Of a stretch of DNA of 64,000 bases, positions 1 through 64,000 are shown in pieces (position 1 is the first letter of the stretch; the number at the start of each line of letters is the position of its first letter). The notes below the pieces were generated by a model that worked only from the letters and a program-made list of their open reading frames with translations, was not told where the DNA came from and ran no database searches. The DNA is from Eubacteriaceae bacterium (GTDB taxonomy: Bacteria > Bacillota > Clostridia > Lachnospirales > Lachnospiraceae), in NCBI GenBank assembly GCA_910575665.1, contig CAJTFB010000004.1, positions 1 through 64,000 of the forward strand, written 5' to 3'. Position numbers and translations under genes: made by a program.

Positions 1-208
1 ATTCGGTTTTGCGTAAAACATATCGAAGGTCTGTTAAAGTTACCCTTTTTTCTGAAAAACATATCAAAATCTTTTTCAAAAAGTTCTTGACATATCACCA
101 GAATGCTCGTGACATGTATCTGTAACATGTATTCCTTTTCAGCCAACCAGCTTACCTCCATTTTTTATTGTGGTTTAAGCCATCTTTTGATACCGATTCA
201 TTTTCTCT
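1..208. other. Gene-free left edge
   Basis: No gene is supported here. The stretch is AT-rich and lies downstream of the minus-strand lipoprotein gene. It holds a short inverted repeat acatgt/acatgt near 113-131 and a lone TTGACA near 88-93 without a convincing -10 box. Nothing else is seen. Confidence 0.5.
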
Positions 209-1945
209 CTACTCAATCCGCTTTAAACTCGCTCCGGCTATTTCAATGTTGTCATCATCTATGATGTGGACGGTTTTCTCCAGGCTCTCCCCAAGCGGAG
301 TAGTAAGAGCCAGGACGTACTTTTCGCCGTCAAAGCTAAAGGCATATGTATCGTTGGGGCTATAAAAATTACAGCGGTTTCCGTCAAATATAATAATTGC
401 TCCTGGCTGTGCCTGTCCAAATCCGCTTTCACCTACGCTTTCCCACTTGCCGGTGATGTCATAAGAATCAGGAATAATATATGAATCAGTTTGGGATTCC
501 GCGTTTGATCCTGTGCTGCCGGACATTAGTTTGACGCAATCAATTATTCCGCTTCCGTCTGCTCTAGCATAGCTATAGGATATGATATTATTTTCAACGT
601 CCAAGCAGGAAATCAGCCCATCACCAACACCGCCCAAAGCTAGAGAACTGTTACCGTCAATACTGCCAAAAGAAAGGCCATTTAGCATAGATAAATCATC
701 TACTCCGGGAGTAGATACTTTGCCGTCCGGCTCTATAATTTTCGTTTCGCCATCTATTGTCACTTGAAAATATCCGTTTTGGGAATTATTCAGGTCGACC
801 TGGTCTATCCTGACCGGCGAATATGCCAGATTCCCCTGCCTATCTATTACCGCTGCATACCAGTCCCCATCTGCGCCTTGCATGGTTATCGGGGCAAATC
901 CACCACTAAAGGCTCCGCCTTTGATTCTATTTTCCTTATATTGTTCCAATGATATCGCAAGGTTCCAATCTTTATCATAATAGCCGATTCCATCGCTATA
1001 TACTTCATTTCCAAATATCAGCCCTTCGCCATAGCTGGAATCAGAATGGAATTCCCCCTTTTTAGAAACAACATTTTGCAGCTCATCATAAGACTCGCAT
1101 GGTTGTTCTTCATAATCGGTATCAATGATATATGCGAAGTCGACCCCATCAAGGACAATTGCGGCATATCCCTCATAAAAATCTCCAACTGTTTTCTCCA
1201 TATTCCATCCTGGAAATGGAGAAAAATGTGCTGTCGAAATATTGTATAACCCAGATGGTAAAACGATAAAATTCTCTCCAATATAACGAATGGCAGGCCA
1301 TGTATTGACATCCCCTACCCAATCCTCCAAATCAAAGTTTTTATCACTTGCCTGCATTTCGTTCAGGATATTCCCATTTTCATCAATGGTTCCATAACGC
1401 CATTCATCCGTATCAAAACTTTGGATATGCTGGGCCGCAAAGAAATGCCCGTTTCCATAAGCAAGGATTAAGTAACCACCATTAGGGCTTATTTTGCTTT
1501 CAAAAAGCACATTCCCCTCCGCATCAATAATCCCGCATGAGGATTCCACGGTATCGTCTTCCCTATAAAATGCAAATCCATCCTGAAATTGGGATACATA
1601 AAACAATTGGCTGTCTGCCTGATACACTAATTTCCCATCCGTATCTATCACGCCCGTACAATAGCTGTATTTATGATCTATAGGAAAGTCTACCCATGCT
1701 CTTCCATTAGAAAAAGGACGCGGCTTTGTAAATTGATATTTTTCTACAACTGCCTCTTCGGGTTCTTCATAAGCGTCTTCATTGTAATCCGTATCTGTAT
1801 TCTCATGCTCTGTTTCCCCATATTCTGCGTCGTCTTCCCAAGTGTCTGTATTTTCCTCTGTGGTAAAATCAACGTCTCTAGAACCGCCACATCCACCGAG
1901 TAAAACACTCAGCAATAAAGCTGCTACTAAAAGTTTCTTTTTCAT
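209..1945 (-). CDS. WG-repeat lipoprotein
   Basis: This is a predicted surface lipoprotein of 578 residues. The N-terminus is a type II signal peptide with lipobox LGGC, so Cys19 would be lipidated. A very acidic, Thr/Glu-rich linker runs from about residue 24 to 68. The body carries degenerate WG/KWG-type repeats, recognisable as GVIDTDGKLVY, GIIDAEGNVLFE and GTIDENGNILNE, each a short beta-hairpin unit. The last 75 residues (from about 500) open with ITGKWESVG and resemble the small beta-rich module often found at the end of Clostridial lipoproteins. The ribosome site AAGGAGA lies about 7 nt before the ATG. It is the last gene of a minus-strand surface cluster. Its ligand is unknown. Confidence 0.85.
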   Translation of the reverse strand: MKKKLLVAALLLSVLLGGCGGSRDVDFTTEENTDTWEDDAEYGETEHENTDTDYNEDAYEEPEEAVVEKYQFTKPRPFSNGRAWVDFPIDHKYSYCTGVIDTDGKLVYQADSQLFYVSQFQDGFAFYREDDTVESSCGIIDAEGNVLFESKISPNGGYLILAYGNGHFFAAQHIQSFDTDEWRYGTIDENGNILNEMQASDKNFDLEDWVGDVNTWPAIRYIGENFIVLPSGLYNISTAHFSPFPGWNMEKTVGDFYEGYAAIVLDGVDFAYIIDTDYEEQPCESYDELQNVVSKKGEFHSDSSYGEGLIFGNEVYSDGIGYYDKDWNLAISLEQYKENRIKGGAFSGGFAPITMQGADGDWYAAVIDRQGNLAYSPVRIDQVDLNNSQNGYFQVTIDGETKIIEPDGKVSTPGVDDLSMLNGLSFGSIDGNSSLALGGVGDGLISCLDVENNIISYSYARADGSGIIDCVKLMSGSTGSNAESQTDSYIIPDSYDITGKWESVGESGFGQAQPGAIIIFDGNRCNFYSPNDTYAFSFDGEKYVLALTTPLGESLEKTVHIIDDDNIEIAGASLKRIE

Positions 1946-1957
1946 ACGCCGTCTCCT

Positions 1958-2140
1958 TCATTTGTATCTATCTGATAGTTTTTCCGTACCGGAAGGCTGT
2001 CTTTTTGATTTGTGCTCATTCATCTTGTTATTGACGGCATCTTCGGCTTTGCCAAAAACATAATGGATGATATAACGAATAACCAAAAGTAAAATCGCAA
2101 TTCCTATGCCTATAAGAAGCAGTTGAAAATCCATGTTCAT
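1958..2140 (-). CDS. Small single-span membrane protein
   Basis: This is a 60-residue protein with one strongly hydrophobic segment (about residues 5-28) followed by a charged, Lys/Arg-rich cytoplasmic tail. A good ribosome site, AGGAGG, lies 8-9 nt before the ATG, which makes it a credible gene despite its size. It sits only 12 nt upstream of the lipoprotein gene and just after the broken gene at 2153-2620, so all are probably co-transcribed. No family is recognised. Confidence 0.7.
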   Translation of the reverse strand: MNMDFQLLLIGIGIAILLLVIRYIIHYVFGKAEDAVNNKMNEHKSKRQPSGTEKLSDRYK

Positions 2141-2152
2141 AATCTGTACCTC

Positions 2153-2620
2153 CTAGAAAAATTTTGGTTTGGTTTTTGTGTTGACATATTCCGTGGACAC
2201 CTCTGTCTGTGGGTCAAGCTGCAGGAAAGCCCTTTCGATTGCCGTCAGCACCGTGTTCATGTGCGCTTCATACTGAATCATACCCTGACGTTCAGTCCAT
2301 TCGAGGAATTGGAAGCCATAGCAGTCTTTTCCGTCATCCCGCTCGCATTTGTATAATTGCGCAGACCAATTTACCCCATTGTAGCGGATCAGCGGCTTTT
2401 GGGAATCTCCGGCCATGCTGACTGCCTTATGGTAATCCGTATCTTTCAGCGCATTCCATACCCGCTCCCAACCGCCATTCTCCAACGTAAAATAATGTAC
2501 CTACTTCAGATAATCAAGGTTTCTCTTGATAATTTGGCCGCTGTCATACAGTTTCTTCCTTCTCACATACATAATGTAAAGAGCTGTGGCCGTAAGCCCG
2601 ATAAGAAATATCCAATACAT
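2153..2620 (-). pseudogene. Small membrane-anchored protein gene interrupted by an in-frame amber codon
   Basis: The reading frame opens at 2620 with an ATG preceded by GGAGGTG. It encodes 39 residues (a membrane segment MYWIFLIGLTATALYIMYV, then a basic stretch) and stops at TAG 2501-2503. The same frame continues without another stop to 2153, giving about 116 more residues, including LENGGWERVWNAL and YGFQFLEWTERQG. A TTG at 2485 has no good ribosome site, so the second half is unlikely to start independently. One base change (GAG to TAG) would explain the break. Either this is a fresh nonsense pseudogene or the TAG is read through. The intact protein would be about 155 residues with an N-terminal anchor. 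No family is recognised. Confidence 0.65.
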
Positions 2621-2761
2621 ATTTGTTCACCTCCGTAATATAAAGGGGACTCTCCCCAAGATAATATAGTTTCCGTTTCAAAAGCCGCCCGCATAAGACG
2701 GATCAGCAGGTTTTTAGCCCTGCTTTGCCATCACTTATGGCTTTTACTGACTCATGCTAGA

Positions 2762-4867
2762 TCATTTAATTTTGATTTTTACGCTTGCTTTCTTGCCGCT
2801 CCCATCCGTGGCTATGGCGGTGATTCTGACGGTTCTGCCTTTCCCGGCTTTCTTGGCCGTAACTTTGCCCTTACTGGTTACGGATGCATATTTGGAATTG
2901 CTGCTCGTCCACCGCAGCGTTTTGTTTGCCCCACTAGAAGCCGTAACTTTTGCTTTAAGCTTTGTGGATTTTCCGGGTTTCATGGAACGTCTTTTTTGCC
3001 CGGAGATAGCCACCTTCTTTACGACGCCTTTCATGCACTTGATTTTATAGGAAGCCTTTTCCCCGCTCCCATCTATTGCAATCGCAGTAATTGTAACGGT
3101 TTTACCTGCCCCAGCCTTTTTTATTGTAACAACACCTTTACTGTTGACTGCTGCATACCTTGTATTGCTGGATTTCCAAATGACAGATTTATTTGCAGCA
3201 TTGGACGGTGTCACCGTAGCCTGAAGTGTAATTTTCTTTCCGACAGCTATTTTGTGCGAAAGCCCGGAGAGTTTAATCTCTTTCACCTTGACGGTAGACG
3301 GATTTTGGGGTTCCGGATTTTGAGATTCTGGATTTTTCGGCTCGGTATCGCCAGGGTTCGGTTTATTGATCGTTGTGTTTCCAGGATTGTTATCGCCCGG
3401 GTTAGGGTTATTGTTTGTCGTATCTCCGGGATTGTTATCATCATCTAAGTTAAAGGCGAAGCCATTCTCTTTTGCATATGTTTCTGCCGCCGACCCACTT
3501 TCCCCATAGATGGCAAAGCCGGGGATTTTCTTTTCCCACCTTTCGCCCTTTTCATCTTTGCCGGATTTATACCCCAACGCAAGACGCCCAATCTCCGTTA
3601 CGCTGCCCGGAACAGTCACATCTGTCAAATTGCAATTCTCAAATGCGGAATCCCCAATTTTTGTCACTCCATCCGGAATTGATACATTCGCTAAACTGGC
3701 GCAATCCGCAAAAGCATATCTTGCAATGCCCGTCAAATTATTAGGCAGCGTTATGCTTTTTAAACTACCGCATTTGGAAAACGCACAATCCCAGATGTTT
3801 TCTACGCTTTCCGCGATAGATACGTCAATCAGCCTACTGCAGCCGGAAAATACAAAGGAGTTTATGCGCGTCACACCTGCGGGAATTGTTATGCCGGTCA
3901 GGCTACTGCAATCTTTAAATGCACCAATTCCAATCTCTACCACGCTACCGGGAATCGTGATGTTTGCTAAGCTACCGCAGTCTTGAAATGCGCCGGTTCC
4001 AATGCCCAGCACGCTCTCCGGGAGCATTATAGTCTCCAGGCGGCTACATCCGTCAAACGCGAAGTGCCCGATTGTTGTTACGCCCTCCGGGATTATTATA
4101 CTGGTTAGGCTGTTGCAATCCTGAAACATACGATCCTCAATATCTGTTAAATTCTCTGAAAGATAAACTTCGCTCAGGCTGCTACACGTGCAGAACGCAG
4201 ACTCTCCGATATGTATGACGCTGTTCGGGATTGCTATATTCGCCAGGTTTTCGCAGTACGCAAACGCATATTTCCCGATGCTTTCCACTCCTTCTGAGAT
4301 TGTCACGTTCATCATGTTGCTGCAATTTACAAACGCAAAGTCCCCGATGCTCACCACGCTCTCCGGAATATAAATATCAAGCAGATCTTCACAGCGAGAA
4401 AATGCATGGTCCCCAATCGCGCCCACTCCATTCGGGATTATAACAGTCCCCGGTTTTCCCTCGGGGCAACGCAGCAATTTTGACCTGTCCCTGTTATACA
4501 GGATACCGTCGTATGAAGAAAAATTCGTATTATCATCGTCCACTACAATAAACCAAACAGTCCAATCTGAAAATGCATTTTCATCAATATCCGTTACGCT
4601 TGCCGGAATTCTCACAATAATACGGCTTTGGCATTCATCGAATGCATGCGCCCCAATCGCAGTGACTCGGTTTGGGATTTCAATTTCTGTATCCGTCCCC
4701 AGGTATTTCTCAAGAATCCCATCCCGTATTAAAAACCCATCTTTATCTGTATTCCCATACTCATACTCTGCCGCATATGCACCTTTACCGCCAACTGCAA
4801 TTCCAAGGCAAAAAATTGCTGTACACGCCACCATGCACCATTTCCATAATCCAAATTTTTTCTTCAA
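2762..4867 (-). CDS. BspA-like leucine-rich-repeat surface protein with two Ig-like domains
   Basis: This is a secreted cell-surface protein of about 701 residues. I chose the TTG at 4867 because it has a strong AAGGAGAG site 8 nt upstream and gives a clean signal peptide (basic start, hydrophobic core to about residue 25, cleavage near AYA-A at 32). The upstream ATG at 4939 has no ribosome site and lies inside a terminator hairpin. Residues about 35-455 are tandem BspA/TpLRR-type repeats of about 23 residues (pattern IGxxAFxxCxxLxxIxIPxSVxx). A Pro/Asn/Asp linker follows (about 470-525), then two BIG2-type Ig-like domains to the end. Such proteins bind host or microbial ligands. No sortase motif is seen. 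Confidence 0.85.
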   Translation of the reverse strand: MKKKFGLWKWCMVACTAIFCLGIAVGGKGAYAAEYEYGNTDKDGFLIRDGILEKYLGTDTEIEIPNRVTAIGAHAFDECQSRIIVRIPASVTDIDENAFSDWTVWFIVVDDDNTNFSSYDGILYNRDRSKLLRCPEGKPGTVIIPNGVGAIGDHAFSRCEDLLDIYIPESVVSIGDFAFVNCSNMMNVTISEGVESIGKYAFAYCENLANIAIPNSVIHIGESAFCTCSSLSEVYLSENLTDIEDRMFQDCNSLTSIIIPEGVTTIGHFAFDGCSRLETIMLPESVLGIGTGAFQDCGSLANITIPGSVVEIGIGAFKDCSSLTGITIPAGVTRINSFVFSGCSRLIDVSIAESVENIWDCAFSKCGSLKSITLPNNLTGIARYAFADCASLANVSIPDGVTKIGDSAFENCNLTDVTVPGSVTEIGRLALGYKSGKDEKGERWEKKIPGFAIYGESGSAAETYAKENGFAFNLDDDNNPGDTTNNNPNPGDNNPGNTTINKPNPGDTEPKNPESQNPEPQNPSTVKVKEIKLSGLSHKIAVGKKITLQATVTPSNAANKSVIWKSSNTRYAAVNSKGVVTIKKAGAGKTVTITAIAIDGSGEKASYKIKCMKGVVKKVAISGQKRRSMKPGKSTKLKAKVTASSGANKTLRWTSSNSKYASVTSKGKVTAKKAGKGRTVRITAIATDGSGKKASVKIKIK

Positions 4868-4924
4868 GATTTTCTCTCCTTCCCGCAAACCAAGCCAGCC
4901 TAAAACCGACTGCCTAATTCTCTC

Positions 4925-4947
4925 AAAAAAGCGGCTCATGAACCGCT
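4925..4947 (-). terminator. Intrinsic terminator in the leader of the LRR gene
   Basis: On the minus strand agcggttca/tgagccgct forms a tight hairpin followed at once by six T residues (complement of 4925-4930). It lies 57 nt before the TTG start of the LRR gene, so transcription entering from the presumed switch region must pass it. It could act as an insulator or a regulated attenuator. Confidence 0.65.
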
Positions 4948-4954
4948 AAAATAC

Positions 4955-4988
4955 AAGATGTAACACTTTATTGAGAGTGTTACATCTT
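4955..4988. repeat. Putative recombinase core site: 13-bp inverted arms around an 8-bp spacer
   Basis: The perfect inverted arms are aagatgtaacact (4955-4967) and agtgttacatctt (4976-4988), separated by ttattgag. An arm-spacer-arm layout of this size is what tyrosine recombinases use as a core site, and a recombinase gene begins about 210 bp away. A plain hairpin is the alternative. Confidence 0.5.
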
Positions 4989-5135
4989 TTACGTCCCACA
5001 AGCCGCCGATATGCTATAAAAACGCCGTTTATTATGATATTGTGTACAGATTTTCTACATTTTAGTATAACTGACCCTTGAATATAAATGGTTTTGATGT
5101 TAAAATTGTATCAATATCAATAAAGTGTTACATCT
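4956..5135. repeat. 19-bp perfect inverted repeat bounding a 142-bp segment (possible invertible switch)
   Basis: Positions 4956-4974 and 5117-5135 are perfect reverse complements over 19 bp and enclose 142 bp of AT-rich non-coding DNA. The segment lies between the surface LRR gene and the tyrosine recombinase gene. The right copy repeats one arm and 7 of 8 spacer bases of the site at 4955-4988, in inverted orientation. The layout matches phase-variable promoter switches. Actual inversion is inferred, not shown. Confidence 0.5.
5040..5068 (+). promoter_or_regulatory. Possible promoter inside the putative invertible segment
   Basis: TTGTGT (5040-5045) and TAGTAT (5063-5068) are spaced by 17 bp and point towards the recombinase gene. 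If the 142-bp segment were flipped, this promoter would face the LRR gene. The boxes are weak matches, so this is tentative. Confidence 0.35.
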
Positions 5136-5198
5136 GCCCCTTTTGTGGCGATACGCTATCATCAGCCGTATCTTACGACAAAGGGGGCTTTATTTATT

Positions 5199-5771
5199 AT
5201 GGCAGCAACAGAACCAATCAGGGACAAGAAACAGTTAAAGGAACTTGCAAATTATTTTTTGAAGAAAGGACAGCTGCGTAATTATACGCTTGTGTTGATG
5301 GGGACATATACCGTTCTTCGGATTAGCGACCTGCTGCGGCTTAAATGGTCGGATGTGTATGACGAAGAAAGACAGGCATTCCGTACCCATATTACCGTGA
5401 CAGAGAAGAAGACCAAGAAAAAGCGCACCATTGCTTTAAACCCACAGCTGCTGGGCGCACTCAAGCAGTGTTACCTCCACCGCCGGGGCGATTATATTTT
5501 TGCCAATAACCGTAAAGAGCCAAAGGCAATCAGCCGGGTGCAGGCGTGGCGGATTATCCATGCCGCAGTAGTGGAACTGGGGATTATGGGCAAGATCGCC
5601 TGTCATTCTTTGCGGAAGACTTGGGGATATCATGCAATCACAAACGGGGATGTATCACTGGCAGTAGTTGTAGATATCTATAACCACAGCAGTTACGAGA
5701 CTACCAAGCTTTATCTTGGCATTAGACAGGATGAGCGAGACGAGGCGATACTTAAGATGACATTGTTTTAG
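5199..5771 (+). CDS. Short tyrosine recombinase (catalytic domain only)
   Basis: This site-specific DNA recombinase has 190 residues. The start at 5199 is chosen for the AAGGGGG site about 10 nt upstream. The full catalytic set is visible: Arg41 (in VLRISDLLRLKW), His136 and Arg139 (HSLR), His163 (NHSS) and nucleophile Tyr172 (TTKLYLG). The N-terminal core-binding domain of ordinary integrases (about 100 residues) is missing, giving a minimal enzyme like those found next to invertible loci. Its gene lies 63 bp from the right copy of the 19-bp inverted repeat, and no phage or ICE genes accompany it. A local inversion role for the LRR gene is inferred. It could instead be the relic of an integrated element. 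Confidence 0.85.
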   Translation: MAATEPIRDKKQLKELANYFLKKGQLRNYTLVLMGTYTVLRISDLLRLKWSDVYDEERQAFRTHITVTEKKTKKKRTIALNPQLLGALKQCYLHRRGDYIFANNRKEPKAISRVQAWRIIHAAVVELGIMGKIACHSLRKTWGYHAITNGDVSLAVVVDIYNHSSYETTKLYLGIRQDERDEAILKMTLF

Positions 5772-5814
5772 CTGGCAACAGACATGATTTTATGTGATTA
5801 AACCTTCTTGAGTT

Positions 5815-5849
5815 GACAGAGCGCAGAAAATTGATCTCTACGCTCTGTC
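5815..5849. repeat. 9-bp inverted repeat after the recombinase gene
   Basis: gacagagcg (5815-5823) and cgctctgtc (5841-5849) form a hairpin 44 bp after the recombinase stop. No T-tract follows, so it is at best a weak or factor-dependent terminator. Confidence 0.4.
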
Positions 5850-5958
5850 TTGTGATGGATAAAAGTGAGTATTTCCTAATGAGTGTTACTGGAAAGCAAT
5901 ATTATACGCAAAATGCGTATTATCACCGTTGCCGCACACACCGGGTTTATGAGAATGA

Positions 5959-6162
5959 CTCAACTTTCTCCGTACGGGCCGCTATGGTCGTTCAGGCGGT
6001 CTTATTGGCGGGCGTATTGCAGGTGCCCTTTGGTGGTCATCCGAGGTTGGTTCCGATAGCGACGGGCGCGGTCTAGACACGAGTCCAGCAGTCGTCAACC
6101 CTCAATACAGTTACTACCGAGGAGACGGTTTTGCCGTTCGCTGTGTGGTACGGGAGGGGTGA
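5959..6162 (+). pseudogene. C-terminal scrap of a lectin-fold (FISUMP/DUF1566-like) protein
   Basis: This frame is open for 67 codons with no start and ends at TGA 6160-6162. It reads as the end of a larger protein: LNFLRTGRYG, then ALWWSSEV, then NPQYSYYRGDGFAVRC and VVREG. The WWSS...YYRGDGFAVRCV pattern is characteristic of the C-terminus of Fibrobacter major paralogous/DUF1566-type C-type-lectin-fold domains. Upstream sequence in this frame is closed by a TGA, so the rest of the gene is lost or shifted. The local composition (GGGCGGGCG, GACGGGCGCGG) is richer in G+C than its neighbours, which suggests foreign origin. The family assignment rests on pattern recognition only. Confidence 0.55.
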
Positions 6163-6303
6163 GAAAGTGTAAACTCATACAAAAATCAGTTAATGCTTTT
6201 GGTACAAAATGGTGCATCGTGTAAAATCACTCTCAAAACTCCGCTGTCTTTACGGTATAATTTCCTCCTCAAATCCCCATTCATTTACCGCTTCCAATCA
6301 TAG

Positions 6304-6350
6304 AATAAGGCGTTCACCTCTATAAATCGGGGCAAACGCCTTATTATTTT
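6304..6350 (+). terminator. Hairpin terminator between convergent regions
   Basis: aataaggcgtt (6304-6314) and aacgccttatt (6335-6345) form an 11-bp stem followed by ATTTTT on the plus strand. It lies 19 nt after the end of the minus-strand toxin gene and may serve both strands. Confidence 0.65.
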
Positions 6351-6368
6351 TGTATCAAACGTGACGTG

Positions 6369-6821
6369 CTAACTTGGCTCATTGGATAGGTATTTCTTAT
6401 ACAGGACATTGGCTTTATTGCAGATTACCTCATTATTCATCTGACACCATTCCAGTTCCAAAGTACATAACTTCTTATAATATCTGATATTTTCCCTGTC
6501 TCTCTTAAAAATGGTGGTATCAACAAGTTGTAATTGCTCTTCTTCAATAGGTATCATCAGATTAAAATTTAGAACACCTAATAATTTTTCATTTACTTCA
6601 ATTTTAGAAAAGTCCATAGAATTTTTCATGTTCTTATGTTTTTCCTTTGGCGATGAAAGTGGTATGCAATATTTGTGAATGCCACAAATAACAACAATCC
6701 CGATGAAAACCCTGTTATCTTTTCCTGCCTGTGGCGAAACAGAAAGCACTTTATCGTCTATATTATGTAGATTACGGATATATTTCATATCCACCTTGTA
6801 TAATTTAAAATCTGTCTGCAT
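6369..6821 (-). CDS. toxN: ToxN/AbiQ-family endoribonuclease toxin (type III toxin-antitoxin)
   Basis: This 150-residue protein has the ToxN/AbiQ/CptN fold signatures. They are an N-terminal YKVDMKYI strand, FIGIVV near residue 39, the PLSSPKEKH segment (about 54-62), and LGVLNFNLMIP (about 81-91), followed by a helical C-terminus. Family members are sequence-specific endoribonucleases that cut their own antitoxin transcript into repeats, which then wrap and inhibit the toxin. Phage infection disturbs this balance and stops growth. The upstream region supplies the expected partner: promoter, structured repeats and an intrinsic terminator before the GAGGAGA ribosome site. The family call is firm. 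Whether it is nearest ToxN or CptN cannot be settled by eye. Confidence 0.88.
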   Translation of the reverse strand: MQTDFKLYKVDMKYIRNLHNIDDKVLSVSPQAGKDNRVFIGIVVICGIHKYCIPLSSPKEKHKNMKNSMDFSKIEVNEKLLGVLNFNLMIPIEEEQLQLVDTTIFKRDRENIRYYKKLCTLELEWCQMNNEVICNKANVLYKKYLSNEPS

Positions 6822-6834
6822 ATATCTCCTCGTT

Positions 6835-6865
6835 AAAAATGGCTATGCGTTTCCACATAGCCATT
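6835..6865 (-). terminator. Terminator between RNA antitoxin and toxin gene
   Basis: On the minus strand aatggctatg and catagccatt pair as a 10-bp stem (6838-6847/6856-6865) followed by TTTTT. Partial termination here sets a high antitoxin-RNA to toxin-mRNA ratio, which is the standard type III arrangement. Confidence 0.8.
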
Positions 6866-6932
6866 TGTGTAGTAACTCCATTAGAGTTGCTAACGCTTTT
6901 AGCAGTCCACTTTGCGGTAGGACTCACCACTA
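6866..6932 (-). ncRNA. Type III RNA antitoxin (degenerate repeats)
   Basis: The transcript between promoter and terminator contains two similar stem-loop units. One has agtcc pairing with ggact, followed by GCTA. The other has aactc pairing with gagtt, followed by ACTA. Each unit is about 30-35 nt, the size of pseudoknotted type III antitoxin repeats. Only about two units are present and they are imperfect copies, so repeat borders are approximate. Function is inferred from position and from the ToxN-like neighbour. Confidence 0.6.
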
Positions 6933-6937
6933 ATAGT

Positions 6938-6965
6938 ATAATACCATATTACTGAAAATAGTCAA
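6938..6965 (-). promoter_or_regulatory. Promoter of the type III toxin-antitoxin locus
   Basis: On the minus strand TTGACT (6960-6965) and TATTAT (6938-6943) are separated by 16 bp, just upstream of the antitoxin RNA. Confidence 0.6.
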
Positions 6966-7040
6966 TCATTTTTCAAAATTTAAAATAAATGCCTAGAAAA
7001 TAATTTTTTGGCATTACGCAATACTGTTGGCGTGATGTTG

Positions 7041-7049
7041 TGGTATAAT
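7041..7049 (+). promoter_or_regulatory. Extended -10 promoter of the regulator gene
   Basis: A TGG-TATAAT sequence with perfect hexamer at 7044-7049 stands 22 nt before the start codon at 7071. It is divergent from the toxin-antitoxin promoter. No good -35 box is seen, as is usual for extended -10 promoters. Confidence 0.55.
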
Positions 7050-7070
7050 TTGGATAGTGGAGGTGAAAGA

Positions 7071-7661
7071 ATGCTTCGGACATACTATATTTTCACCTAT
7101 GGATTTACTGCCATAGAGGAAAATATCATAGGGAAAATGCTGCCTGATAAGAAAAGCGTTTTGGTATCAGCAGACTGCTTTACAGATTTGGTAGCTTGTA
7201 ACTCATATGCAATTTTAATTCATGCTGCTTCTGTAGCAGATGAGGATTTTAAAATGCTGTGGAATTATTATCTTGAAGTAGGTGCAAATGCTTTGGAAGC
7301 AGTTATTGTTGTGGGAAATACAGACGTTCCAAAACAGCTAAAAAAACGAATAAAAGTATATTTCGGTTTTGAGGAACTCTGTCAGGATTTAAAGTATATT
7401 CTTTTATCGGCTTACCGTAGCCATAAGAAAACAGGAAATTTCAGTGCCACACTGGCAAATGCAATTGTGATATTAAGCAAAATCCGCTGTTGCCCCGGCA
7501 TTACAACAGTTCAGTTATCCGAAGAACTGGAGATTTCGCAGCGTTCCGTTCAACGCTATATTGCAACATTAACAGCGGCGGGGGAATGGATAGAATATGA
7601 CAAAATATTAAGGGGATGGAAATTGACAGACGGAAAATCCGTTCTTTGGGGCGATTGGTAA
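7071..7661 (+). CDS. Winged-helix regulator-like protein
   Basis: This 196-residue protein starts at an ATG with GGAGGTGAAAG immediately upstream. The C-terminal third carries a DeoR/HTH_11-type helix-turn-helix: TTVQLSEELEISQRSVQRYI, followed by a wing (AGEWIEYDKILRGWKL). The N-terminal 130 residues form a small alpha/beta domain with no recognised family. The gene lies 34 nt before the nuclease gene and is co-oriented with it, so it may control that gene or respond to the same signal. The DNA-binding role is inferred from the C-terminal motif alone. Confidence 0.7.
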   Translation: MLRTYYIFTYGFTAIEENIIGKMLPDKKSVLVSADCFTDLVACNSYAILIHAASVADEDFKMLWNYYLEVGANALEAVIVVGNTDVPKQLKKRIKVYFGFEELCQDLKYILLSAYRSHKKTGNFSATLANAIVILSKIRCCPGITTVQLSEELEISQRSVQRYIATLTAAGEWIEYDKILRGWKLTDGKSVLWGDW

Positions 7662-7695
7662 TATCAAAATAGATTATCGAAAGGAGATGTTTAAC

Positions 7696-8958
7696 ATGGG
7701 ATATGAGGCAGAATTATTATCTCAAATCAATATGAACTGTAAGGAATTTCCGCCCTATGCGCCACTATCTGATTACAATGTGTTTCATATATTGGGAATC
7801 AGCGCAAAGGAAGTTATTATGTGCCGTTTTTTAGCAGATTTATTAAATCCTGAAGGAAAGCATGGGTGTGGAATATCGTTTTTGAAATCTTTTATGCATG
7901 ATGTATTAAATGAATACTCCATGAGCGATATACTGCTTGCACGTACAGAGGTTGCAGCAGAATATGTGATAGATAATGAACGGCGTATTGACATCGTGAT
8001 TCAAAATCCATGCTTTTTTGTCCCTATCGAAGTCAAAATTTATGCCGGAGAACAGGAGGGGCAATGCTACGACTATTATCAATATGCGAAAAATTCTCGG
8101 CTTGTCTATCTGACAAGGTTTGGGAATGCCCCCTCCGAATACAGTCGGAAAGAGAAATCAGGAACGGGCATTCTGCCCATTGACCGTATACAGTGTATTT
8201 CATGGGCGGAAGATATATGCGGATGGCTTAATAAATTGACAGCGCAGTTAGCCGAGCCGGTAAAATCAACTGTTATGCAATATATTGATGCAATTCATGT
8301 TGTGGCAGACGAAAGGGGCAGGAAAATGATGGAAAAAAATTTGGAAATATTATATGAGTCACCTGATTATTTTCGTGCGGGAATAGCAATCGAAAAGTCC
8401 ATGAAATCGGCAAAGATAACGCTCATGCGTCTTGTGTTTGACGATTTGAAGAAAGAGATGGAGAAAATCACGTCAAAGTATGGGTTAGAGCCCGAAAAAG
8501 AATTTCATTACTTTACATACGAAGAAAAATGCAATGAAAAATTTTATGACGGAAATACATCTACTTGTCCTGGATTAAATTACATTGTAAAAAAGGCAAA
8601 GTTACGCCCTCAAAATATCCAAATGTGGTTCCGTATTGAGGTGCAGGATAATCTTTACGCAGGAATTGCATTATTTGATACAAAAAATGGTTATGAGGTA
8701 GATGAAATAACAGAACAGATGATTGGGCAGATTGCACAATACATAAACGAAGATACTGTTACTCCTGCAGGCTGGTGGGTTTCATGGTGTTATCCAAACG
8801 GGAAAATTCAAGATGGATATTATGATGATGTACCGGATTTTAAGCATATGAATCCCTATGCAGTAAGCCTTGTTGATAAACAAAACAGAATGGAATTTGT
8901 AAAAAGCGCTGTGAAAAATTTTGAAGAACATATTTTAAAACATTTGAAGAACCTTTAA
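7696..8958 (+). CDS. PD-(D/E)XK nuclease superfamily protein (PDDEXK_4-like)
   Basis: This 420-residue protein starts at the second ATG because the AAGGAG site overlaps the first one. The nuclease core is clear: R97-I-D99, then PIEVK with Glu112 and Lys114, then EQEGQCYDYYQYA, matching the superfamily's D...ExK-Q...Y pattern. The N-terminal FHILGISAKEVIMCRFLADLLNP segment is typical of the PDDEXK_4 family (PF14281), found in accessory and defence-associated loci. The C-terminal half (about residues 230-420) is mostly helical and ends in a region rich in aromatic residues, perhaps a sensor. It sits beside a type III toxin-antitoxin locus and a regulator, so an anti-phage role is plausible but unproven. 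Confidence 0.8.
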   Translation: MGYEAELLSQINMNCKEFPPYAPLSDYNVFHILGISAKEVIMCRFLADLLNPEGKHGCGISFLKSFMHDVLNEYSMSDILLARTEVAAEYVIDNERRIDIVIQNPCFFVPIEVKIYAGEQEGQCYDYYQYAKNSRLVYLTRFGNAPSEYSRKEKSGTGILPIDRIQCISWAEDICGWLNKLTAQLAEPVKSTVMQYIDAIHVVADERGRKMMEKNLEILYESPDYFRAGIAIEKSMKSAKITLMRLVFDDLKKEMEKITSKYGLEPEKEFHYFTYEEKCNEKFYDGNTSTCPGLNYIVKKAKLRPQNIQMWFRIEVQDNLYAGIALFDTKNGYEVDEITEQMIGQIAQYINEDTVTPAGWWVSWCYPNGKIQDGYYDDVPDFKHMNPYAVSLVDKQNRMEFVKSAVKNFEEHILKHLKNL

Positions 8959-8992
8959 TATTCTAAAAGCAGTATGATTTTAACGGAAAAAC

Positions 8993-9025
8993 AGAGGGGA
9001 AGTATACAATATAATTTTCCCCTCT
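8993..9025. terminator. Hairpin terminator after the nuclease gene
   Basis: agaggggaa (8993-9001) and ttcccctct (9017-9025) form a 9-bp GC-rich stem 34 nt after the stop codon. The following T-run is poor, so termination may be partial or bidirectional. Confidence 0.55.
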
Positions 9026-9042
9026 ATAATTCTTAGAAACAG

Positions 9043-9255
9043 TTATCTCGTTCTTCGGTCTTTTCTTTGTATGGTTGGTTCTGATTGCCAATCTGCATTT
9101 TCCCTTTGATAATTCCGTAACCGTCTGTGTACGCTTTCTTTTTCCTGTTTTTGTGCATTTTCTCCGTAAAGTTCTTCCCATTTATCGGCTTTAGTCTGAT
9201 ATTCGGCATTGGCAGTTTTGGCAGTGGCAAAAGCTTTATAGAAATCATGCTTTTT
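9043..9255 (-). pseudogene. C-terminal scrap of a coiled-coil, mobile-element-like protein
   Basis: The minus-strand frame ending at TAA 9043-9045 is open for about 70 codons and has no start. It reads DFYKAFATAKTANAEYQTKA, then KWEELYGENAQKQ and RRLRNYQREN, with heptad-like charged helices, and ends KDRRTR. Such tails are common in relaxases and mobilization proteins of Clostridial elements, but I cannot name the family. An upstream TAA in frame closes the 5' side. It is probably debris left by a mobile element. Confidence 0.4.
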
Positions 9256-9343
9256 ATAAAAATTTTAATATGTTCATAATTTGATTTTTAATAAAGACCA
9301 TCATATCTTAAAAATCTTCTTAAAAAATGCCTGCTCCCAGCCC

Positions 9344-9372
9344 TTGAAAACCATTTTAACAACTGTTATAAT
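9344..9372 (+). promoter_or_regulatory. Sigma-A type promoter of the GH18 gene
   Basis: TTGAAA (9344-9349), a 17-bp spacer and a perfect TATAAT (9367-9372) lie 58 nt before the start codon at 9431. Confidence 0.75.
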
Positions 9373-9430
9373 GATACCATGACAAGGAAATGACGAAACA
9401 ACGATTGATAAACGAAAGGAAGTATAACAG

Positions 9431-11146
9431 ATGAAAAAGAGGCTGACCGTGATATTTATATTATTTGTCATACTTGCACTTTTTGCGGCGGTAGGTATGA
9501 TCGTGTTTAAAAAGTTTGCACCAAGTTTTACCCAGAGACCGATGAGTGAGCAGTATAAGATCGGCAAGGAAGAGGCATTGCTTATCATAAATGGAAAGCC
9601 GGTAGAGGCGAGAGGAAAACTGGTCAGCGGCGTCGTTTACGTTCCGGTGGAGATTGCTGCCAGGGATATGAATGAGCGGATTTACTGGGATGATAAAGAA
9701 GATATTTTGTGTCTGGCGACTTCCGGGGGGCTGATTACAGTAAATATGGCGGACAGCCTTCGCTATACATTGGGAAAAGAGACAAAAGAAATGTCTTATC
9801 AGGCATTGTACCAGGACGGTGAAACCACTTATGTGGCGATGGAATTTGTGGCGCAGCATTCCAGGATCAACTATTCCTATATGCAGGAACCGAACCGGAT
9901 TCTGGTGCAGTCAGATTTTGAGAGCAGCAATACATTTGCCGTGCTGGCGGATGACATAAGGCTCCGGGTGGGACCAAATAAAAAATACGATTACCTGCTG
10001 GAACTGAAAAAAGCGAAAGAGGTTCTGGTAGACACTTCAAGTAAAGCTGAGAATGGGTACCAGAAGATCTTTACCCTGGAAGGAATCGAGGGTTATGTGC
10101 CCGAAGAATATCTGACAGAAAAGATGGAAAAGGCGTGGACCACAGAGAAACAGGAAGATATATTCCCACAGATCAAGATGGACAAGAAGATCTGTCTGGG
10201 ATGGCATCAGATGACCGGCGTGGTGGGAAGCGCGGACCTGCAGCTCAAGACGTCGCAAGCCACAAGCCTCAACGTGATCTCACCTACCTGGTTTGCGCTC
10301 AGCGACAACAAGGGAAACATTTCTTCCCTCGCCAGCGCTGATTACGTGTCGGCGGCTCATGCAAAAGGAATGAAGGTGTGGGGACTGGTCAATGATTTCG
10401 ATGAAAAGAAAAACAACATTAATATAAAGAAGATATTGGGGAGGACTTCGATCCGCACCAAACTGATCAACAATCTGGTGACTACAGCGCTGCGCTATAA
10501 CCTGGATGGAATCAATGTGGATTTTGAAAAAATAACGGCAAAGACGGCACCTGCATACCTGGAATTTTTGAGGGAACTGGTTCTCGCCTGCCACGCCAAC
10601 AATATCGTTGTGTCAGTGGATGATTACCTTCCCACAGAAAGTTCTTCCTTTTATAACTGGGCAGAGCAGGGAAAAGTTGTGGATTATGTGATCTTTATGG
10701 CATACGATGAACATTATTCCGGCAGCAAGGAGAGCGGTTCTGTCTCTTCACTGCCTTTCGTAAAAAATGGTGTCGAGCTGGGACTGAAATATATTCCGGC
10801 GGAGCGGGTTGTGGTAGCGCTGCCCTTCTATACAAGACTTTGGAAAGAGACAAAAAAAGGAAAACTGGCCAGCCGTCCAGCCGTCTACGGCATGAGCTCC
10901 GCGGAGAGCCTTCTCCAGTCTCAGGGTGTGACTTCGGAATGGGATGAAGCCACCGGACAGTATTATGCAGAATATAAGGCAGATAATTATAAGTACCGGA
11001 TATGGCTAGAGGAAGAGACTTCACTGGAGAAAAAATTGGAAGTGGTCTTTGAGAACAAAGCGGCAGGTGCAGCGTTCTGGAAGCTTGGTTTTGAGCGTCC
11101 TGTCACGTGGACGACTATCGCAAAATATATACAAAAACAGGAATAG
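9431..11146 (+). CDS. Membrane-anchored glycoside hydrolase family 18 protein
   Basis: This 571-residue protein is predicted to act on peptidoglycan or chitin-like glycans outside the membrane. Order of parts: an N-terminal membrane anchor (about residues 6-27), a copper-amine-oxidase-N-like/stalk domain (about 45-165), a bacterial SH3-like segment (about 170-240, RVGPNKKYDYLLEL...GYVPEEYL), then the GH18 barrel (about 255-571). The GH18 catalytic signature is DGINVDFE, with acid Glu366 and Asp359 and Asp364 in place. The architecture is shared by Clostridial cell-wall or spore-cortex hydrolases. It precedes an amidase gene, separated from it by a terminator, so the two are functionally linked. 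Confidence 0.88.
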   Translation: MKKRLTVIFILFVILALFAAVGMIVFKKFAPSFTQRPMSEQYKIGKEEALLIINGKPVEARGKLVSGVVYVPVEIAARDMNERIYWDDKEDILCLATSGGLITVNMADSLRYTLGKETKEMSYQALYQDGETTYVAMEFVAQHSRINYSYMQEPNRILVQSDFESSNTFAVLADDIRLRVGPNKKYDYLLELKKAKEVLVDTSSKAENGYQKIFTLEGIEGYVPEEYLTEKMEKAWTTEKQEDIFPQIKMDKKICLGWHQMTGVVGSADLQLKTSQATSLNVISPTWFALSDNKGNISSLASADYVSAAHAKGMKVWGLVNDFDEKKNNINIKKILGRTSIRTKLINNLVTTALRYNLDGINVDFEKITAKTAPAYLEFLRELVLACHANNIVVSVDDYLPTESSSFYNWAEQGKVVDYVIFMAYDEHYSGSKESGSVSSLPFVKNGVELGLKYIPAERVVVALPFYTRLWKETKKGKLASRPAVYGMSSAESLLQSQGVTSEWDEATGQYYAEYKADNYKYRIWLEEETSLEKKLEVVFENKAAGAAFWKLGFERPVTWTTIAKYIQKQE

Positions 11147-11155
11147 ACACTTTGT

Positions 11156-11200
11156 CCACTCCGTACATTGATAATAAAGATGTATGGAGTGGAATTTTTT
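11156..11200 (+). terminator. Terminator whose stem includes the next gene's ribosome site
   Basis: The arms 11156-11168 and 11180-11192 pair over 13 positions with one mismatch (ccactccgtacat with atgtatggagtgg), and six T residues follow at 11195-11200. The right arm contains the only GGAG available to the amidase start at 11201, so the same hairpin can stop transcription and hide the ribosome site. Confidence 0.75.
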
Positions 11201-11899
11201 ATGAAAAGAGAAAAAGGGACATGGAAAGTTTGGGCGGTAACGATCCTGTTGTTTGCGGTAGTCGTCCTTGCCACCATTCAGGTAAAGGACCAGGCGGTTC
11301 TGAATATAACAGGAAAAAATACCAAGGAGCTGGTCATGGTGGATCCCGGACATGGAGGTTTTGATCCCGGAAAAGTGGGAGTGGGAGGGACGCTGGAAAA
11401 GGATGTAAATCTGAGCATAGCGCTCAAATTAAAGCAGGTGTTGGAGGATAGTGGTTATCAGGTACTCCTTACCAGAGAAGAGGATCAGGCGCTGTGCCAT
11501 GAAAAGGCGTCGGGGAAAAAGCTCTCAGATCTAAAATCCAGGGTAAGCATGATCAATGAGAATAAACCTGCCCTGACTGTGAGCATTCATCAAAATAGTT
11601 ATTCCGCCGGGACAAAAGGGGCGCAGGTGTTCTACTACAATAATTCAGAAGAGAGCCACGCCTTTGCCACGATCCTGCAGGAGACGGTGAAAGAGAAAAT
11701 AGCAGACGGAAATCACCGGGTGGAGAAGGGAAACGACAGTTATTATATGCTGAAGAAGACGGAAGGAGTATTCGCCATCATCGAGTGCGGTTTTCTCTCC
11801 AATCCTCAGGAGGAGCAGCTCTTAAAATCCGGCGATTATCAACAAAAAATGGCAAATGCTATTGCGGAAGGGATCGAAAATTTCTTGTATAACCAATGA
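11201..11899 (+). CDS. cwlD: N-acetylmuramoyl-L-alanine amidase (CwlD-like)
   Basis: This 232-residue Amidase_3 enzyme cleaves the MurNAc-L-alanine bond of peptidoglycan. A membrane anchor spans about residues 9-27. The zinc site is complete: His51 (VDPGHGGFDPG), Glu66 (LEKDVN) and His130 (SIHQNSY), with catalytic Glu195 in IIECGFLSNPQE. Length and single-domain layout match CwlD, which makes muramic delta-lactam in the spore cortex, so a sporulation role is likely. It follows the GH18 gene. The start at 11201 is favoured because the upstream ATG lies in the terminator loop. Confidence 0.85.
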   Translation: MKREKGTWKVWAVTILLFAVVVLATIQVKDQAVLNITGKNTKELVMVDPGHGGFDPGKVGVGGTLEKDVNLSIALKLKQVLEDSGYQVLLTREEDQALCHEKASGKKLSDLKSRVSMINENKPALTVSIHQNSYSAGTKGAQVFYYNNSEESHAFATILQETVKEKIADGNHRVEKGNDSYYMLKKTEGVFAIIECGFLSNPQEEQLLKSGDYQQKMANAIAEGIENFLYNQ

Positions 11900-11953
11900 T
11901 CTTGTGGTAATATATTCTATATGGATTTTAAGGATGAAGGCAGACAAAAGGCT

Positions 11954-13045
11954 ATGGATACAAAATACATTATCTGGAGTCCAGACAGAGGGTATGAGCC
12001 CTCTGAACTGGCGGAGGCAAAAAGGATTATAGATCAGGGGGGCCTGGTGGCATTTCCCACAGAGACTGTGTATGGTCTGGGAGGGAACGGGCTTCAAAAA
12101 GAGGCCGCGCGCAGGATCTATGCGGCGAAAGGGCGTCCATCGGATAATCCTCTGATCCTTCATATCAGCCGGTTTTCCCAATTAAAAGGGATTACTAGAG
12201 GGATTCCAGATATGGCAGTGAGGCTGGGAGAGGCTTTCTGGCCGGGACCGCTGACGATGATATTTGAAAAGGCAGATTGTGTTCCCTATGAGATAACAGG
12301 CGGTTTAGAGACAGTGGCTGTTCGAATGCCGGAACACCCTGGAGCACTGGAATTTCTGGAGGCAGTATCCGTACCTGTGGCAGCCCCCAGCGCTAACACG
12401 TCGGGACGCCCAAGTCCTACCAGGGCGGAGCATGTGAGAGAAGATTTAGACGGAAAGATCGATATGATCATTGATGGCGGTGAAGTGGGGATCGGATTTG
12501 AGTCCACCATCGTGGATCTGACCAGTGGACTTCCGGTGATCCTTCGTCCCGGATATATTACCAGACAGATGGTAGAAGAGGTAGTGGGAGAAGCAACCAT
12601 GGACCCGGCGCTTCTCAGTGTGGAGGGAGACGTCGTGCCGAAGGCTCCCGGTATGAAATACAGGCACTATGCGCCGAAAGCACAGATGAAAGTATTTTGT
12701 GGCGAACAGGAGGCAGTTATTGCAGCGATTAATGAGGCGGTCAGAAGACTGATTCACGAAGATGGGATTCTTGCGGAAGAGATCGGTATACTTGCCACCG
12801 AAGAGACCGTGGCGCAGTACTCTGTGGGACAGGTTGTGACAGCAGGTTCCAGGCGGAGAGATGATGTAGGACGCTATCTTTATGGAGTGCTCCGCAGATT
12901 TGATGAACTTCACGTAAAAGTGATCTTATCAGAAAGTTTTTATGACTCTGCCAAGGAAGAAGCGGTGATGAACCGACTGTTGAAAGCCGCCGGGCAGCAG
13001 GTGATAGAGGTAGATAATGGAGATGGAGTCGGGGATGGATTATAA
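11954..13045 (+). CDS. ywlC: L-threonylcarbamoyladenylate synthase (Sua5/YwlC)
   Basis: This enzyme makes threonylcarbamoyl-AMP from threonine, bicarbonate and ATP, the first step of t6A37 modification of ANN-decoding tRNAs. The N-terminal YrdC domain (about residues 15-200) shows PTETVYGLG (35-43), KGRPSDNPLILH and SAPSANTSGRPSPT-type loops. The C-terminal Sua5 domain (about 225-355) includes the SPGMKYRHYAPKA-like linker (here APGMKYRHYAP). At 363 residues the length fits the long Sua5 form. The start at 11954 is preferred because a promoter-like TAATAT lies just ahead of the alternative at 11921. It overlaps the next gene by 11 nt. Confidence 0.93.
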   Translation: MDTKYIIWSPDRGYEPSELAEAKRIIDQGGLVAFPTETVYGLGGNGLQKEAARRIYAAKGRPSDNPLILHISRFSQLKGITRGIPDMAVRLGEAFWPGPLTMIFEKADCVPYEITGGLETVAVRMPEHPGALEFLEAVSVPVAAPSANTSGRPSPTRAEHVREDLDGKIDMIIDGGEVGIGFESTIVDLTSGLPVILRPGYITRQMVEEVVGEATMDPALLSVEGDVVPKAPGMKYRHYAPKAQMKVFCGEQEAVIAAINEAVRRLIHEDGILAEEIGILATEETVAQYSVGQVVTAGSRRRDDVGRYLYGVLRRFDELHVKVILSESFYDSAKEEAVMNRLLKAAGQQVIEVDNGDGVGDGL

Positions 13046-13481
13046 GAAAGTAATTTTTGTGAGCAAGGAAAATGTGACATTAAGTCCAATGGCGGAGTGG
13101 ATGTTCAAAAGTATTCTGATGGACAAGGATAAGGAGATCCTGTCCCGCGGACTTGTGGTTTTGTTTCCGGAACCGCGCAACATGAAGGTGACGGATATTC
13201 TTATGAACCATGCGGTTCCCTGTGAAGAGCAGGTTTCAACGGAGTTTCGACCAGAAGAAGTGACAGAGGATACCTTGATCATCACGATGAATTTTGTGGA
13301 AAAGGTGAAGGTGGTTGAGGATTTTGGCATTTCTGACAACGTGTATACCCTCCATGAGTTTGCCGGCGAAGAGGGAGAAGTACTGCCGCCCCACGGAGGG
13401 GATGAAACAGTGTATGAGGCAAGTTATGTAGAGATAAAGGACTTGCTATATAAGATCAAGAAAAAACTGAATTGGAACTGA
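13035..13481 (+). CDS. LMW protein-tyrosine-phosphatase-like protein with a destroyed active site
   Basis: This 148-residue protein has the low-molecular-weight phosphatase fold and the right genomic place (YwlE normally sits between ywlC and rpiB). The P-loop, however, reads VSKENVTLSPMAE instead of VCxGNxCRSPMAE. The nucleophile Cys is Ser10, the second Cys is Thr15 and the phosphate-binding Arg is Leu16, while Asn13, Ser17 and PMAE are kept. It cannot work as a normal Cys-dependent phosphatase. The start at 13035 follows GGAGATGGAG. The frame is intact and in operon context, so a binding or regulatory role is likely. Confidence 0.8.
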   Translation: MDYKKVIFVSKENVTLSPMAEWMFKSILMDKDKEILSRGLVVLFPEPRNMKVTDILMNHAVPCEEQVSTEFRPEEVTEDTLIITMNFVEKVKVVEDFGISDNVYTLHEFAGEEGEVLPPHGGDETVYEASYVEIKDLLYKIKKKLNWN

Positions 13482-13511
13482 GATTGGCGAATGTAGACGC
13501 AATAATGCAAA

Positions 13512-13528
13512 GGTGAACTGCGTTCACC
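13512..13528. repeat. Small hairpin before rpiB
   Basis: ggtgaac and gttcacc form a 7-bp stem with a 3-nt loop directly upstream of the rpiB ribosome site. Its role is unknown. Confidence 0.35.
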
Positions 13529-13547
13529 CTGTGAATGGAGGATAAAG

Positions 13548-13979
13548 ATGATAGCATTGGGAAGTGACCAGGCAGGTTACAATCTGAAACAGGAAATTAT
13601 TAAGTATCTGGAAGAAAAGGGACTGCAGTATAAAGATTATGGATCGTTCAGCGAAGATCCGGTGGATTATCCAGTGTATGGGAAAAAAGTGGCCCACGCG
13701 GTGGCAGACGGGGAATGTGAAAAGGGCATTCTGATCTGTGGCACAGGTATAGGCATCTCCATCGCTGCCAATAAGGTGAAGGGAATCCGTGCCGCGCAGT
13801 GTCATGATTGTTTCAGCGCGGAAGCGACCAGATTACATAACGATGCGAATATTGTGGCGATGGGTGCGAGGGTTGTCGGTCCGGGACTCGCGGTAAAGAT
13901 CGTGGACACTTTCTTAAATACAGAGTTTTCCGGGGCAGAGCGCCATGCGAGGCGGATCGCCATGCTGGAAGATGAATAA
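13548..13979 (+). CDS. rpiB: Ribose-5-phosphate isomerase B
   Basis: This 143-residue enzyme interconverts ribose-5-phosphate and ribulose-5-phosphate (or allose-6-phosphate) in the pentose phosphate pathway. Catalytic Cys64 lies in ILICGTGIGISIAANK and His97 in RLHNDAN. The N-terminal motif is SDQAGY, with Gln where most homologues have His (SDHAG). GGAGG precedes the ATG. It lies in the conserved ywlC - phosphatase - rpiB neighbourhood. Confidence 0.95.
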   Translation: MIALGSDQAGYNLKQEIIKYLEEKGLQYKDYGSFSEDPVDYPVYGKKVAHAVADGECEKGILICGTGIGISIAANKVKGIRAAQCHDCFSAEATRLHNDANIVAMGARVVGPGLAVKIVDTFLNTEFSGAERHARRIAMLEDE

Positions 13980-14025
13980 AAGCTATGTTGAAAGTTAAAG
14001 AGCGAAAAGAAATGGAGAATTTAAT

Positions 14026-14817
14026 ATGTTAGGTTTTATCGGCTGCGGCAATATGGCGCAGGCTATGATAAAGGGAATACTGGAGAAGAAGCTGTATGCA
14101 GCGGATGACATTATAGTATCCCGAAGAAGCCGGGAAGCACTTTCCAAACTGAAGGATCAGTTTGGCGTGCATGTGACAGCGGATAACAAAAAGGTTGCGG
14201 GAGAGGCAGAGGTACTCGTTCTGGCAGTGAAACCTTTTCAATTTGAGACAGTAATTCAGGAGATCCGGGATGAGATCAGAAAGGATGCCCTGATTATTTC
14301 TATCGCTGCCGGACAGACGATGGAGAATATAGAGCGTCTTTTTGGCAAGAATATCAAATTAGTGAGAAGTATGCCTAATACTCCGGCGCTGGTGCTGGAA
14401 GGAGCAGCTGGCATCTGTTTTAATGAAAATACAGCGATAGAAGATAAGAAAAAAGCAATGGAAATATTTTCTAGTTTCGGGGTTGCCCACGAGGTCTCCG
14501 AGACGATGATCAATACGGTGATCGGTGTGAGCGGAAGCTCTCCTGCTTATGTGTTTATGTTTATTGAGGCGATGGCAGATGCGGCGGTAGCAGACGGGAT
14601 GCCCAGGGCGCAGGCCTATGAGCTGGCAGCCCAGAGCGTGCTGGGGAGCGCCAAAATGGTTCTTGAGACTGGCAGACATCCGGGAGAATTAAAAGATATG
14701 GTCTGTTCTCCAGGGGGTACCACCATAGAGGCCGTGAGAGTTCTGGAAAAAGAAGGCTTTCGCAGCGCTGTGATCGAGGCGATGAAAGCCTGTGTAAAAA
14801 AGGCGCGGGAAATGTAG
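14026..14817 (+). CDS. proC: Pyrroline-5-carboxylate reductase
   Basis: This 263-residue enzyme catalyses the last step of proline synthesis, the NAD(P)H-dependent reduction of pyrroline-5-carboxylate. The Rossmann start is LGFIGCGNMAQAM. The C-terminal dimerisation domain holds the family signature: PGGTTIEAVRVLEKEGFR, preceded by GSSPAYVFMFIEAMADAAV. Full length for the family. It lies between rpiB and the ATP synthase genes, in the same orientation. Confidence 0.95.
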   Translation: MLGFIGCGNMAQAMIKGILEKKLYAADDIIVSRRSREALSKLKDQFGVHVTADNKKVAGEAEVLVLAVKPFQFETVIQEIRDEIRKDALIISIAAGQTMENIERLFGKNIKLVRSMPNTPALVLEGAAGICFNENTAIEDKKKAMEIFSSFGVAHEVSETMINTVIGVSGSSPAYVFMFIEAMADAAVADGMPRAQAYELAAQSVLGSAKMVLETGRHPGELKDMVCSPGGTTIEAVRVLEKEGFRSAVIEAMKACVKKAREM

Positions 14818-14850
14818 GAACCGCCGGGAGGGATGGCAGAGGGAAGATCT

Positions 14851-15165
14851 ATGAAAAAGAGAGACAAAAAAAGAGAAAATAAAGAGATCATTCGTGCGCT
14901 TGCCATGCTCACCCAGATCGGTCTGGCGATGATGACCTGTATGGGAATCAGTTTTGGCATCGGATATTATATCGACCGGCTGGCCGGCACCCGGTACTGG
15001 GTCATGATATTTCTGCTCATCGGAATTCTGGCTTCCATTCGGAGCTTATTTATCCTGACGGGCAGACTGCAGTCATCAGAAGAGGCGGTGAAAAAAGCTG
15101 CTGTGGAGGCCGCGGCCACATCGAAGGAGGAGTCGGATGAAGGAAGCAAAACGGACGCTCCATAG
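14851..15165 (+). CDS. atpZ: AtpZ/AtpI-type ATP synthase accessory protein
   Basis: This 104-residue membrane protein belongs to the ATPase_gene1 (AtpZ) family. It has a basic N-terminus, two membrane helices (about 17-39 and 46-66) with GISFGIGYYIDR between them, and a charged tail. AtpZ works with AtpI in assembly of the Fo c-ring and cation supply. The start at 14851 is preferred because GAGGGAAG precedes it at proper spacing; the upstream ATG at 14833 is too close to its SD. It overlaps the next gene by 29 nt. Confidence 0.82.
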   Translation: MKKRDKKRENKEIIRALAMLTQIGLAMMTCMGISFGIGYYIDRLAGTRYWVMIFLLIGILASIRSLFILTGRLQSSEEAVKKAAVEAAATSKEESDEGSKTDAP

Positions 15166-15559
15166 GGTGATCGGCATCATATGGCTTCTGGCGGCTGTCG
15201 TTTTGGCGGCAGGGCTGGTGGTCTGGATTTTTCAGCCCTTTTCTATATTGCCCTACGTGCTGGGTGAGGTGCTGGGAAGTGGGGTATCTACCCTGCTCAT
15301 GCTGCATCGGTTTTCAACGCTGGATCTGGAACTGGATCTGGAACGCAAGAGTGCTGTAAACCATTCTAAAGTTATGGCAGCGCTTCGTTCGATTGCCGCG
15401 CTGGCCGCACTGTTTGCGGGCTTTCGTTTTCCGTGGCTGTTTCATCCGGCAACTACGTTTGCGGGGCTGTTTGCCACAAAGGCAGCGGCACTATTGTACC
15501 CTGTGATATTCAGGGAAAAAAGCATTTCCGACAGTTCACTGTCAGAGAATAAATATTAA
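15137..15559 (+). CDS. atpI: ATP synthase protein I (AtpI)
   Basis: This 140-residue protein has four predicted membrane helices and the place typical of AtpI, immediately before subunit a. AtpI assists c-ring assembly. GGAGGAG lies 8 nt before the ATG, inside the end of the upstream gene, so translation is probably coupled. Confidence 0.78.
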   Translation: MKEAKRTLHRVIGIIWLLAAVVLAAGLVVWIFQPFSILPYVLGEVLGSGVSTLLMLHRFSTLDLELDLERKSAVNHSKVMAALRSIAALAALFAGFRFPWLFHPATTFAGLFATKAAALLYPVIFREKSISDSSLSENKY

Positions 15560-15591
15560 GGCATTTTAAACTGCCTGGAAAGGAGAAAACA

Positions 15592-16305
15592 TTGGGTGAA
15601 AATAAGGTAGATTTTTATATACATGGTTACCAGGAAGTCCATATCGGCGATTTTTCGTTTTGGATCACCACGACTCACGTGTGCCTGGCCATCGTCATGG
15701 TGGTGCTTATTGTTTTTGCCATCGTGGCAAACCGTGTGATAAAAAAAGCGGATTACCGCAAAGCTCCCACCGGTTTCCTGAATGTATTGGAGATGCTGGT
15801 GGAGACGCTGGATAAGCTGATCCTTGACAATATGGGAAGAAAGCTGGCGCCGGTATTCAGAAATTATGTCAGCGCACTGTTTTTACTTATTCTTACCTGT
15901 AACTTGTCCGGCCTCTTCGGCCTCCGGCCGCCTACGGCGGATTACGGAGTAACGCTTCCGCTGGCACTGATCACCTTCTTTATGATCCAGTATCAGGGCT
16001 TCAAGTGGCAGAAGATGGGCAAGATCAAAGGATTGTTTGAACCATTCTTTCTGTTTTTGCCTGTGAATATCATCAGTGAGTTTGCCACGCCGATTTCTAT
16101 GTCCCTTCGTCTGTTTGCCAATATCTTATCGGGAACGATGATGATGGCGCTGATCTATGGACTGATGCAGAAGATTGCGATCATCTGGCCGGCGGCACTG
16201 CATGCGTATCTGGATGTATTTTCCGGATGTCTTCAGGCATATGTATTTGCCATGCTGACGATGGTATTTATCTCCAATGCGGCCGGAGATGCGGCGCAGG
16301 AATAG
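15592..16305 (+). CDS. atpB: F1Fo ATP synthase subunit a
   Basis: This 237-residue membrane subunit forms the ion half-channels. The conserved stator Arg lies in SMSLRLFANILSG, and the C-terminal helices include AYLDVFSGCLQAYVFAMLTMVFI. The start is a TTG with AGGAG 7 nt upstream; no in-frame ATG fits. First structural gene of the operon. Confidence 0.95.
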   Translation: MGENKVDFYIHGYQEVHIGDFSFWITTTHVCLAIVMVVLIVFAIVANRVIKKADYRKAPTGFLNVLEMLVETLDKLILDNMGRKLAPVFRNYVSALFLLILTCNLSGLFGLRPPTADYGVTLPLALITFFMIQYQGFKWQKMGKIKGLFEPFFLFLPVNIISEFATPISMSLRLFANILSGTMMMALIYGLMQKIAIIWPAALHAYLDVFSGCLQAYVFAMLTMVFISNAAGDAAQE

Positions 16306-16635
<330 letters not shown>

Positions 16636-16698
16636 ACACAGATTTGTGTGCAAGAAAAGAATGATGCACAGCTATCTGTGCAGGAAAGGTGAGAAGAC

Positions 16699-17217
16699 AT
16701 GGGTGATAAAATATTTGGACTTGACTCCCAGTTATTAGTGGACACGGGAATTACGTTGATCGCCATGTTGGTTTTGTTTATCCTGCTTTCCTATCTACTG
16801 TTCAATCCGGCGAGAAAGCTGATTCAGAAACGAAAGGATTTTATCCAGGGGCAGCTGGAGGAGGCCGCGAAGGCGCAGTCTGATGCCAAAGAGATGAAGA
16901 TCCAGTATGATGAGAAGCTTGCCCAGGTGGATGCGGAGACGGCAGAACTTCTTGCCGATGCGAGGCGCAAGGCTCTTGACAAGGAAAAAGAGATTGTGGA
17001 AAAGGCATCGGAGGAGGCACATCAGATCAAGGTGCGTGCCGAGAAGGAAGTAGAGCTTGAGAAGAATAAGGTTCGCGACGAGATGAAACAGGAAATGGTT
17101 CAGGTTGCATCTGCCATGGCAGGAAAATTCGTGGAAGCATCCATGAACAAGGATAAACAGGCGCAGCTCATTGACGAGACATTGAAGGAAATGGGTGATG
17201 AGACATGGCAAAGTTAG
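16699..17217 (+). CDS. atpF: F1Fo ATP synthase subunit b
   Basis: This 172-residue peripheral-stalk subunit has one N-terminal membrane helix (about 12-34), followed by a long charged coiled coil (about 40-150). It overlaps atpH by 13 nt. Confidence 0.94.
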   Translation: MGDKIFGLDSQLLVDTGITLIAMLVLFILLSYLLFNPARKLIQKRKDFIQGQLEEAAKAQSDAKEMKIQYDEKLAQVDAETAELLADARRKALDKEKEIVEKASEEAHQIKVRAEKEVELEKNKVRDEMKQEMVQVASAMAGKFVEASMNKDKQAQLIDETLKEMGDETWQS

Positions 17218-17750
17218 TTTCTAAGGTATACGGAGACGCTTTATTTTCACTGGCGCTGGAGGAAGACCGCCTGGATGAGATCTGGGATGAGGTGAAAGGA
17301 CTCCAGACCGCACTGGAAGAGAATAAAGAGTTTATGGAAATTATGGCACATCCTGAGATGACGCAGGAGAAGAGTAGGGATCTGGTGGAAAGTGCCTTTC
17401 AAGGCAAGCTGTCAGAGACCATGATGGGATTTCTTCAGATTCTTGTGAAGAAAGGGCGTTTTGGGGAAATCCTGCCTGTGCTGGATCATTTTCAGAGTGA
17501 GGCAAAGGAATATAAAAAGATTGGGGTTGTCTATGTGACGACGCCCACGGAGCTGACCCAGGGCCAGAGATCCAATGTGGAAGAGCGTCTGAGAGCGACT
17601 TCCGGATATGACAGCCTGGAGATGAATTATATTGTGGAGCCGAAACTATTGGGAGGCATCCGTATCCGCATTGGTGACAGGGTTGTGGACAACAGTATTC
17701 AGACGAAGTTAGAAGAGATGACTAGAAGCTTGGCGAAGGTCAGAGTCTGA
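17205..17750 (+). CDS. atpH: F1Fo ATP synthase subunit delta
   Basis: This 181-residue OSCP/delta protein links the F1 head to the b stalk. The helical N-domain (about 1-105) and the C-terminal [20 protein letters not shown] motif are present. It overlaps atpF, indicating translational coupling. Confidence 0.94.
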
Positions 17751-17778
17751 CTTCAAGGAAAGAAGGTGTTTGGTAAAC

Positions 17779-19293
17779 ATGAATTTAAGACCTGAAGAAA
17801 TCAGTTCAGTGATCAAGGAAGAAATAAAAAAATATAGTACTGAGTTTGAAGTATCAGATGTGGGAACCGTAATTCAGGTAGCAGATGGAATTGCCCGTAT
17901 TCATGGTCTGGAAAAGGCGATGCAGGGTGAACTTCTGGAATTTCCGAATGAGATCTACGGAATGGTGCTGAATCTGGAGGAAGATAATGTAGGTGCCGTT
18001 CTGTTGGGAGATACATCTAACATTAACGAGGGAGACACTGTAAAGACCACCGGACGCGTGGCGACGGTACCAGTTGGTGACGCCATGTTAGGACGTGTTG
18101 TCAACGCACTGGGACAGCCGATTGACGGCAAGGGACCGATCCACACGACCAAGGTCCGCCCAGTAGAGAGAGTGGCAAGTGGTGTTATTTCCCGTAAATC
18201 AGTAGATACACCGCTGCAGACAGGTATCAAGGCCATTGATTCCATGGTGCCGATCGGAAGAGGACAGCGAGAGCTGATCATCGGTGACCGTCAGACAGGA
18301 AAGACAGCTATCGCAGTGGATACGATCCTGAATCAGAAAGATCAGGATGTTCTGTGTATCTATGTAGCGATTGGACAGAAAGCTTCTACGGTGGCCAATA
18401 TTGTGAAGACGTTAGAAGACAATGGAGCCATGGATTATACGACAGTTGTAGCATCTACTGCCAGTGAATTGGCTCCCCTCCAGTACATTGCCCCTTATGC
18501 GGGCTGTGCCATCGGTGAGGAGTGGATGGAAGCCGGAAAGGACGTGCTGATCGTTTATGACGATCTGACCAAACATGCAGCGGCTTATCGTACTCTTGCC
18601 CTGCTGCTCCGCCGTCCGCCGGGACGTGAGGCATATCCGGGAGATGTATTCTATCTGCACTCCAGACTGTTAGAGCGTGCGGCGAAGCTTTCAGATAAAT
18701 TAGGCGGCGGTTCTCTCACTGCGCTGCCGATCATTGAGACCCAGGCAGGCGACGTATCCGCATACATTCCGACAAATGTAATATCCATTACAGACGGTCA
18801 GATCTATCTGGAGACGGAGATGTTCAATTCAGGATTCCGTCCTGCGGTAAATCCGGGACTCAGTGTGTCGAGAGTAGGTGGTTCGGCGCAGATCAAGGCG
18901 ATGAAAAAGATTGCCGGACCGATTCGTATCGAGCTTGCACAGTACCGTGAGCTGGCGGCGTTTTCCCAGTTCGGGTCGGATCTGGATGCCGATACAAAGC
19001 AGAAGCTGGATCAGGGAGAACGTATCCGTGAGATTTTGAAACAGGGACAATATGCACCGCTTCCAGTATGGTATCAGGTTATCATCATTTATGCAGCCAC
19101 GAAAAAATATCTGCTGGATGTAGCAGTTGAGGATATTCTTAACTTTGAGAAGGGACTTTTTGAGTTTATGGATACAAAATATCCAGAAGTTCCAGCGGCT
19201 ATCCGTGATGAAAAAGAGATCAGTGATGATACCGAGAAGAAACTGATTCAGGCGATCGAAGAATACAAAAAGCAATGGGCTCATGATGCCTGA
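17779..19293 (+). CDS. atpA: F1Fo ATP synthase subunit alpha
   Basis: This 504-residue regulatory nucleotide-binding subunit has Walker A GDRQTGKT at residues 169-176. The ATPase alpha/beta signature near the C-terminal half reads [11 protein letters not shown]. The ATG at 17779 is chosen over a TTG nine bases upstream; both share the AAGAAGG site. Confidence 0.97.
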
Positions 19294-19307
19294 ATGGAGG
19301 GTTGTAT

Positions 19308-21690
<2,383 letters not shown>

Positions 21691-21767
21691 CGTGCTGTGG
21701 CCACTGCTTACGTACCGCGATAGGAGAGACAGTAGTGGGTTGTGAAGTCGTGGAAAGAAAGGATTGA

Positions 21768-21859
21768 AGAGTGAAAAATAATTTTTTCACTCTGCAAGTT
21801 TGTGCGCGCACGCCCAAACTTGTGTGATGCGCAAAAGGCGTGCGCGCATGGAGGAAAAT
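21768..21859 (+). repeat. Structured 5'-UTR repeat, copy A (before atpC)
   Basis: It begins with an agagtgaaaaa/tttttcactct palindrome, then aagtttg (21796-21802) and caaactt (21815-21821) flank a GC-rich core. tgcgcgcacgcc (21803-21814) also pairs perfectly with ggcgtgcgcgca (21837-21848). The two hairpins exclude one another, and the second ends next to GGAGG-AAAAT-ATG of atpC. Near-identical copies occur before 42749, 54283 and 59359. Confidence 0.8.
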
Positions 21860-22288
21860 ATGGCAGAGTTGAAAAAATTCCGTCTGGAAGTGATTTCACC
21901 GGAGCGGGTGTTTTACACCGGAGATGTAGAGATGGTGGAACTCACGACCATAGAAGGAGAGATCGGTGTCTATGCAGATCATATACCCTTGACCTCGATC
22001 GTAGCTCCCGGAGTTCTGACGATCACGGAATCATCAGGCGAGAAAGGGATAAAAGAGGCCGCTGTTCTGGAAGGGTTCCTGGAAATTCTACCGGATCAGG
22101 TGACGATTCTTGCCCAGTCCTGTGAATGGCCGGATGAAATCGACATGAACCGGGCGCTGGAGGCAAAGGCAAGGGCAGAGAGAAGAATTAAGAGCACAGA
22201 TGCAAATGTGAATATGGCAAGAGCGGAACAGGCGCTTCGTAAGTCGCTGGTTCGGATCAACTTGGCTGAACAGGCGCGGAAGCTATAA
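21860..22288 (+). CDS. atpC: F1Fo ATP synthase subunit epsilon
   Basis: This 142-residue central-stalk subunit has the N-terminal beta-sandwich (FRLEVISPERVFYTGDV, TIEGEIGVYADHIPLTS) and the two-helix C-terminal domain (ARAERRIKS...ALRKSLVRI). The start is the ATG at 21860, whose GGAGG is supplied by the repeat immediately upstream. The repeat is also open in frame from 21800 (TTG), so an N-terminal extension cannot be fully excluded. A strong terminator follows, ending the operon. Confidence 0.95.
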   Translation: MAELKKFRLEVISPERVFYTGDVEMVELTTIEGEIGVYADHIPLTSIVAPGVLTITESSGEKGIKEAAVLEGFLEILPDQVTILAQSCEWPDEIDMNRALEAKARAERRIKSTDANVNMARAEQALRKSLVRINLAEQARKL

Positions 22289-22301
22289 TTTAAGTTAAGT
22301 A

Positions 22302-22361
22302 AAGTAATTTCAGATTTCTATGTGGTTTATCGACCCAAAGAATTTCTGAAATTACTTTTTT
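22302..22361 (+). terminator. Terminator of the ATP synthase operon
   Basis: aagtaatttcaga (22302-22314) and tctgaaattactt (22345-22357) form a perfect 13-bp stem followed by a T-run, starting 13 nt after the atpC stop. Confidence 0.85.
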
Positions 22362-22391
22362 GTTAAATAAAAGAGGGGGAAACGGAAATCT

Positions 22392-23429
22392 ATGAAAACA
22401 TTTAAGATTGGAGAGATCGAGATCGGCGGATCTGCGAGACCGATTGTAATACCGGAGATCGGTATCAATCACAATGGCAGCCTGGAGACAGCGAAAGAGA
22501 TGGTATTGTCGGCACATCGCGCCGGAGCCAGGCTGATCAAGCACCAGACCCATATCGTGGCAGATGAGATGGCGGGAGCAGCTAAAAAGGTGGTTCCTGG
22601 CAATGCAGATGTCTCGATCTATGAGGTAATGGCGAACTGCGCTCTGGATGAGGAAGAAGAGCGGGAGATGATGCGCTATACCGAAGAGCTGGGAATGGTA
22701 TTTTTAAGTACACCATTTTCCAGGGCGGCGGCGGACCGACTGGAAAAAATGGGCGTAAAAGCATATAAGATCGGCTCCGGCGAGATGAACAATTATCCGT
22801 TGCTGGAACACGTGGCAGCTTTTGGTAAGCCAATGATCGTCTCTACCGGCATGAATGATTTAAACAGCATAGATAAAGCCATTGGGATACTGGAAAAACA
22901 TAGAGTGGATTATGCTCTTCTGCACACCACGAATCTCTATCCCACCACACCGGGGCAGGTGAGGTTAGGGGCAATGCAGCAGATGATGGCGGCATATCCC
23001 GATATACCAGTGGGGCTTTCTGATCATACGTTAAATAACAATGCCTGCATCTCAGCGATGGCTCTGGGCGCGAAAGTGGTAGAACGGCATTATACCGACC
23101 GAATGGATAGACAGGGACCGGATATCGTGTGTTCCATGGACGAGAGGGCGCTTCGTGAGCTATTACAGGCGGCCGGGGAGGTTCCTGACATGCTGGGAGG
23201 CACGAAAGAGGCTTTGAAGGAGGAACAGGTAACAATCGACTTTGCTTTTGCCACTGCGGTCACCATCGCACCGGTGAGAGCAGGGGAAATATTTACCAGG
23301 GAAAATCTCTGGGTGAAGCGGCCAGGGACAGGAGAGATCCCGGCAGAGAAATATGAGGAGATACTGGGGAAAAAAGCCCGTATCGATATAGGCAGGGATG
23401 TACAATTGACCTGGGACATGTTAGAATAA
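22392..23429 (+). CDS. neuB: N-acetylneuraminate/pseudaminate synthase family protein (NeuB)
   Basis: This 345-residue enzyme family condenses phosphoenolpyruvate with an amino-sugar (ManNAc or a 6-deoxy derivative) to make a nonulosonic acid. The NeuB barrel spans about residues 15-270 with EIGINHNGS, KIGSGEMNNYPLL and VGLSDHT; a C-terminal SAF antifreeze-like domain runs from about 285. No neuA, neuC or glycosyltransferase gene is nearby, so the sugar and end product are unknown. GGGGGA precedes the ATG. The gene follows the atp terminator. Confidence 0.88.
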   Translation: MKTFKIGEIEIGGSARPIVIPEIGINHNGSLETAKEMVLSAHRAGARLIKHQTHIVADEMAGAAKKVVPGNADVSIYEVMANCALDEEEEREMMRYTEELGMVFLSTPFSRAAADRLEKMGVKAYKIGSGEMNNYPLLEHVAAFGKPMIVSTGMNDLNSIDKAIGILEKHRVDYALLHTTNLYPTTPGQVRLGAMQQMMAAYPDIPVGLSDHTLNNNACISAMALGAKVVERHYTDRMDRQGPDIVCSMDERALRELLQAAGEVPDMLGGTKEALKEEQVTIDFAFATAVTIAPVRAGEIFTRENLWVKRPGTGEIPAEKYEEILGKKARIDIGRDVQLTWDMLE

Positions 23430-23633
23430 GTTCTAAAGAACTTATTAGTAAGTTGCTTACGCAACTTGGTATGTGCAGAAAGCGTGCACAGTAACTATGT
23501 TATAATAAAAATATACCATAAAAAACTGGTTTTCAGCAGGTGGTGGCACTTGACAAAAGGTGCTGGAATTAATATAATTCTAATATACATTAAGCGGTTA
23601 AAGTGAAGCGATGATACCAAAAGGGGGGATCTT
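23430..23633. other. Intergenic region with short palindromes
   Basis: It contains taagttctaaagaactta and agttgcttacgcaact hairpins and gtgcagaaagcgtgcac, all within 23428-23495, then AT-rich DNA leading to the AAGGGGGG site of the next gene. A similar gtgcagaagtgtgcac stands between atpG and atpD (20243-20258). No gene is seen. Confidence 0.5.
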
Positions 23634-26141
23634 ATGACCAGACGGGAAATAGATTTAGAGATCCAAAAAAAGAATTATCAGAAGGAATTATTGTTGTGCC
23701 AAAAGGCCGGCGGTGATATCGACAGGTATCGCCGCCTTTCATTCGACGTATTGCAGTTGGAACAGATCAGAAGAGGACTGGAAAGCGGCGTAGATGTGGA
23801 GGTATATCTGGATCCCCATAAGAGCTGGTTAGAGATGGAGGAAACCCGTGTTTCAATGGAAACTGGTTTTGATATGGGCAAGTACATCGACCAGGGATTT
23901 GATTGGATGCAGTGCAATGAGATACGGGCAGGCATACAGGCGGGAGTAAGTGTTGCAAAATATCTGGATGTGAGTTATCTGGCAGCCCAGATGAAGGAGA
24001 TTCGAAAGGGGCTGCAGCAGAAATTGGATGTTTCCCAGTATGCTTCTCCCCAATTTGACTGGTTCCAGATGAAGGAGATCCGTCTGGGATTGGAAAAGAA
24101 GATGAATGTGTCTATTTTTGCTAAGCCAGAATATACATATACGACGATGCGCGCCATCCGCCTGGGTTTGGCAGATGGGATCAATCTTATTCCTTTTATT
24201 GAAAAGGGGTATACCGGTACTATTCTCAATGAGATCAGCCGGGGAATCCGTATGAACTATGATATCAGTGAATATCTGAAACAGGGTTACGATGCGGAAC
24301 AGCTTAGACAGATCAATAATGCCCATGAGTATGGCGTGAACCTGGTGCCATATCTGCGCAAGGGAATTCATGGTGTACAGCTGCAAGAGATCATTACTGG
24401 TCTGAAAGAGGGCCTGGATGTGTCCCGGTATGCAGATATCCGGTTTAACTGGTTTCAGATGCGTGAGATCCGCTATGGGCTGGAACGGAAGGTAGATGTT
24501 TCTATCTATGCCTCGCCGGATTTTACGGCGAAGCAGATGGAGGTGATCCGAAAGGGACTCTTAGAGGGCTTGGATGTAACCAAATATGCGAAAATATATT
24601 TTGAGCCGGAACAGATGGAAGACATCCGGCATGAACTGGGTGAATCCAACGACGAGTTTTCCGAGGAAATCGAGCGGCTGCTGCAGGATTCCTTAGAGGA
24701 GAAAGAGACGCTGGTGAAGCCGGTGGAAACAAAACAGGAAGAAACGACGGACGAAGATTATGTCTTTAACCCATGTGTTATTGTGTCTGAGGATAAGATG
24801 ACGGTTACCATGGATTTCTCCCTGGTAAGTGGCGAGATGCAGGAAAAACTGGAAGCGCTTACGGTACCAGCTTTGATTCGCCTTCTGAGGCATAATGACG
24901 TCAGACAGGGAGTGCTCAGCGACCGCATAAGGGCGATCGTGGAACATAAGCAGTTCAATAAATCCGTCGTTGTGGCAGAGGGAAAAGCAGCGGTGAATGG
25001 CGAGGATGGAAAATTCACGTTTTATTTTAGAAAAGAGTTAAACCGCAAACCAAGAGTGCTGCAGGATGGTTCTGTGGATTACAAGAGTATGGAGCTGTTT
25101 GAAGTTGTAAAAAAAGATATGCTGCTTGCCGAATACCAGCCTGCCACGCAGGGGGTACAGGGATTTGACGTAACAGGAAGAATGATCGCGCCGAAACAGG
25201 GAAAAGAATTGCCGCCGTTGACGGGAGAAGGCTTTATGATGACGGAGGACAAAAAGCAGTACTATTCCCTGTTGGATGGCATTGTTGAGTTGGATGCTTA
25301 CAATCATAAGCTGATTATACGGAACCTATATACGGTTCCTGGAGATGTGGATGCTTCTGTTGGAAATATCGACTTTAATGGTGATATCAATATATTGGGA
25401 AATGTGCATTCTGGGTTTACGATCACGGCGACGGGAAGTGTGGTCATAGACGGACATTGTGAAGGATGCCAGATCGAAGCCGGGAAAGATGTGATCATTC
25501 GTAAAGGATGCCAGGGCAAAGGAATCGGAAGGATCGTTTCTGGTGGAGAGATTATGGGCAAATTTTTTGAGTCGGCGACTCTGGAGGCAGAGGGTGATGT
25601 GGAAGCCAGCTATCTTCTGAACTGTGAGCTGCGGACTCAGGGTAAGCTTCTGGTGGAAGGACGCAGAGGCGTCATCATCGGAGGATATACCTGTGCCAAA
25701 CAGGGAGTATCCTGTTTTGGGGTAGGAAATATCGCGGAGATCAAGACCGTTGTGGAAGTGGGTATTGATAAAGACGATATGATGGAATACCAGGAGTTGG
25801 TAAAAATGATTGATAAAGTAGACGCCGAGCTCAAGACCTGTGAGTCTGCGCTGCATAAACTGATGGAGAAGCCATCGCGGGATGAGAAGTCTACAGAATT
25901 TTTGGCACGGCTTACCAAGGCAGTCTATACACAAAAGAAACAGAAGAAAGATCTTGTGAAAGAACAGTCGGTGAAGATGGATAAGATGACCAAACAGAGA
26001 GGCGCACGCGTCCGGGTGTCAGGAAGAGCTTTTCCGGGAACTTTATTGTATCTGAATACCGTTCCGCTGGCATTAAAAGAGGCATTTTATAATGTAGATT
26101 TTGTGGCTCAGGACAATCGAGTGGATATGATACCACGATAA
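23634..26141 (+). CDS. FapA/DUF342 family protein with an N-terminal repeat array
   Basis: This 835-residue protein has two halves. Residues about 20-335 are roughly eight tandem units of about 37 residues, each with QMxEIRxGLExxxDVSxYAxPxFxxxQM-like sequence. They look like short helical solenoid repeats. Residues about 380-835 are the DUF342/FapA region, with beta-helical VDASVGNIDFNGDINILGNV and GSVVIDGHCEGCQIEAGKDV segments and a coiled coil near 710-770. FapA-type proteins are polymer-forming proteins of unclear function, often near signalling genes. The next gene, 14 nt downstream, is a c-di-GMP phosphodiesterase-like protein, suggesting a joint surface or signalling role. Confidence 0.82.
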   Translation: MTRREIDLEIQKKNYQKELLLCQKAGGDIDRYRRLSFDVLQLEQIRRGLESGVDVEVYLDPHKSWLEMEETRVSMETGFDMGKYIDQGFDWMQCNEIRAGIQAGVSVAKYLDVSYLAAQMKEIRKGLQQKLDVSQYASPQFDWFQMKEIRLGLEKKMNVSIFAKPEYTYTTMRAIRLGLADGINLIPFIEKGYTGTILNEISRGIRMNYDISEYLKQGYDAEQLRQINNAHEYGVNLVPYLRKGIHGVQLQEIITGLKEGLDVSRYADIRFNWFQMREIRYGLERKVDVSIYASPDFTAKQMEVIRKGLLEGLDVTKYAKIYFEPEQMEDIRHELGESNDEFSEEIERLLQDSLEEKETLVKPVETKQEETTDEDYVFNPCVIVSEDKMTVTMDFSLVSGEMQEKLEALTVPALIRLLRHNDVRQGVLSDRIRAIVEHKQFNKSVVVAEGKAAVNGEDGKFTFYFRKELNRKPRVLQDGSVDYKSMELFEVVKKDMLLAEYQPATQGVQGFDVTGRMIAPKQGKELPPLTGEGFMMTEDKKQYYSLLDGIVELDAYNHKLIIRNLYTVPGDVDASVGNIDFNGDINILGNVHSGFTITATGSVVIDGHCEGCQIEAGKDVIIRKGCQGKGIGRIVSGGEIMGKFFESATLEAEGDVEASYLLNCELRTQGKLLVEGRRGVIIGGYTCAKQGVSCFGVGNIAEIKTVVEVGIDKDDMMEYQELVKMIDKVDAELKTCESALHKLMEKPSRDEKSTEFLARLTKAVYTQKKQKKDLVKEQSVKMDKMTKQRGARVRVSGRAFPGTLLYLNTVPLALKEAFYNVDFVAQDNRVDMIPR

Positions 26142-26155
26142 GGAGGTGTAATCGT

Positions 26156-26821
26156 ATGCAGAAAGGAACAGGGTTATTGCTTGAATATCTTATTTCGATG
26201 ATAGAGAGCAGAGATTTTTTTGCGGAACACCACTGTGAGAAAGTGAGAAAATTTACGGAGATCATGCTGGTGAAGATTCGCCAGTTCTGTCCGGAATACA
26301 AATTATCTGTCAGGGATTGTGAGCATATTGCCTTTGCTGCCATGATGCACGATCTGGGCAAGATGACAATACCGGATCATATCCTTCATAAGCCTGGAAA
26401 GCTGACTTTTGAAGAAAAGCAGATCATGCGGAATCACACAAGAAAGGGACGGCAGATTTTTGAACATATTCGTCAAACCTTGAGAAAGGAAAATATGGAG
26501 TACGAATTGTTCCGCTGTTGTGCCGAGGTGTGCATGTATCATCATGAGCGGTTTGATGGAGGCGGTTATCCGAAGGGACTGGCGAAGGATGAGATTCCCA
26601 TATCTGCGCAGATCGTCGGGCTGGCGGATGCCTATGATTCACTGATCAGTGAGAGGATTTACAAGCCTGCTTATGGCAGAGCGGAAGCATTTGAGATGAT
26701 TATGAAGGGCGAATGCGGGATCTTTAACCCGCGTCTTATGGAGATCTTTTCTCTGGTGAGAATGGACCTCGAAGATGTTCAGGATGAGATTGAAAAAATC
26801 TATCGTGTAGAAAATAAATAA
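26156..26821 (+). CDS. HD-GYP domain phosphodiesterase
   Basis: This 221-residue protein is essentially a lone HD-GYP domain. Metal ligands His65-Asp66 lie in MMHDLGKMTIPDHIL, and the GYP box reads HHERFDGGGYPKGL (129-142). HD-GYP proteins hydrolyse cyclic di-GMP or related dinucleotides. There is no receiver or sensor domain. The gene is 14 nt behind the FapA-like gene, with AAGGAGG upstream, so it is probably co-translated with it. Confidence 0.9.
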   Translation: MQKGTGLLLEYLISMIESRDFFAEHHCEKVRKFTEIMLVKIRQFCPEYKLSVRDCEHIAFAAMMHDLGKMTIPDHILHKPGKLTFEEKQIMRNHTRKGRQIFEHIRQTLRKENMEYELFRCCAEVCMYHHERFDGGGYPKGLAKDEIPISAQIVGLADAYDSLISERIYKPAYGRAEAFEMIMKGECGIFNPRLMEIFSLVRMDLEDVQDEIEKIYRVENK

Positions 26822-26827
26822 ATATTA

Positions 26828-26874
26828 GCAGGGAAACGGGGATTTGGACTTTGCTCAAATCCCCGTTTACCTGC
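26828..26874. terminator. Strong hairpin after the HD-GYP gene
   Basis: gcagg-gaaacggggatttg pairs with caaatccccgttt-acctgc, giving a very stable stem 7 nt after the stop codon. There is no T-run, so it may act as an mRNA end stabiliser or a weak terminator. Confidence 0.6.
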
Positions 26875-27032
26875 TGGCGCGAGTACAAATTCCCACCGTC
26901 TGGCTAACGCATTTTCACATGTTTATATGACATAAGGACATTCTTTATTTTTGTATTTTTGATATGATATTGTTATGGAATACATAGAAGTAATTATATT
27001 TTTATCGAAAGTATAAGAATGGAGGTAGTGAG

Positions 27033-30000
27033 ATGAAGCGAACATTGCGACGTATTTTGGCAGGTGTTCTCTCTGCTGCACTGGTCATCCCGATGTGCAG
27101 TACAGGTACTTCCGGAAGTACCGCGGAGGCGGCAGAGGTGCTGCAGCCTGTCTATCAATGGAATTTTGAAACAATGGAAGGGGAGACGGTGGAAAATGCC
27201 GGAACGGCGTCTCAGGGCAGTGCACTGTTAAAGGGAACAGCAAAAGTAGATCCAGCGGTGGTAGAGATGGCTGGGAAAAAATATTCCTCTGACACCAACC
27301 ATGTTCTGAAGCTTGCCGGTGGGGCGAAAGGCAGTTCCTATGTAGAGCTTCCTAACAATTTATATGAGGGAATAAATGAAAAGACAGGACTGACATGGTC
27401 CTTCTGGATGAAACCGGATTCTGATATAGCCAGCTATTCCAGACTATTCAGCTCTGCGGACAGTCAGAATAAAAATGAGTTTGCCTTTGCGCCACATTCC
27501 AGTGACAGCGTGTGGAATCTTATTTTTGATGACAATTCCAGTTACAGACATATCTTTAACACAGAACCAGAAAAGAATGCCTGGAATCTGGTGACGATTA
27601 CCGTATCTGCAGATGAAGTAAAGTTCTATGTGAACGGAGCTCTGGCAGAGTCCACCTGCGGTGGAGGCGACTCCCAGGTTTTGACCAGCCGGCTGAGTTC
27701 CATCAGCAGCCTTGTGAACAATGCGCTGGGTAAGACTTGCTCGACATGGACCGATGCGGACTGCGCTGTGCAGCTGGACGATGTAAGCCTGTATGACAAG
27801 GCTTTGACAGCAGATCAGGTGAAAGCGATAGCAGAAGGATACGGGATTGATGTGAACCAGCAGAAACCTCCAGTGGAAGAGATCGTGCAGGATGACGGTT
27901 CTGCTGGTATGACAGAGATAAAAGCGCTGGAGACAGCTTCCGTAGATGGAAGCAATGTGGTACGGATCTGGACAGACTCTTCTCAGAAATACTACTATTC
28001 CGCTTATCGCAACGGAGAGGTTGTCATGAAATGTGCGCCTCTGGGACTGATCACAAAAGGAGTAGATCTGTCCCGCAGCCTTGAGCTGGATGAGGATTCC
28101 ATCCGAAAGACAAAGGGAAAAGAAGAGTATGACTGGATTCAGGGAAGTTCCAATCATGTGTCCAAAGAATATCAGGAGACAGCTTTTACCCTCAATCGGG
28201 GAAGTAGTAAAATTACTATGATATTCCGTTTGTTTGAGGACGGAATGGCATATCGCTATGAGGTAGACGGTGATACTGGCAGCAGTGATGAAGTGACAGA
28301 GATAACCGAAGAGGCAAGCTCTTTCGTACTTCCAGATGCGGCTAATATATGGACGATGGGCGTATCGGCGACTTATGAGGCAAGTACCTATACCCCGCGG
28401 AAAGTGTCCAGCATTAAGAGTGCGAACAGCAGTTATGGACCTCCGATCCTGGGAAAAGTGCCGACGAATAATGGGGATTACTGGGTGCTTCTCGCAGAGG
28501 CAAACGTGTATAATGAAGAAGAGCCTTACTGTGCATCCGGTTTCAAGACGAAGTCAGGCAGTACGGCTCTGCAGGTTAATTTCGGTCTGTATCTGGAGCA
28601 GGAACAGGACGACTCCAAGAACGGGCAGACATATCAAGCGTCTTACAAAGGCATTTCCAGCGTGAAGATGACGGATGTATTCCATACACCATGGCGTGTA
28701 GCTATTATGACGGACAACCTGGAAAAGCTGGTAAACAGCTCCCTGATTTCGGATCTGAATCCGTCGGCAGAGGGAGATTTCAGCTGGGTAGAGCCAGGAA
28801 CCTCATCCTGGTCATGGTGGTCAACCACCAGTGATGTCATTGACTATGATACTATGTTTGACTATATTGATTATGCCGAGGAGACGGGACAGAAATATTG
28901 TCTCATCGATTTTGGCTGGGAAGTGTGGAAGGATTATGAAACCAAGATCAGGGAGTTGGTTGCCTATGCAGAGCCAAAGGGCGTTAAACTGCTTCTGTGG
29001 TACGGTGTGAATAAGTTTGACCAGCCTCATAAATTTGATCTGGATAATCCAGAAACCATTGAGCAGGAATTTGCCTGGTGTGAAGAACTGGGAATCAAAG
29101 GTGTAAAAGTAGATTATTTAAACAGTGACAGCCAGTTTGCCATGAAGATCATGTATGATCTGGCATCTATCGCTGCCAAACATAAGCTGGTATTGAATTA
29201 TCATGGTTGTACCGATCCGAATGGAGAGAACCGGACATTTCCAAATATCTTATCCAGCGAAGCTGTTATGGGTTCTGAGTACTTTAAGTGGGGAAGCGGC
29301 TCACCGGTTCAATCGCTGCTGATGCTGCCATATACGAGAAATGTAATTGGCTCCATGGAGTTTACTCCGGTGGGAATGAGCGTTAAAAATGTAACTGCCA
29401 CCGATGGATTTATGCTGGGTATGACGGTTGTATATGAATCTGCGATGCAGACTCTGGCACATTCTGCCTACGTATACCCAGGGTATGGCGGATCCTCTTT
29501 ACTGGCTGACCTACCAAGTTCATGGGATGAGAGTAAGCTGCTGGCAGGTACTCCGGGAAGTTCCGTGATCCGGGCAAGAAGAAGTGGGGAAAACTGGTAT
29601 GTAGGCGCTATGACGGATGCAGCCAGTGATTATGAGATCTCTTTAGATTTCCTGGATGAGGGCGAGACTTATTATGCTTACATTTACACCGATAAAGAAG
29701 AAGGCGGCATCGCTGTAGAAACCCGTCAGGTGACATCCGATACTGTGATGGATCTCAGCTTGATGAAAGCAGGAGGCTGTGCGATTAAATTCAGTAAAAA
29801 TGATCCCATCCGTACAACAGTGTATGATGGATACAAATACTATGAGGCAGAAGATGCACAGATGGGAGAGGGAACCTCTATTTCCCAGACAGATTATGTT
29901 TCAGGTAAAAAGTTTGTGACAAATATAGGTGGAAACAGTAAGAAAAATGTAACTTTTGAGGTGGAGGCTCTGGAAGAGGGCGAACATGAGCTCAGGCTGT

Positions 30001-30836
30001 TCTTTATATCCGCTACTGCCAGAAATCTGTATGTAAAGGTGAACGATGGGGAGCCCATCGAGCTGAGCAGTATGGTTGCTGTGGCTGGCGATGGTAACGC
30101 GGTTGCCGCTAAGTCCATCAATGTAAACCTGGAGGCAGGCTCCAATACGATCTGTCTGTATAATGATAAGGCTTCGGCACCAGGCATTGACCGGATCGCG
30201 GTATCCAAAGCAGACCTTTCCACGTCGGAGGTAACTTTGTCAAAAGAAGAATATGATTACAGTGGGGAGAGAAATACGCCGGCGGTAACTGTTGTAAGAA
30301 ACGGTGTTACACTGACCGATGGAGAGGACTATCAGGTTTATTATTCCAACTGTAAACAGGCAGGTACGGCGACAGTGACGGTTGTGGGAATCGGTGAGTA
30401 TGCCGGCAAGGTGCAGAAAACCTATACCATTAAGAAGGCTCCGGAGCCGCCGCAGGTAACACCGGCACCCCAGGATCCGTCTGGAAATGGTACACAGGCA
30501 ACACCAGCGCCGTCAGCTCCGACTACTGCACCGAAAGCTACGGTAAAGAAACCAGCAAAGGTGAAAGGTGTTACGGCTAAGAGTAAGAAGAAAAAGACAA
30601 TGACAATAAGCTTTAAGAAACTGAAAAATGTTTCATCCTATCAGATTTCTTATAGCATGAATAAGAAATGGAAAAAGGCGAAGACCGTCGCTGTAAAAAA
30701 ATCTGTTTCTAAGAAAGTCATCAAGAAATTGAAATCAAAGAAATTATACTATGTACGTGTGCGTGCTCTCCGTAAATCCGGTTCGAAAAAAGTGTATGGC
30801 GCATGGAGCACAGTGAAAAAGGTTAAGATCAAATAA
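27033..30836 (+). CDS. Secreted multidomain glycoside hydrolase family 97 protein
   Basis: This 1267-residue secreted enzyme probably cleaves alpha-linked glucosides or galactosides. Order: signal peptide (1 to about 34, ending TAEAAE); a LamG/concanavalin-like carbohydrate-binding domain (about 40-275); GH97 N-terminal beta-domain (about 290-560); the GH97 barrel (about 580-850) with SWSWWSTTSD, YCLIDFGWEVW, GVKVDYLNSD and the SSEAVMGSEYFKW loop; a GH97 C-terminal domain; a CBM6/35-like domain (about 935-1065); a beta-domain with DYSGERNTPAV; a Pro/Thr/Ala linker; and a Lys-rich FN3-like end. The Asp in VKVDYLNSD occupies the nucleophile position of retaining GH97 enzymes. No LPxTG is seen. 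An AraC regulator follows. Confidence 0.88.
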   Translation: MKRTLRRILAGVLSAALVIPMCSTGTSGSTAEAAEVLQPVYQWNFETMEGETVENAGTASQGSALLKGTAKVDPAVVEMAGKKYSSDTNHVLKLAGGAKGSSYVELPNNLYEGINEKTGLTWSFWMKPDSDIASYSRLFSSADSQNKNEFAFAPHSSDSVWNLIFDDNSSYRHIFNTEPEKNAWNLVTITVSADEVKFYVNGALAESTCGGGDSQVLTSRLSSISSLVNNALGKTCSTWTDADCAVQLDDVSLYDKALTADQVKAIAEGYGIDVNQQKPPVEEIVQDDGSAGMTEIKALETASVDGSNVVRIWTDSSQKYYYSAYRNGEVVMKCAPLGLITKGVDLSRSLELDEDSIRKTKGKEEYDWIQGSSNHVSKEYQETAFTLNRGSSKITMIFRLFEDGMAYRYEVDGDTGSSDEVTEITEEASSFVLPDAANIWTMGVSATYEASTYTPRKVSSIKSANSSYGPPILGKVPTNNGDYWVLLAEANVYNEEEPYCASGFKTKSGSTALQVNFGLYLEQEQDDSKNGQTYQASYKGISSVKMTDVFHTPWRVAIMTDNLEKLVNSSLISDLNPSAEGDFSWVEPGTSSWSWWSTTSDVIDYDTMFDYIDYAEETGQKYCLIDFGWEVWKDYETKIRELVAYAEPKGVKLLLWYGVNKFDQPHKFDLDNPETIEQEFAWCEELGIKGVKVDYLNSDSQFAMKIMYDLASIAAKHKLVLNYHGCTDPNGENRTFPNILSSEAVMGSEYFKWGSGSPVQSLLMLPYTRNVIGSMEFTPVGMSVKNVTATDGFMLGMTVVYESAMQTLAHSAYVYPGYGGSSLLADLPSSWDESKLLAGTPGSSVIRARRSGENWYVGAMTDAASDYEISLDFLDEGETYYAYIYTDKEEGGIAVETRQVTSDTVMDLSLMKAGGCAIKFSKNDPIRTTVYDGYKYYEAEDAQMGEGTSISQTDYVSGKKFVTNIGGNSKKNVTFEVEALEEGEHELRLFFISATARNLYVKVNDGEPIELSSMVAVAGDGNAVAAKSINVNLEAGSNTICLYNDKASAPGIDRIAVSKADLSTSEVTLSKEEYDYSGERNTPAVTVVRNGVTLTDGEDYQVYYSNCKQAGTATVTVVGIGEYAGKVQKTYTIKKAPEPPQVTPAPQDPSGNGTQATPAPSAPTTAPKATVKKPAKVKGVTAKSKKKKTMTISFKKLKNVSSYQISYSMNKKWKKAKTVAVKKSVSKKVIKKLKSKKLYYVRVRALRKSGSKKVYGAWSTVKKVKIK

Positions 30837-30903
30837 TAGGATTGTGATAATAGACGTTCCTGGCCCGCCAGGGCTGATCCGGCGGCGCCGTCAAGCAAAA
30901 TAG

Positions 30904-30980
30904 AAAAGTACTATCAATCATAGGAGAAGCAGCACAGGCATATTATGAAACTGGTTCCATGGTTGATAGTACTTTTTCTT
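30904..30980 (+). terminator. Terminator after the GH97 gene
   Basis: aaaagtactatcaa (30904-30917) and ttgatagtactttt (30963-30976) form a perfect 14-bp stem with an internal 45-nt loop, ending in a T-rich tract. Confidence 0.7.
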
Positions 30981-31047
30981 TGTGGGTTGACGTGCCGGAA
31001 AAGAGGTGATAGTATAGAGCTAATCGGCATGATGAGGAGGGGCAGTC

Positions 31048-31887
31048 ATGGAGGAAGAGTGGCAGGATGGGGTCTGGTGGCTGAATTTTAGTCAATATGA
31101 AGATCTTAGGCTCTATGAGGTGGGGAGGCAGAGATGCCCTGCGGGCTATGAATTTGGCCCTATTATCCGGGATAAATATATTTTGCACTATGTTTTTAAT
31201 GGGGAAGGTACGTTATACTTAGACCAAAAAGAGTTTGTGGTTAAAGAACATAGTCTGTTTTTAATGCCTCCCAATACGCTGGTCCGCTATCAGGCGGATG
31301 TGGAAAGACCCTGGAAGTATATATGGATTCATATTCATGGATTTAAAGTGGTGGAACTGTTGCAGAAGGCAGGGCTGACCAGAAAGAGACCGGTGTTGCA
31401 GCTCCCTGGTATTGGCGCGGAATTGGGAGGAGTTCTTCAGGAGATATATGACTGTCACGAACAGGAGTATACCTGCATGGGAAAATTGTATTATTTTTTC
31501 CAGCTTCTGATCGATCATTCGCCGGATAAACCGGAAGACGGGGAGCAGGCAGAACCAGCTCTTCGTTATATTCAGTGGGTCATCGATTATATCAACCAAA
31601 AATATTCAGAGCCGATCTGTGTGCAGAGTATAGCCGACTTTTGTGGAATTGACAGATCTTATCTCAGTAAGGTGTTTAAATACGCTACGGGCTATACCAT
31701 ACAGGAGTATTTGATCCGATTTCGGATAAAGAAGGCAAAGCAGCTGCTGAAAGAGACCGCGATGCCAGTGCAGCACGTCTCTTATTCCGTCGGCTATAAT
31801 GATGCATTTTCCTTTTCCAAGGTATTCAAAAAGCAGACAGGCATGTCCCCATCGGTATGGAGAAATGAGGGGGGAAATAAAATATGA
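31048..31887 (+). CDS. AraC-family transcriptional regulator
   Basis: This 279-residue protein has an N-terminal cupin-like sugar-sensing domain (about 15-160, including GEGTLYLDQKEFVVKEHSLFLMPPN). The C-terminal AraC double helix-turn-helix (about 178-278) includes IADFCGIDRSYLSKVFK and HVSYSVGYNDAFSFSKVFKK. Family members activate carbohydrate genes in response to sugars. The gene follows GH97, its likely target. It overlaps the NUDIX gene by 4 nt (ATGA), so the two are translationally coupled. Confidence 0.9.
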   Translation: MEEEWQDGVWWLNFSQYEDLRLYEVGRQRCPAGYEFGPIIRDKYILHYVFNGEGTLYLDQKEFVVKEHSLFLMPPNTLVRYQADVERPWKYIWIHIHGFKVVELLQKAGLTRKRPVLQLPGIGAELGGVLQEIYDCHEQEYTCMGKLYYFFQLLIDHSPDKPEDGEQAEPALRYIQWVIDYINQKYSEPICVQSIADFCGIDRSYLSKVFKYATGYTIQEYLIRFRIKKAKQLLKETAMPVQHVSYSVGYNDAFSFSKVFKKQTGMSPSVWRNEGGNKI

Positions 31888-32444
31888 AGTATATCTCGAT
31901 TAAAAAAGTTCTGGGTGGAAGATTTATTCATCGCTACGATATTACCTATGAGACAGAAGAGGGACGGGAAAAGATATACGAGATGATCAGCCGGAATCCA
32001 GAAGTGAAACAGCTGAAAGATCTCCAGAGGAAAAAAGCAGATGCGGTGGTGCTGATCATGCACGATGAGAGCGGCGAAAAGCTGCTTCTCAACCGGGAGT
32101 TTCGTCTGGCGCCGGGGGAGTGGGTTTACAATTTTCCCGCGGGGCTGATCGAGGCGGGAGAGACGCCGGAGGAGAGCGCTGGCAGAGAATTAAAGGAAGA
32201 GACGGGGCTTAAATTGTTAAGCATCAAAGAAATCCTGCCCATCAGTTACAGTGCGGTGGGATTTTCCAATGAGACTAATCTCTGCATCCTGGGAACAGCG
32301 GCGGGCAGGATCCAGAAGAGTGATTCTCCGGCGGAGGAGATCGAGGCCGGGTGGTATACGAAGAAAGAGGTCCGGCTTCTTCTGCAGAAGGAGCTTTTTG
32401 CCGGGAGAACCCAGGCATACAGCTATTTATGGAGCAAGCAGTAA
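31884..32444 (+). CDS. NUDIX hydrolase (ADP-ribose pyrophosphatase-like)
   Basis: This 186-residue protein has a complete Nudix box, G(x5)E(x7)RELKEETGL, in GLIEAGETPEESAGRELKEE, preceded by NFPAGLIEAG. It probably hydrolyses a nucleoside diphosphate linked to a sugar or similar group, such as ADP-ribose. It overlaps the AraC gene by ATGA, an unusual pairing that may tie a sugar-nucleotide product to the regulator. Confidence 0.88.
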   Translation: MKYISIKKVLGGRFIHRYDITYETEEGREKIYEMISRNPEVKQLKDLQRKKADAVVLIMHDESGEKLLLNREFRLAPGEWVYNFPAGLIEAGETPEESAGRELKEETGLKLLSIKEILPISYSAVGFSNETNLCILGTAAGRIQKSDSPAEEIEAGWYTKKEVRLLLQKELFAGRTQAYSYLWSKQ

Positions 32445-32525
32445 ATTATAGAAAACAACTGGAAAAGTATTTCAAATTATGTTAAAGTATTTAACGGAAG
32501 AAAATCTCAGATAGGGGGCAGAAAA

Positions 32526-34430
32526 GTGAAGAATAAAAGTATTGGAATAATAGCAATTATTTTAATTACACAGATCATCGTGATGGCGATCGTGTATTAT
32601 TTTGTGGATTTTTCTGTGACAGGATCAATGAAAGAAAATGCTGTGAAGACGATGGAAACCGTTTCCCAGGAACGATCACAGATTATCGAGAATTATATTG
32701 TTGATACGGAAAACTATCTGACGGCATACAGCCGTGCAGGGGAGATCAAAGCACTTTTGAAGAACCCTTCAGATGAAGATATTGTCAGGGAAGCCCAGGA
32801 ATATACAGAGCGGTTTAGTGAGGACCGGGAGTACCTGGAAGGCATTTATACAAGTAACTGGGAAACCAATGTGCTGGCACACACCAATCCCAAAGTGGTG
32901 GGCATAACCACGAGAGAGGGCGAAGCGTTAACGGCGCTGCAGAAACTTCTGTTGGATTCGGAAAAAGTGTATAATGCAGGAATCATCATTTCACCTGCCA
33001 GCAAGACACAGATCATTTCCATCTACCGGGCGTGTTATGATGAGGAAGATCATCCCATCGGTCTCGTGGGAGGCGGAATTTTTACCGAAGGACTGGTAAA
33101 TATACTGGACAGTCTGCCGGCAGAGGGAATGAAGCAGTTAAATTATTACCTGGTGAATACGAAGACAGGGGAATATATTTTCCATTCGGATAAAGACAAA
33201 ATAACCAAAGTTGCAGAGGAACAATACATCAAGGATATATTAAAACAGATCAAGGATGGCGACGGTTCAGGATCAATGACCTTTGAGGAAGGGAATACAG
33301 AGTATCTGGCTTCCTATCAGTTTATGGATGGAAGAGACTGGGCATTTGTCATTACAGATCCCTCATCAGAGGTCTTTAGTTCCCTGGGAAGGATTCGGTT
33401 TATGCTGATCCTCATCTGTATCATTGGCGTAGCCATTTTGATGGCATTTACATATAAGATTATCGACCGCTTGATAAAGTCTCTGAAAGAGGTTGTGGAA
33501 ACTCTGGGATTATGCAGCGGTTCCCTTAACACAAAGACCGATGATCTGAGTACGCACGCCCAGAGCCTGGTAGGGTGCGTGACAGAAAACACCTCAATCA
33601 TCGAAGAGTTGACGGCGAGTCAGGTACATACAGATGATATCGTGGAAGATGTGCACGAGAAAGTTACCGACATTGGCAAGTGGATGGAAAATACGATGGA
33701 GCATCTGGGGATGAGTGTAAAATCCAGCGAGGGATTGATCCGTCGTTCCAGTGAGATGAATGAACAGGCGCAGAATGCCTATGAAAACAGCCGCAAGACT
33801 TTTGAGGAAACGAAAGAGGTAGTCAGGGATGTTATGCAGCGGTTGGAGGAAATTACCAGGATTAACAAGATGACAGGGGAGATTGTGGACATTGCTTCCC
33901 AGACAAAGCTACTTTCATTAAATGCGTCCCTGGAGGCGGCAAGAGCCGGAAAGGCTGGGAAAGGGTTTGAAGTGGTGGCGGAGGAGATTGGCGAGCTGGC
34001 ACAGACGACGACGGCGACAGCTGGTGATATCCAGAGTATATGTGACGCTGCCAATACTAGTATAGAAGACGTTAAGAAATGTTTTGATACGATCATACAG
34101 TTTTTAGAGCAGACGGTTATGGGAGAGTTTGAAATCTTTGCAGAAAATGCCCGTCAGTACAGTGTTTCAGCAGATCAGTTACGTCATGATATTATGGATT
34201 TAAATCAATCATCGGATGTACTGAGCAATTCGCTTCAGCAGATCACTACCAGCGTAAGCTCTGTCAAGGAGGTTACCCGTGAAAATAGTACTGCTATTGG
34301 AATGATTGGACAAAAAAATGGTAACACTTCCCAGATAGCAGATAAAATCCGTCTGCAGTCGGATGATAATAGAAAACTGATCCTGCAGTTGGAAAAATTG
34401 ATCAAACGTTTCAAGTTTTTTACGTCCTAA
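32526..34430 (+). CDS. Methyl-accepting chemotaxis protein
   Basis: This 634-residue chemoreceptor begins with GTG preceded by AGGGGG. A membrane helix (about 8-28), a Cache-type extracellular ligand domain (about 40-290), a second helix (about 293-315) and the cytoplasmic signalling domain follow. The hairpin tip reads QTKLLSLNASLEAARAGKAG and GFEVVAEEIGELA (about 455-490). The usual HAMP linker between helix two and the coiled coil is not evident. It lacks the usual C-terminal adaptation pentapeptide. The ligand is unknown. Confidence 0.88.
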   Translation: MKNKSIGIIAIILITQIIVMAIVYYFVDFSVTGSMKENAVKTMETVSQERSQIIENYIVDTENYLTAYSRAGEIKALLKNPSDEDIVREAQEYTERFSEDREYLEGIYTSNWETNVLAHTNPKVVGITTREGEALTALQKLLLDSEKVYNAGIIISPASKTQIISIYRACYDEEDHPIGLVGGGIFTEGLVNILDSLPAEGMKQLNYYLVNTKTGEYIFHSDKDKITKVAEEQYIKDILKQIKDGDGSGSMTFEEGNTEYLASYQFMDGRDWAFVITDPSSEVFSSLGRIRFMLILICIIGVAILMAFTYKIIDRLIKSLKEVVETLGLCSGSLNTKTDDLSTHAQSLVGCVTENTSIIEELTASQVHTDDIVEDVHEKVTDIGKWMENTMEHLGMSVKSSEGLIRRSSEMNEQAQNAYENSRKTFEETKEVVRDVMQRLEEITRINKMTGEIVDIASQTKLLSLNASLEAARAGKAGKGFEVVAEEIGELAQTTTATAGDIQSICDAANTSIEDVKKCFDTIIQFLEQTVMGEFEIFAENARQYSVSADQLRHDIMDLNQSSDVLSNSLQQITTSVSSVKEVTRENSTAIGMIGQKNGNTSQIADKIRLQSDDNRKLILQLEKLIKRFKFFTS

Positions 34431-34448
34431 AATTGGAGATGAATTATA

Positions 34449-35828
34449 ATGAAACAAATCAGAGAATTATTTCAGGCAACAGATATGACGGTAGGAAGAC
34501 CTTGGGAAAAGATCATTGCATTTACACTTCCTATGTTGATCGGAAACATTGCCCAGCAGCTGTATAATACAGTAGACAGTATTGTCGTAGGTAAATATGT
34601 AGGGGACAATGCCCTGGCCGCAGTGGGAAGCGCCGGACCGATTCTGAATCTTCTGCTTGTGTTGTTTATAGGTATCAGTATGGGTGCCAGTATTATGGTA
34701 GCCCAGTACTACGGGGCAAAGCAGAGAAAGGATCTCTCCTGCACCATAGGAAATTGTATTCTGCTGACAGCAGCAGCGGTGGCTATCATTATGGCTCTGT
34801 CATTGATCATTGTGAAGCCGCTGCTGGTACTTTTAAAAACGCCGGAAAGTATTATTGGCTGGTGTACTTCGTATCTTATGATTATGTTTATTGGTATCGT
34901 GGGATGTGCCTACTACAATATTCTCAGCGGTGTTCTGAGAGGTCTGGGAGATTCTTTTTCGGCATTGTTGTATCTTCTGGTATCTACTGTATTGAATATT
35001 GCCCTTGATCTGCTTTTTGTGGCAAAGCTGGGGATGGGAGTCAGCGGCGTGGCTCTGGCTACGGTGATCGCCCAGGCGGTATCGGCAGTCCTGTGCTTTT
35101 GGCGTCTGGCTAAGATGACGGAGATATTTGACCTGAAACTCTGTTATATGAAGCTCCATAAAAAATACGCGAAAAATATCGTCCGTCTGGGACTTCCCTC
35201 TGGTCTGACCCAGGCGATCTTTTCCATGGCTATGATCATTGTACAGTCACTGACCAACAGTTTCGGTGAAATGTTTATCGCGGCGAATGTAATCGTCATG
35301 AGAGTGGATGGCTTTGCGATGCTGCCCAACTTTTCCTTTGGAACTGCCATGACAACATATGCCGGGCAGAACGTGGGAGCGAGAAAACAGGATCGTGTGA
35401 GCCAGGGAGCGAAGCAGGGCACATTGATTGCTGTGCTCACCACATCTGTTATCACTGGCGCGATTCTTATTTTCGGAAAACAGCTTATGGGGATCTTTAC
35501 TGACACCACAGAGCTGGTGGATCTGAGTCGGCGTATGATGGGGATCATCGCATTCGGATATATAGCGATGGCAGTAACCCAGAGCTTATCTGGGGTTATG
35601 CGGGGAGCTGGTGACACCATGACGCCGATGTGGATTTCTTTATTTACTACAGTTGTAGTGCGCGTACCTGTGGCATATGGCATCGCATATCTGACCAGAA
35701 GCGCGGAACTTCCTAATGGAAGGCAGGAATGTATCTTTATTTCATTGTTATGTTCCTGGGTGATCGGCGCAGTGGTGACGGCGATTTTTTACCGCATGGG
35801 AAAATGGAGAGAGAAGGCGTTGAGTTAG
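34449..35828 (+). CDS. MATE family efflux transporter
   Basis: This 459-residue inner-membrane protein has twelve predicted helices in two MatE halves. The start MTVGRPWEKIIAFTLPMLIGNIAQQLYNTVDSIVVGKYVG is the usual family opening. It exports cationic compounds or drugs in exchange for Na+ or H+. It lies 18 nt after the chemoreceptor gene, and a terminator follows it. Confidence 0.93.
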   Translation: MKQIRELFQATDMTVGRPWEKIIAFTLPMLIGNIAQQLYNTVDSIVVGKYVGDNALAAVGSAGPILNLLLVLFIGISMGASIMVAQYYGAKQRKDLSCTIGNCILLTAAAVAIIMALSLIIVKPLLVLLKTPESIIGWCTSYLMIMFIGIVGCAYYNILSGVLRGLGDSFSALLYLLVSTVLNIALDLLFVAKLGMGVSGVALATVIAQAVSAVLCFWRLAKMTEIFDLKLCYMKLHKKYAKNIVRLGLPSGLTQAIFSMAMIIVQSLTNSFGEMFIAANVIVMRVDGFAMLPNFSFGTAMTTYAGQNVGARKQDRVSQGAKQGTLIAVLTTSVITGAILIFGKQLMGIFTDTTELVDLSRRMMGIIAFGYIAMAVTQSLSGVMRGAGDTMTPMWISLFTTVVVRVPVAYGIAYLTRSAELPNGRQECIFISLLCSWVIGAVVTAIFYRMGKWREKALS

Positions 35829-35839
35829 CGCTGAATGAC

Positions 35840-35868
35840 AGAAGGGCAGTATTTGACTGCCCTTCTAT
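35840..35868 (+). terminator. Terminator after the MATE gene
   Basis: agaagggcagt (35840-35850) and actgcccttct (35856-35866) form an 11-bp stem with a 5-nt loop, 11 nt after the stop. The T-run is interrupted (TATAATATTT). Confidence 0.65.
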
Positions 35869-35915
35869 AATATTTACGCGAAGTGTGGCGCTCGTGGTTT
35901 TTGAGAGGAGAAAAT

Positions 35916-37505
35916 ATGATTTTAAAAAATAAGATCTATTTGTATGTGACAGAATTTTTTGCGGGGATGTCCGTGATGGCAGTGGAGCTCGGAGCCAGCC
36001 GCCTGCTGGCTCCTTATTTTAGTTCTTCTCAGATTGTGTGGACGATCATCATTGGGACGATTATGATCGCCATGGCTCTGGGGAATATTTATGGAGGAAG
36101 GGCTGCCGACAAAAATCCCGATCCGGACAGGCTGTACCGGCGGATGATTGTGGCGGCTGTGTGGATCGCAGCCATTCCCCTGGTGGGCAAATATATCATA
36201 CTGGGAATCTCCGCTCTGCTTATATTTTCCGTGAGCAGCAATTTTCTGATCTGGGCCGCATTTGCCGCCTGTATGGTCATCTTTGTATTTCCTCTGTTTC
36301 TTTTGGGAACGGTAACCCCTTCCCTGGTAAAATACACCATTGACAGCTTAGAGGACAGTGGAAAGACCGTGGGCATGCTGAATGCTTCCAATACCATAGG
36401 CAGCATCATCGGAACTTTTGTGCCAACCTTCGTGACGATTCCTGCCTTTGGAACTTCGGTGACATTTTTGGTCTTTGCGGGAATTCTTTTACTCCTTGCC
36501 CTGATTTATTTTGTGAGCAAAAAGAGAGGGAGCAGGGGTGTTATTGTGGGAGTGATCTTGTTTGTTTTGTGCTGTGCCGGAAGTACCTCCAGCGGTTTTG
36601 CCTTTTGGGAGACCGGACTGATCTACGAGGGGGAGTCCGTATACAATTACCTGCAGGTCAAAGAGGACAAAAATAATGTGATCCTCTCCACAAATGTGCT
36701 GTTTGGTGTGCAGTCGATACTGCGAAAAGATGCCAGCCTGTCGGGGATGTATTATGATTATATGATGGCGGCACCGGTCATGGCAGGAGTGAATGAAAAA
36801 GAAGATCTGGATGTGCTGGTCCTTGGCATGGGGACGGGAACCTTTGCCCTGCAGTGTGAGAGATATTTTGATAATATTCATATCGAGGGTGTGGAAATTG
36901 ATGAGAAGATTACAAAACTTGCGAAGCAGTACTTTCAGCAGCCGGAAGATATACCAGTGACTACTTATGACGGCAGGGCGTATCTGAACGCTGTGGATAA
37001 AAAATATGATGTGATTCTGGTAGATGCTTTTCAGGATATTACCATTCCCTTTCAGATGTCCTCCTTTGAATTTTTTACCCTGGTACAAGCTCATTTGAAA
37101 GAGGGCGGGGTAATGGCTGTAAACCTGAATATGAAGGGAAGTGAGGAGGGGGATATCAACCAATACTTGTCGGATACCATCGGCAGCGTATTTAAACATG
37201 TATATACGATAGATGTGCCCGGATGTACAAACCGTGCCTTATATGCTTTTCATTCTAAGGAGACCATGGATCGCTTCAAAAGAGGGATCGATGCTGAGAC
37301 CGACGCGGATCTCACGGGACTTATGCAGAAAATACTAAAGGGAATGCGGCCTTATGAGGCTGGAAATCTCATAATGACAGATGATAAGGCGCCGGTGGAG
37401 CTTCTGGGGATGCGGGTCATCGACAGTCTGATCCGGGATGAGGTGGAGTATTACCGGGGTATCTATGAAAGAGAGGGTGTAGAGGGGCTTCTAAAAGGGC
37501 TTTAA
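35916..37505 (+). CDS. Membrane-fused spermidine-synthase-like protein
   Basis: This 529-residue protein joins an N-terminal membrane domain of about six helices (1-205) to a Rossmann-fold aminopropyltransferase/methyltransferase domain (about 240-529). The nucleotide loop reads VLVLGMGTGTFALQCE, unlike the GGGDGG loop of true spermidine synthases. VEIDEKI and VDAFQDITIPFQMSSFEFF are conserved. Such fused proteins are common in Firmicutes, and polyamine synthesis is not assured. The ATG at 35916 follows GAGAGGAG. Confidence 0.8.
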   Translation: MILKNKIYLYVTEFFAGMSVMAVELGASRLLAPYFSSSQIVWTIIIGTIMIAMALGNIYGGRAADKNPDPDRLYRRMIVAAVWIAAIPLVGKYIILGISALLIFSVSSNFLIWAAFAACMVIFVFPLFLLGTVTPSLVKYTIDSLEDSGKTVGMLNASNTIGSIIGTFVPTFVTIPAFGTSVTFLVFAGILLLLALIYFVSKKRGSRGVIVGVILFVLCCAGSTSSGFAFWETGLIYEGESVYNYLQVKEDKNNVILSTNVLFGVQSILRKDASLSGMYYDYMMAAPVMAGVNEKEDLDVLVLGMGTGTFALQCERYFDNIHIEGVEIDEKITKLAKQYFQQPEDIPVTTYDGRAYLNAVDKKYDVILVDAFQDITIPFQMSSFEFFTLVQAHLKEGGVMAVNLNMKGSEEGDINQYLSDTIGSVFKHVYTIDVPGCTNRALYAFHSKETMDRFKRGIDAETDADLTGLMQKILKGMRPYEAGNLIMTDDKAPVELLGMRVIDSLIRDEVEYYRGIYEREGVEGLLKGL

Positions 37506-37704
37506 GAGCCACGCTGTGTCCGCTCAATTGGCGCCGTCGAGCTAGCCGTTGCGTTGGGGGAATTCAACCGATGGTTGATAGATATCTACGGATGGTTGCT
37601 GTTCCTGTCAGGATCGGGAAGCTATAATGATAGTGGGAGTTGTGAAACAACGAAGCAATCCGAGGCATCATGATATTGTTTCGTAGAAAAAGGAGGCAGA
37701 AAAT
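37506..37704. other. Intergenic region before the repeat protein
   Basis: No gene is seen. It contains attggcgccgtcgagctagc, similar to pieces at about 30886-30896 and 50733-50752, and ends with AAGGAGG for the next gene. Confidence 0.4.
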
Positions 37705-38118
37705 ATGAAAAGTGAATTTGTAAGGCCGCAGAGACTGGAGAAGATAGAGCTGCCGGATGATGGAAAGATAAGGATTTTCCAATGTATAGGGAACCGTGTG
37801 ATTACTCAGAACGAGCTTGAGGGAAAATCCAAAAAGGATGTACCAGTAATTCCTCTCGCCATTGAGACGGATCAAATGCCGAAAGGAAATCTCTGTATAG
37901 AAATCTGGGGATCGGCGCAGATCGAAGGATTTATACAAGGCGATGTATCGGCGGGAACTTCGGTCACCTGTGAAGGTGTCCAGGGAGATATAAATGCGGG
38001 AGGTTCGGTCACCTGCGAAAGTGTCCAGGGAGATGTAAATGCGGGAGGTTCGGTCACCTGCGAAGGTGTCCAAGGAGACATAAATGTGGGAGGAGCTGTG
38101 ACATGTGATGGTGTATAG
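37705..38118 (+). CDS. Bactofilin-like protein with 15-residue tandem repeats
   Basis: This 137-residue protein has an N-terminal part of about 75 residues of unknown fold. Four tandem 15-residue units follow, of the form GDVNAGGSVTCEGVQ, and run to the C-terminus. The Gly-Asp/Val-Cys spacing suggests a right-handed beta-helix like those of bactofilins and polymer-forming proteins. One cysteine per turn would stack as a ladder. AAGGAGG precedes the ATG. No partner gene is obvious. Confidence 0.7.
   Translation: MKSEFVRPQRLEKIELPDDGKIRIFQCIGNRVITQNELEGKSKKDVPVIPLAIETDQMPKGNLCIEIWGSAQIEGFIQGDVSAGTSVTCEGVQGDINAGGSVTCESVQGDVNAGGSVTCEGVQGDINVGGAVTCDGV
37943..38117 (+). repeat. 45-bp tandem repeat (about four units) within the CDS
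   Basis: Units start at roughly 37943, 37988, 38033 and 38078. They are nearly identical in DNA (tcggtcacctgcgaaggtgtcca shared), not only in protein, which implies recent expansion or conversion and possible length variation between strains. Confidence 0.75.
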
Positions 38119-38119
38119 T

Positions 38120-38180
38120 CAGTAAAATTTTGGTTTTACTGGGAAACAATTGCAAGTGGGGGAACCCCCACCCCCGCTTG
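38120..38180 (+). terminator. Two hairpins after the repeat protein gene
   Basis: cagtaaaa/ttttactg (38120-38141) is followed by a very GC-rich hairpin with tggggg/ccccca (38157-38170). No T-run follows the second one; the region separates convergent genes. Confidence 0.5.
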
Positions 38181-38231
38181 TAACTGCCCAAAGTGCTGTC
38201 TAGTACTGTTTACTGATAATTCTAGAATTAC

Positions 38232-38678
38232 TTAAAAGGCCTCCGACTTCTGTTCTTCACAATTTTGTTTATAAATATCTTTTAAATCATCAATGGCCAT
38301 CTCAACGTCAAAAGTATGGAAGCCAGGCCAACATTCATTCATCCTTTTGGCATCAGCGATTTTATATATTTCACGGCTGTATTCGTTTGTGTAATAATGC
38401 CAGTAGCGATAGGTATAACCTGCCCAGTACATTACTTCCATGGTATAGGTTGTGCCAGCCTTTCTAAGTCCCTTTACTTCATCATTTAATTCTTCAAGAA
38501 TATATTCTTCGCCGGCCCATTGTAATCGATCGTAAACATCGTCAAGGGAAGCAGCAGTTTTGCTGTTCATAAAAGATTCTATAAAGGATGGACAATCCAA
38601 TCCAGATCGTAGCGCAAGTTCAAACAAACGCCCCTGTATGTCGCATAGTTGACGTTTTTCAAGTGTAAAATTATCCAT
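38232..38678 (-). CDS. Probable antitoxin partner of the DUF3990 protein
   Basis: This 148-residue protein starts at an ATG just after the TAA of the upstream toxin gene, with GAGGCAGG as ribosome site; a GTG at 38687 is the alternative. It is mainly helical and rich in Tyr, Trp and Glu (YWAGYTYRYWHYY). The sequence is not assigned to a family with confidence. Tight coupling to a DUF3990 ADP-ribosyltransferase-like gene suggests the cognate antitoxin or immunity protein. Confidence 0.65.
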   Translation of the reverse strand: MDNFTLEKRQLCDIQGRLFELALRSGLDCPSFIESFMNSKTAASLDDVYDRLQWAGEEYILEELNDEVKGLRKAGTTYTMEVMYWAGYTYRYWHYYTNEYSREIYKIADAKRMNECWPGFHTFDVEMAIDDLKDIYKQNCEEQKSEAF

Positions 38679-38679
38679 G

Positions 38680-39366
38680 TTATTCACCTGCCTCTAATAT
38701 TTCATCAAAGAATTGACCATCACGGCGATATTTCCGGCAGATTTCATCTGCCATTGCAATACCTTTCGAACGATTTGCTTCACTATCTTGTTTTAGTTTT
38801 TCACGATCATTCCTAGTAAGTTCTTGTTCGTCAAGGATTTTTATTTTTTGGCAGGCCTTTTTTGTTAAAGCGACATATTGCCGGCCAAGTTTCAACGCTG
38901 AAAGACTGTTTATAAGCGCAAGATCCGTGATCTCCCCATTGAAAAAGCGATCCAGAACAACGAACATTCTGTCATTTGCTATATAGCCAACAATCATATC
39001 ACAGTCTTTACTTAAATTTTTAATACGATTGTAGATAGTTGAATGTTTCGCAGTCTCCATTTTGCCACGATTATATGCGACTAACAATGCCCAATCTAAT
39101 CCTGGCTCAACATCGAGGATTTTGAGATCTGACAGATTAACACTTAATGTATATAGTTTTGCCTTCGGATAATTACAAATTAAAGTAAGCGGCTGTTTTC
39201 GGTCAGTTCCCATGTAAAACCCTTTTCCAAAATCGCAGTGTTCCCGGCTTATAGGTGCAATAGCGCCATGAATTCCCGACTTTGAACCGTGATAAAGAGT
39301 TACTATCTTATTTGTACTGATCATATAGTCACTTTCAGATTCCTTTATAATTTCGGAGCTATTCAT
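38680..39366 (-). CDS. DUF3990 ADP-ribosyltransferase-like toxin
   Basis: This 228-residue protein carries the DUF3990 signature: LYHGSKSGIHG near the N-terminus and DFGKGFYMGTDRKQP about 25 residues later. These correspond to the His and Tyr elements of the ADP-ribosyltransferase fold. DUF3990 proteins are toxins of toxin-antitoxin pairs that presumably modify a host target with NAD+. The start at 39366 follows AAGGAGG with a 5-nt spacer. The partner gene begins one base after the stop codon. Target and effect are unknown. Confidence 0.8.
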   Translation of the reverse strand: MNSSEIIKESESDYMISTNKIVTLYHGSKSGIHGAIAPISREHCDFGKGFYMGTDRKQPLTLICNYPKAKLYTLSVNLSDLKILDVEPGLDWALLVAYNRGKMETAKHSTIYNRIKNLSKDCDMIVGYIANDRMFVVLDRFFNGEITDLALINSLSALKLGRQYVALTKKACQKIKILDEQELTRNDREKLKQDSEANRSKGIAMADEICRKYRRDGQFFDEILEAGE

Positions 39367-39399
39367 AATGACCTCCTTGATTTCCATTTCATATTTTCC

Positions 39400-40287
39400 T
39401 TACTCCCCTCGCTCCTTTCCCCAGAAAAACAGGGCGATGGTACCGGGGCCAGTGTGGCTGCCAATGGTAGTGCCGATGTGGTTGATTTCCACCTTACCAT
39501 TTAAGTGAGGAAAGCGGGCTTCTACCAGGGCAGCTACCGTTTTTGCGTCTTCCAGGCAAGCGGACTGGGAGATGTAACATTTTCCGTCATAGTCTGTTCC
39601 GTTATCTGCCAATTCTTCCATCTTATCCACAATGGCGCGGATGACTTTTTTCTTTGTCCTTATTTTATACCGGGGGATCAGCTGCCCCAAGTGGTTCATG
39701 TCCAGCAGCGGGCAGATATTCAGCAGACCACCGACAACGCCGGCGGTCTTAGAGATCCGGCCGCCCTTGATATAAAAAGTCAGGTCAGTGGAGAAAAACC
39801 AGTGATTCACATTCAGGCGGTGGGAAACCGCCCAGTCATAAACTTCTTCCAGAGTTTTTCCCTCGTCCCGGAGATCTGCCAACCGATCCATCAAAAGACC
39901 ATAGCCAGAAGAGGCCCCCAGAGAATCCACGATCAATATTTTCCGTTCTGGATATTTTTCCGAAAGATTGCTGCTAGCGATATTGGCGGAGCCGATCACG
40001 CCGGAGATACCGGAGGAGAGGGTGACATGAAGAATATCAAGTCCCTCTTTTAAAAATGGCTCAAAATAAGCCTCAAACTCATCAGCATTGATCTGGGAAG
40101 TTTTAGTATCTGCGCCCTCCAGCATGGACTGGTAAAATTTATCAAATGGAATAGATTTTCCAAGATCGTCGGGATATTCTTTTCCGTCCAGTTCAAAATG
40201 AAAACAAATATATGAAATCTCTCTTTCTCTAAAGTGTTCTTCGCTTAAATCTGCTGTGGAACAGCAGCTGATCACATAATTCCCCAT
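39400..40287 (-). CDS. DegV family fatty-acid-binding protein
   Basis: This 295-residue DegV/EDD-fold protein binds a fatty acid and acts as a FakB-type carrier for fatty-acid kinase. Conserved TSQIN (fatty-acid carboxylate pocket), SSGISG and a C-terminal GTTIGSHTGPGTIALFF are present. The start at 40287 follows GGAGGAC. It stands alone here, without fakA. Confidence 0.9.
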   Translation of the reverse strand: MGNYVISCCSTADLSEEHFREREISYICFHFELDGKEYPDDLGKSIPFDKFYQSMLEGADTKTSQINADEFEAYFEPFLKEGLDILHVTLSSGISGVIGSANIASSNLSEKYPERKILIVDSLGASSGYGLLMDRLADLRDEGKTLEEVYDWAVSHRLNVNHWFFSTDLTFYIKGGRISKTAGVVGGLLNICPLLDMNHLGQLIPRYKIRTKKKVIRAIVDKMEELADNGTDYDGKCYISQSACLEDAKTVAALVEARFPHLNGKVEINHIGTTIGSHTGPGTIALFFWGKERGE

Positions 40288-40352
40288 AGTGTCCTCCATA
40301 AAAAATTTAAAATTATAATGATTGTAGCATTAATGAATGAGAATTTCAATGG

Positions 40353-40381
40353 TTGCTTTTAACAGAACCAGGGTATATACT
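40353..40381 (+). promoter_or_regulatory. Promoter of the flavodoxin-fold gene
   Basis: TTGCTT (40353-40358), a 17-bp spacer and TATACT (40376-40381) lie 41 nt before the ATG at 40423. Confidence 0.65.
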
Positions 40382-40422
40382 TTAGCTAAAAGGAATACTT
40401 TAAAATATGGAGGATATGTCAT

Positions 40423-41043
40423 ATGAAAGTTTTATGTTTAAATGGAAGTCCGCGGGAACACAGCTGCACCTATACGGCGCTGAGAGAGGTAGCGGATACG
40501 TTGGAGAAAAATGGAATTGAAACAGAATTTGCCTGGGTGGGAAATCAGCCGGTGGCAGGCTGTATCGCCTGTGGTAAATGCGCCGGAAAGGGGCGCTGTA
40601 TTTTTGATGACAAAGTGAATGAGATTCTGGAGCATTTGGATGAATACGATGGCATTCTGGTGGGATCTCCTGTGTACTATGCGGGACCCTCCGGTCAGGT
40701 GCAGGCGTTTTTGGACCGGCTCTTTTACTGCGGCGGTTCCCGGATGAAGGGCAAAGTTGGCGCGGCGGTCGTCTCCTGTCGTCGTGGTGGGGCCAGTGCG
40801 GCTTTTGACCGCCTGAACAAATATTTTACGATCTGCAGTATGAACGTCATCGGATCCCAATATTGGAATCAGGTTCATGGCTCCTGTCCGGAGGACGTGA
40901 AAAAGGATGAAGAGGGCTTACAGACGATGCGGACGCTGGGAGAAAATATGGCGTGGGCTCTGAAAAACAGAAAAGCGGGAATAGAGGCAGGCATCGAAAC
41001 GCCAGAGTACGAGGCGAAGATCCATACCAGTTTTATCCGCTAA
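40423..41043 (+). CDS. NADPH-dependent FMN reductase / flavodoxin-fold protein
   Basis: This 206-residue protein has the FMN-binding start LCLNGSPREHSCTYTAL and the GSPVYYAGPSGQVQAFLDRLF loop. The CIACGKCAGKGRC stretch is a ferredoxin-like Cys cluster often seen in the iron-sulfur flavoprotein branch. It is likely an NAD(P)H-dependent redox enzyme with FMN; the substrate is unknown. sfsA follows. Confidence 0.88.
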   Translation: MKVLCLNGSPREHSCTYTALREVADTLEKNGIETEFAWVGNQPVAGCIACGKCAGKGRCIFDDKVNEILEHLDEYDGILVGSPVYYAGPSGQVQAFLDRLFYCGGSRMKGKVGAAVVSCRRGGASAAFDRLNKYFTICSMNVIGSQYWNQVHGSCPEDVKKDEEGLQTMRTLGENMAWALKNRKAGIEAGIETPEYEAKIHTSFIR

Positions 41044-41097
41044 TGAAACAGGATCAAGATTTCAAAAGTCTGACGCAGGAGGATTCAGAATACAAAT

Positions 41098-41793
41098 ATG
41101 ATATACAAAAATACCATACACGGCAGCTTCTGTAGCCGGAAAAACCGTTTTGTGGCAGAGGTGATGATCGAAGGCAGGCAGGAAACAGTACATGTGAAAA
41201 ATACGAGCCGGTGCCGGGAGCTGTTGCTGCCCGGCGCCGAGGTGGTGTTAGAACGGGCTGGCAACCCCTCCCGCAAGACGAAGTACGATCTGATCAGTGT
41301 CTATAAGGAAAGTCTGGGCTGGGTAAATATTGACAGCCAGGCGCCCAATAAGATCGTGAGAGAGTGGCTGGAGGGACAGGATTATGATGTCGTGCGCCCG
41401 GAATATACTATTGGAGATTCTCGCATCGACTTTTATATGGAGAAGGGAGATCAAAAATATCTGATGGAAGTCAAGGGCTGCACGCTGGAGATCGACGGCA
41501 TCGGATATTTCCCGGATGCCCCTACTGAGCGTGGAATCAAGCATCTGAGGGAGTTGAAAAAGGCGGCGCAGGAAGGATACCAGTGTTATGCGACGTTTGT
41601 GATCCAGATGGAGGGCATTACTGAGGTGCGTCCCAATTTAGAAACCCACAGGGAGTTTGGACAGGCATTGGAAGAGGCAGAAAACGCTGGAGTTAAGGTT
41701 TTGTATCTGGGCTGTGCGGTGACGGAAGATACGCTGGAGATCGCGGAGGTCAGAGAGGCTGCTGGGAATATCAAGGGAGAACAGCAATCTTGA
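41098..41793 (+). CDS. sfsA: Sugar fermentation stimulation protein SfsA
   Basis: This 231-residue SfsA protein has an OB-fold-like N-terminus and a PD-(D/E)XK-type domain (RIDFYMEKGDQKYLMEVKGC), as expected of the family of nucleic-acid-binding nucleases. AGGAGG is 14 nt upstream, a bit far. The start of the accessory island lies immediately behind it. Confidence 0.92.
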   Translation: MIYKNTIHGSFCSRKNRFVAEVMIEGRQETVHVKNTSRCRELLLPGAEVVLERAGNPSRKTKYDLISVYKESLGWVNIDSQAPNKIVREWLEGQDYDVVRPEYTIGDSRIDFYMEKGDQKYLMEVKGCTLEIDGIGYFPDAPTERGIKHLRELKKAAQEGYQCYATFVIQMEGITEVRPNLETHREFGQALEEAENAGVKVLYLGCAVTEDTLEIAEVREAAGNIKGEQQS

Positions 41794-41842
41794 GGATGCT
41801 GCAAACCGGAATGGTATCCAGGAAGGACCTGGATTTGAACAG

Positions 41843-42670
41843 TTGAAAAGAATACTTATAGCTGTGATCAGTGAGTTTGAACGGGACAGGCAGGGGATTG
41901 GCAGAAAGCTGGAAGAATATGCCAAGCAGAAGGACGAGCTTCAAGCAGAACTGGAAAAAATGCAACAACTTGCAGAGGAGCGCAAAAAATGGGAGGAGGA
42001 GCAGAAAGAAAAGAAGCAGGATGGGTTGGTATATGAAGCGATCAAGTATGATCAGGATATAGAAGAGGCTTTTAAGAATATTCAGAAGGCAATCATTTTT
42101 AAAAAACATTTTGCCTCTTGGTTTGGTGTGACAATTGAATCCATCCGCAAAGATAAAAGGAGACGAAAATGTTGTAATATCAAAGAACTTTTGAAAGATT
42201 TTATGGGAACATGGAAGGAAATACTAGAGAGAAATGACGTGCAGCTGATATTCTCCTGTGATGAGGATATTTTGTTTAGATGCTTTGCTTTTGACGTAGA
42301 AAATATTATTAGTAACTTTATTTCAAACAGCCTTGCTTCTTTTGAGCGTGAAAAAGAAGAGGTGCTGGATAGAAAAGAGATCAAAGTAACGATTGAAAAA
42401 AGAGAAGAGGGATTCATTCTTTATTACGAAGATACAGGATGGGGACTGACGCCTAAATATAAAAAGCGTCCGGAACTGATCCTGGAGGCTTTTGAAAGCG
42501 ATAGAGGAATTCCAAGTGAAAGTAAAGATGAGGATGGGACAGGGATGGGAATGTGGATTGTAAATCGAACCATACTGGAGTATAATGGAGATATAGATTT
42601 ATCAGAAAATAAAATAATGAGCAAAGGCTTTAAAGCAATTGTAAGTTTTGGAGGAAAGAGTGAAAAATAA
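41843..42670 (+). CDS. Histidine-kinase-type ATPase, probably 5'-truncated
   Basis: Only a TTG at 41843 with a poor ribosome site can start this 275-residue frame. The same frame is open upstream to 41723 inside sfsA with plausible coding sequence (NRNGIQEGPGFEQ), so the true N-terminus has probably been deleted. A long charged coiled coil (about 15-60) precedes a GHKL ATPase domain: N-box VENIISNFISNSLASF, G1 EDTGWGL and G2 GTGMGMWIV. No phosphoacceptor His box or membrane sensor is evident. The stop codon is provided by the downstream repeat. It is followed by a receiver-like gene. Confidence 0.65.
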   Translation: MKRILIAVISEFERDRQGIGRKLEEYAKQKDELQAELEKMQQLAEERKKWEEEQKEKKQDGLVYEAIKYDQDIEEAFKNIQKAIIFKKHFASWFGVTIESIRKDKRRRKCCNIKELLKDFMGTWKEILERNDVQLIFSCDEDILFRCFAFDVENIISNFISNSLASFEREKEEVLDRKEIKVTIEKREEGFILYYEDTGWGLTPKYKKRPELILEAFESDRGIPSESKDEDGTGMGMWIVNRTILEYNGDIDLSENKIMSKGFKAIVSFGGKSEK

Positions 42671-42748
42671 ATTTTTCACTCTGCAAGTTTGTGCGCGCAC
42701 GCCCAAACTTGTGTAATGCGCAAAAGGCGTGCGCGCATGGAGGAAAAT
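42658..42748 (+). repeat. Structured 5'-UTR repeat, copy B (before the receiver gene)
   Basis: It is nearly identical to copy A at 21768-21859, including the gagtgaaaaa palindrome, the two alternative GC hairpins and the ribosome site GGAGG. The left end overlaps the last codons and TAA of the kinase gene. Confidence 0.8.
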
Positions 42749-43393
42749 ATGTATAGGATAGGGTATATTGATGATCAGCCAACCCAGTATGAGAATTACA
42801 GGAAAAAACTTAATCGCAGATATAAAGATGTGGATCTCATCTTGTTGAAAGATTGTAATACCAAAGAGGAATTTTTGGAAAAAATATATGAGGAACGGAT
42901 CGAAGTGTTGTTAGTAGACTATAAGATGGCGGGCTCTTTTGGTTTTAATGGTTCTACACTTATTAATTATATAAATGATCAGATGAGAGATCTGGAGTGT
43001 TTTATTTTGACAGCAGTGGAACAGGATCAGATCAACGATGGTCTTGTGACGCGGCGCAACAGGTATTCTAAGACTATATTTGATACCGAGGGAGATGATC
43101 CTGTAAAGCTTAAAAAACTGGAAGAGTTTGTTGATATTCTGAAACAAAGTGCCGATGTGTTCAAAAGGCGCCGTGAAGAGAAGAAAGAGCAGTATCTGTT
43201 ATTACATGAAAAAAAGCAAGAGGGGAGTCTGTCACTGTCAGAAGAAAAGGAATACCTTAGGCTGTATCAGGTGTTGTCTTCTTATGGTATGATTGAGAAG
43301 CTTCCAGAAAAGGTTCTGACAAATGATTTTGAAGAAAAATTAGATGCGTTGCTTGCAATTGGAGATCGTATTGTAAAAAAATATGATCAGTAG
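42749..43393 (+). CDS. Receiver-domain response regulator-like protein
   Basis: This 214-residue protein has an N-terminal receiver fold: acidic pair in GYIDDQP, likely phospho-acceptor Asp in LLVDYKMAG, and Thr in FILTAVEQDQ. The C-terminal 90 residues are highly charged helices without a DNA-binding motif. Its RBS is carried by copy B of the repeat. It probably pairs with the cytoplasmic kinase-type ATPase upstream. A signalling or defence role is inferred. Confidence 0.7.
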   Translation: MYRIGYIDDQPTQYENYRKKLNRRYKDVDLILLKDCNTKEEFLEKIYEERIEVLLVDYKMAGSFGFNGSTLINYINDQMRDLECFILTAVEQDQINDGLVTRRNRYSKTIFDTEGDDPVKLKKLEEFVDILKQSADVFKRRREEKKEQYLLLHEKKQEGSLSLSEEKEYLRLYQVLSSYGMIEKLPEKVLTNDFEEKLDALLAIGDRIVKKYDQ

Positions 43394-43403
43394 GAGGAGA
43401 AGG

Positions 43404-44246
43404 ATGGGAAAAAATAAAGTAATTGTGGTGCAAAACATCACTGTTACTGTTTCAGAGGAAAATTTTGATGATTATATCTGTATTACTGATATTGCAAAAG
43501 CCAAAGTCGGTGAATCCCGAGGAGCAGATGTTGTAAAAAACTGGATGCGAAACAGAGCAACTTTGGAATTTTTAGGTACTTGGGAACAAATCTATAATCC
43601 TGCCTTTAAAGTGGTCGAATTCGACCACTTTAAAAGTGAAGCAGGTTTACATACATTTGTACTAAGTGTTTCGGAATGGATTGAAAAGACAGAAGCGATA
43701 GGATTATTTGTGAAACGCGGAAAATATGGAGGAACGTATGCGCATAAAGATATTGCATTTGAATTTGCTTCGTCGATCAGCCCTGTTTTTAAACTATATT
43801 TGATCAAAGAATTTCAAAGGCTGAAAGAAGTAGAGAATGATGTAAAGAAAATTGAGTGGGATGCAAAAAGATTTCTATCTAAAAATAATTATTTGATTCA
43901 AACAGATGCGGTAAAAAATTACTTGATCCCATCAGGAAATTATAAAGAAAATCTGGAGTGGCTGGCATATGCAGAGGAAGCGGATATTTTGAATGTTGCA
44001 TTATTTGGATTTACTGCAAAAGCATGGAGGGATGAAAATCCTGAATTGGCAAAAAACAATAATGTAAGAGATTTTGCTTCAATAAATGAACTTACAGTTT
44101 TGTCTAATTTGGAAACACATAATGCACAAATGATCCGTGAAGGTAGAAATGAGGCAGAAAGATTTCAGATTTTAAAGGAAATTGCGGAGTATCAGTTGAA
44201 TATTCTTAATGCGGCGGAACAGATAAAATTGATTGAGGAAAAGTGA
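43404..44246 (+). CDS. KilA-N domain protein
   Basis: This 280-residue protein has an N-terminal KilA-N domain (about 10-135: ITDIAKAKVGESRGADVVKNW, GTWEQIYNP, FVLSVSEWIEKTEAIGL, GRGKYGGTYAHKDIAFEFA-like). This fold is common in phage antirepressors and DNA viruses. The C-terminal helical half is less conserved. TAGGAGGAGAAGG precedes the ATG. It is probably phage-derived or part of an anti-phage locus. A perfect 30-bp palindrome lies inside the gene. Confidence 0.85.
   Translation: MGKNKVIVVQNITVTVSEENFDDYICITDIAKAKVGESRGADVVKNWMRNRATLEFLGTWEQIYNPAFKVVEFDHFKSEAGLHTFVLSVSEWIEKTEAIGLFVKRGKYGGTYAHKDIAFEFASSISPVFKLYLIKEFQRLKEVENDVKKIEWDAKRFLSKNNYLIQTDAVKNYLIPSGNYKENLEWLAYAEEADILNVALFGFTAKAWRDENPELAKNNNVRDFASINELTVLSNLETHNAQMIREGRNEAERFQILKEIAEYQLNILNAAEQIKLIEEK
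43605..43634. repeat. Perfect 30-bp palindrome inside the KilA-N gene
   Basis: Fifteen base pairs on each side of the centre 43619/43620 match exactly (left half tttaaagtggtcgaa). It encodes FKVVEFDHFK. It could be a binding site for KilA-N itself. Confidence 0.85.
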
Positions 44247-44277
44247 TATACAAATATGACGTTAAAATACTATTTAG

Positions 44278-45828
44278 CTTGGAAAGGGTTACCTGAAATA
44301 TTCAGCAAAAACAAAACCGGGGATGGGAGATCCATATTGGTATGAGTGGTCTGTTGGACAACAATATATCATTGATATGCTTAATCCCGATAATAATATA
44401 AAATGTGTGGAACTACAAGCTAATGTTAAATTGGGATTGGATGACGTGGTGGTAACCTATGAAGGCGGAGAAAATGGAATAAGGTAGATGATATAGAATC
44501 ATTATTTTACCAATTACTAAAAATACTTATTTTGTCAGAAGATGCCGATGCAGCTTATATAGCTCTGACAGGTTTATTTGCGTTGCTTCGATCTGATGCC
44601 AAGTATCTTAAAAATATTGAAGACGATTGGGAAGAGTATCATTATAGAGCAAAAGAATGGTTGATGATGCTTTATGAGCTATAATGGTATTTGGATTATG
44701 GAAGCCGAAATTTGCTATATGAGATTATAAAACGGCACTGTAAAGATGATGATTTTAATGTGGCGCTGTATGCCAATATTATGTTGGAGACATTGTGGTC
44801 AGATCAATTTGATGGATATTTTATAGAAAAAAAGGAATTTTTCAATGAAATTTCTGAGCAAGGTTTTAAAAAACTGATAAAGACAAAAAGAAATACCCCT
44901 TGGATTAATGGCTATGATTGTGTTTTGGAAATGAAAGAGAGACTTGAAAAATTTTGGCACAGATTTAGATGATTTAGAAGAAAGAACAGCAGATTATGCA
45001 AGTGATTAATTAGAACTCACGGAGCTAATAAAGCTTAATAGGACTTTTTCCAGTTGTAGAGTTGTTCATGATAAGGTAAATAAGGCTTTCTTTCGTGTGC
45101 TTTATAAAGATTGGGAATCTGGCAGATGGGATGGAGTAGAACGTGAATTGGCCCGGATTGTCTTGTCAGCGTCAGAACCGTATGTTTTATTGATTACACC
45201 ACGCCATTGGTCTGAAAATAATGGAGTATTAATTGATCAAGTGGATAGATTTCAGAAATTGGGAGAGGAAGTTCAAAAATCCAAAATTAAGGAATTGCTA
45301 GAAGTGGGAGTATCAGATGACTATATGGTTATTGCAGGAGCCGTTGTTGACTGTACCTATAAACAGGAGATGATGGCTTTTATGCTAACATACTTGAATA
45401 TTCCTGGGATGAAGCCCGAATATGCTGCTTATACATATGAGAGGAATTCAAGGGTAATGTTACAAATGCGAGAAGACTTTTTTGAAGAAAAACATTTTAA
45501 TATTTCTATACACTATAATGGAATAGAAAGTTTTAAACATAGCAATATTATGTGTGGTTTAAGTAAAACGGCACTTTTGGCTTTTGGATGGCATATTGAA
45601 GTGGGGGTGAGTGGTATGAAATTGCTCGATGAACGCGGAGAACAGATAGGATGGTTTGAGCATTATTGTGGAAGTAGAAGTGATATGGGAAATCGATATC
45701 AAAGGAATCAGCCATATATGCAAAGGTGGATTGTTCAAAAAGATAAACTTGATAAATCAATGCGAGAAGCCGGTATACCACATTCTGTGGAAAGAGTAGT
45801 AGATTTTTGTATACAGGATTATGAGTAA
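44278..45828 (+). pseudogene. Wreck of a large DUF4297-type (Cap4-like) defence gene
   Basis: The segments read as one gene in decay. 44278-44487 reads GDPYWYEWSVGQQYIIDML then ELQANVKLGLDDVVVTYEGG, the N-terminal nuclease-like pattern of DUF4297 proteins that begin large anti-phage ATPases. 44484-44972 is a second frame (YQLLKILILSEDADAAYIAL ... EMKERLEKFW) with an in-frame TAA at 44682. After a further frameshift, DLEERTADYASD, a stop, and LELTELIKLNRTFSS continue into 45012-45828 (KDWESGRWDGVERELARIV ... YRQRNQPYM-like end). The middle of the original gene is missing. The 243-codon frame from 45097 is therefore more likely its C-terminal piece than an independent gene. The family assignment is by eye. 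Confidence 0.6.
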
Positions 45829-46195
45829 AAAATAATCAGGTAGTCATTAAAGAAAAATTTGAAAGAAGAGAAAGAAGGTCGCAATATACAAGGTATCTGT
45901 GACAGACTTTTTTACTTGACACTATTTTACCGTTAATTTTGCCTCAACTTAGCACTAATCAACCATACGCCCCACAAAGTTATGCGGGTTTCAGTGATTT
46001 TTACTCAAAAAGAGTGAAAAAACGTTTGTGACATTAACTTGACATCAACGGGGTGGGGCGTACTGTGTCTAAAGGACAGCCTGCCGGACTGAGATGCCAG
46101 ATAAAGAGATTTATGATATTTTTGTTGCCAATTATATATTTTTTATTTTACAATGAGATTGATAAATACAAAGATGAGAAAGAGGGGAGTTTGAC
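45829..46195. other. 367-bp intergenic region
   Basis: No gene is seen. It contains the inverted pair tacgccccac (45966-45975) and gtggggcgta (46053-46062) around a 77-nt loop, which may be a structured leader or element edge. The start of the helicase gene follows with GAGAGGGGAG. Confidence 0.5.
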
Positions 46196-48736
46196 ATGGG
46201 TACGCCTTTAAACTTTCAGTTATCAAATGAGCAGCAGATATTTATAGAAAAAGCATTGCAGGGAGAAAATATTCTTGTAGATGCTTGCATTGGCAGCGGT
46301 AAGACCACAGCTATTCAAAATCTATGTAATGAATTGCCAAGTAAGAAAAAAGTATTGTATCTGACATACAATAAGCTGCTGAAATTAGATGCAAAGTCTA
46401 AAATAAAGAAGAAAAATGTTACAGTAACAAATTATCATGGATTTGCATATGCGATTTTACAGAGGAGTGGTATTTTCGTAGGAATCTCGGATCTTATACA
46501 AACAGTTATCCAGAAGAAGCCAACTATGGAAAAATTCGATGTTTTGATTATTGATGAGTATCAGGATATTGAACAGGAACTGGCGGAGTTGTTACAGTTG
46601 GTAAAAGACTGTAATCCCAATATGCAGATAATTGCAGTTGGTGATATGGAGCAGAAAATATATGATAAAACAACATTAAATGTTGAGTCATTTATGAAGG
46701 AATTTTTGGAAGAACACCTTAGATTGAAGTTTACACAATGTTTCCGATTGGCTAATGATTTGGCAGCATTACTTGGAAGAGTGTGGAAAAAAGAAATAAA
46801 GGGCGTAAATAAATGCTGCAAAGTTGAAGAAATGGCAAGAGAAGACATTGTACTGTTTTTAGCAGAGCAGAACCCGGCGGATATTCTGTGTTTAGGGGCA
46901 AGAACAGGAATGTTGTCTGATACATTAAATATTCTGGAAGAAAGGTATCCGAATAAGTTTAACAAGAACACGGTGTATGCAACAATATCAGATAATGATT
47001 CGATGGGAAAGACGGTACCAAGAGAAGATTCGGCAATATTTACAACTTATGACAGCAGTAAAGGTTTAGAAAGAAAAATCTGCGTTGTTTTTGATTTTAC
47101 GGAAAGTTATTGGAGAACAAGGATATCAAAACCACAGCAGTCGTATATTATTTTGAGAAATATTTTTTGTGTCGCAGCCAGCAGAGGAAAAAATCATATC
47201 ATTTTTGTGAAACCGGAGGAGGAGGCTGTGCTGACTGAAAAAACGCTTTCAACTTTCATACCGGCCAATGAGAAATTTGAAGATTTGGATATCAGTGAAA
47301 TGTTTGATTTCAAATATAAAGAAGATGTGGAAAGATGTTTTTCGCTGTTAAAAACAAGCAAGCTGGAGCAAACAGAACGTTCAATAATAAATATAAAGAG
47401 TACAGATGGTTTAATAGATTTATCGCCTTGTATTGGAATATACCAGGAGGCTGTCTTTTTTGACAATTATCAAATAGATGCAGCTATAAAACTGAAAGTT
47501 TTCTTAAATCCGGAATTAAAACATTTGTATACGAAAGAGGTACAGGAAAGCTCTTTAGATCAAAAAATACTGTTTTTGGTTTCCCTTGAGACAAAGCAAA
47601 AGAGATACAGGACACAGGTGATAACGCCGTTCGTTAATGAAGAACAGCGTGCATTGATCATAGAACGGTTAAAAACACGATTGAATCAGGCCGAGAAGGC
47701 GCAGGTTGAATGCTGGATTGATTTTGGGGGCAGGGAAAATGGAGAAGTAAAGTTTTCAGCCCGGGGATTTGCTGATGCAGTTAAGGACAATATTGTTTAT
47801 GAATTAAAGTTTGTATCGGAATTAACACATGAACATTTTCTGCAGTGTGCCTGTTATATGGTTGCAATGAATCTGCAAAAGGGAATTTTATGGAACACGA
47901 GGGACAATACATCTTATAAAATAGAAATATCGGAGAGAAAAGCTTTCTTGAATGCAGTAGTGAAGGCTGTTACGAAAGGAGTGATTGAAGACTATTATGA
48001 TCCAGATGGAAAACAACTGGAATCCATAAAAAATTCAGTTCGGAAAAATTCAAAAAGAAATGATATGGATAAATTTGCAGTAATCGATATTGAGACAAAC
48101 TGGGATGATGAGGTAATGTCGATAGGCGTAGTAGTTGCTGATGCAGAGACTAAGAAAGAAATTGATTCAGTATATTACATAATTGAACCAGAATATAGAG
48201 TGGGTGGAATGTATTCAAATGAATTGCAATCTGATAAAAAGAAAACTCGTGTTATAAACAGAAGACAGGCTTTAAAAGAAATTAAAGAGTGGCTGAATAT
48301 TTATGGTGTGAGGAAGCTTTTTGCTTACAATGCGTGTTTTGATAAGAAACATTTACCAGAATATTCAGGATATGAATGGTATGATATTATGCGTTTGGCT
48401 GCATATCGCCAATATAATAGGGCTATACTGGATTCTGCTGACTGCTGTAAAACGGGAAAATTGAAACGGGGATATGGCGTTGAAAATATATTCAGAATGC
48501 TTAGTAAAAACGAAGAGTATAACGAAACGCACAATGCTCTTTTAGATGCGCAGGATGAATTGAAAATTATGGAATTGCTGGGATGCGAGATTGGAGAATA
48601 TGATATTGCAGCATTAGGTAAGAGAACTTTGGCTAAAAAACTGCCGGAAAGAGAAAATATTGTGGAAGAGGAAATAAATAATCTAAATAAGAAAAGAAAA
48701 ATTATTTCCAGAATTTTCGGTGTAAGAAGAAATTAA
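46196..48736 (+). CDS. SF1 helicase - RecB-like nuclease - DEDD exonuclease fusion
   Basis: This 846-residue protein combines three activities. Residues 1-370 are a UvrD-type superfamily 1 helicase: Walker A GSGKTT (33-38), Walker B IIDEYQD (118-124), a TTYDSSKGLE motif and VAASRGKNHIIF motif VI. Residues about 500-585 are a RecB/PD-(D/E)XK-like nuclease: GFAD (Asp527), YELK (Glu536, Lys538), then LQCACYM. Residues about 625-800 are a DnaQ-like 3'-5' exonuclease: DIE (Asp631, Glu633), YNACFDKKHL and HNALLDAQDE. The combination suggests foreign-DNA degradation. The AT-rich coding DNA and defence-like neighbours support acquisition. No partner gene is clear. Confidence 0.85.
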   Translation: MGTPLNFQLSNEQQIFIEKALQGENILVDACIGSGKTTAIQNLCNELPSKKKVLYLTYNKLLKLDAKSKIKKKNVTVTNYHGFAYAILQRSGIFVGISDLIQTVIQKKPTMEKFDVLIIDEYQDIEQELAELLQLVKDCNPNMQIIAVGDMEQKIYDKTTLNVESFMKEFLEEHLRLKFTQCFRLANDLAALLGRVWKKEIKGVNKCCKVEEMAREDIVLFLAEQNPADILCLGARTGMLSDTLNILEERYPNKFNKNTVYATISDNDSMGKTVPREDSAIFTTYDSSKGLERKICVVFDFTESYWRTRISKPQQSYIILRNIFCVAASRGKNHIIFVKPEEEAVLTEKTLSTFIPANEKFEDLDISEMFDFKYKEDVERCFSLLKTSKLEQTERSIINIKSTDGLIDLSPCIGIYQEAVFFDNYQIDAAIKLKVFLNPELKHLYTKEVQESSLDQKILFLVSLETKQKRYRTQVITPFVNEEQRALIIERLKTRLNQAEKAQVECWIDFGGRENGEVKFSARGFADAVKDNIVYELKFVSELTHEHFLQCACYMVAMNLQKGILWNTRDNTSYKIEISERKAFLNAVVKAVTKGVIEDYYDPDGKQLESIKNSVRKNSKRNDMDKFAVIDIETNWDDEVMSIGVVVADAETKKEIDSVYYIIEPEYRVGGMYSNELQSDKKKTRVINRRQALKEIKEWLNIYGVRKLFAYNACFDKKHLPEYSGYEWYDIMRLAAYRQYNRAILDSADCCKTGKLKRGYGVENIFRMLSKNEEYNETHNALLDAQDELKIMELLGCEIGEYDIAALGKRTLAKKLPERENIVEEEINNLNKKRKIISRIFGVRRN

Positions 48737-48769
48737 ATACTGAGCGATTAAATATTAAAATGACATTTT

Positions 48770-49268
48770 CGGATATTGCTTTTATGTGCAAAAATATTAT
48801 GACGGGAACAATGAGAGTTTTGATGGACTTGAAGTGCCAGAGCATTTGCAGGCGAGGTTTGAGAAATATAAGGTATGGGCGGTTAAATATTATGAAGAGT
48901 AGGTGATGTGTTTGAATTTGATGGGATTTTTATACGGGTGATGGAAGAACTGTCAGGCGCAGGTGTGCCGATTGTGCTTAAAGGAGCGATGGTTCAATAC
49001 TGTTGATCCGGCGACGAAGGAGTTTGATCAGCACCTGGAGCGGAATGATCATGGATTTATACAGGGAAAAACGAAATTGGGAAAGTACATGTGCCAAAGT
49101 CTTCATTTTGATATAAGAAGAACAGATCTGTATTGGAAGATTCAGCATTTATATGAGACACAAAGCCGGCTTGAAGAGTTATTTCTTGAGCATAGGTTGA
49201 ATGGAGACGAAAAAGATTTTTATATCGTCGAACATCATGTTAAAAAAGTACATACAAGACGCATTTGA
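48770..49268 (+). pseudogene. Mosaic of gene scraps including an AbiEii-like remnant
   Basis: Three open pieces in different frames are seen. The first reads FYVQKYYDGNNESFDGLEVP and ends in VKYYEE. The second (about 48908-49002) reads FDGIFIRVMEELSGAGVPIV then LKGAMV, the start pattern of AbiEii/AbiGii-type nucleotidyltransferase toxins. The third (about 48996-49268) reads ATKEFDQHLERNDHGFIQGK and ends VKKVHTRRI, unassigned. None has a ribosome site and an intact frame. Probably debris of defence genes next to an IS copy. Confidence 0.5.
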
Positions 49269-49277
49269 AAAAGGTGA

Positions 49278-50634
49278 GTGAGAGCAGTAATAATAAACCA
49301 GGTTTACCATCAGTGCGGGTCAGTGACAGAAACAATCCGTGTTCTGGGCTATCCTACTAGAAGATCCCTATACACATGGATTGAGAATGAGGGCATCCCC
49401 AAGCCCCCGCGGAAAGGATTAACCCATGTCAATACGGCGGGGCATCCGAGAAATCCATCCCTTGAAGTAAAAATGGACGCACTACACCGTTGCTTTGAGC
49501 TGGGAGAAAGTATAAAATCAGTATCAGAGGAGATCGGGTACACCAGGGCGAGTATATATGCCTGGCGGAAAAAATATCTACGCGGAGGTACTGCTGCTTT
49601 GAAAAACGATAAAAATATACCGCCGGACACCCTGAAAGAGGGAAACACTCCGGCACCAGCCAATGAGATTGAACAGCTCCATGCGCAGATGCAGGATATG
49701 CAGATGGAGATTGACATATTGAAAGAAACCATCAATGTCCTAAAAAAAGACCCCGGCATCGACCAGAGCGCCCTGAAAAACAGGGAAAAGGCAGTGATCG
49801 TCGATGCCCTGAAAGATAAATACCCACTGCCGTCCCTTTTGAAGAGGGTTTCCCTTTCCAAAAGCAGTTATTATTATCAGAAGGCAGTTTCACGCCAGGA
49901 AGATAAATACAACAGCATCCGCAGGAAGATCACAGAATTATTCCATGAAAATGCGGGACGCTACGGATACCGGCGGATCCATGGCCTTCTAAAACGGGAA
50001 GGGATTACCCTTTCTGAAAAAGTGGTCCGGCGGCTCATGCAGGAGGAATGTCTTGGGGTAAAGGCCAAAAGACGACGAAAGTACAGCTCTTATCAGGGAG
50101 AAATCTCCCCTTCAGTACCCAATGTGCTGGAAAGGGACTTCCATGCAGACAGGCCAAATGAGAAATGGCTCACGGACATTACCGAGTTTGCCCTGCCAGC
50201 GGGAAAAGCCTACCTTTCACCAATCGTAGACTGTTTTGACGGCATGGTTCCCTGCTGGAAATTGGAACAAGCCCGGATGCCGCCCTGATAAACCGTATGC
50301 TCGACCAGGCAATATCCGGTCTGGAGAAAGGTGAGCGCCCCCTTATCCATTCGGACAGGGGATGCCATTATCGCAGGCCGGGCTGGATCAGGCAGGGCTT
50401 GAACGCTCTATGTCAAAGAAAGGATGTTCCCCTGACAATTCTGCCTGTGAAGGACTGTTTGGTCGTCTAAAAAACGAAATGTTTTATAACAGGGACTGGG
50501 CAGGCGTCAGCATCCAGGAATTCATTGACATACTGAATGAATATCTGATATGGTATAACGAAAAGAGAATCAAAATATCACTTGGAAATATGAGCCCAAG
50601 GGAGTACAGACAGAGCCTTGGATTGGTGGCTTAA
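49278..50634 (+). mobile_element. IS3-family transposase copy, frameshifted and lacking its left end
   Basis: The first frame (49278-50288) encodes an HTH part (VYHQCGSVTETIRVLGYPTR, TRASIYAWRKKY), a leucine-zipper-like coiled coil (EQLHAQMQDMQMEIDILKET) and the start of the DDE catalytic core (NEKWLTDITEF). A one-base loss in tggaaattgg shifts the frame after CFDGMVPCWK. The middle core (HSDRG) is in another frame, and the C-terminal core (SPDNSACEGLFGRLKNE, catalytic Glu) is in a third (50362-50634). Both shifts make it inactive. The right end probably lies near 50655-50690. No matching left terminal repeat was found near 49250, so the copy is truncated. Confidence 0.85.
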
Positions 50635-50725
50635 CCAGTCCAGGAAAATGTCCGCACCCCCTTCTCGATTTCAACAAACATTCTAGAAATCCTCGCTGGG
50701 TTCTTATTTTATCTTAGCTCGATGG

Positions 50726-50770
50726 TGCCATCAAGCTAGCTTGGCGGATTCAAATCCGCGCCACCTGGCT
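50726..50770. repeat. Palindromes after the carB stop
   Basis: tagctcgatgg and ccatcaagcta (50726-50749, one wobble) and gcggattcaaatccgc (50753-50768) can each form a hairpin downstream of carB on the minus strand. The tract resembles the 3' half of a tRNA but does not fold as one. Confidence 0.5.
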
Positions 50771-50784
50771 AATATCATTTAAAC

Positions 50785-53700
50785 TTATTTATCCGTAATC
50801 TCACTGTGCAGTGTCTGCAGAGATTTCACTTCACTTCTTTCATGAGTCTTCACATAGTGGATACCGTCAGCCGTGGCTTTGGCAGCGGCAATGGTCGTCA
50901 TATAAGGAATCTTTGCCTTGATGGCTGCTTTTCGCAGATAGCTGTCGTCATGTACGCTTTCCTTGCCCACCGGGGAGTTAATGATCAGCTGGATGTCTCC
51001 GTTGGTGATCATATCCAGAATGTTTGGACGTCCCTCGTAGAGCTTTTTCACCTTTTCCGCAGGAATGCCGGAAGAAGAGATCAAGTCATAGGTGCTTCCT
51101 GTAGCGATGATCTTGAAGCCGTCTTCAGAGAGGCTTCTGGCTATCTCAGGCACTTCCGGGCGGTCTTTGGCATTAACGGAGATTAGAACCGTTCCCTCCA
51201 GTGGAAGTTTGGACTGTACTGCTTCCTGTGCTTTGAAGAAAGCTTCGCCGTAGGAGCGGGACAGACCGAGAACTTCGCCTGTGGAGCGCATTTCTGGTCC
51301 GAGAACCGGGTCCACTTCCTGGAACATATTGAATGGGAATGCGGCTTCCTTCACACCGTAGTTTGGAATGTTCTGTTCCTTTAATTCTGGAACCGGTGAA
51401 GGACGTCCCGTCAGTTCCGCGGTGATGATCTCTGTGGCCAGAGGAACCATGCGGATATTGCAGACCTTGGATACGAGAGGCACGGTACGGGATGCTCTCG
51501 GATTTGCCTCCAGCACATAAACCTTTCCGTTCTCGATGGCATACTGCATATTCATAAGACCTTTGACATGCATTTCCTCAGCGATCTTTCTTGTATATTC
51601 CTTGATCGTTTCCACATTTTCCGGCGTGATATGGACGGATGGAATGATGCAGGCAGAATCTCCAGAATGTACGCCTGCCAGTTCGATGTGTTCCATAACA
51701 GCAGGGACGAAGGCATTTGTACCGTCGCTGATGGCGTCCGCCTCACACTCCAGGGCATGATTCAAGAAACGGTCAATGAGGATCGGACGATCTGGTGTGA
51801 CGCCTACCGCTGCTTTCATGTATTCAGTCATACTTTCATTATCATATACCACTTCCATGCCCCGGCCGCCAAGTACATAGGAAGGGCGAACCATAACCGG
51901 ATAACCGATTTTTTCTGCGATGGAGATCGCTTCATCCACCGTGGTTGCCATGCCGGACTCCGGCATCGGGATCTCCAGTTTATCCATCATATCACGGAAC
52001 AGATCACGGTCTTCTGCCAGATCAATGACGGAAGGAGAGGTTCCGAGAATACGGACGCCGTTTTTCTCCAGCTCTGCGGCGAGGTTCAGAGGAGTCTGGC
52101 CGCCAAACTGAGCGATGACACCCAGTGGTTTCTCTTTTTTATAGATAGAAAGCACATCTTCCAGCGTCAGCGGCTCAAAATACAGTTTATCAGAAGTGTC
52201 ATAGTCTGTGGACACCGTTTCTGGATTACAGTTGACAATGATCGTCTCAAAACCGAGCTTTTTCAGTGCGATAGCCGCGTGGACACAACAGTAATCAAAT
52301 TCGATACCCTGGCCGATTCGGTTAGGGCCGCCGCCCAGGATCATAATCTTCTGTTTGTCTGTGTTTACCGGATTTTTATCCGGTGCGTTGTAGGTGGAGT
52401 AATAATAAGCGTTGTTTTCCGTACCGCTTACGTGAACCCCTTCCCAAGCCTCTTCCACACCCAGTTCGATGCGGTGGCCGCGGATATCCTCTTCCGGGAT
52501 CTCCAGTAGCTGGCTTAAGTATTTATCTGAAAAACCATCTTTTTTTGCCTTGATCAGCAGGTCATCCGATGGCAGTTTTCCTTTGGACTTCAGAAGTTCT
52601 TCTTCCTCTTCCACAAGTTCTTTCATCTGCTCGATAAAGTAGGTCTTTACTTTTGTGATCTCAAAGATCTCATCCACAGAAGCTCCCTTGCGGAGTGCCT
52701 CATACATGATAAAATGGCGCTCGCTGGAAGGGGTGATCAGCAGATGTAGCAGCTGTTCTTTTGTCATGGTGTCGAAATTCTTTGCGTGTCCGAGACCATA
52801 ACGTCCCGTCTCCAGGCTTCGGATAGCCTTCTGGAACGCTTCTTTGTAGGTCTTGCCGATACTCATAACCTCTCCTACTGCGCGCATCTGTGTCCCCAGC
52901 TTGTCCTCCACGCCTTTGAATTTTTCAAATGCCCAGCGGGCAAATTTGATCACGACATAATCGCCGTCGGGAACGTATTTGTCCAGAGTACCGTATTTAC
53001 CGCAGGGGATGTCCTTCAGTGTCAGCCCGGATGCCAGCATCGCCGATACAAGGGCAATCGGGAAGCCGGTCGCCTTGGAGGCAAGGGCAGAAGAACGGGA
53101 GGTACGGGGATTGATTTCGATAACGATGATACGGTCAGATACGGGATCATGGGCAAACTGCACATTGGTTCCGCCGATGACCTGTACAGATTCAACTATT
53201 TTATATGCCTGTTCCTGAAGTCGTTTCTGACATTCCTCAGAGATGGTTAGCATCGGTGCAGAACAGAAGGAATCTCCGGTATGAACACCAAGAGGGTCAA
53301 TATTCTCGATAAAGCAGACTGTGATAATATTGTTCTCTGCATCCCGGACAACTTCAAGTTCCAATTCTTCCCAGCCAAGAATGGACTCTTCTACAAGAAC
53401 CTGTCCTACAAGGCTTGCCTGCAGGCCGCGGGCGCAGACAGTTTTTAATTCTTCTTTATTATAGACAAGACCGCCTCCGGCGCCTCCCATCGTATAAGCG
53501 GGACGGAGTACCACCGGATATCCCAGCTTGTCAGCGATGGAGAGTGCCTCATCCACGCTGTAGGCAACCTCGCTGCGCGCCATCTCGATCCCGAGCTTGT
53601 CCATGGTCTTCTTAAATTCGATGCGGTCTTCTCCGCGCTCAATGGCATCCACCTGAACACCGATGACTTTAACATTATATTTGTCAAGAATGCCCTTCTT

Positions 53701-54009
53701 ATTTAATTCGGCACACAGGTTCAGTCCAGATTGTCCTCCCAGATTGGGAAGCAGGGCGTCCGGACGCTCCTTTGCGATGATCTGCTCCAGACGGTCTACG
53801 TTCAGAGGTTCGATATATGTAACATCCGCTGTCTCTGGATCAGTCATGATCGTAGCCGGATTGGAATTTACCAATACGATTTCATATCCTAGTTTTTTCA
53901 GTGCCTTACATGCTTGAGTTCCGGAATAGTCGAATTCACATGCCTGCCCAATGATGATCGGACCGGAGCCGATAATGAGCACTTTGTGAATATCAGTTCT
54001 TTTAGGCAT
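50785..54009 (-). CDS. carB: Carbamoyl-phosphate synthase large subunit
   Basis: This 1074-residue enzyme makes carbamoyl phosphate from glutamine-derived ammonia, bicarbonate and two ATP, for pyrimidine and arginine synthesis. Two homologous ATP-grasp halves are visible (GSGPIIIGQACEFDYSGTQ; GGGPNRIGQGIEFDYCCVH), and a C-terminal MGS-like allosteric domain is present. AAGGAGG precedes the ATG. No carA is adjacent in this window. Divergent from the GntR operon. Confidence 0.97.
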   Translation of the reverse strand: MPKRTDIHKVLIIGSGPIIIGQACEFDYSGTQACKALKKLGYEIVLVNSNPATIMTDPETADVTYIEPLNVDRLEQIIAKERPDALLPNLGGQSGLNLCAELNKKGILDKYNVKVIGVQVDAIERGEDRIEFKKTMDKLGIEMARSEVAYSVDEALSIADKLGYPVVLRPAYTMGGAGGGLVYNKEELKTVCARGLQASLVGQVLVEESILGWEELELEVVRDAENNIITVCFIENIDPLGVHTGDSFCSAPMLTISEECQKRLQEQAYKIVESVQVIGGTNVQFAHDPVSDRIIVIEINPRTSRSSALASKATGFPIALVSAMLASGLTLKDIPCGKYGTLDKYVPDGDYVVIKFARWAFEKFKGVEDKLGTQMRAVGEVMSIGKTYKEAFQKAIRSLETGRYGLGHAKNFDTMTKEQLLHLLITPSSERHFIMYEALRKGASVDEIFEITKVKTYFIEQMKELVEEEEELLKSKGKLPSDDLLIKAKKDGFSDKYLSQLLEIPEEDIRGHRIELGVEEAWEGVHVSGTENNAYYYSTYNAPDKNPVNTDKQKIMILGGGPNRIGQGIEFDYCCVHAAIALKKLGFETIIVNCNPETVSTDYDTSDKLYFEPLTLEDVLSIYKKEKPLGVIAQFGGQTPLNLAAELEKNGVRILGTSPSVIDLAEDRDLFRDMMDKLEIPMPESGMATTVDEAISIAEKIGYPVMVRPSYVLGGRGMEVVYDNESMTEYMKAAVGVTPDRPILIDRFLNHALECEADAISDGTNAFVPAVMEHIELAGVHSGDSACIIPSVHITPENVETIKEYTRKIAEEMHVKGLMNMQYAIENGKVYVLEANPRASRTVPLVSKVCNIRMVPLATEIITAELTGRPSPVPELKEQNIPNYGVKEAAFPFNMFQEVDPVLGPEMRSTGEVLGLSRSYGEAFFKAQEAVQSKLPLEGTVLISVNAKDRPEVPEIARSLSEDGFKIIATGSTYDLISSSGIPAEKVKKLYEGRPNILDMITNGDIQLIINSPVGKESVHDDSYLRKAAIKAKIPYMTTIAAAKATADGIHYVKTHERSEVKSLQTLHSEITDK

Positions 54010-54046
54010 AAGTTGTTTCCTCCTTGTTCTTTGTCTCTAACTATAT

Positions 54047-54074
54047 ATTATAACGCAAAAACCGAAAACCACAA
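54047..54074 (-). promoter_or_regulatory. Promoter of carB
   Basis: On the minus strand TTGTGG (54069-54074), a 16-bp spacer and TATAAT (54047-54052) stand 38 nt before the carB start. Confidence 0.6.
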
Positions 54075-54104
54075 GAATTTTTTATTCGAAACGACAAAAA
54101 ACAA

Positions 54105-54132
54105 TTGACAAGTCAGTCAAAGTGTATATAAT
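54105..54132 (+). promoter_or_regulatory. Promoter of the GntR/ABC operon
   Basis: Perfect TTGACA (54105-54110), a 16-bp spacer and perfect TATAAT (54127-54132) face the GntR gene. It is the best consensus promoter seen in the window. Confidence 0.8.
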
Positions 54133-54138
54133 AAGATA

Positions 54139-54158
54139 TATACAGTATATACAGTATA
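54139..54158 (+). promoter_or_regulatory. Probable GntR operator
   Basis: Two overlapping copies of the near-palindrome tatacagtata begin at 54139 and 54148, just downstream of the -10 box, at the expected transcription start. YtrA-type GntR proteins bind such TATAC/GTATA palindromes to repress their own operon. Confidence 0.6.
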
Positions 54159-54167
54159 AAGAAAATA

Positions 54168-54275
54168 AGTGAAAAATAAGTTTTCACTCTGCAAGTTTGT
54201 GCGCACGCCCCAAACTTGGTAAGAACTTTTAGTTCTTTGGCGTAAAAGGCGTGCGCGAATGCAGAGAGGGAAAAA
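54168..54275 (+). repeat. Structured 5'-UTR repeat, copy C (before the GntR gene)
   Basis: It has the agtgaaaaataagttttcact palindrome and the aagtttgtgcgcacgcc core, with the right arm ggcgtgcgcg. It differs from copies A and B by an inserted aagaac/gttctt hairpin, and the ribosome site lies just beyond. Confidence 0.75.
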
Positions 54276-54282
54276 GAAAAAT

Positions 54283-54648
54283 ATGAACATTATTTTATCA
54301 AATGAATCAGAACTGCCTATATACCGGCAGATCTTTGACCAGATCCAGGAACAGATCCTTTCCGGGGCGATCCCAGAGGGAGAAGTTCTGCCGTCCATCC
54401 GAAAACTGGCAAAGGAGCTTGGGATCAGTGTGATCACCACCACCAGGGCATACAATGAGCTGGAGAGTGAAGGGTATATTGTTTCCAGACAGGGAAAGGG
54501 AAGTATCGTTCTCGGTAAAAATAATTCCGTTGTCAGGGAGCAATATCAGAAACGCATGGAGGAAGCCTTTGAGGTTATGAAGGTGAATGCCAAGTATCTG
54601 GAAATGTCGGATGAAGAAATTATAAGATATGTGGAGGAACATTTATAG
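54283..54648 (+). CDS. GntR-family (YtrA subfamily) repressor
   Basis: This 121-residue protein has an N-terminal GntR winged helix (about 1-75: ELPIYRQIFDQIQEQIL, PSIRKLAKELGISVITTTRAY, EGYIVSRQGKGSIV) and only a short helical tail, as in YtrA proteins. Such repressors control ABC transporters of the same operon in cell-envelope stress. The start at 54283 fits the AGAGGG site; the repeat lies upstream. It overlaps nothing, but the next ATG starts one base after its stop. Confidence 0.9.
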   Translation: MNIILSNESELPIYRQIFDQIQEQILSGAIPEGEVLPSIRKLAKELGISVITTTRAYNELESEGYIVSRQGKGSIVLGKNNSVVREQYQKRMEEAFEVMKVNAKYLEMSDEEIIRYVEEHL

Positions 54649-54649
54649 T

Positions 54650-55522
54650 ATGAATGCGATTGAAGTGAACCATATGAGTAAACATTTTAAAGATTTTTCT
54701 CTGCAGGATATCTGCTTTTCCCTGCCCAAAGGGTACATCATGGGGTATGTGGGGCAGAATGGCGCGGGGAAGACCACCAGTATCAATCTGATCACGGGGC
54801 TGTATCAGCTGACGGAGGGAAGCGTGCTGGTGGACGGAGTCTCCATAAAGGAGGATCCGGCAGCAGTAAAAGAGAGCATTGGATACATCGGGGATGAATC
54901 TTATTATTACCCGGAGTTCCGCATACGGGACGTGCGGGGGATCATGAAAATATTTTATAAGGATTTTGACAGCAGACATTTTGACGACTGTATAAAGCGC
55001 TGGAAGCTTCCAGAAAATAAAAAAATTGGTGATTTTTCCAGGGGAATGAAGATTAAGCTGATGTTTGCCGGAGTACTATCCCGTTCGACGAAGGTTCTTC
55101 TTCTGGATGAAGCCACCAGCGGGCTGGATCCGGTGACCAGGGAAGAAATTATGGAAATACTGCAGAACTATATCGAAGACGGGGAGCACAGTGTATTGTT
55201 TTCCACCCATATCATGGAGGATCTGGAGCAGATCGCGGATTATATTTTCTATATTGAAAATGGGAAAAAAGTATTCTGTGATGCAAAGGATGATCTGCTG
55301 GAAAACTATGTGGTGGTAAAGGGCGGAAGAGAGGATACGGAGAGGGTAAAGAAAAAAACAGTGATCGGCTTTTCTGAATCGGAATTCGGGTTTTACGGAG
55401 TGCTTCCGGTGGATGAGGCGGCGGGGTTGCCCAAAGAAGTATTGGTTGAGAAAGCCACGGTGAATCAGATTATTGTGGCGTTTCAAAAAGAGGCAAATAA
55501 AAGAAAGGCGGGAATGGTATGA
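54650..55522 (+). CDS. ABC transporter ATP-binding protein
   Basis: This 290-residue ATPase has Walker A GQNGAGKTT (35-43), a signature-like FSRGMKIKL, Walker B VLLLDEATSGLD and a His switch in FSTHIMEDL. It energises the permease encoded next, probably exporting an antimicrobial peptide or lipid. It overlaps the permease gene by 4 nt. Confidence 0.93.
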   Translation: MNAIEVNHMSKHFKDFSLQDICFSLPKGYIMGYVGQNGAGKTTSINLITGLYQLTEGSVLVDGVSIKEDPAAVKESIGYIGDESYYYPEFRIRDVRGIMKIFYKDFDSRHFDDCIKRWKLPENKKIGDFSRGMKIKLMFAGVLSRSTKVLLLDEATSGLDPVTREEIMEILQNYIEDGEHSVLFSTHIMEDLEQIADYIFYIENGKKVFCDAKDDLLENYVVVKGGREDTERVKKKTVIGFSESEFGFYGVLPVDEAAGLPKEVLVEKATVNQIIVAFQKEANKRKAGMV

Positions 55523-56196
55523 ACTGGGTTAAATTCATGAAGACAGATTTTTTATTTTATAAATATCAGAAAGTAGTAATGTTGGCTTTTCCGGTATTCG
55601 TGATCCTGATGTCCATATATTATTCTAAAGATATGATATTTATTATCTCTTACCTTTGTTTTGGGGTGCTCATCGTCTCTACAACGCCTTACTGCCTGGA
55701 AAATAAAAATATGTCCACTTTTATTCAGATGCTCCCCGGCAGTGACAAGGAACGGGTTGTGGGCCGCTTTATGTGTTTTGGGACGATGCTGATGGCAGCT
55801 GTGGCATATGGGATCTGCGTGGTGGCAGCGGCGAGCTGGATCAAAGGGTTTCCTGTTACGGATTACAATATGTATTTTAGTGCCGTGGCGGTAGCGATGA
55901 GCCTCATTGTGGGTTCTGTGCAGTTTCTTATCCTGTATATTGCAGGTAAAGGAAAAAGTACCCAGTGGATGAATATCTTGAGAATGATACCAAGTTTTAT
56001 CTTTTTCTTTTTGATAAATTATATCGGAGAGAAGGGCAATGAAGGCCAGGTAGAAAGCAGTCTTCTTTGGTTAGCAGACTTTTTTGCTCAAAATAAATCC
56101 ATTTGTCTGATTTCAATGGCTGCCGCTGCGCTGCTGGTTTTTGCCGGATGTATTTTTGCCTCGGTGAAGGTGATCCAGCGCCGGGATGCTATATGA
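55519..56196 (+). CDS. ABC-2 type permease
   Basis: This 225-residue membrane protein with about six helices is of ABC2_membrane_5 type and pairs with the ATPase upstream. Its end overlaps the convergent azlD gene by 8 nt. Confidence 0.8.
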   Translation: MNWVKFMKTDFLFYKYQKVVMLAFPVFVILMSIYYSKDMIFIISYLCFGVLIVSTTPYCLENKNMSTFIQMLPGSDKERVVGRFMCFGTMLMAAVAYGICVVAAASWIKGFPVTDYNMYFSAVAVAMSLIVGSVQFLILYIAGKGKSTQWMNILRMIPSFIFFFLINYIGEKGNEGQVESSLLWLADFFAQNKSICLISMAAAALLVFAGCIFASVKVIQRRDAI

Positions 56197-56494
56197 GCTG
56201 GACGATATATACGGCAAGGATCGCTGCCAGTGCCACGATGACCAGACCCCTCTTAAAGTAGGCTAAGATTAAGGCGACCAAAGTACCTGCCACGGCAGAC
56301 AGGACATTTCCTGTGGAATAAAAGATTTCAGGAAAAGTCAGCGCCCCTAGCACCGCATAGGGAGTGTAGTCCAGAAAGGTCCGGATATAACGGGAACGGA
56401 TGCGTCCCCGAAAGATTGTAATAGGCAGTACTCTCGGCAGGTAGGTGACGAGAGCCATGATCAGTATGGCGGTCAGGCAGTATTTGAGACTCAT
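56189..56494 (-). CDS. azlD: AzlD-type branched-chain amino acid exporter subunit
   Basis: This 101-residue membrane protein (MTYLPRVLPITIF, then FLDYTPYAVLGALTFPEI) is the small partner of AzlC. It overlaps azlC by 4 nt. Confidence 0.88.
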   Translation of the reverse strand: MSLKYCLTAILIMALVTYLPRVLPITIFRGRIRSRYIRTFLDYTPYAVLGALTFPEIFYSTGNVLSAVAGTLVALILAYFKRGLVIVALAAILAVYIVQLI

Positions 56495-57198
56495 GATTTT
56501 TCCTCCTCATCTTCTTCTTTCGGAAATAGAAAAGCACCGATGCCGGCAGCTAAGATCGTGGCAATGATGACACGAAAACCGGAGGAAATCTGTCTTAGAA
56601 CCGGGATATATTTGAGCAGGCAGGCGAAGAGAACTGCCATCAAAACCACCAGAAAGACTTCCTTTTTCTCACGGGATGCCGGGACGATCAGGGCGATAAA
56701 CATAGCATACAGACCGATTCCCATGGCATTCTGCAGAGACAGGGGAAGCAGTGTGGAGACAGAGCCTCCCAGAAAGGTGCCCAGGGACCAGCCGACAAAA
56801 GGCAGAGTCATAAGCCCCAGAAGATAACCGGCGGACAGCGTCCCGCTTTCCATGGAAGCCACGACGAAAGTCTCATCGGTGATCCCAAAGGAAAAGATGA
56901 GCCGTTTCCAGACGGGAGTTTTGTGGTGTATCTTCTGGGACAGAGACAGGGACATCAAGGAGTAGCGCAGATTGATTACGAAGGTAGTCAGCGCGATCTC
57001 CAGGTATCCTGCCTGGGCAAAGATCAGGTTTGTTCCGGCAAACTGTCCCGCGGAGGTCAGATTCGTCACGGAAATAAAAACGGCCAGCCACACTGGAAGG
57101 CCGCCGGACACTGCCATGAACCCAAAGGTAAAGGAGACGGGCAGATATCCTAAAAAGATGGGAATTCCTTTTTGAATTCCATATTTATAATTCTTCAT
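56491..57198 (-). CDS. azlC: AzlC-type branched-chain amino acid exporter subunit
   Basis: This 235-residue membrane protein carries the AzlC pattern (GIPIFLGYLPVSFTFGFMAV, SLSQKIHH, FSFGITDETFVV). With AzlD it exports branched-chain amino acids or analogues. It overlaps mscL by 14 nt, so the three minus-strand genes are probably one operon. Confidence 0.9.
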   Translation of the reverse strand: MKNYKYGIQKGIPIFLGYLPVSFTFGFMAVSGGLPVWLAVFISVTNLTSAGQFAGTNLIFAQAGYLEIALTTFVINLRYSLMSLSLSQKIHHKTPVWKRLIFSFGITDETFVVASMESGTLSAGYLLGLMTLPFVGWSLGTFLGGSVSTLLPLSLQNAMGIGLYAMFIALIVPASREKKEVFLVVLMAVLFACLLKYIPVLRQISSGFRVIIATILAAGIGAFLFPKEEDEEEKS

Positions 57199-57640
57199 GT
57201 TGATCCTCTTCGATAGATTCCTCTAATATAAATTCAGAAGTACAGTGTGGGCATCTTGTGGCGTTAATGTCGATCTCACTGAAACAGTAAATACATTTTT
57301 TTGTGGTCGGTGCTGCCGGTTCTTCTTTCTTTTTTCCCAGGCCTCCCAGGGCATTCATTCCCTTTACCAACAAGAAGATCACAAATACCATAATGATAAA
57401 ATTGATCACTGCGGTAAGGAAAGCACCATATTTTATGTCTACACCGTTTAGTGTGAGGACAAGATAACTCAAATCTGTCTGTGCCACTAAACCGATTAGC
57501 GGGGAAAGTACGTCATTTACCAGGGAATTAATGATCGCCTGAAAGGCGGCACCGATGATAACACCGATAGCCAGATCCATCACATTGCCACGGAGGGCAA
57601 ATTCTTTAAATTCTTGTAAAAATTTCTTGAAAAATGCCAT
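57185..57640 (-). CDS. mscL: Large-conductance mechanosensitive channel with zinc-ribbon tail
   Basis: This 151-residue protein has a standard MscL body (1-103: FALRGNVMDLAIGVIIGAAFQAI pore helix, and the second helix at about 75-93). A C-terminal extension follows that carries a zinc ribbon with Cys116, Cys119, Cys130 and Cys133 (CIYC...CPHC). The channel releases solutes on hypo-osmotic shock. The ribbon could sense metal or redox state. It shares the operon with azlCD. Confidence 0.92.
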   Translation of the reverse strand: MAFFKKFLQEFKEFALRGNVMDLAIGVIIGAAFQAIINSLVNDVLSPLIGLVAQTDLSYLVLTLNGVDIKYGAFLTAVINFIIMVFVIFLLVKGMNALGGLGKKKEEPAAPTTKKCIYCFSEIDINATRCPHCTSEFILEESIEEDQHEEL

Positions 57641-57666
57641 GTTTTTTTATCTCCTTCTTTTGCAAA

Positions 57667-57770
57667 ACGTCGAAACCTGCGGTTTCTCCGTGTTCGTTAC
57701 ACAACTTTGTGCTTCGTAAACAGCATAAGCACTCACGTCGAAACCTGTGGTTTCTCCGTGTTCGTTACAC
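57667..57770 (-). repeat. 36-bp direct repeat
   Basis: The units at 57667-57702 and 57735-57770 (acgtcgaaacctg...gttcgttacac) differ by one base. The second unit lies inside the nested palindrome that follows. Confidence 0.8.
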
Positions 57771-57847
57771 TCACATAGACTTTCTGCACATACATCTGTC
57801 TGCAAGCAGACATGTATGTAGCAAAAAGTCTGCGTTCGTGCTTATGC
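57723..57847. repeat. Nested palindrome of about 125 bp
   Basis: Outer arms gcataagcac (57723-57732) and gtgcttatgc (57838-57847), middle arms agacttt/aaagtct (57777-57783/57825-57831), and an inner hairpin gtctgc/gcagac with flanking acatacat/atgtatgt fit into one cruciform-like structure upstream of mscL. Confidence 0.75.
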
Positions 57848-58059
57848 GTTCATTTTATCATAATTGATAGAAAAAGGAAAGTTCTAATGGTTAGGGAAAT
57901 ATAATAAAAGAACGTTTCAACCCGTTTCCTTGGTAAATTGAAAAGTCACAAGAGAAGGTTATAAATTTCGGATTATGATAGCAGCAAAATAACTGGTTAA
58001 GAAACGGGTTCGATTAGATACCATCATTGTGTTGTTCGGAGATTACCACTTGCTGGTGA

Positions 58060-58088
58060 TTGTTAAGTTCATAAGAATATGTTAAACT
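58060..58088 (+). promoter_or_regulatory. Promoter of mutY
   Basis: TTGTTA (58060-58065), a 17-bp spacer and TAAACT (58083-58088) stand 76 nt before the ATG. Confidence 0.55.
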
Positions 58089-58164
58089 AATATAACAGTT
58101 GGCGTTATTAGCGACTAAAATGATGGCCGGCACCTAAAAGTGCTGTGCTTTAGGGAGAATAGTG

Positions 58165-59241
58165 ATGAACAGTGTAGATACCGAACATTTTTCGATTCCT
58201 CTTCTTGATTGGTATGATAGGAATAAGCGTGACATGGTCTGGAGAGATCGGATGAATCCTTATTATACGTGGATTTCTGAGATCATGCTGCAGCAGACTC
58301 GCATCGAGGCGGCGACGGGATATTTTATCCGTTTTATAGAAGAGCTGCCGGATATCCAGAGTCTGGCACATGTTCCAGAGGAGCGGCTGATGAAGCTATG
58401 GGAAGGACTTGGATATTACAATCGTGCGCGAAATCTAAAGAGGACGGCGCAGATTCTGATGGAAGAATATGATGGCCGTCTGCCGGCAGATTATGATAAG
58501 CTTATGACACTACCAGGGATCGGACCCTATACGGCGGGGGCTATCGCCTCTATCTCCTATGGTATCAAGGCGCCGGCGGTAGACGGTAATGTATTCCGGG
58601 TGCTGATGCGCTATCTCAGATGCGATGATGACATCAGTAAAATGTCGGTGAGACGACGGGTGGAACGTATGCTTCTCGATGTGATGCCGGAGCGGCCGGG
58701 GGATTTTAACCAGGCAGTCATGGAACTTGGTGAGGTAATCTGTATCCCAAATGGTGCACCGCTTTGTGAAAAATGCCCTCTGATGGACACCTGTCAGGCG
58801 AGGGCGGCTGGCTGCCAGGAGGATTTTCCGAAAAAGGCTGAGAAGAAGCCAAGGAGGATCGAAAACAGGACATTGCTGGTCTACGAACTGGATGGCTATA
58901 TCGGGATCCAGAGGCGGCCCCAGAGCGGTCTTCTGGCAGGATTGTATGAGTTTCCAGCTGTTACAGAAAAACTCACTTTGAAGGGGGTGAAAGAGCGGTT
59001 GGAAGAGCAGGGGATTTTGAATGCCAAAATTTGCTCCATGGGGACGGCAAAGCATGTGTTTTCTCATGTGGAATGGCACATGAAGGGGTTTTACGTGAAA
59101 CTGGAAAGGGCATTTGAGAGGCAGAAACTTTCTCCCAATGTGATCTTTGTCTCAAGGGATGAGCTGTCGCAAAATTATGCCCTGCCGACGGCATTTCGCT
59201 ATTACCTAAAGCAGATTGTTGAGGGGAAAAATGAAAAATAA
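58165..59241 (+). CDS. mutY: A/G-specific adenine glycosylase MutY
   Basis: This 358-residue repair enzyme removes adenine mispaired with 8-oxoguanine. Catalytic Glu39 lies in SEIMLQQTR, the HhH motif is LPGIGPYTAGAI, and catalytic Asp140 is in VDGNVFR. The iron-sulfur cluster is C(x7)C(x2)C(x5)C (CIPNGAPLCEKCPLMDTC). A C-terminal NUDIX-like domain follows (about 230-355). The ATG at 58165 fits GGGAG better than the GTG at 58162. The stop codon overlaps repeat copy D. Confidence 0.94.
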   Translation: MNSVDTEHFSIPLLDWYDRNKRDMVWRDRMNPYYTWISEIMLQQTRIEAATGYFIRFIEELPDIQSLAHVPEERLMKLWEGLGYYNRARNLKRTAQILMEEYDGRLPADYDKLMTLPGIGPYTAGAIASISYGIKAPAVDGNVFRVLMRYLRCDDDISKMSVRRRVERMLLDVMPERPGDFNQAVMELGEVICIPNGAPLCEKCPLMDTCQARAAGCQEDFPKKAEKKPRRIENRTLLVYELDGYIGIQRRPQSGLLAGLYEFPAVTEKLTLKGVKERLEEQGILNAKICSMGTAKHVFSHVEWHMKGFYVKLERAFERQKLSPNVIFVSRDELSQNYALPTAFRYYLKQIVEGKNEK

Positions 59242-59338
59242 ATTGTTTCACAACACAAACTATGTTTGTGTGGCAAGTTTGTGCGCGCACGCCCAAACTT
59301 ATGATGCGTAAAAAGCGTGCGCGAATAGAGGGAAAAAT
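59231..59338 (+). repeat. Structured 5'-UTR repeat, copy D (before exonuclease III)
   Basis: It begins within the last codons of mutY (atgaaaaataa) and has a variant left palindrome (tgtttcacaac...tgtttgtgtggc), the same aagtttgtgcgcgcacgcccaaactt core and the right arm gcgtgcgcga. Unlike copies A and B it contains no GGAGG; gene 59359 lies 20 nt beyond. Confidence 0.75.
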
Positions 59339-59358
59339 GAAAAGTGAGGGCAGTAACA

Positions 59359-60117
59359 ATGAAGATTATATCATGGAATGTCAATGGGCTGCGCGCCTGT
59401 GTGACAAAGGGATTTATAGATTTTTTTAATGAAGTGCAGGCAGATATCTTCTGCGTGCAGGAGACAAAACTGCAGACCGGACAGATCGAGCTGGAGCTGG
59501 AAGGGTATCACCAGTACTGGAACTATGCGGACAAAAAAGGATATTCAGGGACGGCGATATTCACAAAAGAAGAGCCGCTTCAGGTTATGTACGGCATGGG
59601 GATTGACGAACACGATCATGAGGGCAGGCTGATCACACTGGAATTTGAAAAGTTTTATCTGATCAATGGTTACATTCCCAATGCCCAGAGCGAGTTGAAA
59701 CGTATTGATTACCGTATGAAGTGGGAGGATGATTTCCGAAACTATATCTGCGGGCTGGATCAGGACAAGCCGGTTATTTTCTGCGGGGATCTGAATGTAG
59801 CGCATCAGGAGATCGATCTGAAAAATCCGAAGAATAATCGTGGAAACGCCGGATTTTCAGACGAGGAGAGGGGGAAATTCACGGAGCTTTTGGCAGCGGG
59901 ATTTGTGGATACATTTCGTTATTTTCATCCGGAACTGGAAGGCGCCTATACCTGGTGGAGCTATCGGTTCCGGGCGAGAGAAAAGGATGCCGGATGGCGC
60001 ATCGATTATTTTCTTGCCTCGGAGCGGTTAAAAGACAGGCTGGTGGATGTTAAGATCCATAAGACGGTGATGGGATCGGATCACTGCCCGGTGGAGCTGG
60101 GGGTGCGGATGGATTAG
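59359..60117 (+). CDS. exoA: Exodeoxyribonuclease III / AP endonuclease
   Basis: This 252-residue enzyme of the Xth/ExoA class repairs abasic sites and 3' blocks. Asn7, Glu35 (VQETKLQ), GDLNVAHQEIDL and the final SDHCPVEL His are all in place. It works in the same base-excision pathway as the mutY product upstream. Probably co-transcribed with mutY. GAGG lies 10 nt before the ATG. Confidence 0.95.
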   Translation: MKIISWNVNGLRACVTKGFIDFFNEVQADIFCVQETKLQTGQIELELEGYHQYWNYADKKGYSGTAIFTKEEPLQVMYGMGIDEHDHEGRLITLEFEKFYLINGYIPNAQSELKRIDYRMKWEDDFRNYICGLDQDKPVIFCGDLNVAHQEIDLKNPKNNRGNAGFSDEERGKFTELLAAGFVDTFRYFHPELEGAYTWWSYRFRAREKDAGWRIDYFLASERLKDRLVDVKIHKTVMGSDHCPVELGVRMD

Positions 60118-60159
60118 AGATAGGAGAACTATAATAAGTACAATTAAGGAGAGTGAGTG

Positions 60160-60480
60160 ATGAAACGTTTCTACTCGATCATAAACCGAATAACAGTTAT
60201 ATTGACAGGTCTTATTTGGGGAGCTATTAGTTTCTTTTGGTTGGGCTACAGCGTTTTAACTCTAGGTAATTTTATAGAAGAACCAGGGTCACTTGATTAT
60301 GAATATCAGGGCAATGCAATGCGTATCTATGGATTAATAGGGTGCATTTTATATGCAATATTTTTTGCCGTGATATTGTTGTTTTTGAGCAGAAAGAAAC
60401 GAAACTTATTTATATTTCTTTTCTCAATGATATTGGGCGGAATTATTTTAGGCATATATATTTTTGCGCTTAGGGGATAG
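60160..60480 (+). CDS. Small membrane protein of unknown function
   Basis: This 106-residue protein has three predicted membrane helices (about 8-33, 56-76, 82-103) and a charged loop (SRKKRN) between the last two. AAGGAGAG precedes the ATG. No family is recognised. A terminator follows. Confidence 0.75.
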   Translation: MKRFYSIINRITVILTGLIWGAISFFWLGYSVLTLGNFIEEPGSLDYEYQGNAMRIYGLIGCILYAIFFAVILLFLSRKKRNLFIFLFSMILGGIILGIYIFALRG

Positions 60481-60519
60481 GGAGTCAAGCTAATAATTTT
60501 TTGTGGAGAAACGTATTGA

Positions 60520-60546
60520 AAAAGCATCCTGAAGGGTGCTTTTTTA
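60520..60546 (+). terminator. Terminator after the small membrane protein gene
   Basis: aaagcatcc/gggtgcttt form a stem with a 4-nt loop, followed by TTTTT (about 60541-60545). Confidence 0.8.
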
Positions 60547-60655
60547 TATGATAGGAAAGTTCTCAATCCACGGGAAAGGTGCGTGTTTCTCAGCCCCACC
60601 TTTTTTACTATTCTGTTTATACGTACAAACGACCGTTTTCGCGTATAAACAACAC

Positions 60656-60684
60656 TTGATTTTATTTTTGCCTTGTGATAACAT
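60656..60684 (+). promoter_or_regulatory. Promoter of the Rpn-family gene
   Basis: TTGATT (60656-60661), a 17-bp spacer and TAACAT (60679-60684) lie 128 nt before the ATG at 60812. Confidence 0.45.
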
Positions 60685-60811
60685 AACTATACAAGCAAGT
60701 AAACTTCTGATATATCTTTTATTGGGCAGTGTTCAGCTGTCTGTCTTTATAATCTGACTTTCTTGCTTATAAAAGATCAATGATCGATCCAATAAGCAGG
60801 GAGGTATTTGA

Positions 60812-61801
60812 ATGAAAAGAGATTTGTCAACAAAAGCAATGACAAGGTGTAGGGATATATTTTCTGACATCTGCAATGTGAATCTGTTCGCAGATGAAAG
60901 ATTTCTGGAGCCGGAACAGCTTGAACTCATTCCATCGGACACAGTCTATCACGATGCAGAAGGACAGTTGAGGGAGCACCGCATGGATGTGCGCATGAGG
61001 CATATCATGTCAAATACGGAGATTGCTATTTTCTGTCTGGAAAATCAAAGCGATGTCTGCCGGACGATGCCAGTTCGGGACATGGGCTATCTGTACTCTA
61101 GTTACAGTGAACAGGTTCAAAAGATTAAAGAACAGAATCTTTTGAAGGGAATCTCTTATTATACAAAAGAGATTGGGGACAGCCAAAAACTGAAACCAGT
61201 GATCAGTCTGGTGTTATATTATGGGACAGATGACTGGGATGCTCCCAGGTCACTCGTCGATTTGTTAGACATACCTGAAGAATGGCGGAAAAGATTAGAA
61301 CCATTGATCGCAGACCATCCTATACGGATCATTCATCTGGCTGCACAGGATGAAGAGACCCGAAAAAAGTACCAGAGTGATTTTCGCCATATTGTAGATT
61401 ATCTGGCATATGTCCGCAACAAAGAAAGACAAAAGCTGAAAGAATACATGGGAGATAAAAGGAGAAAGGTAGCTCATCCTATGGAATACTTGGATTTGAT
61501 GCATGCCTTTACGAATGACAGCCGGTATGAGAAAATAGCAGAGAATCTGCAGGAAAATGGAAAAGAGAGCGAGGAGATCAATATGTGCATTATGCTGGAT
61601 ATGCTGGAAGAGAGTGGTATAGAGAAGGGCAGACGTGAGGAAATGTCGCATGGTATCTGTGTGCTGGTAGGAACCTGTCATGAATTTGGCGTATCTATTG
61701 CGGATACTATTAGCAGGGTAGCTGCCAATTTTGAGCTGCCAGTAAATGAGGCAGAACTCGAAGTAAAAAAATATTGGGGGGTTAGCACAGTTTTAAAATA
61801 A
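60812..61801 (+). CDS. Rpn-family PD-(D/E)XK nuclease (transposase_31-like)
   Basis: This 329-residue protein of the Rpn/TIGR01784-type family has HRMDVRM (Asp), then IAIFCLENQSDV with the family's E-x-Q variant of the nuclease core. MPVRDMGYLYSSYSEQ follows. Members are RecA-independent recombination-promoting nucleases, some linked to defence; this one stands alone. AGGGAGG precedes the ATG. Confidence 0.85.
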   Translation: MKRDLSTKAMTRCRDIFSDICNVNLFADERFLEPEQLELIPSDTVYHDAEGQLREHRMDVRMRHIMSNTEIAIFCLENQSDVCRTMPVRDMGYLYSSYSEQVQKIKEQNLLKGISYYTKEIGDSQKLKPVISLVLYYGTDDWDAPRSLVDLLDIPEEWRKRLEPLIADHPIRIIHLAAQDEETRKKYQSDFRHIVDYLAYVRNKERQKLKEYMGDKRRKVAHPMEYLDLMHAFTNDSRYEKIAENLQENGKESEEINMCIMLDMLEESGIEKGRREEMSHGICVLVGTCHEFGVSIADTISRVAANFELPVNEAELEVKKYWGVSTVLK

Positions 61802-62012
61802 TCAGAAATGATAAAGATTTCAACAATTATTTTATGGTGGGAAGCCATAAAACACCTTTACAAATCTCATTTCACAATTTATAATAAATCCGTAAATCAT
61901 CGTATTTAAGATGTATATACATGTTGGGGATGTGCCTGCACGCTGCCCTTCAAAAAACTATTATATTTAAAAGAGCCATGGAACGATAATTCCGTGCGGA
62001 AATGAGGAAAAA
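61802..62012. other. 211-bp intergenic region before gltX
   Basis: It contains a ttttatgg/ccataaaa hairpin (61830-61852) without a T-run. No T-box features or gene are recognised. Confidence 0.4.
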
Positions 62013-63476
62013 ATGAAAAAGATCAGAACAAGATTTGCGCCGAGTCCAACGGGGCGTATGCATGTCGGAAATTTGAGAACAGCACTCTATGCCTACCTTA
62101 TTGCAAAGCATGAAGGAGGAGATTTTCTTCTGCGGATCGAGGATACCGATCAGGAGCGGTTTGTAGAAGGGGCATTGGAATTGATATATAAGACCATGAA
62201 GGAAGCTGGGCTGGAACACGATGAGGGACCGGATAAAGACGGCGGTTTTGGGCCTTATGTCCAGAGTGAGCGGATGGAGACAGGAATGTATCTGAAATAC
62301 GCCAAAGAACTGGTGGAAAAGGGAGAGGCATATTACTGTTTCTGTACGAAAGACCGTCTTGACCAGCTTCACAAGGAGGCGGAGGAACGGGGAGAGTCTG
62401 CGGTCAAATATGATAAGCACTGTCTGTCCCTTTCCCAGGAGGAAGTTGAAAAACGACTTGCTACCGGTGAGCCCTATGTGATTCGCCAGAATAATCCGGT
62501 AGAGGGAGAGACCACCTTTGATGATGTGATCTATGGAAAAATAACAGCGCCAAATGAAGAGCTGGATGATATGGTGCTGATCAAGGCAGACGGATATCCA
62601 ACCTATAATTTTGCCAATGTGGTGGATGATCATCTTATGGAGATCACCCATGTGGTCCGCGGCAATGAATACCTGTCCAGTGCGCCGAAATACAACCGTC
62701 TTTATAAGGCATTTGGCTGGGACATTCCGGTTTATGTACACTGCCCCACCATTACAGATGAAAACCATAAAAAACTAGCCAAAAGAAACGGAGCCTCTTC
62801 CTTTGAAGATTTAACCGAACTGGGATTTCTGCCGGAGGCGATCGTGAATTTTGTAGCATTGCTGGGCTGGAGCCCTTCGGATGACCGGGAGATATTCAGC
62901 CTTCAGGAGCTGATCGATTCTTTTGACTTTACACGGATCAGCAAATCGCCGGCGGTATTTGATATGGTGAAACTCCGCTGGATGAATGGCGAGTACATTA
63001 AGGCGATGGAAAATGAAGCCTATTATGAATATGCTCTTCCTGTCATTCGGGAAACTGTGAAGAAAGATCTGGACTTGAAAAAGATTGCGGATCTGGTCAA
63101 GACAAGAATTGAAGTGTTCCCGGATATTACAGAGAAGATCGACTTTTTTGAAGATCTTCCTGAGTATGATACCGCCATGTATACCCATAAGAAGATGAAG
63201 ACCAATTCAGAGAATTCATTAGAGGTATTGAAGGAACTTCTTCCATTGTATGAAGAATTGGAGGACTATTCTATTTCCGCTATTGAGAAGGTGGCCATGG
63301 ATTATGTGGCGGAAAAAGGGTGTAAGAACGGACAGGCATTGTGGCCGCTGCGTACCGCTGTGTCAGGGAAGCAGATGACGCCGGGCGGTGCCTATGAGAT
63401 AATGGAAATTATTGGAAAGGATGAATCTCTTCGGAGAATCCGAAAGGGAATCGAATTACTGAATGGAGCTCAGTGA
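62013..63476 (+). CDS. gltX: Glutamyl-tRNA synthetase
   Basis: This 487-residue class I enzyme charges tRNA-Glu (and, in many Firmicutes, tRNA-Gln for later transamidation). HIGH is HVGN (17-20) and KMSKS is KLAKR (254-258). The anticodon-binding domain fills the C-terminal third. It overlaps the following helicase gene by 14 nt. Confidence 0.97.
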
Positions 63477-64000
63477 GGAACAGAAAAAAGCAGTGGAACA
63501 CGGCGATGGTCCGATGATGGTCCTCGCTGGTCCGGGGGCGGGAAAAACTACGGTGATCACCCACCGGGTGAAATATCTGATTGAAAAACAGGGAGTGAAT
63601 CCCGCACAGATCCTGGTGGTAACATTTTCTAAGGCGGCATCCCTGGAGATGCGGGAGCGGTTTGAAAAAAACACTGGAAGCAGACATCTGCCTGTGCGCT
63701 TTGGGACATTTCATTCTCTGTTTTTTCAGGTGTTGAAAGCTGCCTACGGATATACAGCAAAAGACATACTATCACCGAGATTGAAATATCGTTTCATGGA
63801 AGAAGCGCTTCTGGAGACAGAATATGATGATATAGAGGATAAAAAAGAGTTTTTGGAGGAAATTGAGAAGGAGATCAGCCGGATCAAGGGAGAGGGGACA
63901 GATATTGAACACTATTACTCTGCCCTTTGCCCGGAAGAGATTTTCCGGCAGATTTACCGTGGATACCAGAGCCGGGTACAGAAGAACCATTGTCTGGATT
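63463..64000 (+). CDS. UvrD/PcrA-like SF1 helicase (5' part, continues beyond the window)
   Basis: The first 179 codons are seen. They hold [20 protein letters not shown], Walker A GPGAGKTT (23-30), motif Ia VVTFSKAAS and [10 protein letters not shown]. It is of UvrD/PcrA type (ATP-dependent 3'-5' DNA helicase). ATG 63463 overlaps the gltX stop. The C-terminal part is cut off by the window edge. Confidence 0.88.

Follow-up and report, generated by a model that had tools for sequence, protein, structure and literature searches.

Within the window, by which we mean the whole 64,000-nt stretch of DNA analysed here (the start of contig 4 in a 4.19-Mb genome of 163 contigs), the region between an LRR surface-protein gene and a small tyrosine recombinase gene reads as a self-contained promoter-inversion switch, in which the recombinase flips a promoter segment and LRR expression follows; we place the probability of this reading at about 0.85. 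In the mechanism that we propose, the neighbouring 190-aa recombinase would bind the GTAACA/TGTTAC arms of two inverted sites with an 11-6-11 layout and exchange strands inside their identical 6-bp cores, which would invert a segment of ~150 bp with a single promoter. In orientation A, that of the window, the promoter would point toward the recombinase and the LRR gene would be off, while in orientation B it would point toward the LRR gene and perhaps also toward a lipoprotein gene that follows on that strand. A leader hairpin would conceal the recombinase ribosome-binding site (RBS) in transcripts from the invertible promoter, and a shorter RNA with a freer RBS could be initiated at a box within the loop, so that recombinase production would continue in either state.

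The most conspicuous element is a perfect 19-bp inverted repeat at 4956–4974 and 5117–5135, which the repeat finder reported within a 40-nt pair (83%). It is the longest in positions 4701–5400, and none of 2000 first-order Markov sequences built from that interval reaches 19 bp (longest 14). The original prediction had placed this repeat, enclosing 142 bp, between a surface LRR gene and a minimal recombinase with all catalytic residues and no N-terminal core-binding domain; the repeat search and the letters themselves agree with the coordinates and the enclosed length, and open reading frames and Pfam matches agree with the gene setting. The segment between the repeats (4975–5116, 142 bp) is presumed to invert, given the natural flips of homologous segments described below.

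The presumed switched gene (2762–4867, minus strand) encodes an LRR_5/Big_2 protein with an LRR_5 match of 470.8 bits, two Big_2 stretches and, by eye, a signal peptide. Comparison with L034, the single relative that shares this LRR gene, favours a start at the TTG at 4867, behind the SD sequence AAGGAG, and not at the ATG at 4939. The label 'adhesin' for this protein is a guess from its domains. Downstream on the same strand, at 209–1945, there is a lipoprotein-like gene whose product weakly resembles WG repeats (24.3 bits, short of the cutoff of 25.6); WG proteins are also the upstream genes at L040 and L056.

On the other side of the repeat, the recombinase gene (5199–5771, plus strand) encodes 190 aa comprising the catalytic domain only. 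PF00589 (Phage_integrase, 89.4 bits against a cutoff of 27.1) is its sole Pfam match at E <= 0.001, a search in which no N-terminal SAM-like domain was found, in line with what had been predicted. Residues R41, K71, K74, H136, R139, H163 and Y172, to which we attribute catalytic roles, are invariant in 23/23 aligned recombinases, which likewise bears out the claim of a full catalytic set. Profile matches are to XerC-like, XerA and XerD chains; the protein falls short of the Xer equivalogs (XerD, 55.7 vs 329.6 bits; XerC, 39.3 vs 335.15), matching the C-terminal part of the models only, and of the NCBIfam cutoffs for tyrosine-type DNA invertases (NF007371, 32.7 vs 222 bits; NF007370, 31 vs 221), presumably the FimE and FimB models. 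FimB and FimE are themselves catalytic-domain-only proteins of ~200 aa. Despite its sub-cutoff model scores, the recombinase seems to work like the DNA invertases. The window's genome has one close copy of it; C10 encodes a paralog at 35%, and C109 gives a weak match at 29%.

Relatives were collected through the recombinase: 40 loci come from one genome-collection scan, L089 from IMG/VR, and a few more, among them L004 and L075–L077, from genome searches. All loci were located in this way, and the linkage between sites and recombinase is therefore seen from the recombinase side. Among the recombinases compared, 64 to 99.5% identical to that of the window, all but the one at L053 adjoin a core-matched site pair, a linkage from which the neighbouring recombinase would be the enzyme that performs the flipping. 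More distant relatives (L005–L031) were read by eye and enter no count; two of them, L006 and L014 (51% and 48% identity), have paired inverted sites near the recombinase by eye, with GTAACA and GTGAC arms. Six of the contigs with recombinases 69–99.5% identical to the window's (L032, L049, L051, L055, L059 and L064) are labelled as Candidatus Saccharibacteria MAGs, and mis-binning is the likely source of these labels.

Comparison across loci defines the recombination sites. The left site (4958–4985, plus strand) reads ATGTAACACTT TATTGA GAGTGTTACAT, with its core at 4969–4974, and the right site (5106–5133, minus strand) is inverted, with core TCAATA at 5117–5122 and a degenerate inner arm. 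The 24-nt left site, GTAACACTTTATTGAGAGTGTTAC, matches the reverse complement of the right site at 21/24 positions. The original prediction was right that the left end is a complete arm-spacer-arm site and that the right end repeats it in inverted orientation; its 13-8-13 layout gives way to 11-6-11 with the 6-bp cross-locus core, and the right end has a second arm as well, degenerate, where a single arm had been described.

The core stands out by being constant within loci and variable between them. In 21 hand-chosen representative loci, positions 10–15 of the 24-nt site are the same at both ends without exception, which none of 20000 partner shuffles attains; L053 and loci without a callable pair had been set aside beforehand, and near-copies and 25-nt sites (L040, L052 and L075) are likewise outside the 21. 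Between loci, identity per core position is 0.31–0.81, with the letters at positions 11–14 agreeing about one third of the time, and 17 different cores occur among the 21. Because the pair-finder used initially scored the core itself, we added a blind calling in which nothing but the outer arms and the ATG distance was used. Applied to 46 upstream regions, of which three were too short (L061, L070 and L071) and five fell below the arm threshold (L065–L069), it returned identical cores (6/6) in 37 of 38 loci, near-identical copies included; the exception is L053, which has kept its recombinase and has sites with mismatched cores. A looser blind rule that ignores distance, and which misplaces weak right arms, gave matching cores in 26/41. 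Since cores are identical within loci and variable between them, the exchanged region is most simply taken to be 6 bp, and the site 11-6-11.

Nearly identical recombinases can be found beside different cores. Between L032 and the window, recombinase identity reaches 99.5% at the protein and 98.8% at the DNA level, yet the core of L032 is TGTTTA, differing from the window's, and its 24-nt sites are spaced 195 bp apart as against 124 bp in the window. Seven genomes (assemblies) hold two or three such switches, and cores differ in all 9 within-genome pairs, a pattern compatible with cores acting as addresses. Selection for distinct cores within a genome was considered and dropped: 0/9 pairs share a core, but only 4/210 representative pairs do so anyway, which leaves the comparison no power. 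A cultured relative, Petralouisia muris NM01_1-7b, has two such switches (L033 and L037). Another genome with two is seen at L090 (2390–7086), where two divergent recombinases lie ~3.5 kb apart with the presumed target genes between them. A search of the window's own genome for further switches by the arm pattern (<=1 mismatch) found 11 per strand and the reversed control 14, hence no excess. The sole other perfect match there, on C44 (L079, 1501–1526), is a lone hairpin near the contig end. Window positions 1–114 reappear reverse-complemented at the end of C44 (L079, about 1542–1655, by eye), beside this TGTAACC...GGTTACA hairpin; the duplication is an assembly break at a repeat.

Inversion itself can be observed in the relatives. 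Loci L044 and L049, from different assemblies, differ as found at 88 positions in the 260 nt that precede the recombinase start, and at none once L044 is flipped computationally; seven adjacent breakpoint pairs, spanning the core, all give exact identity. Similarly, mismatches of L045 and L046 to L049 fall from 88 to 3 and from 87 to 4 upon flipping. In a second pair, L063 and L089, flipping reduces the 104 mismatches over 263 nt to 3, and any of nine breakpoint pairs, which again span the core, gives this result. The central 6-bp core is inside both breakpoint intervals (L044/L049 and L063/L089), and the sequence outside the segment is preserved on both sides in both pairs. Precise inversion of this kind, with the outer sequence preserved, is the product expected of conservative site-specific inversion. 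Both inversion in relatives and a conserved right copy were thus found (two inverted pairs, and a core-matched site pair at 37 of the 38 called recombinase loci), the opposite of what the original prediction had named as evidence against itself; its notion of an invertible switch gains support from relatives in which this architecture occurs either way round and the breakpoints fall within the predicted sites. As close relatives occur in both orientations, the segment is most likely an on/off switch for a surface protein. At the LRR locus, the flipped state is absent from the two copies compared, the window and L034, both in orientation A.

The segment carries a putative promoter, TTGAAT-17-(TG)nTAAAAT with an extended −10 TG, at 5078–5106 on the plus strand, facing the recombinase (orientation A) as had been foreseen. 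The consensus match by itself lacks significance (4 matches vs a mean of 3.3 in shuffles of 4700–6300), and its weight comes from its recurrence in relatives: the best sigma-70-like match, typically TTGAAn-17-TGnTAAAAT, sits at one segment end in the scored loci. By consensus score, used without a shuffle control, 29/37 loci, window and L034 included, have the promoter pointing toward the recombinase (A) and 6 have it pointing toward the upstream gene (B), some margins being thin (L059, 10 vs 9; L077, 9 vs 8). The remaining two, L060 and L064, are ties that both look B by eye. In the terms used for invertons, inverted repeats flank a promoter, here recognised by consensus and recurrence, and both orientations with breakpoints in the repeats are present in two relative pairs, at loci other than the window's.

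The right site is followed, ahead of the recombinase gene, by a leader hairpin, GCCCC...GGGGC (5136–5188, plus strand), which pairs the recombinase RBS, AGGGGG (5182–5187). It is present at this place in 22 folded leaders, with the RBS included in its 3′ arm, and the leader folding energy is more than 2 sd below that of dinucleotide shuffles (z < −2) in 20/22, the exceptions being L050 and L077. In its loop, a TATCAT box (5157–5162, plus strand) is a putative −10 of the recombinase that would act independently of orientation. At the aligned column the loop reads TATnnT in 22/22 leaders, with a G two bases earlier in 19/22; no −35 for this box is recognisable in the leaders. The mean unpaired probability of the six RBS bases is 0–0.25 in the long RNA vs 0.35–0.82 in an RNA starting just past the loop box, and is higher in the truncated RNA for every one of the 22 leaders (for L048, a box upstream of the aligned one was used in this folding). 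Covariation, assessed by RNAalifold on a MAFFT alignment, gives the hairpin little or no support (5 pairs, one of them changed on both sides), and the structure is based instead on per-sequence folding; Rfam at its gathering threshold returned no match in the window. Our supposition is that the recombinase has a promoter within the hairpin loop and that read-through from the invertible promoter would be poorly translated, in which case the hairpin would have the role proposed for it above. Given that the hairpin pairs the RBS, the enzyme is probably made whatever the orientation of the segment. Some transposases are known whose start site is hidden in transcripts that originate outside.

On the LRR side, an intrinsic terminator for leftward transcripts is predicted at 4930–4947 (minus strand; a 7-bp stem and then a T run). 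By eye, in alignment A3, it is kept in window-like loci only, with changed stem letters, and is absent from the others. Standing between the switch and the LRR gene, it should weaken orientation-B transcripts, and for this reason control of LRR expression by the switch is something that we infer from the arrangement of the locus. The upstream (divergent) gene, chosen mechanically, has its start no farther than 141 bp from the left site in 24/33 loci, with the left-site position of L069 assumed in this count. Among 21 upstream genes scanned in relatives, six encode Big_2, WG, InlB/ricin or VWA/lipase domains, two DUF11 (one below cutoff), one NeuB and one an integrase N-terminal domain; the other 11 have no Pfam family, and several of these proteins start, by eye, with lipoprotein-like signal sequences. 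Surface-type genes stand upstream in some relatives, which speaks for the switch reading, and many other upstream genes cannot be recognised as such, which speaks against it. At L064 (3629–6571, minus strand), a large protein with LRR_5, Lipase_3 and Big_2 is encoded convergently with the recombinase, on the side away from the switch.

The switch family could be real and the window copy nevertheless frozen in orientation A, or flipping too rarely to matter. Both available copies of the LRR locus are indeed in A, and the right inner arm of the window is degenerate, but the two cores agree, the recombinase is intact and has kept its catalytic residues, and a similarly degenerate promoter-side arm (GATAC) is found in the flipped pair L044/L049; we regard a frozen copy as unlikely and suppose that the window copy still flips. 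It is also conceivable, though decidedly unlikely in our judgement, that inversion chiefly regulates the recombinase, with the surface gene as a bystander. The hairpin that pairs the RBS would blunt such control, and the divergent gene starts no more than 141 bp from the left site at most of the loci measured, points that have to be set against the dominance of orientation A (29/37), the variety of upstream genes and the terminator that guards the leftward exit in window-like loci.

Control might instead act on the leader RNA, through termination or antitermination as in C. difficile cwpV, and not through promoter direction. Terminator-like or RBS-pairing hairpins are present outside both ends of the segment and lend this idea some appeal; however, being outside the inverting DNA, they stay unchanged by a flip, whereas the promoter does change, and for cwpV the promoter is described as lying outside the segment in the account given in PMC2784873, so that we consider termination control quite improbable. 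Barely credible, finally, is a mobile element for which the two sites would serve in attachment or resolution. Small recombinases related to this one do turn up often on plasmids and phages (1139 plasmid and 150 phage records with a match, all <60% identity), but a promoter recurs between the sites, and attachment sites were rejected as a candidate on the two precise inversions with outer sequence preserved. The promoter-inversion switch remains the preferred reading.

Switches that pair an invertible promoter with a tyrosine recombinase close by are well established as a kind; what seems new here is a family whose 99.5%-identical recombinases serve different cores. No title naming this family or its parts was found among the open-licence papers searched. 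The dif site has the layout 11-6-11, and the present sites share it, just as the recombinase shares profile matches with XerC-like, XerA and XerD chains; unlike in Xer/dif, no N-terminal core-binding domain was found, and paired inverted sites surround a promoter. The E. coli fim switch, as outlined in PMC2784873, also has an invertible segment that bears the promoter. The likeness to fim extends to the adjoining recombinase and the surface target, the latter presumed in the window, and ends with one recombinase in place of two, the 11-6-11 sites, the RBS hairpin and scores far below the invertase-model cutoffs. In C. difficile, recV is not near cwpV and RecV acts on several switches (cwpV and flagellar), to follow the outlines in PMC2784873 and PMC5903667, whereas the window recombinase is adjacent to its segment and the promoter is inside it, that of cwpV being outside (PMC2784873). 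Judged by published descriptions, the set that comes closest is inverton group 139, together with tyrosine invertase group 35: inverted-repeat switches, 32/33 in Clostridia, with a tyrosine-type recombinase nearby, in some of which orientation shifts over culture passages, according to the summary in PMC11892184. That description, as far as it extends, makes no mention of core matching or of an RBS hairpin (PMC11892184), both features of the window's family.

The locus adds to the gut Clostridia a well-defined family of probable surface-protein switches, with natural inversions in public assemblies. The 6-bp core rule predicts that inversion needs matching cores and that different cores block cross-talk between switches, and the hairpin would explain simply how a switch keeps its own recombinase from being silenced or from running out of control. 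Arms, core and leader hairpin together make a signature by which such switches can be found without reads. More tentatively, and at somewhat less than even odds, we speculate that this is a portable, self-insulated phase-variation cassette family of Lachnospiraceae and relatives, in which an arm-specific mini-recombinase would accept any shared 6-bp core as an address preventing cross-recombination, RBS hairpin and loop promoter would free the recombinase supply from the switch state, and the whole could be placed before any surface gene.

Beyond the recombinase, 5880–6163 (plus strand) contains a fragment with a broken frame by eye, which resembles the C-terminal end of some larger protein (YYRGDGFAVRCV-like), and similar stretches are found beside the recombinase copies in L043 and L066, the one in L043 without a Pfam match. 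A ToxN-type endoribonuclease gene follows at 6369–6821 (minus strand; PF13958, 129 bits); the array typical of a ToxN RNA antitoxin was not found in 5771–7100, where Tandem Repeats Finder reported one short array (5995–6019), nor did Rfam give a match in the window. In L032, a ParE-type toxin gene (3912–4220; PF05016, 37.4 bits) lies ~340 nt downstream of the recombinase, and similar open reading frames occur in L033, L035, L036, L065, L068 and L069, the L032 copy alone having been scanned against Pfam. Further along the window, a gene of the PDDEXK_4 nuclease family (7687–8958, plus strand; 107.3 bits) stands behind a winged-helix gene (7050–7661).
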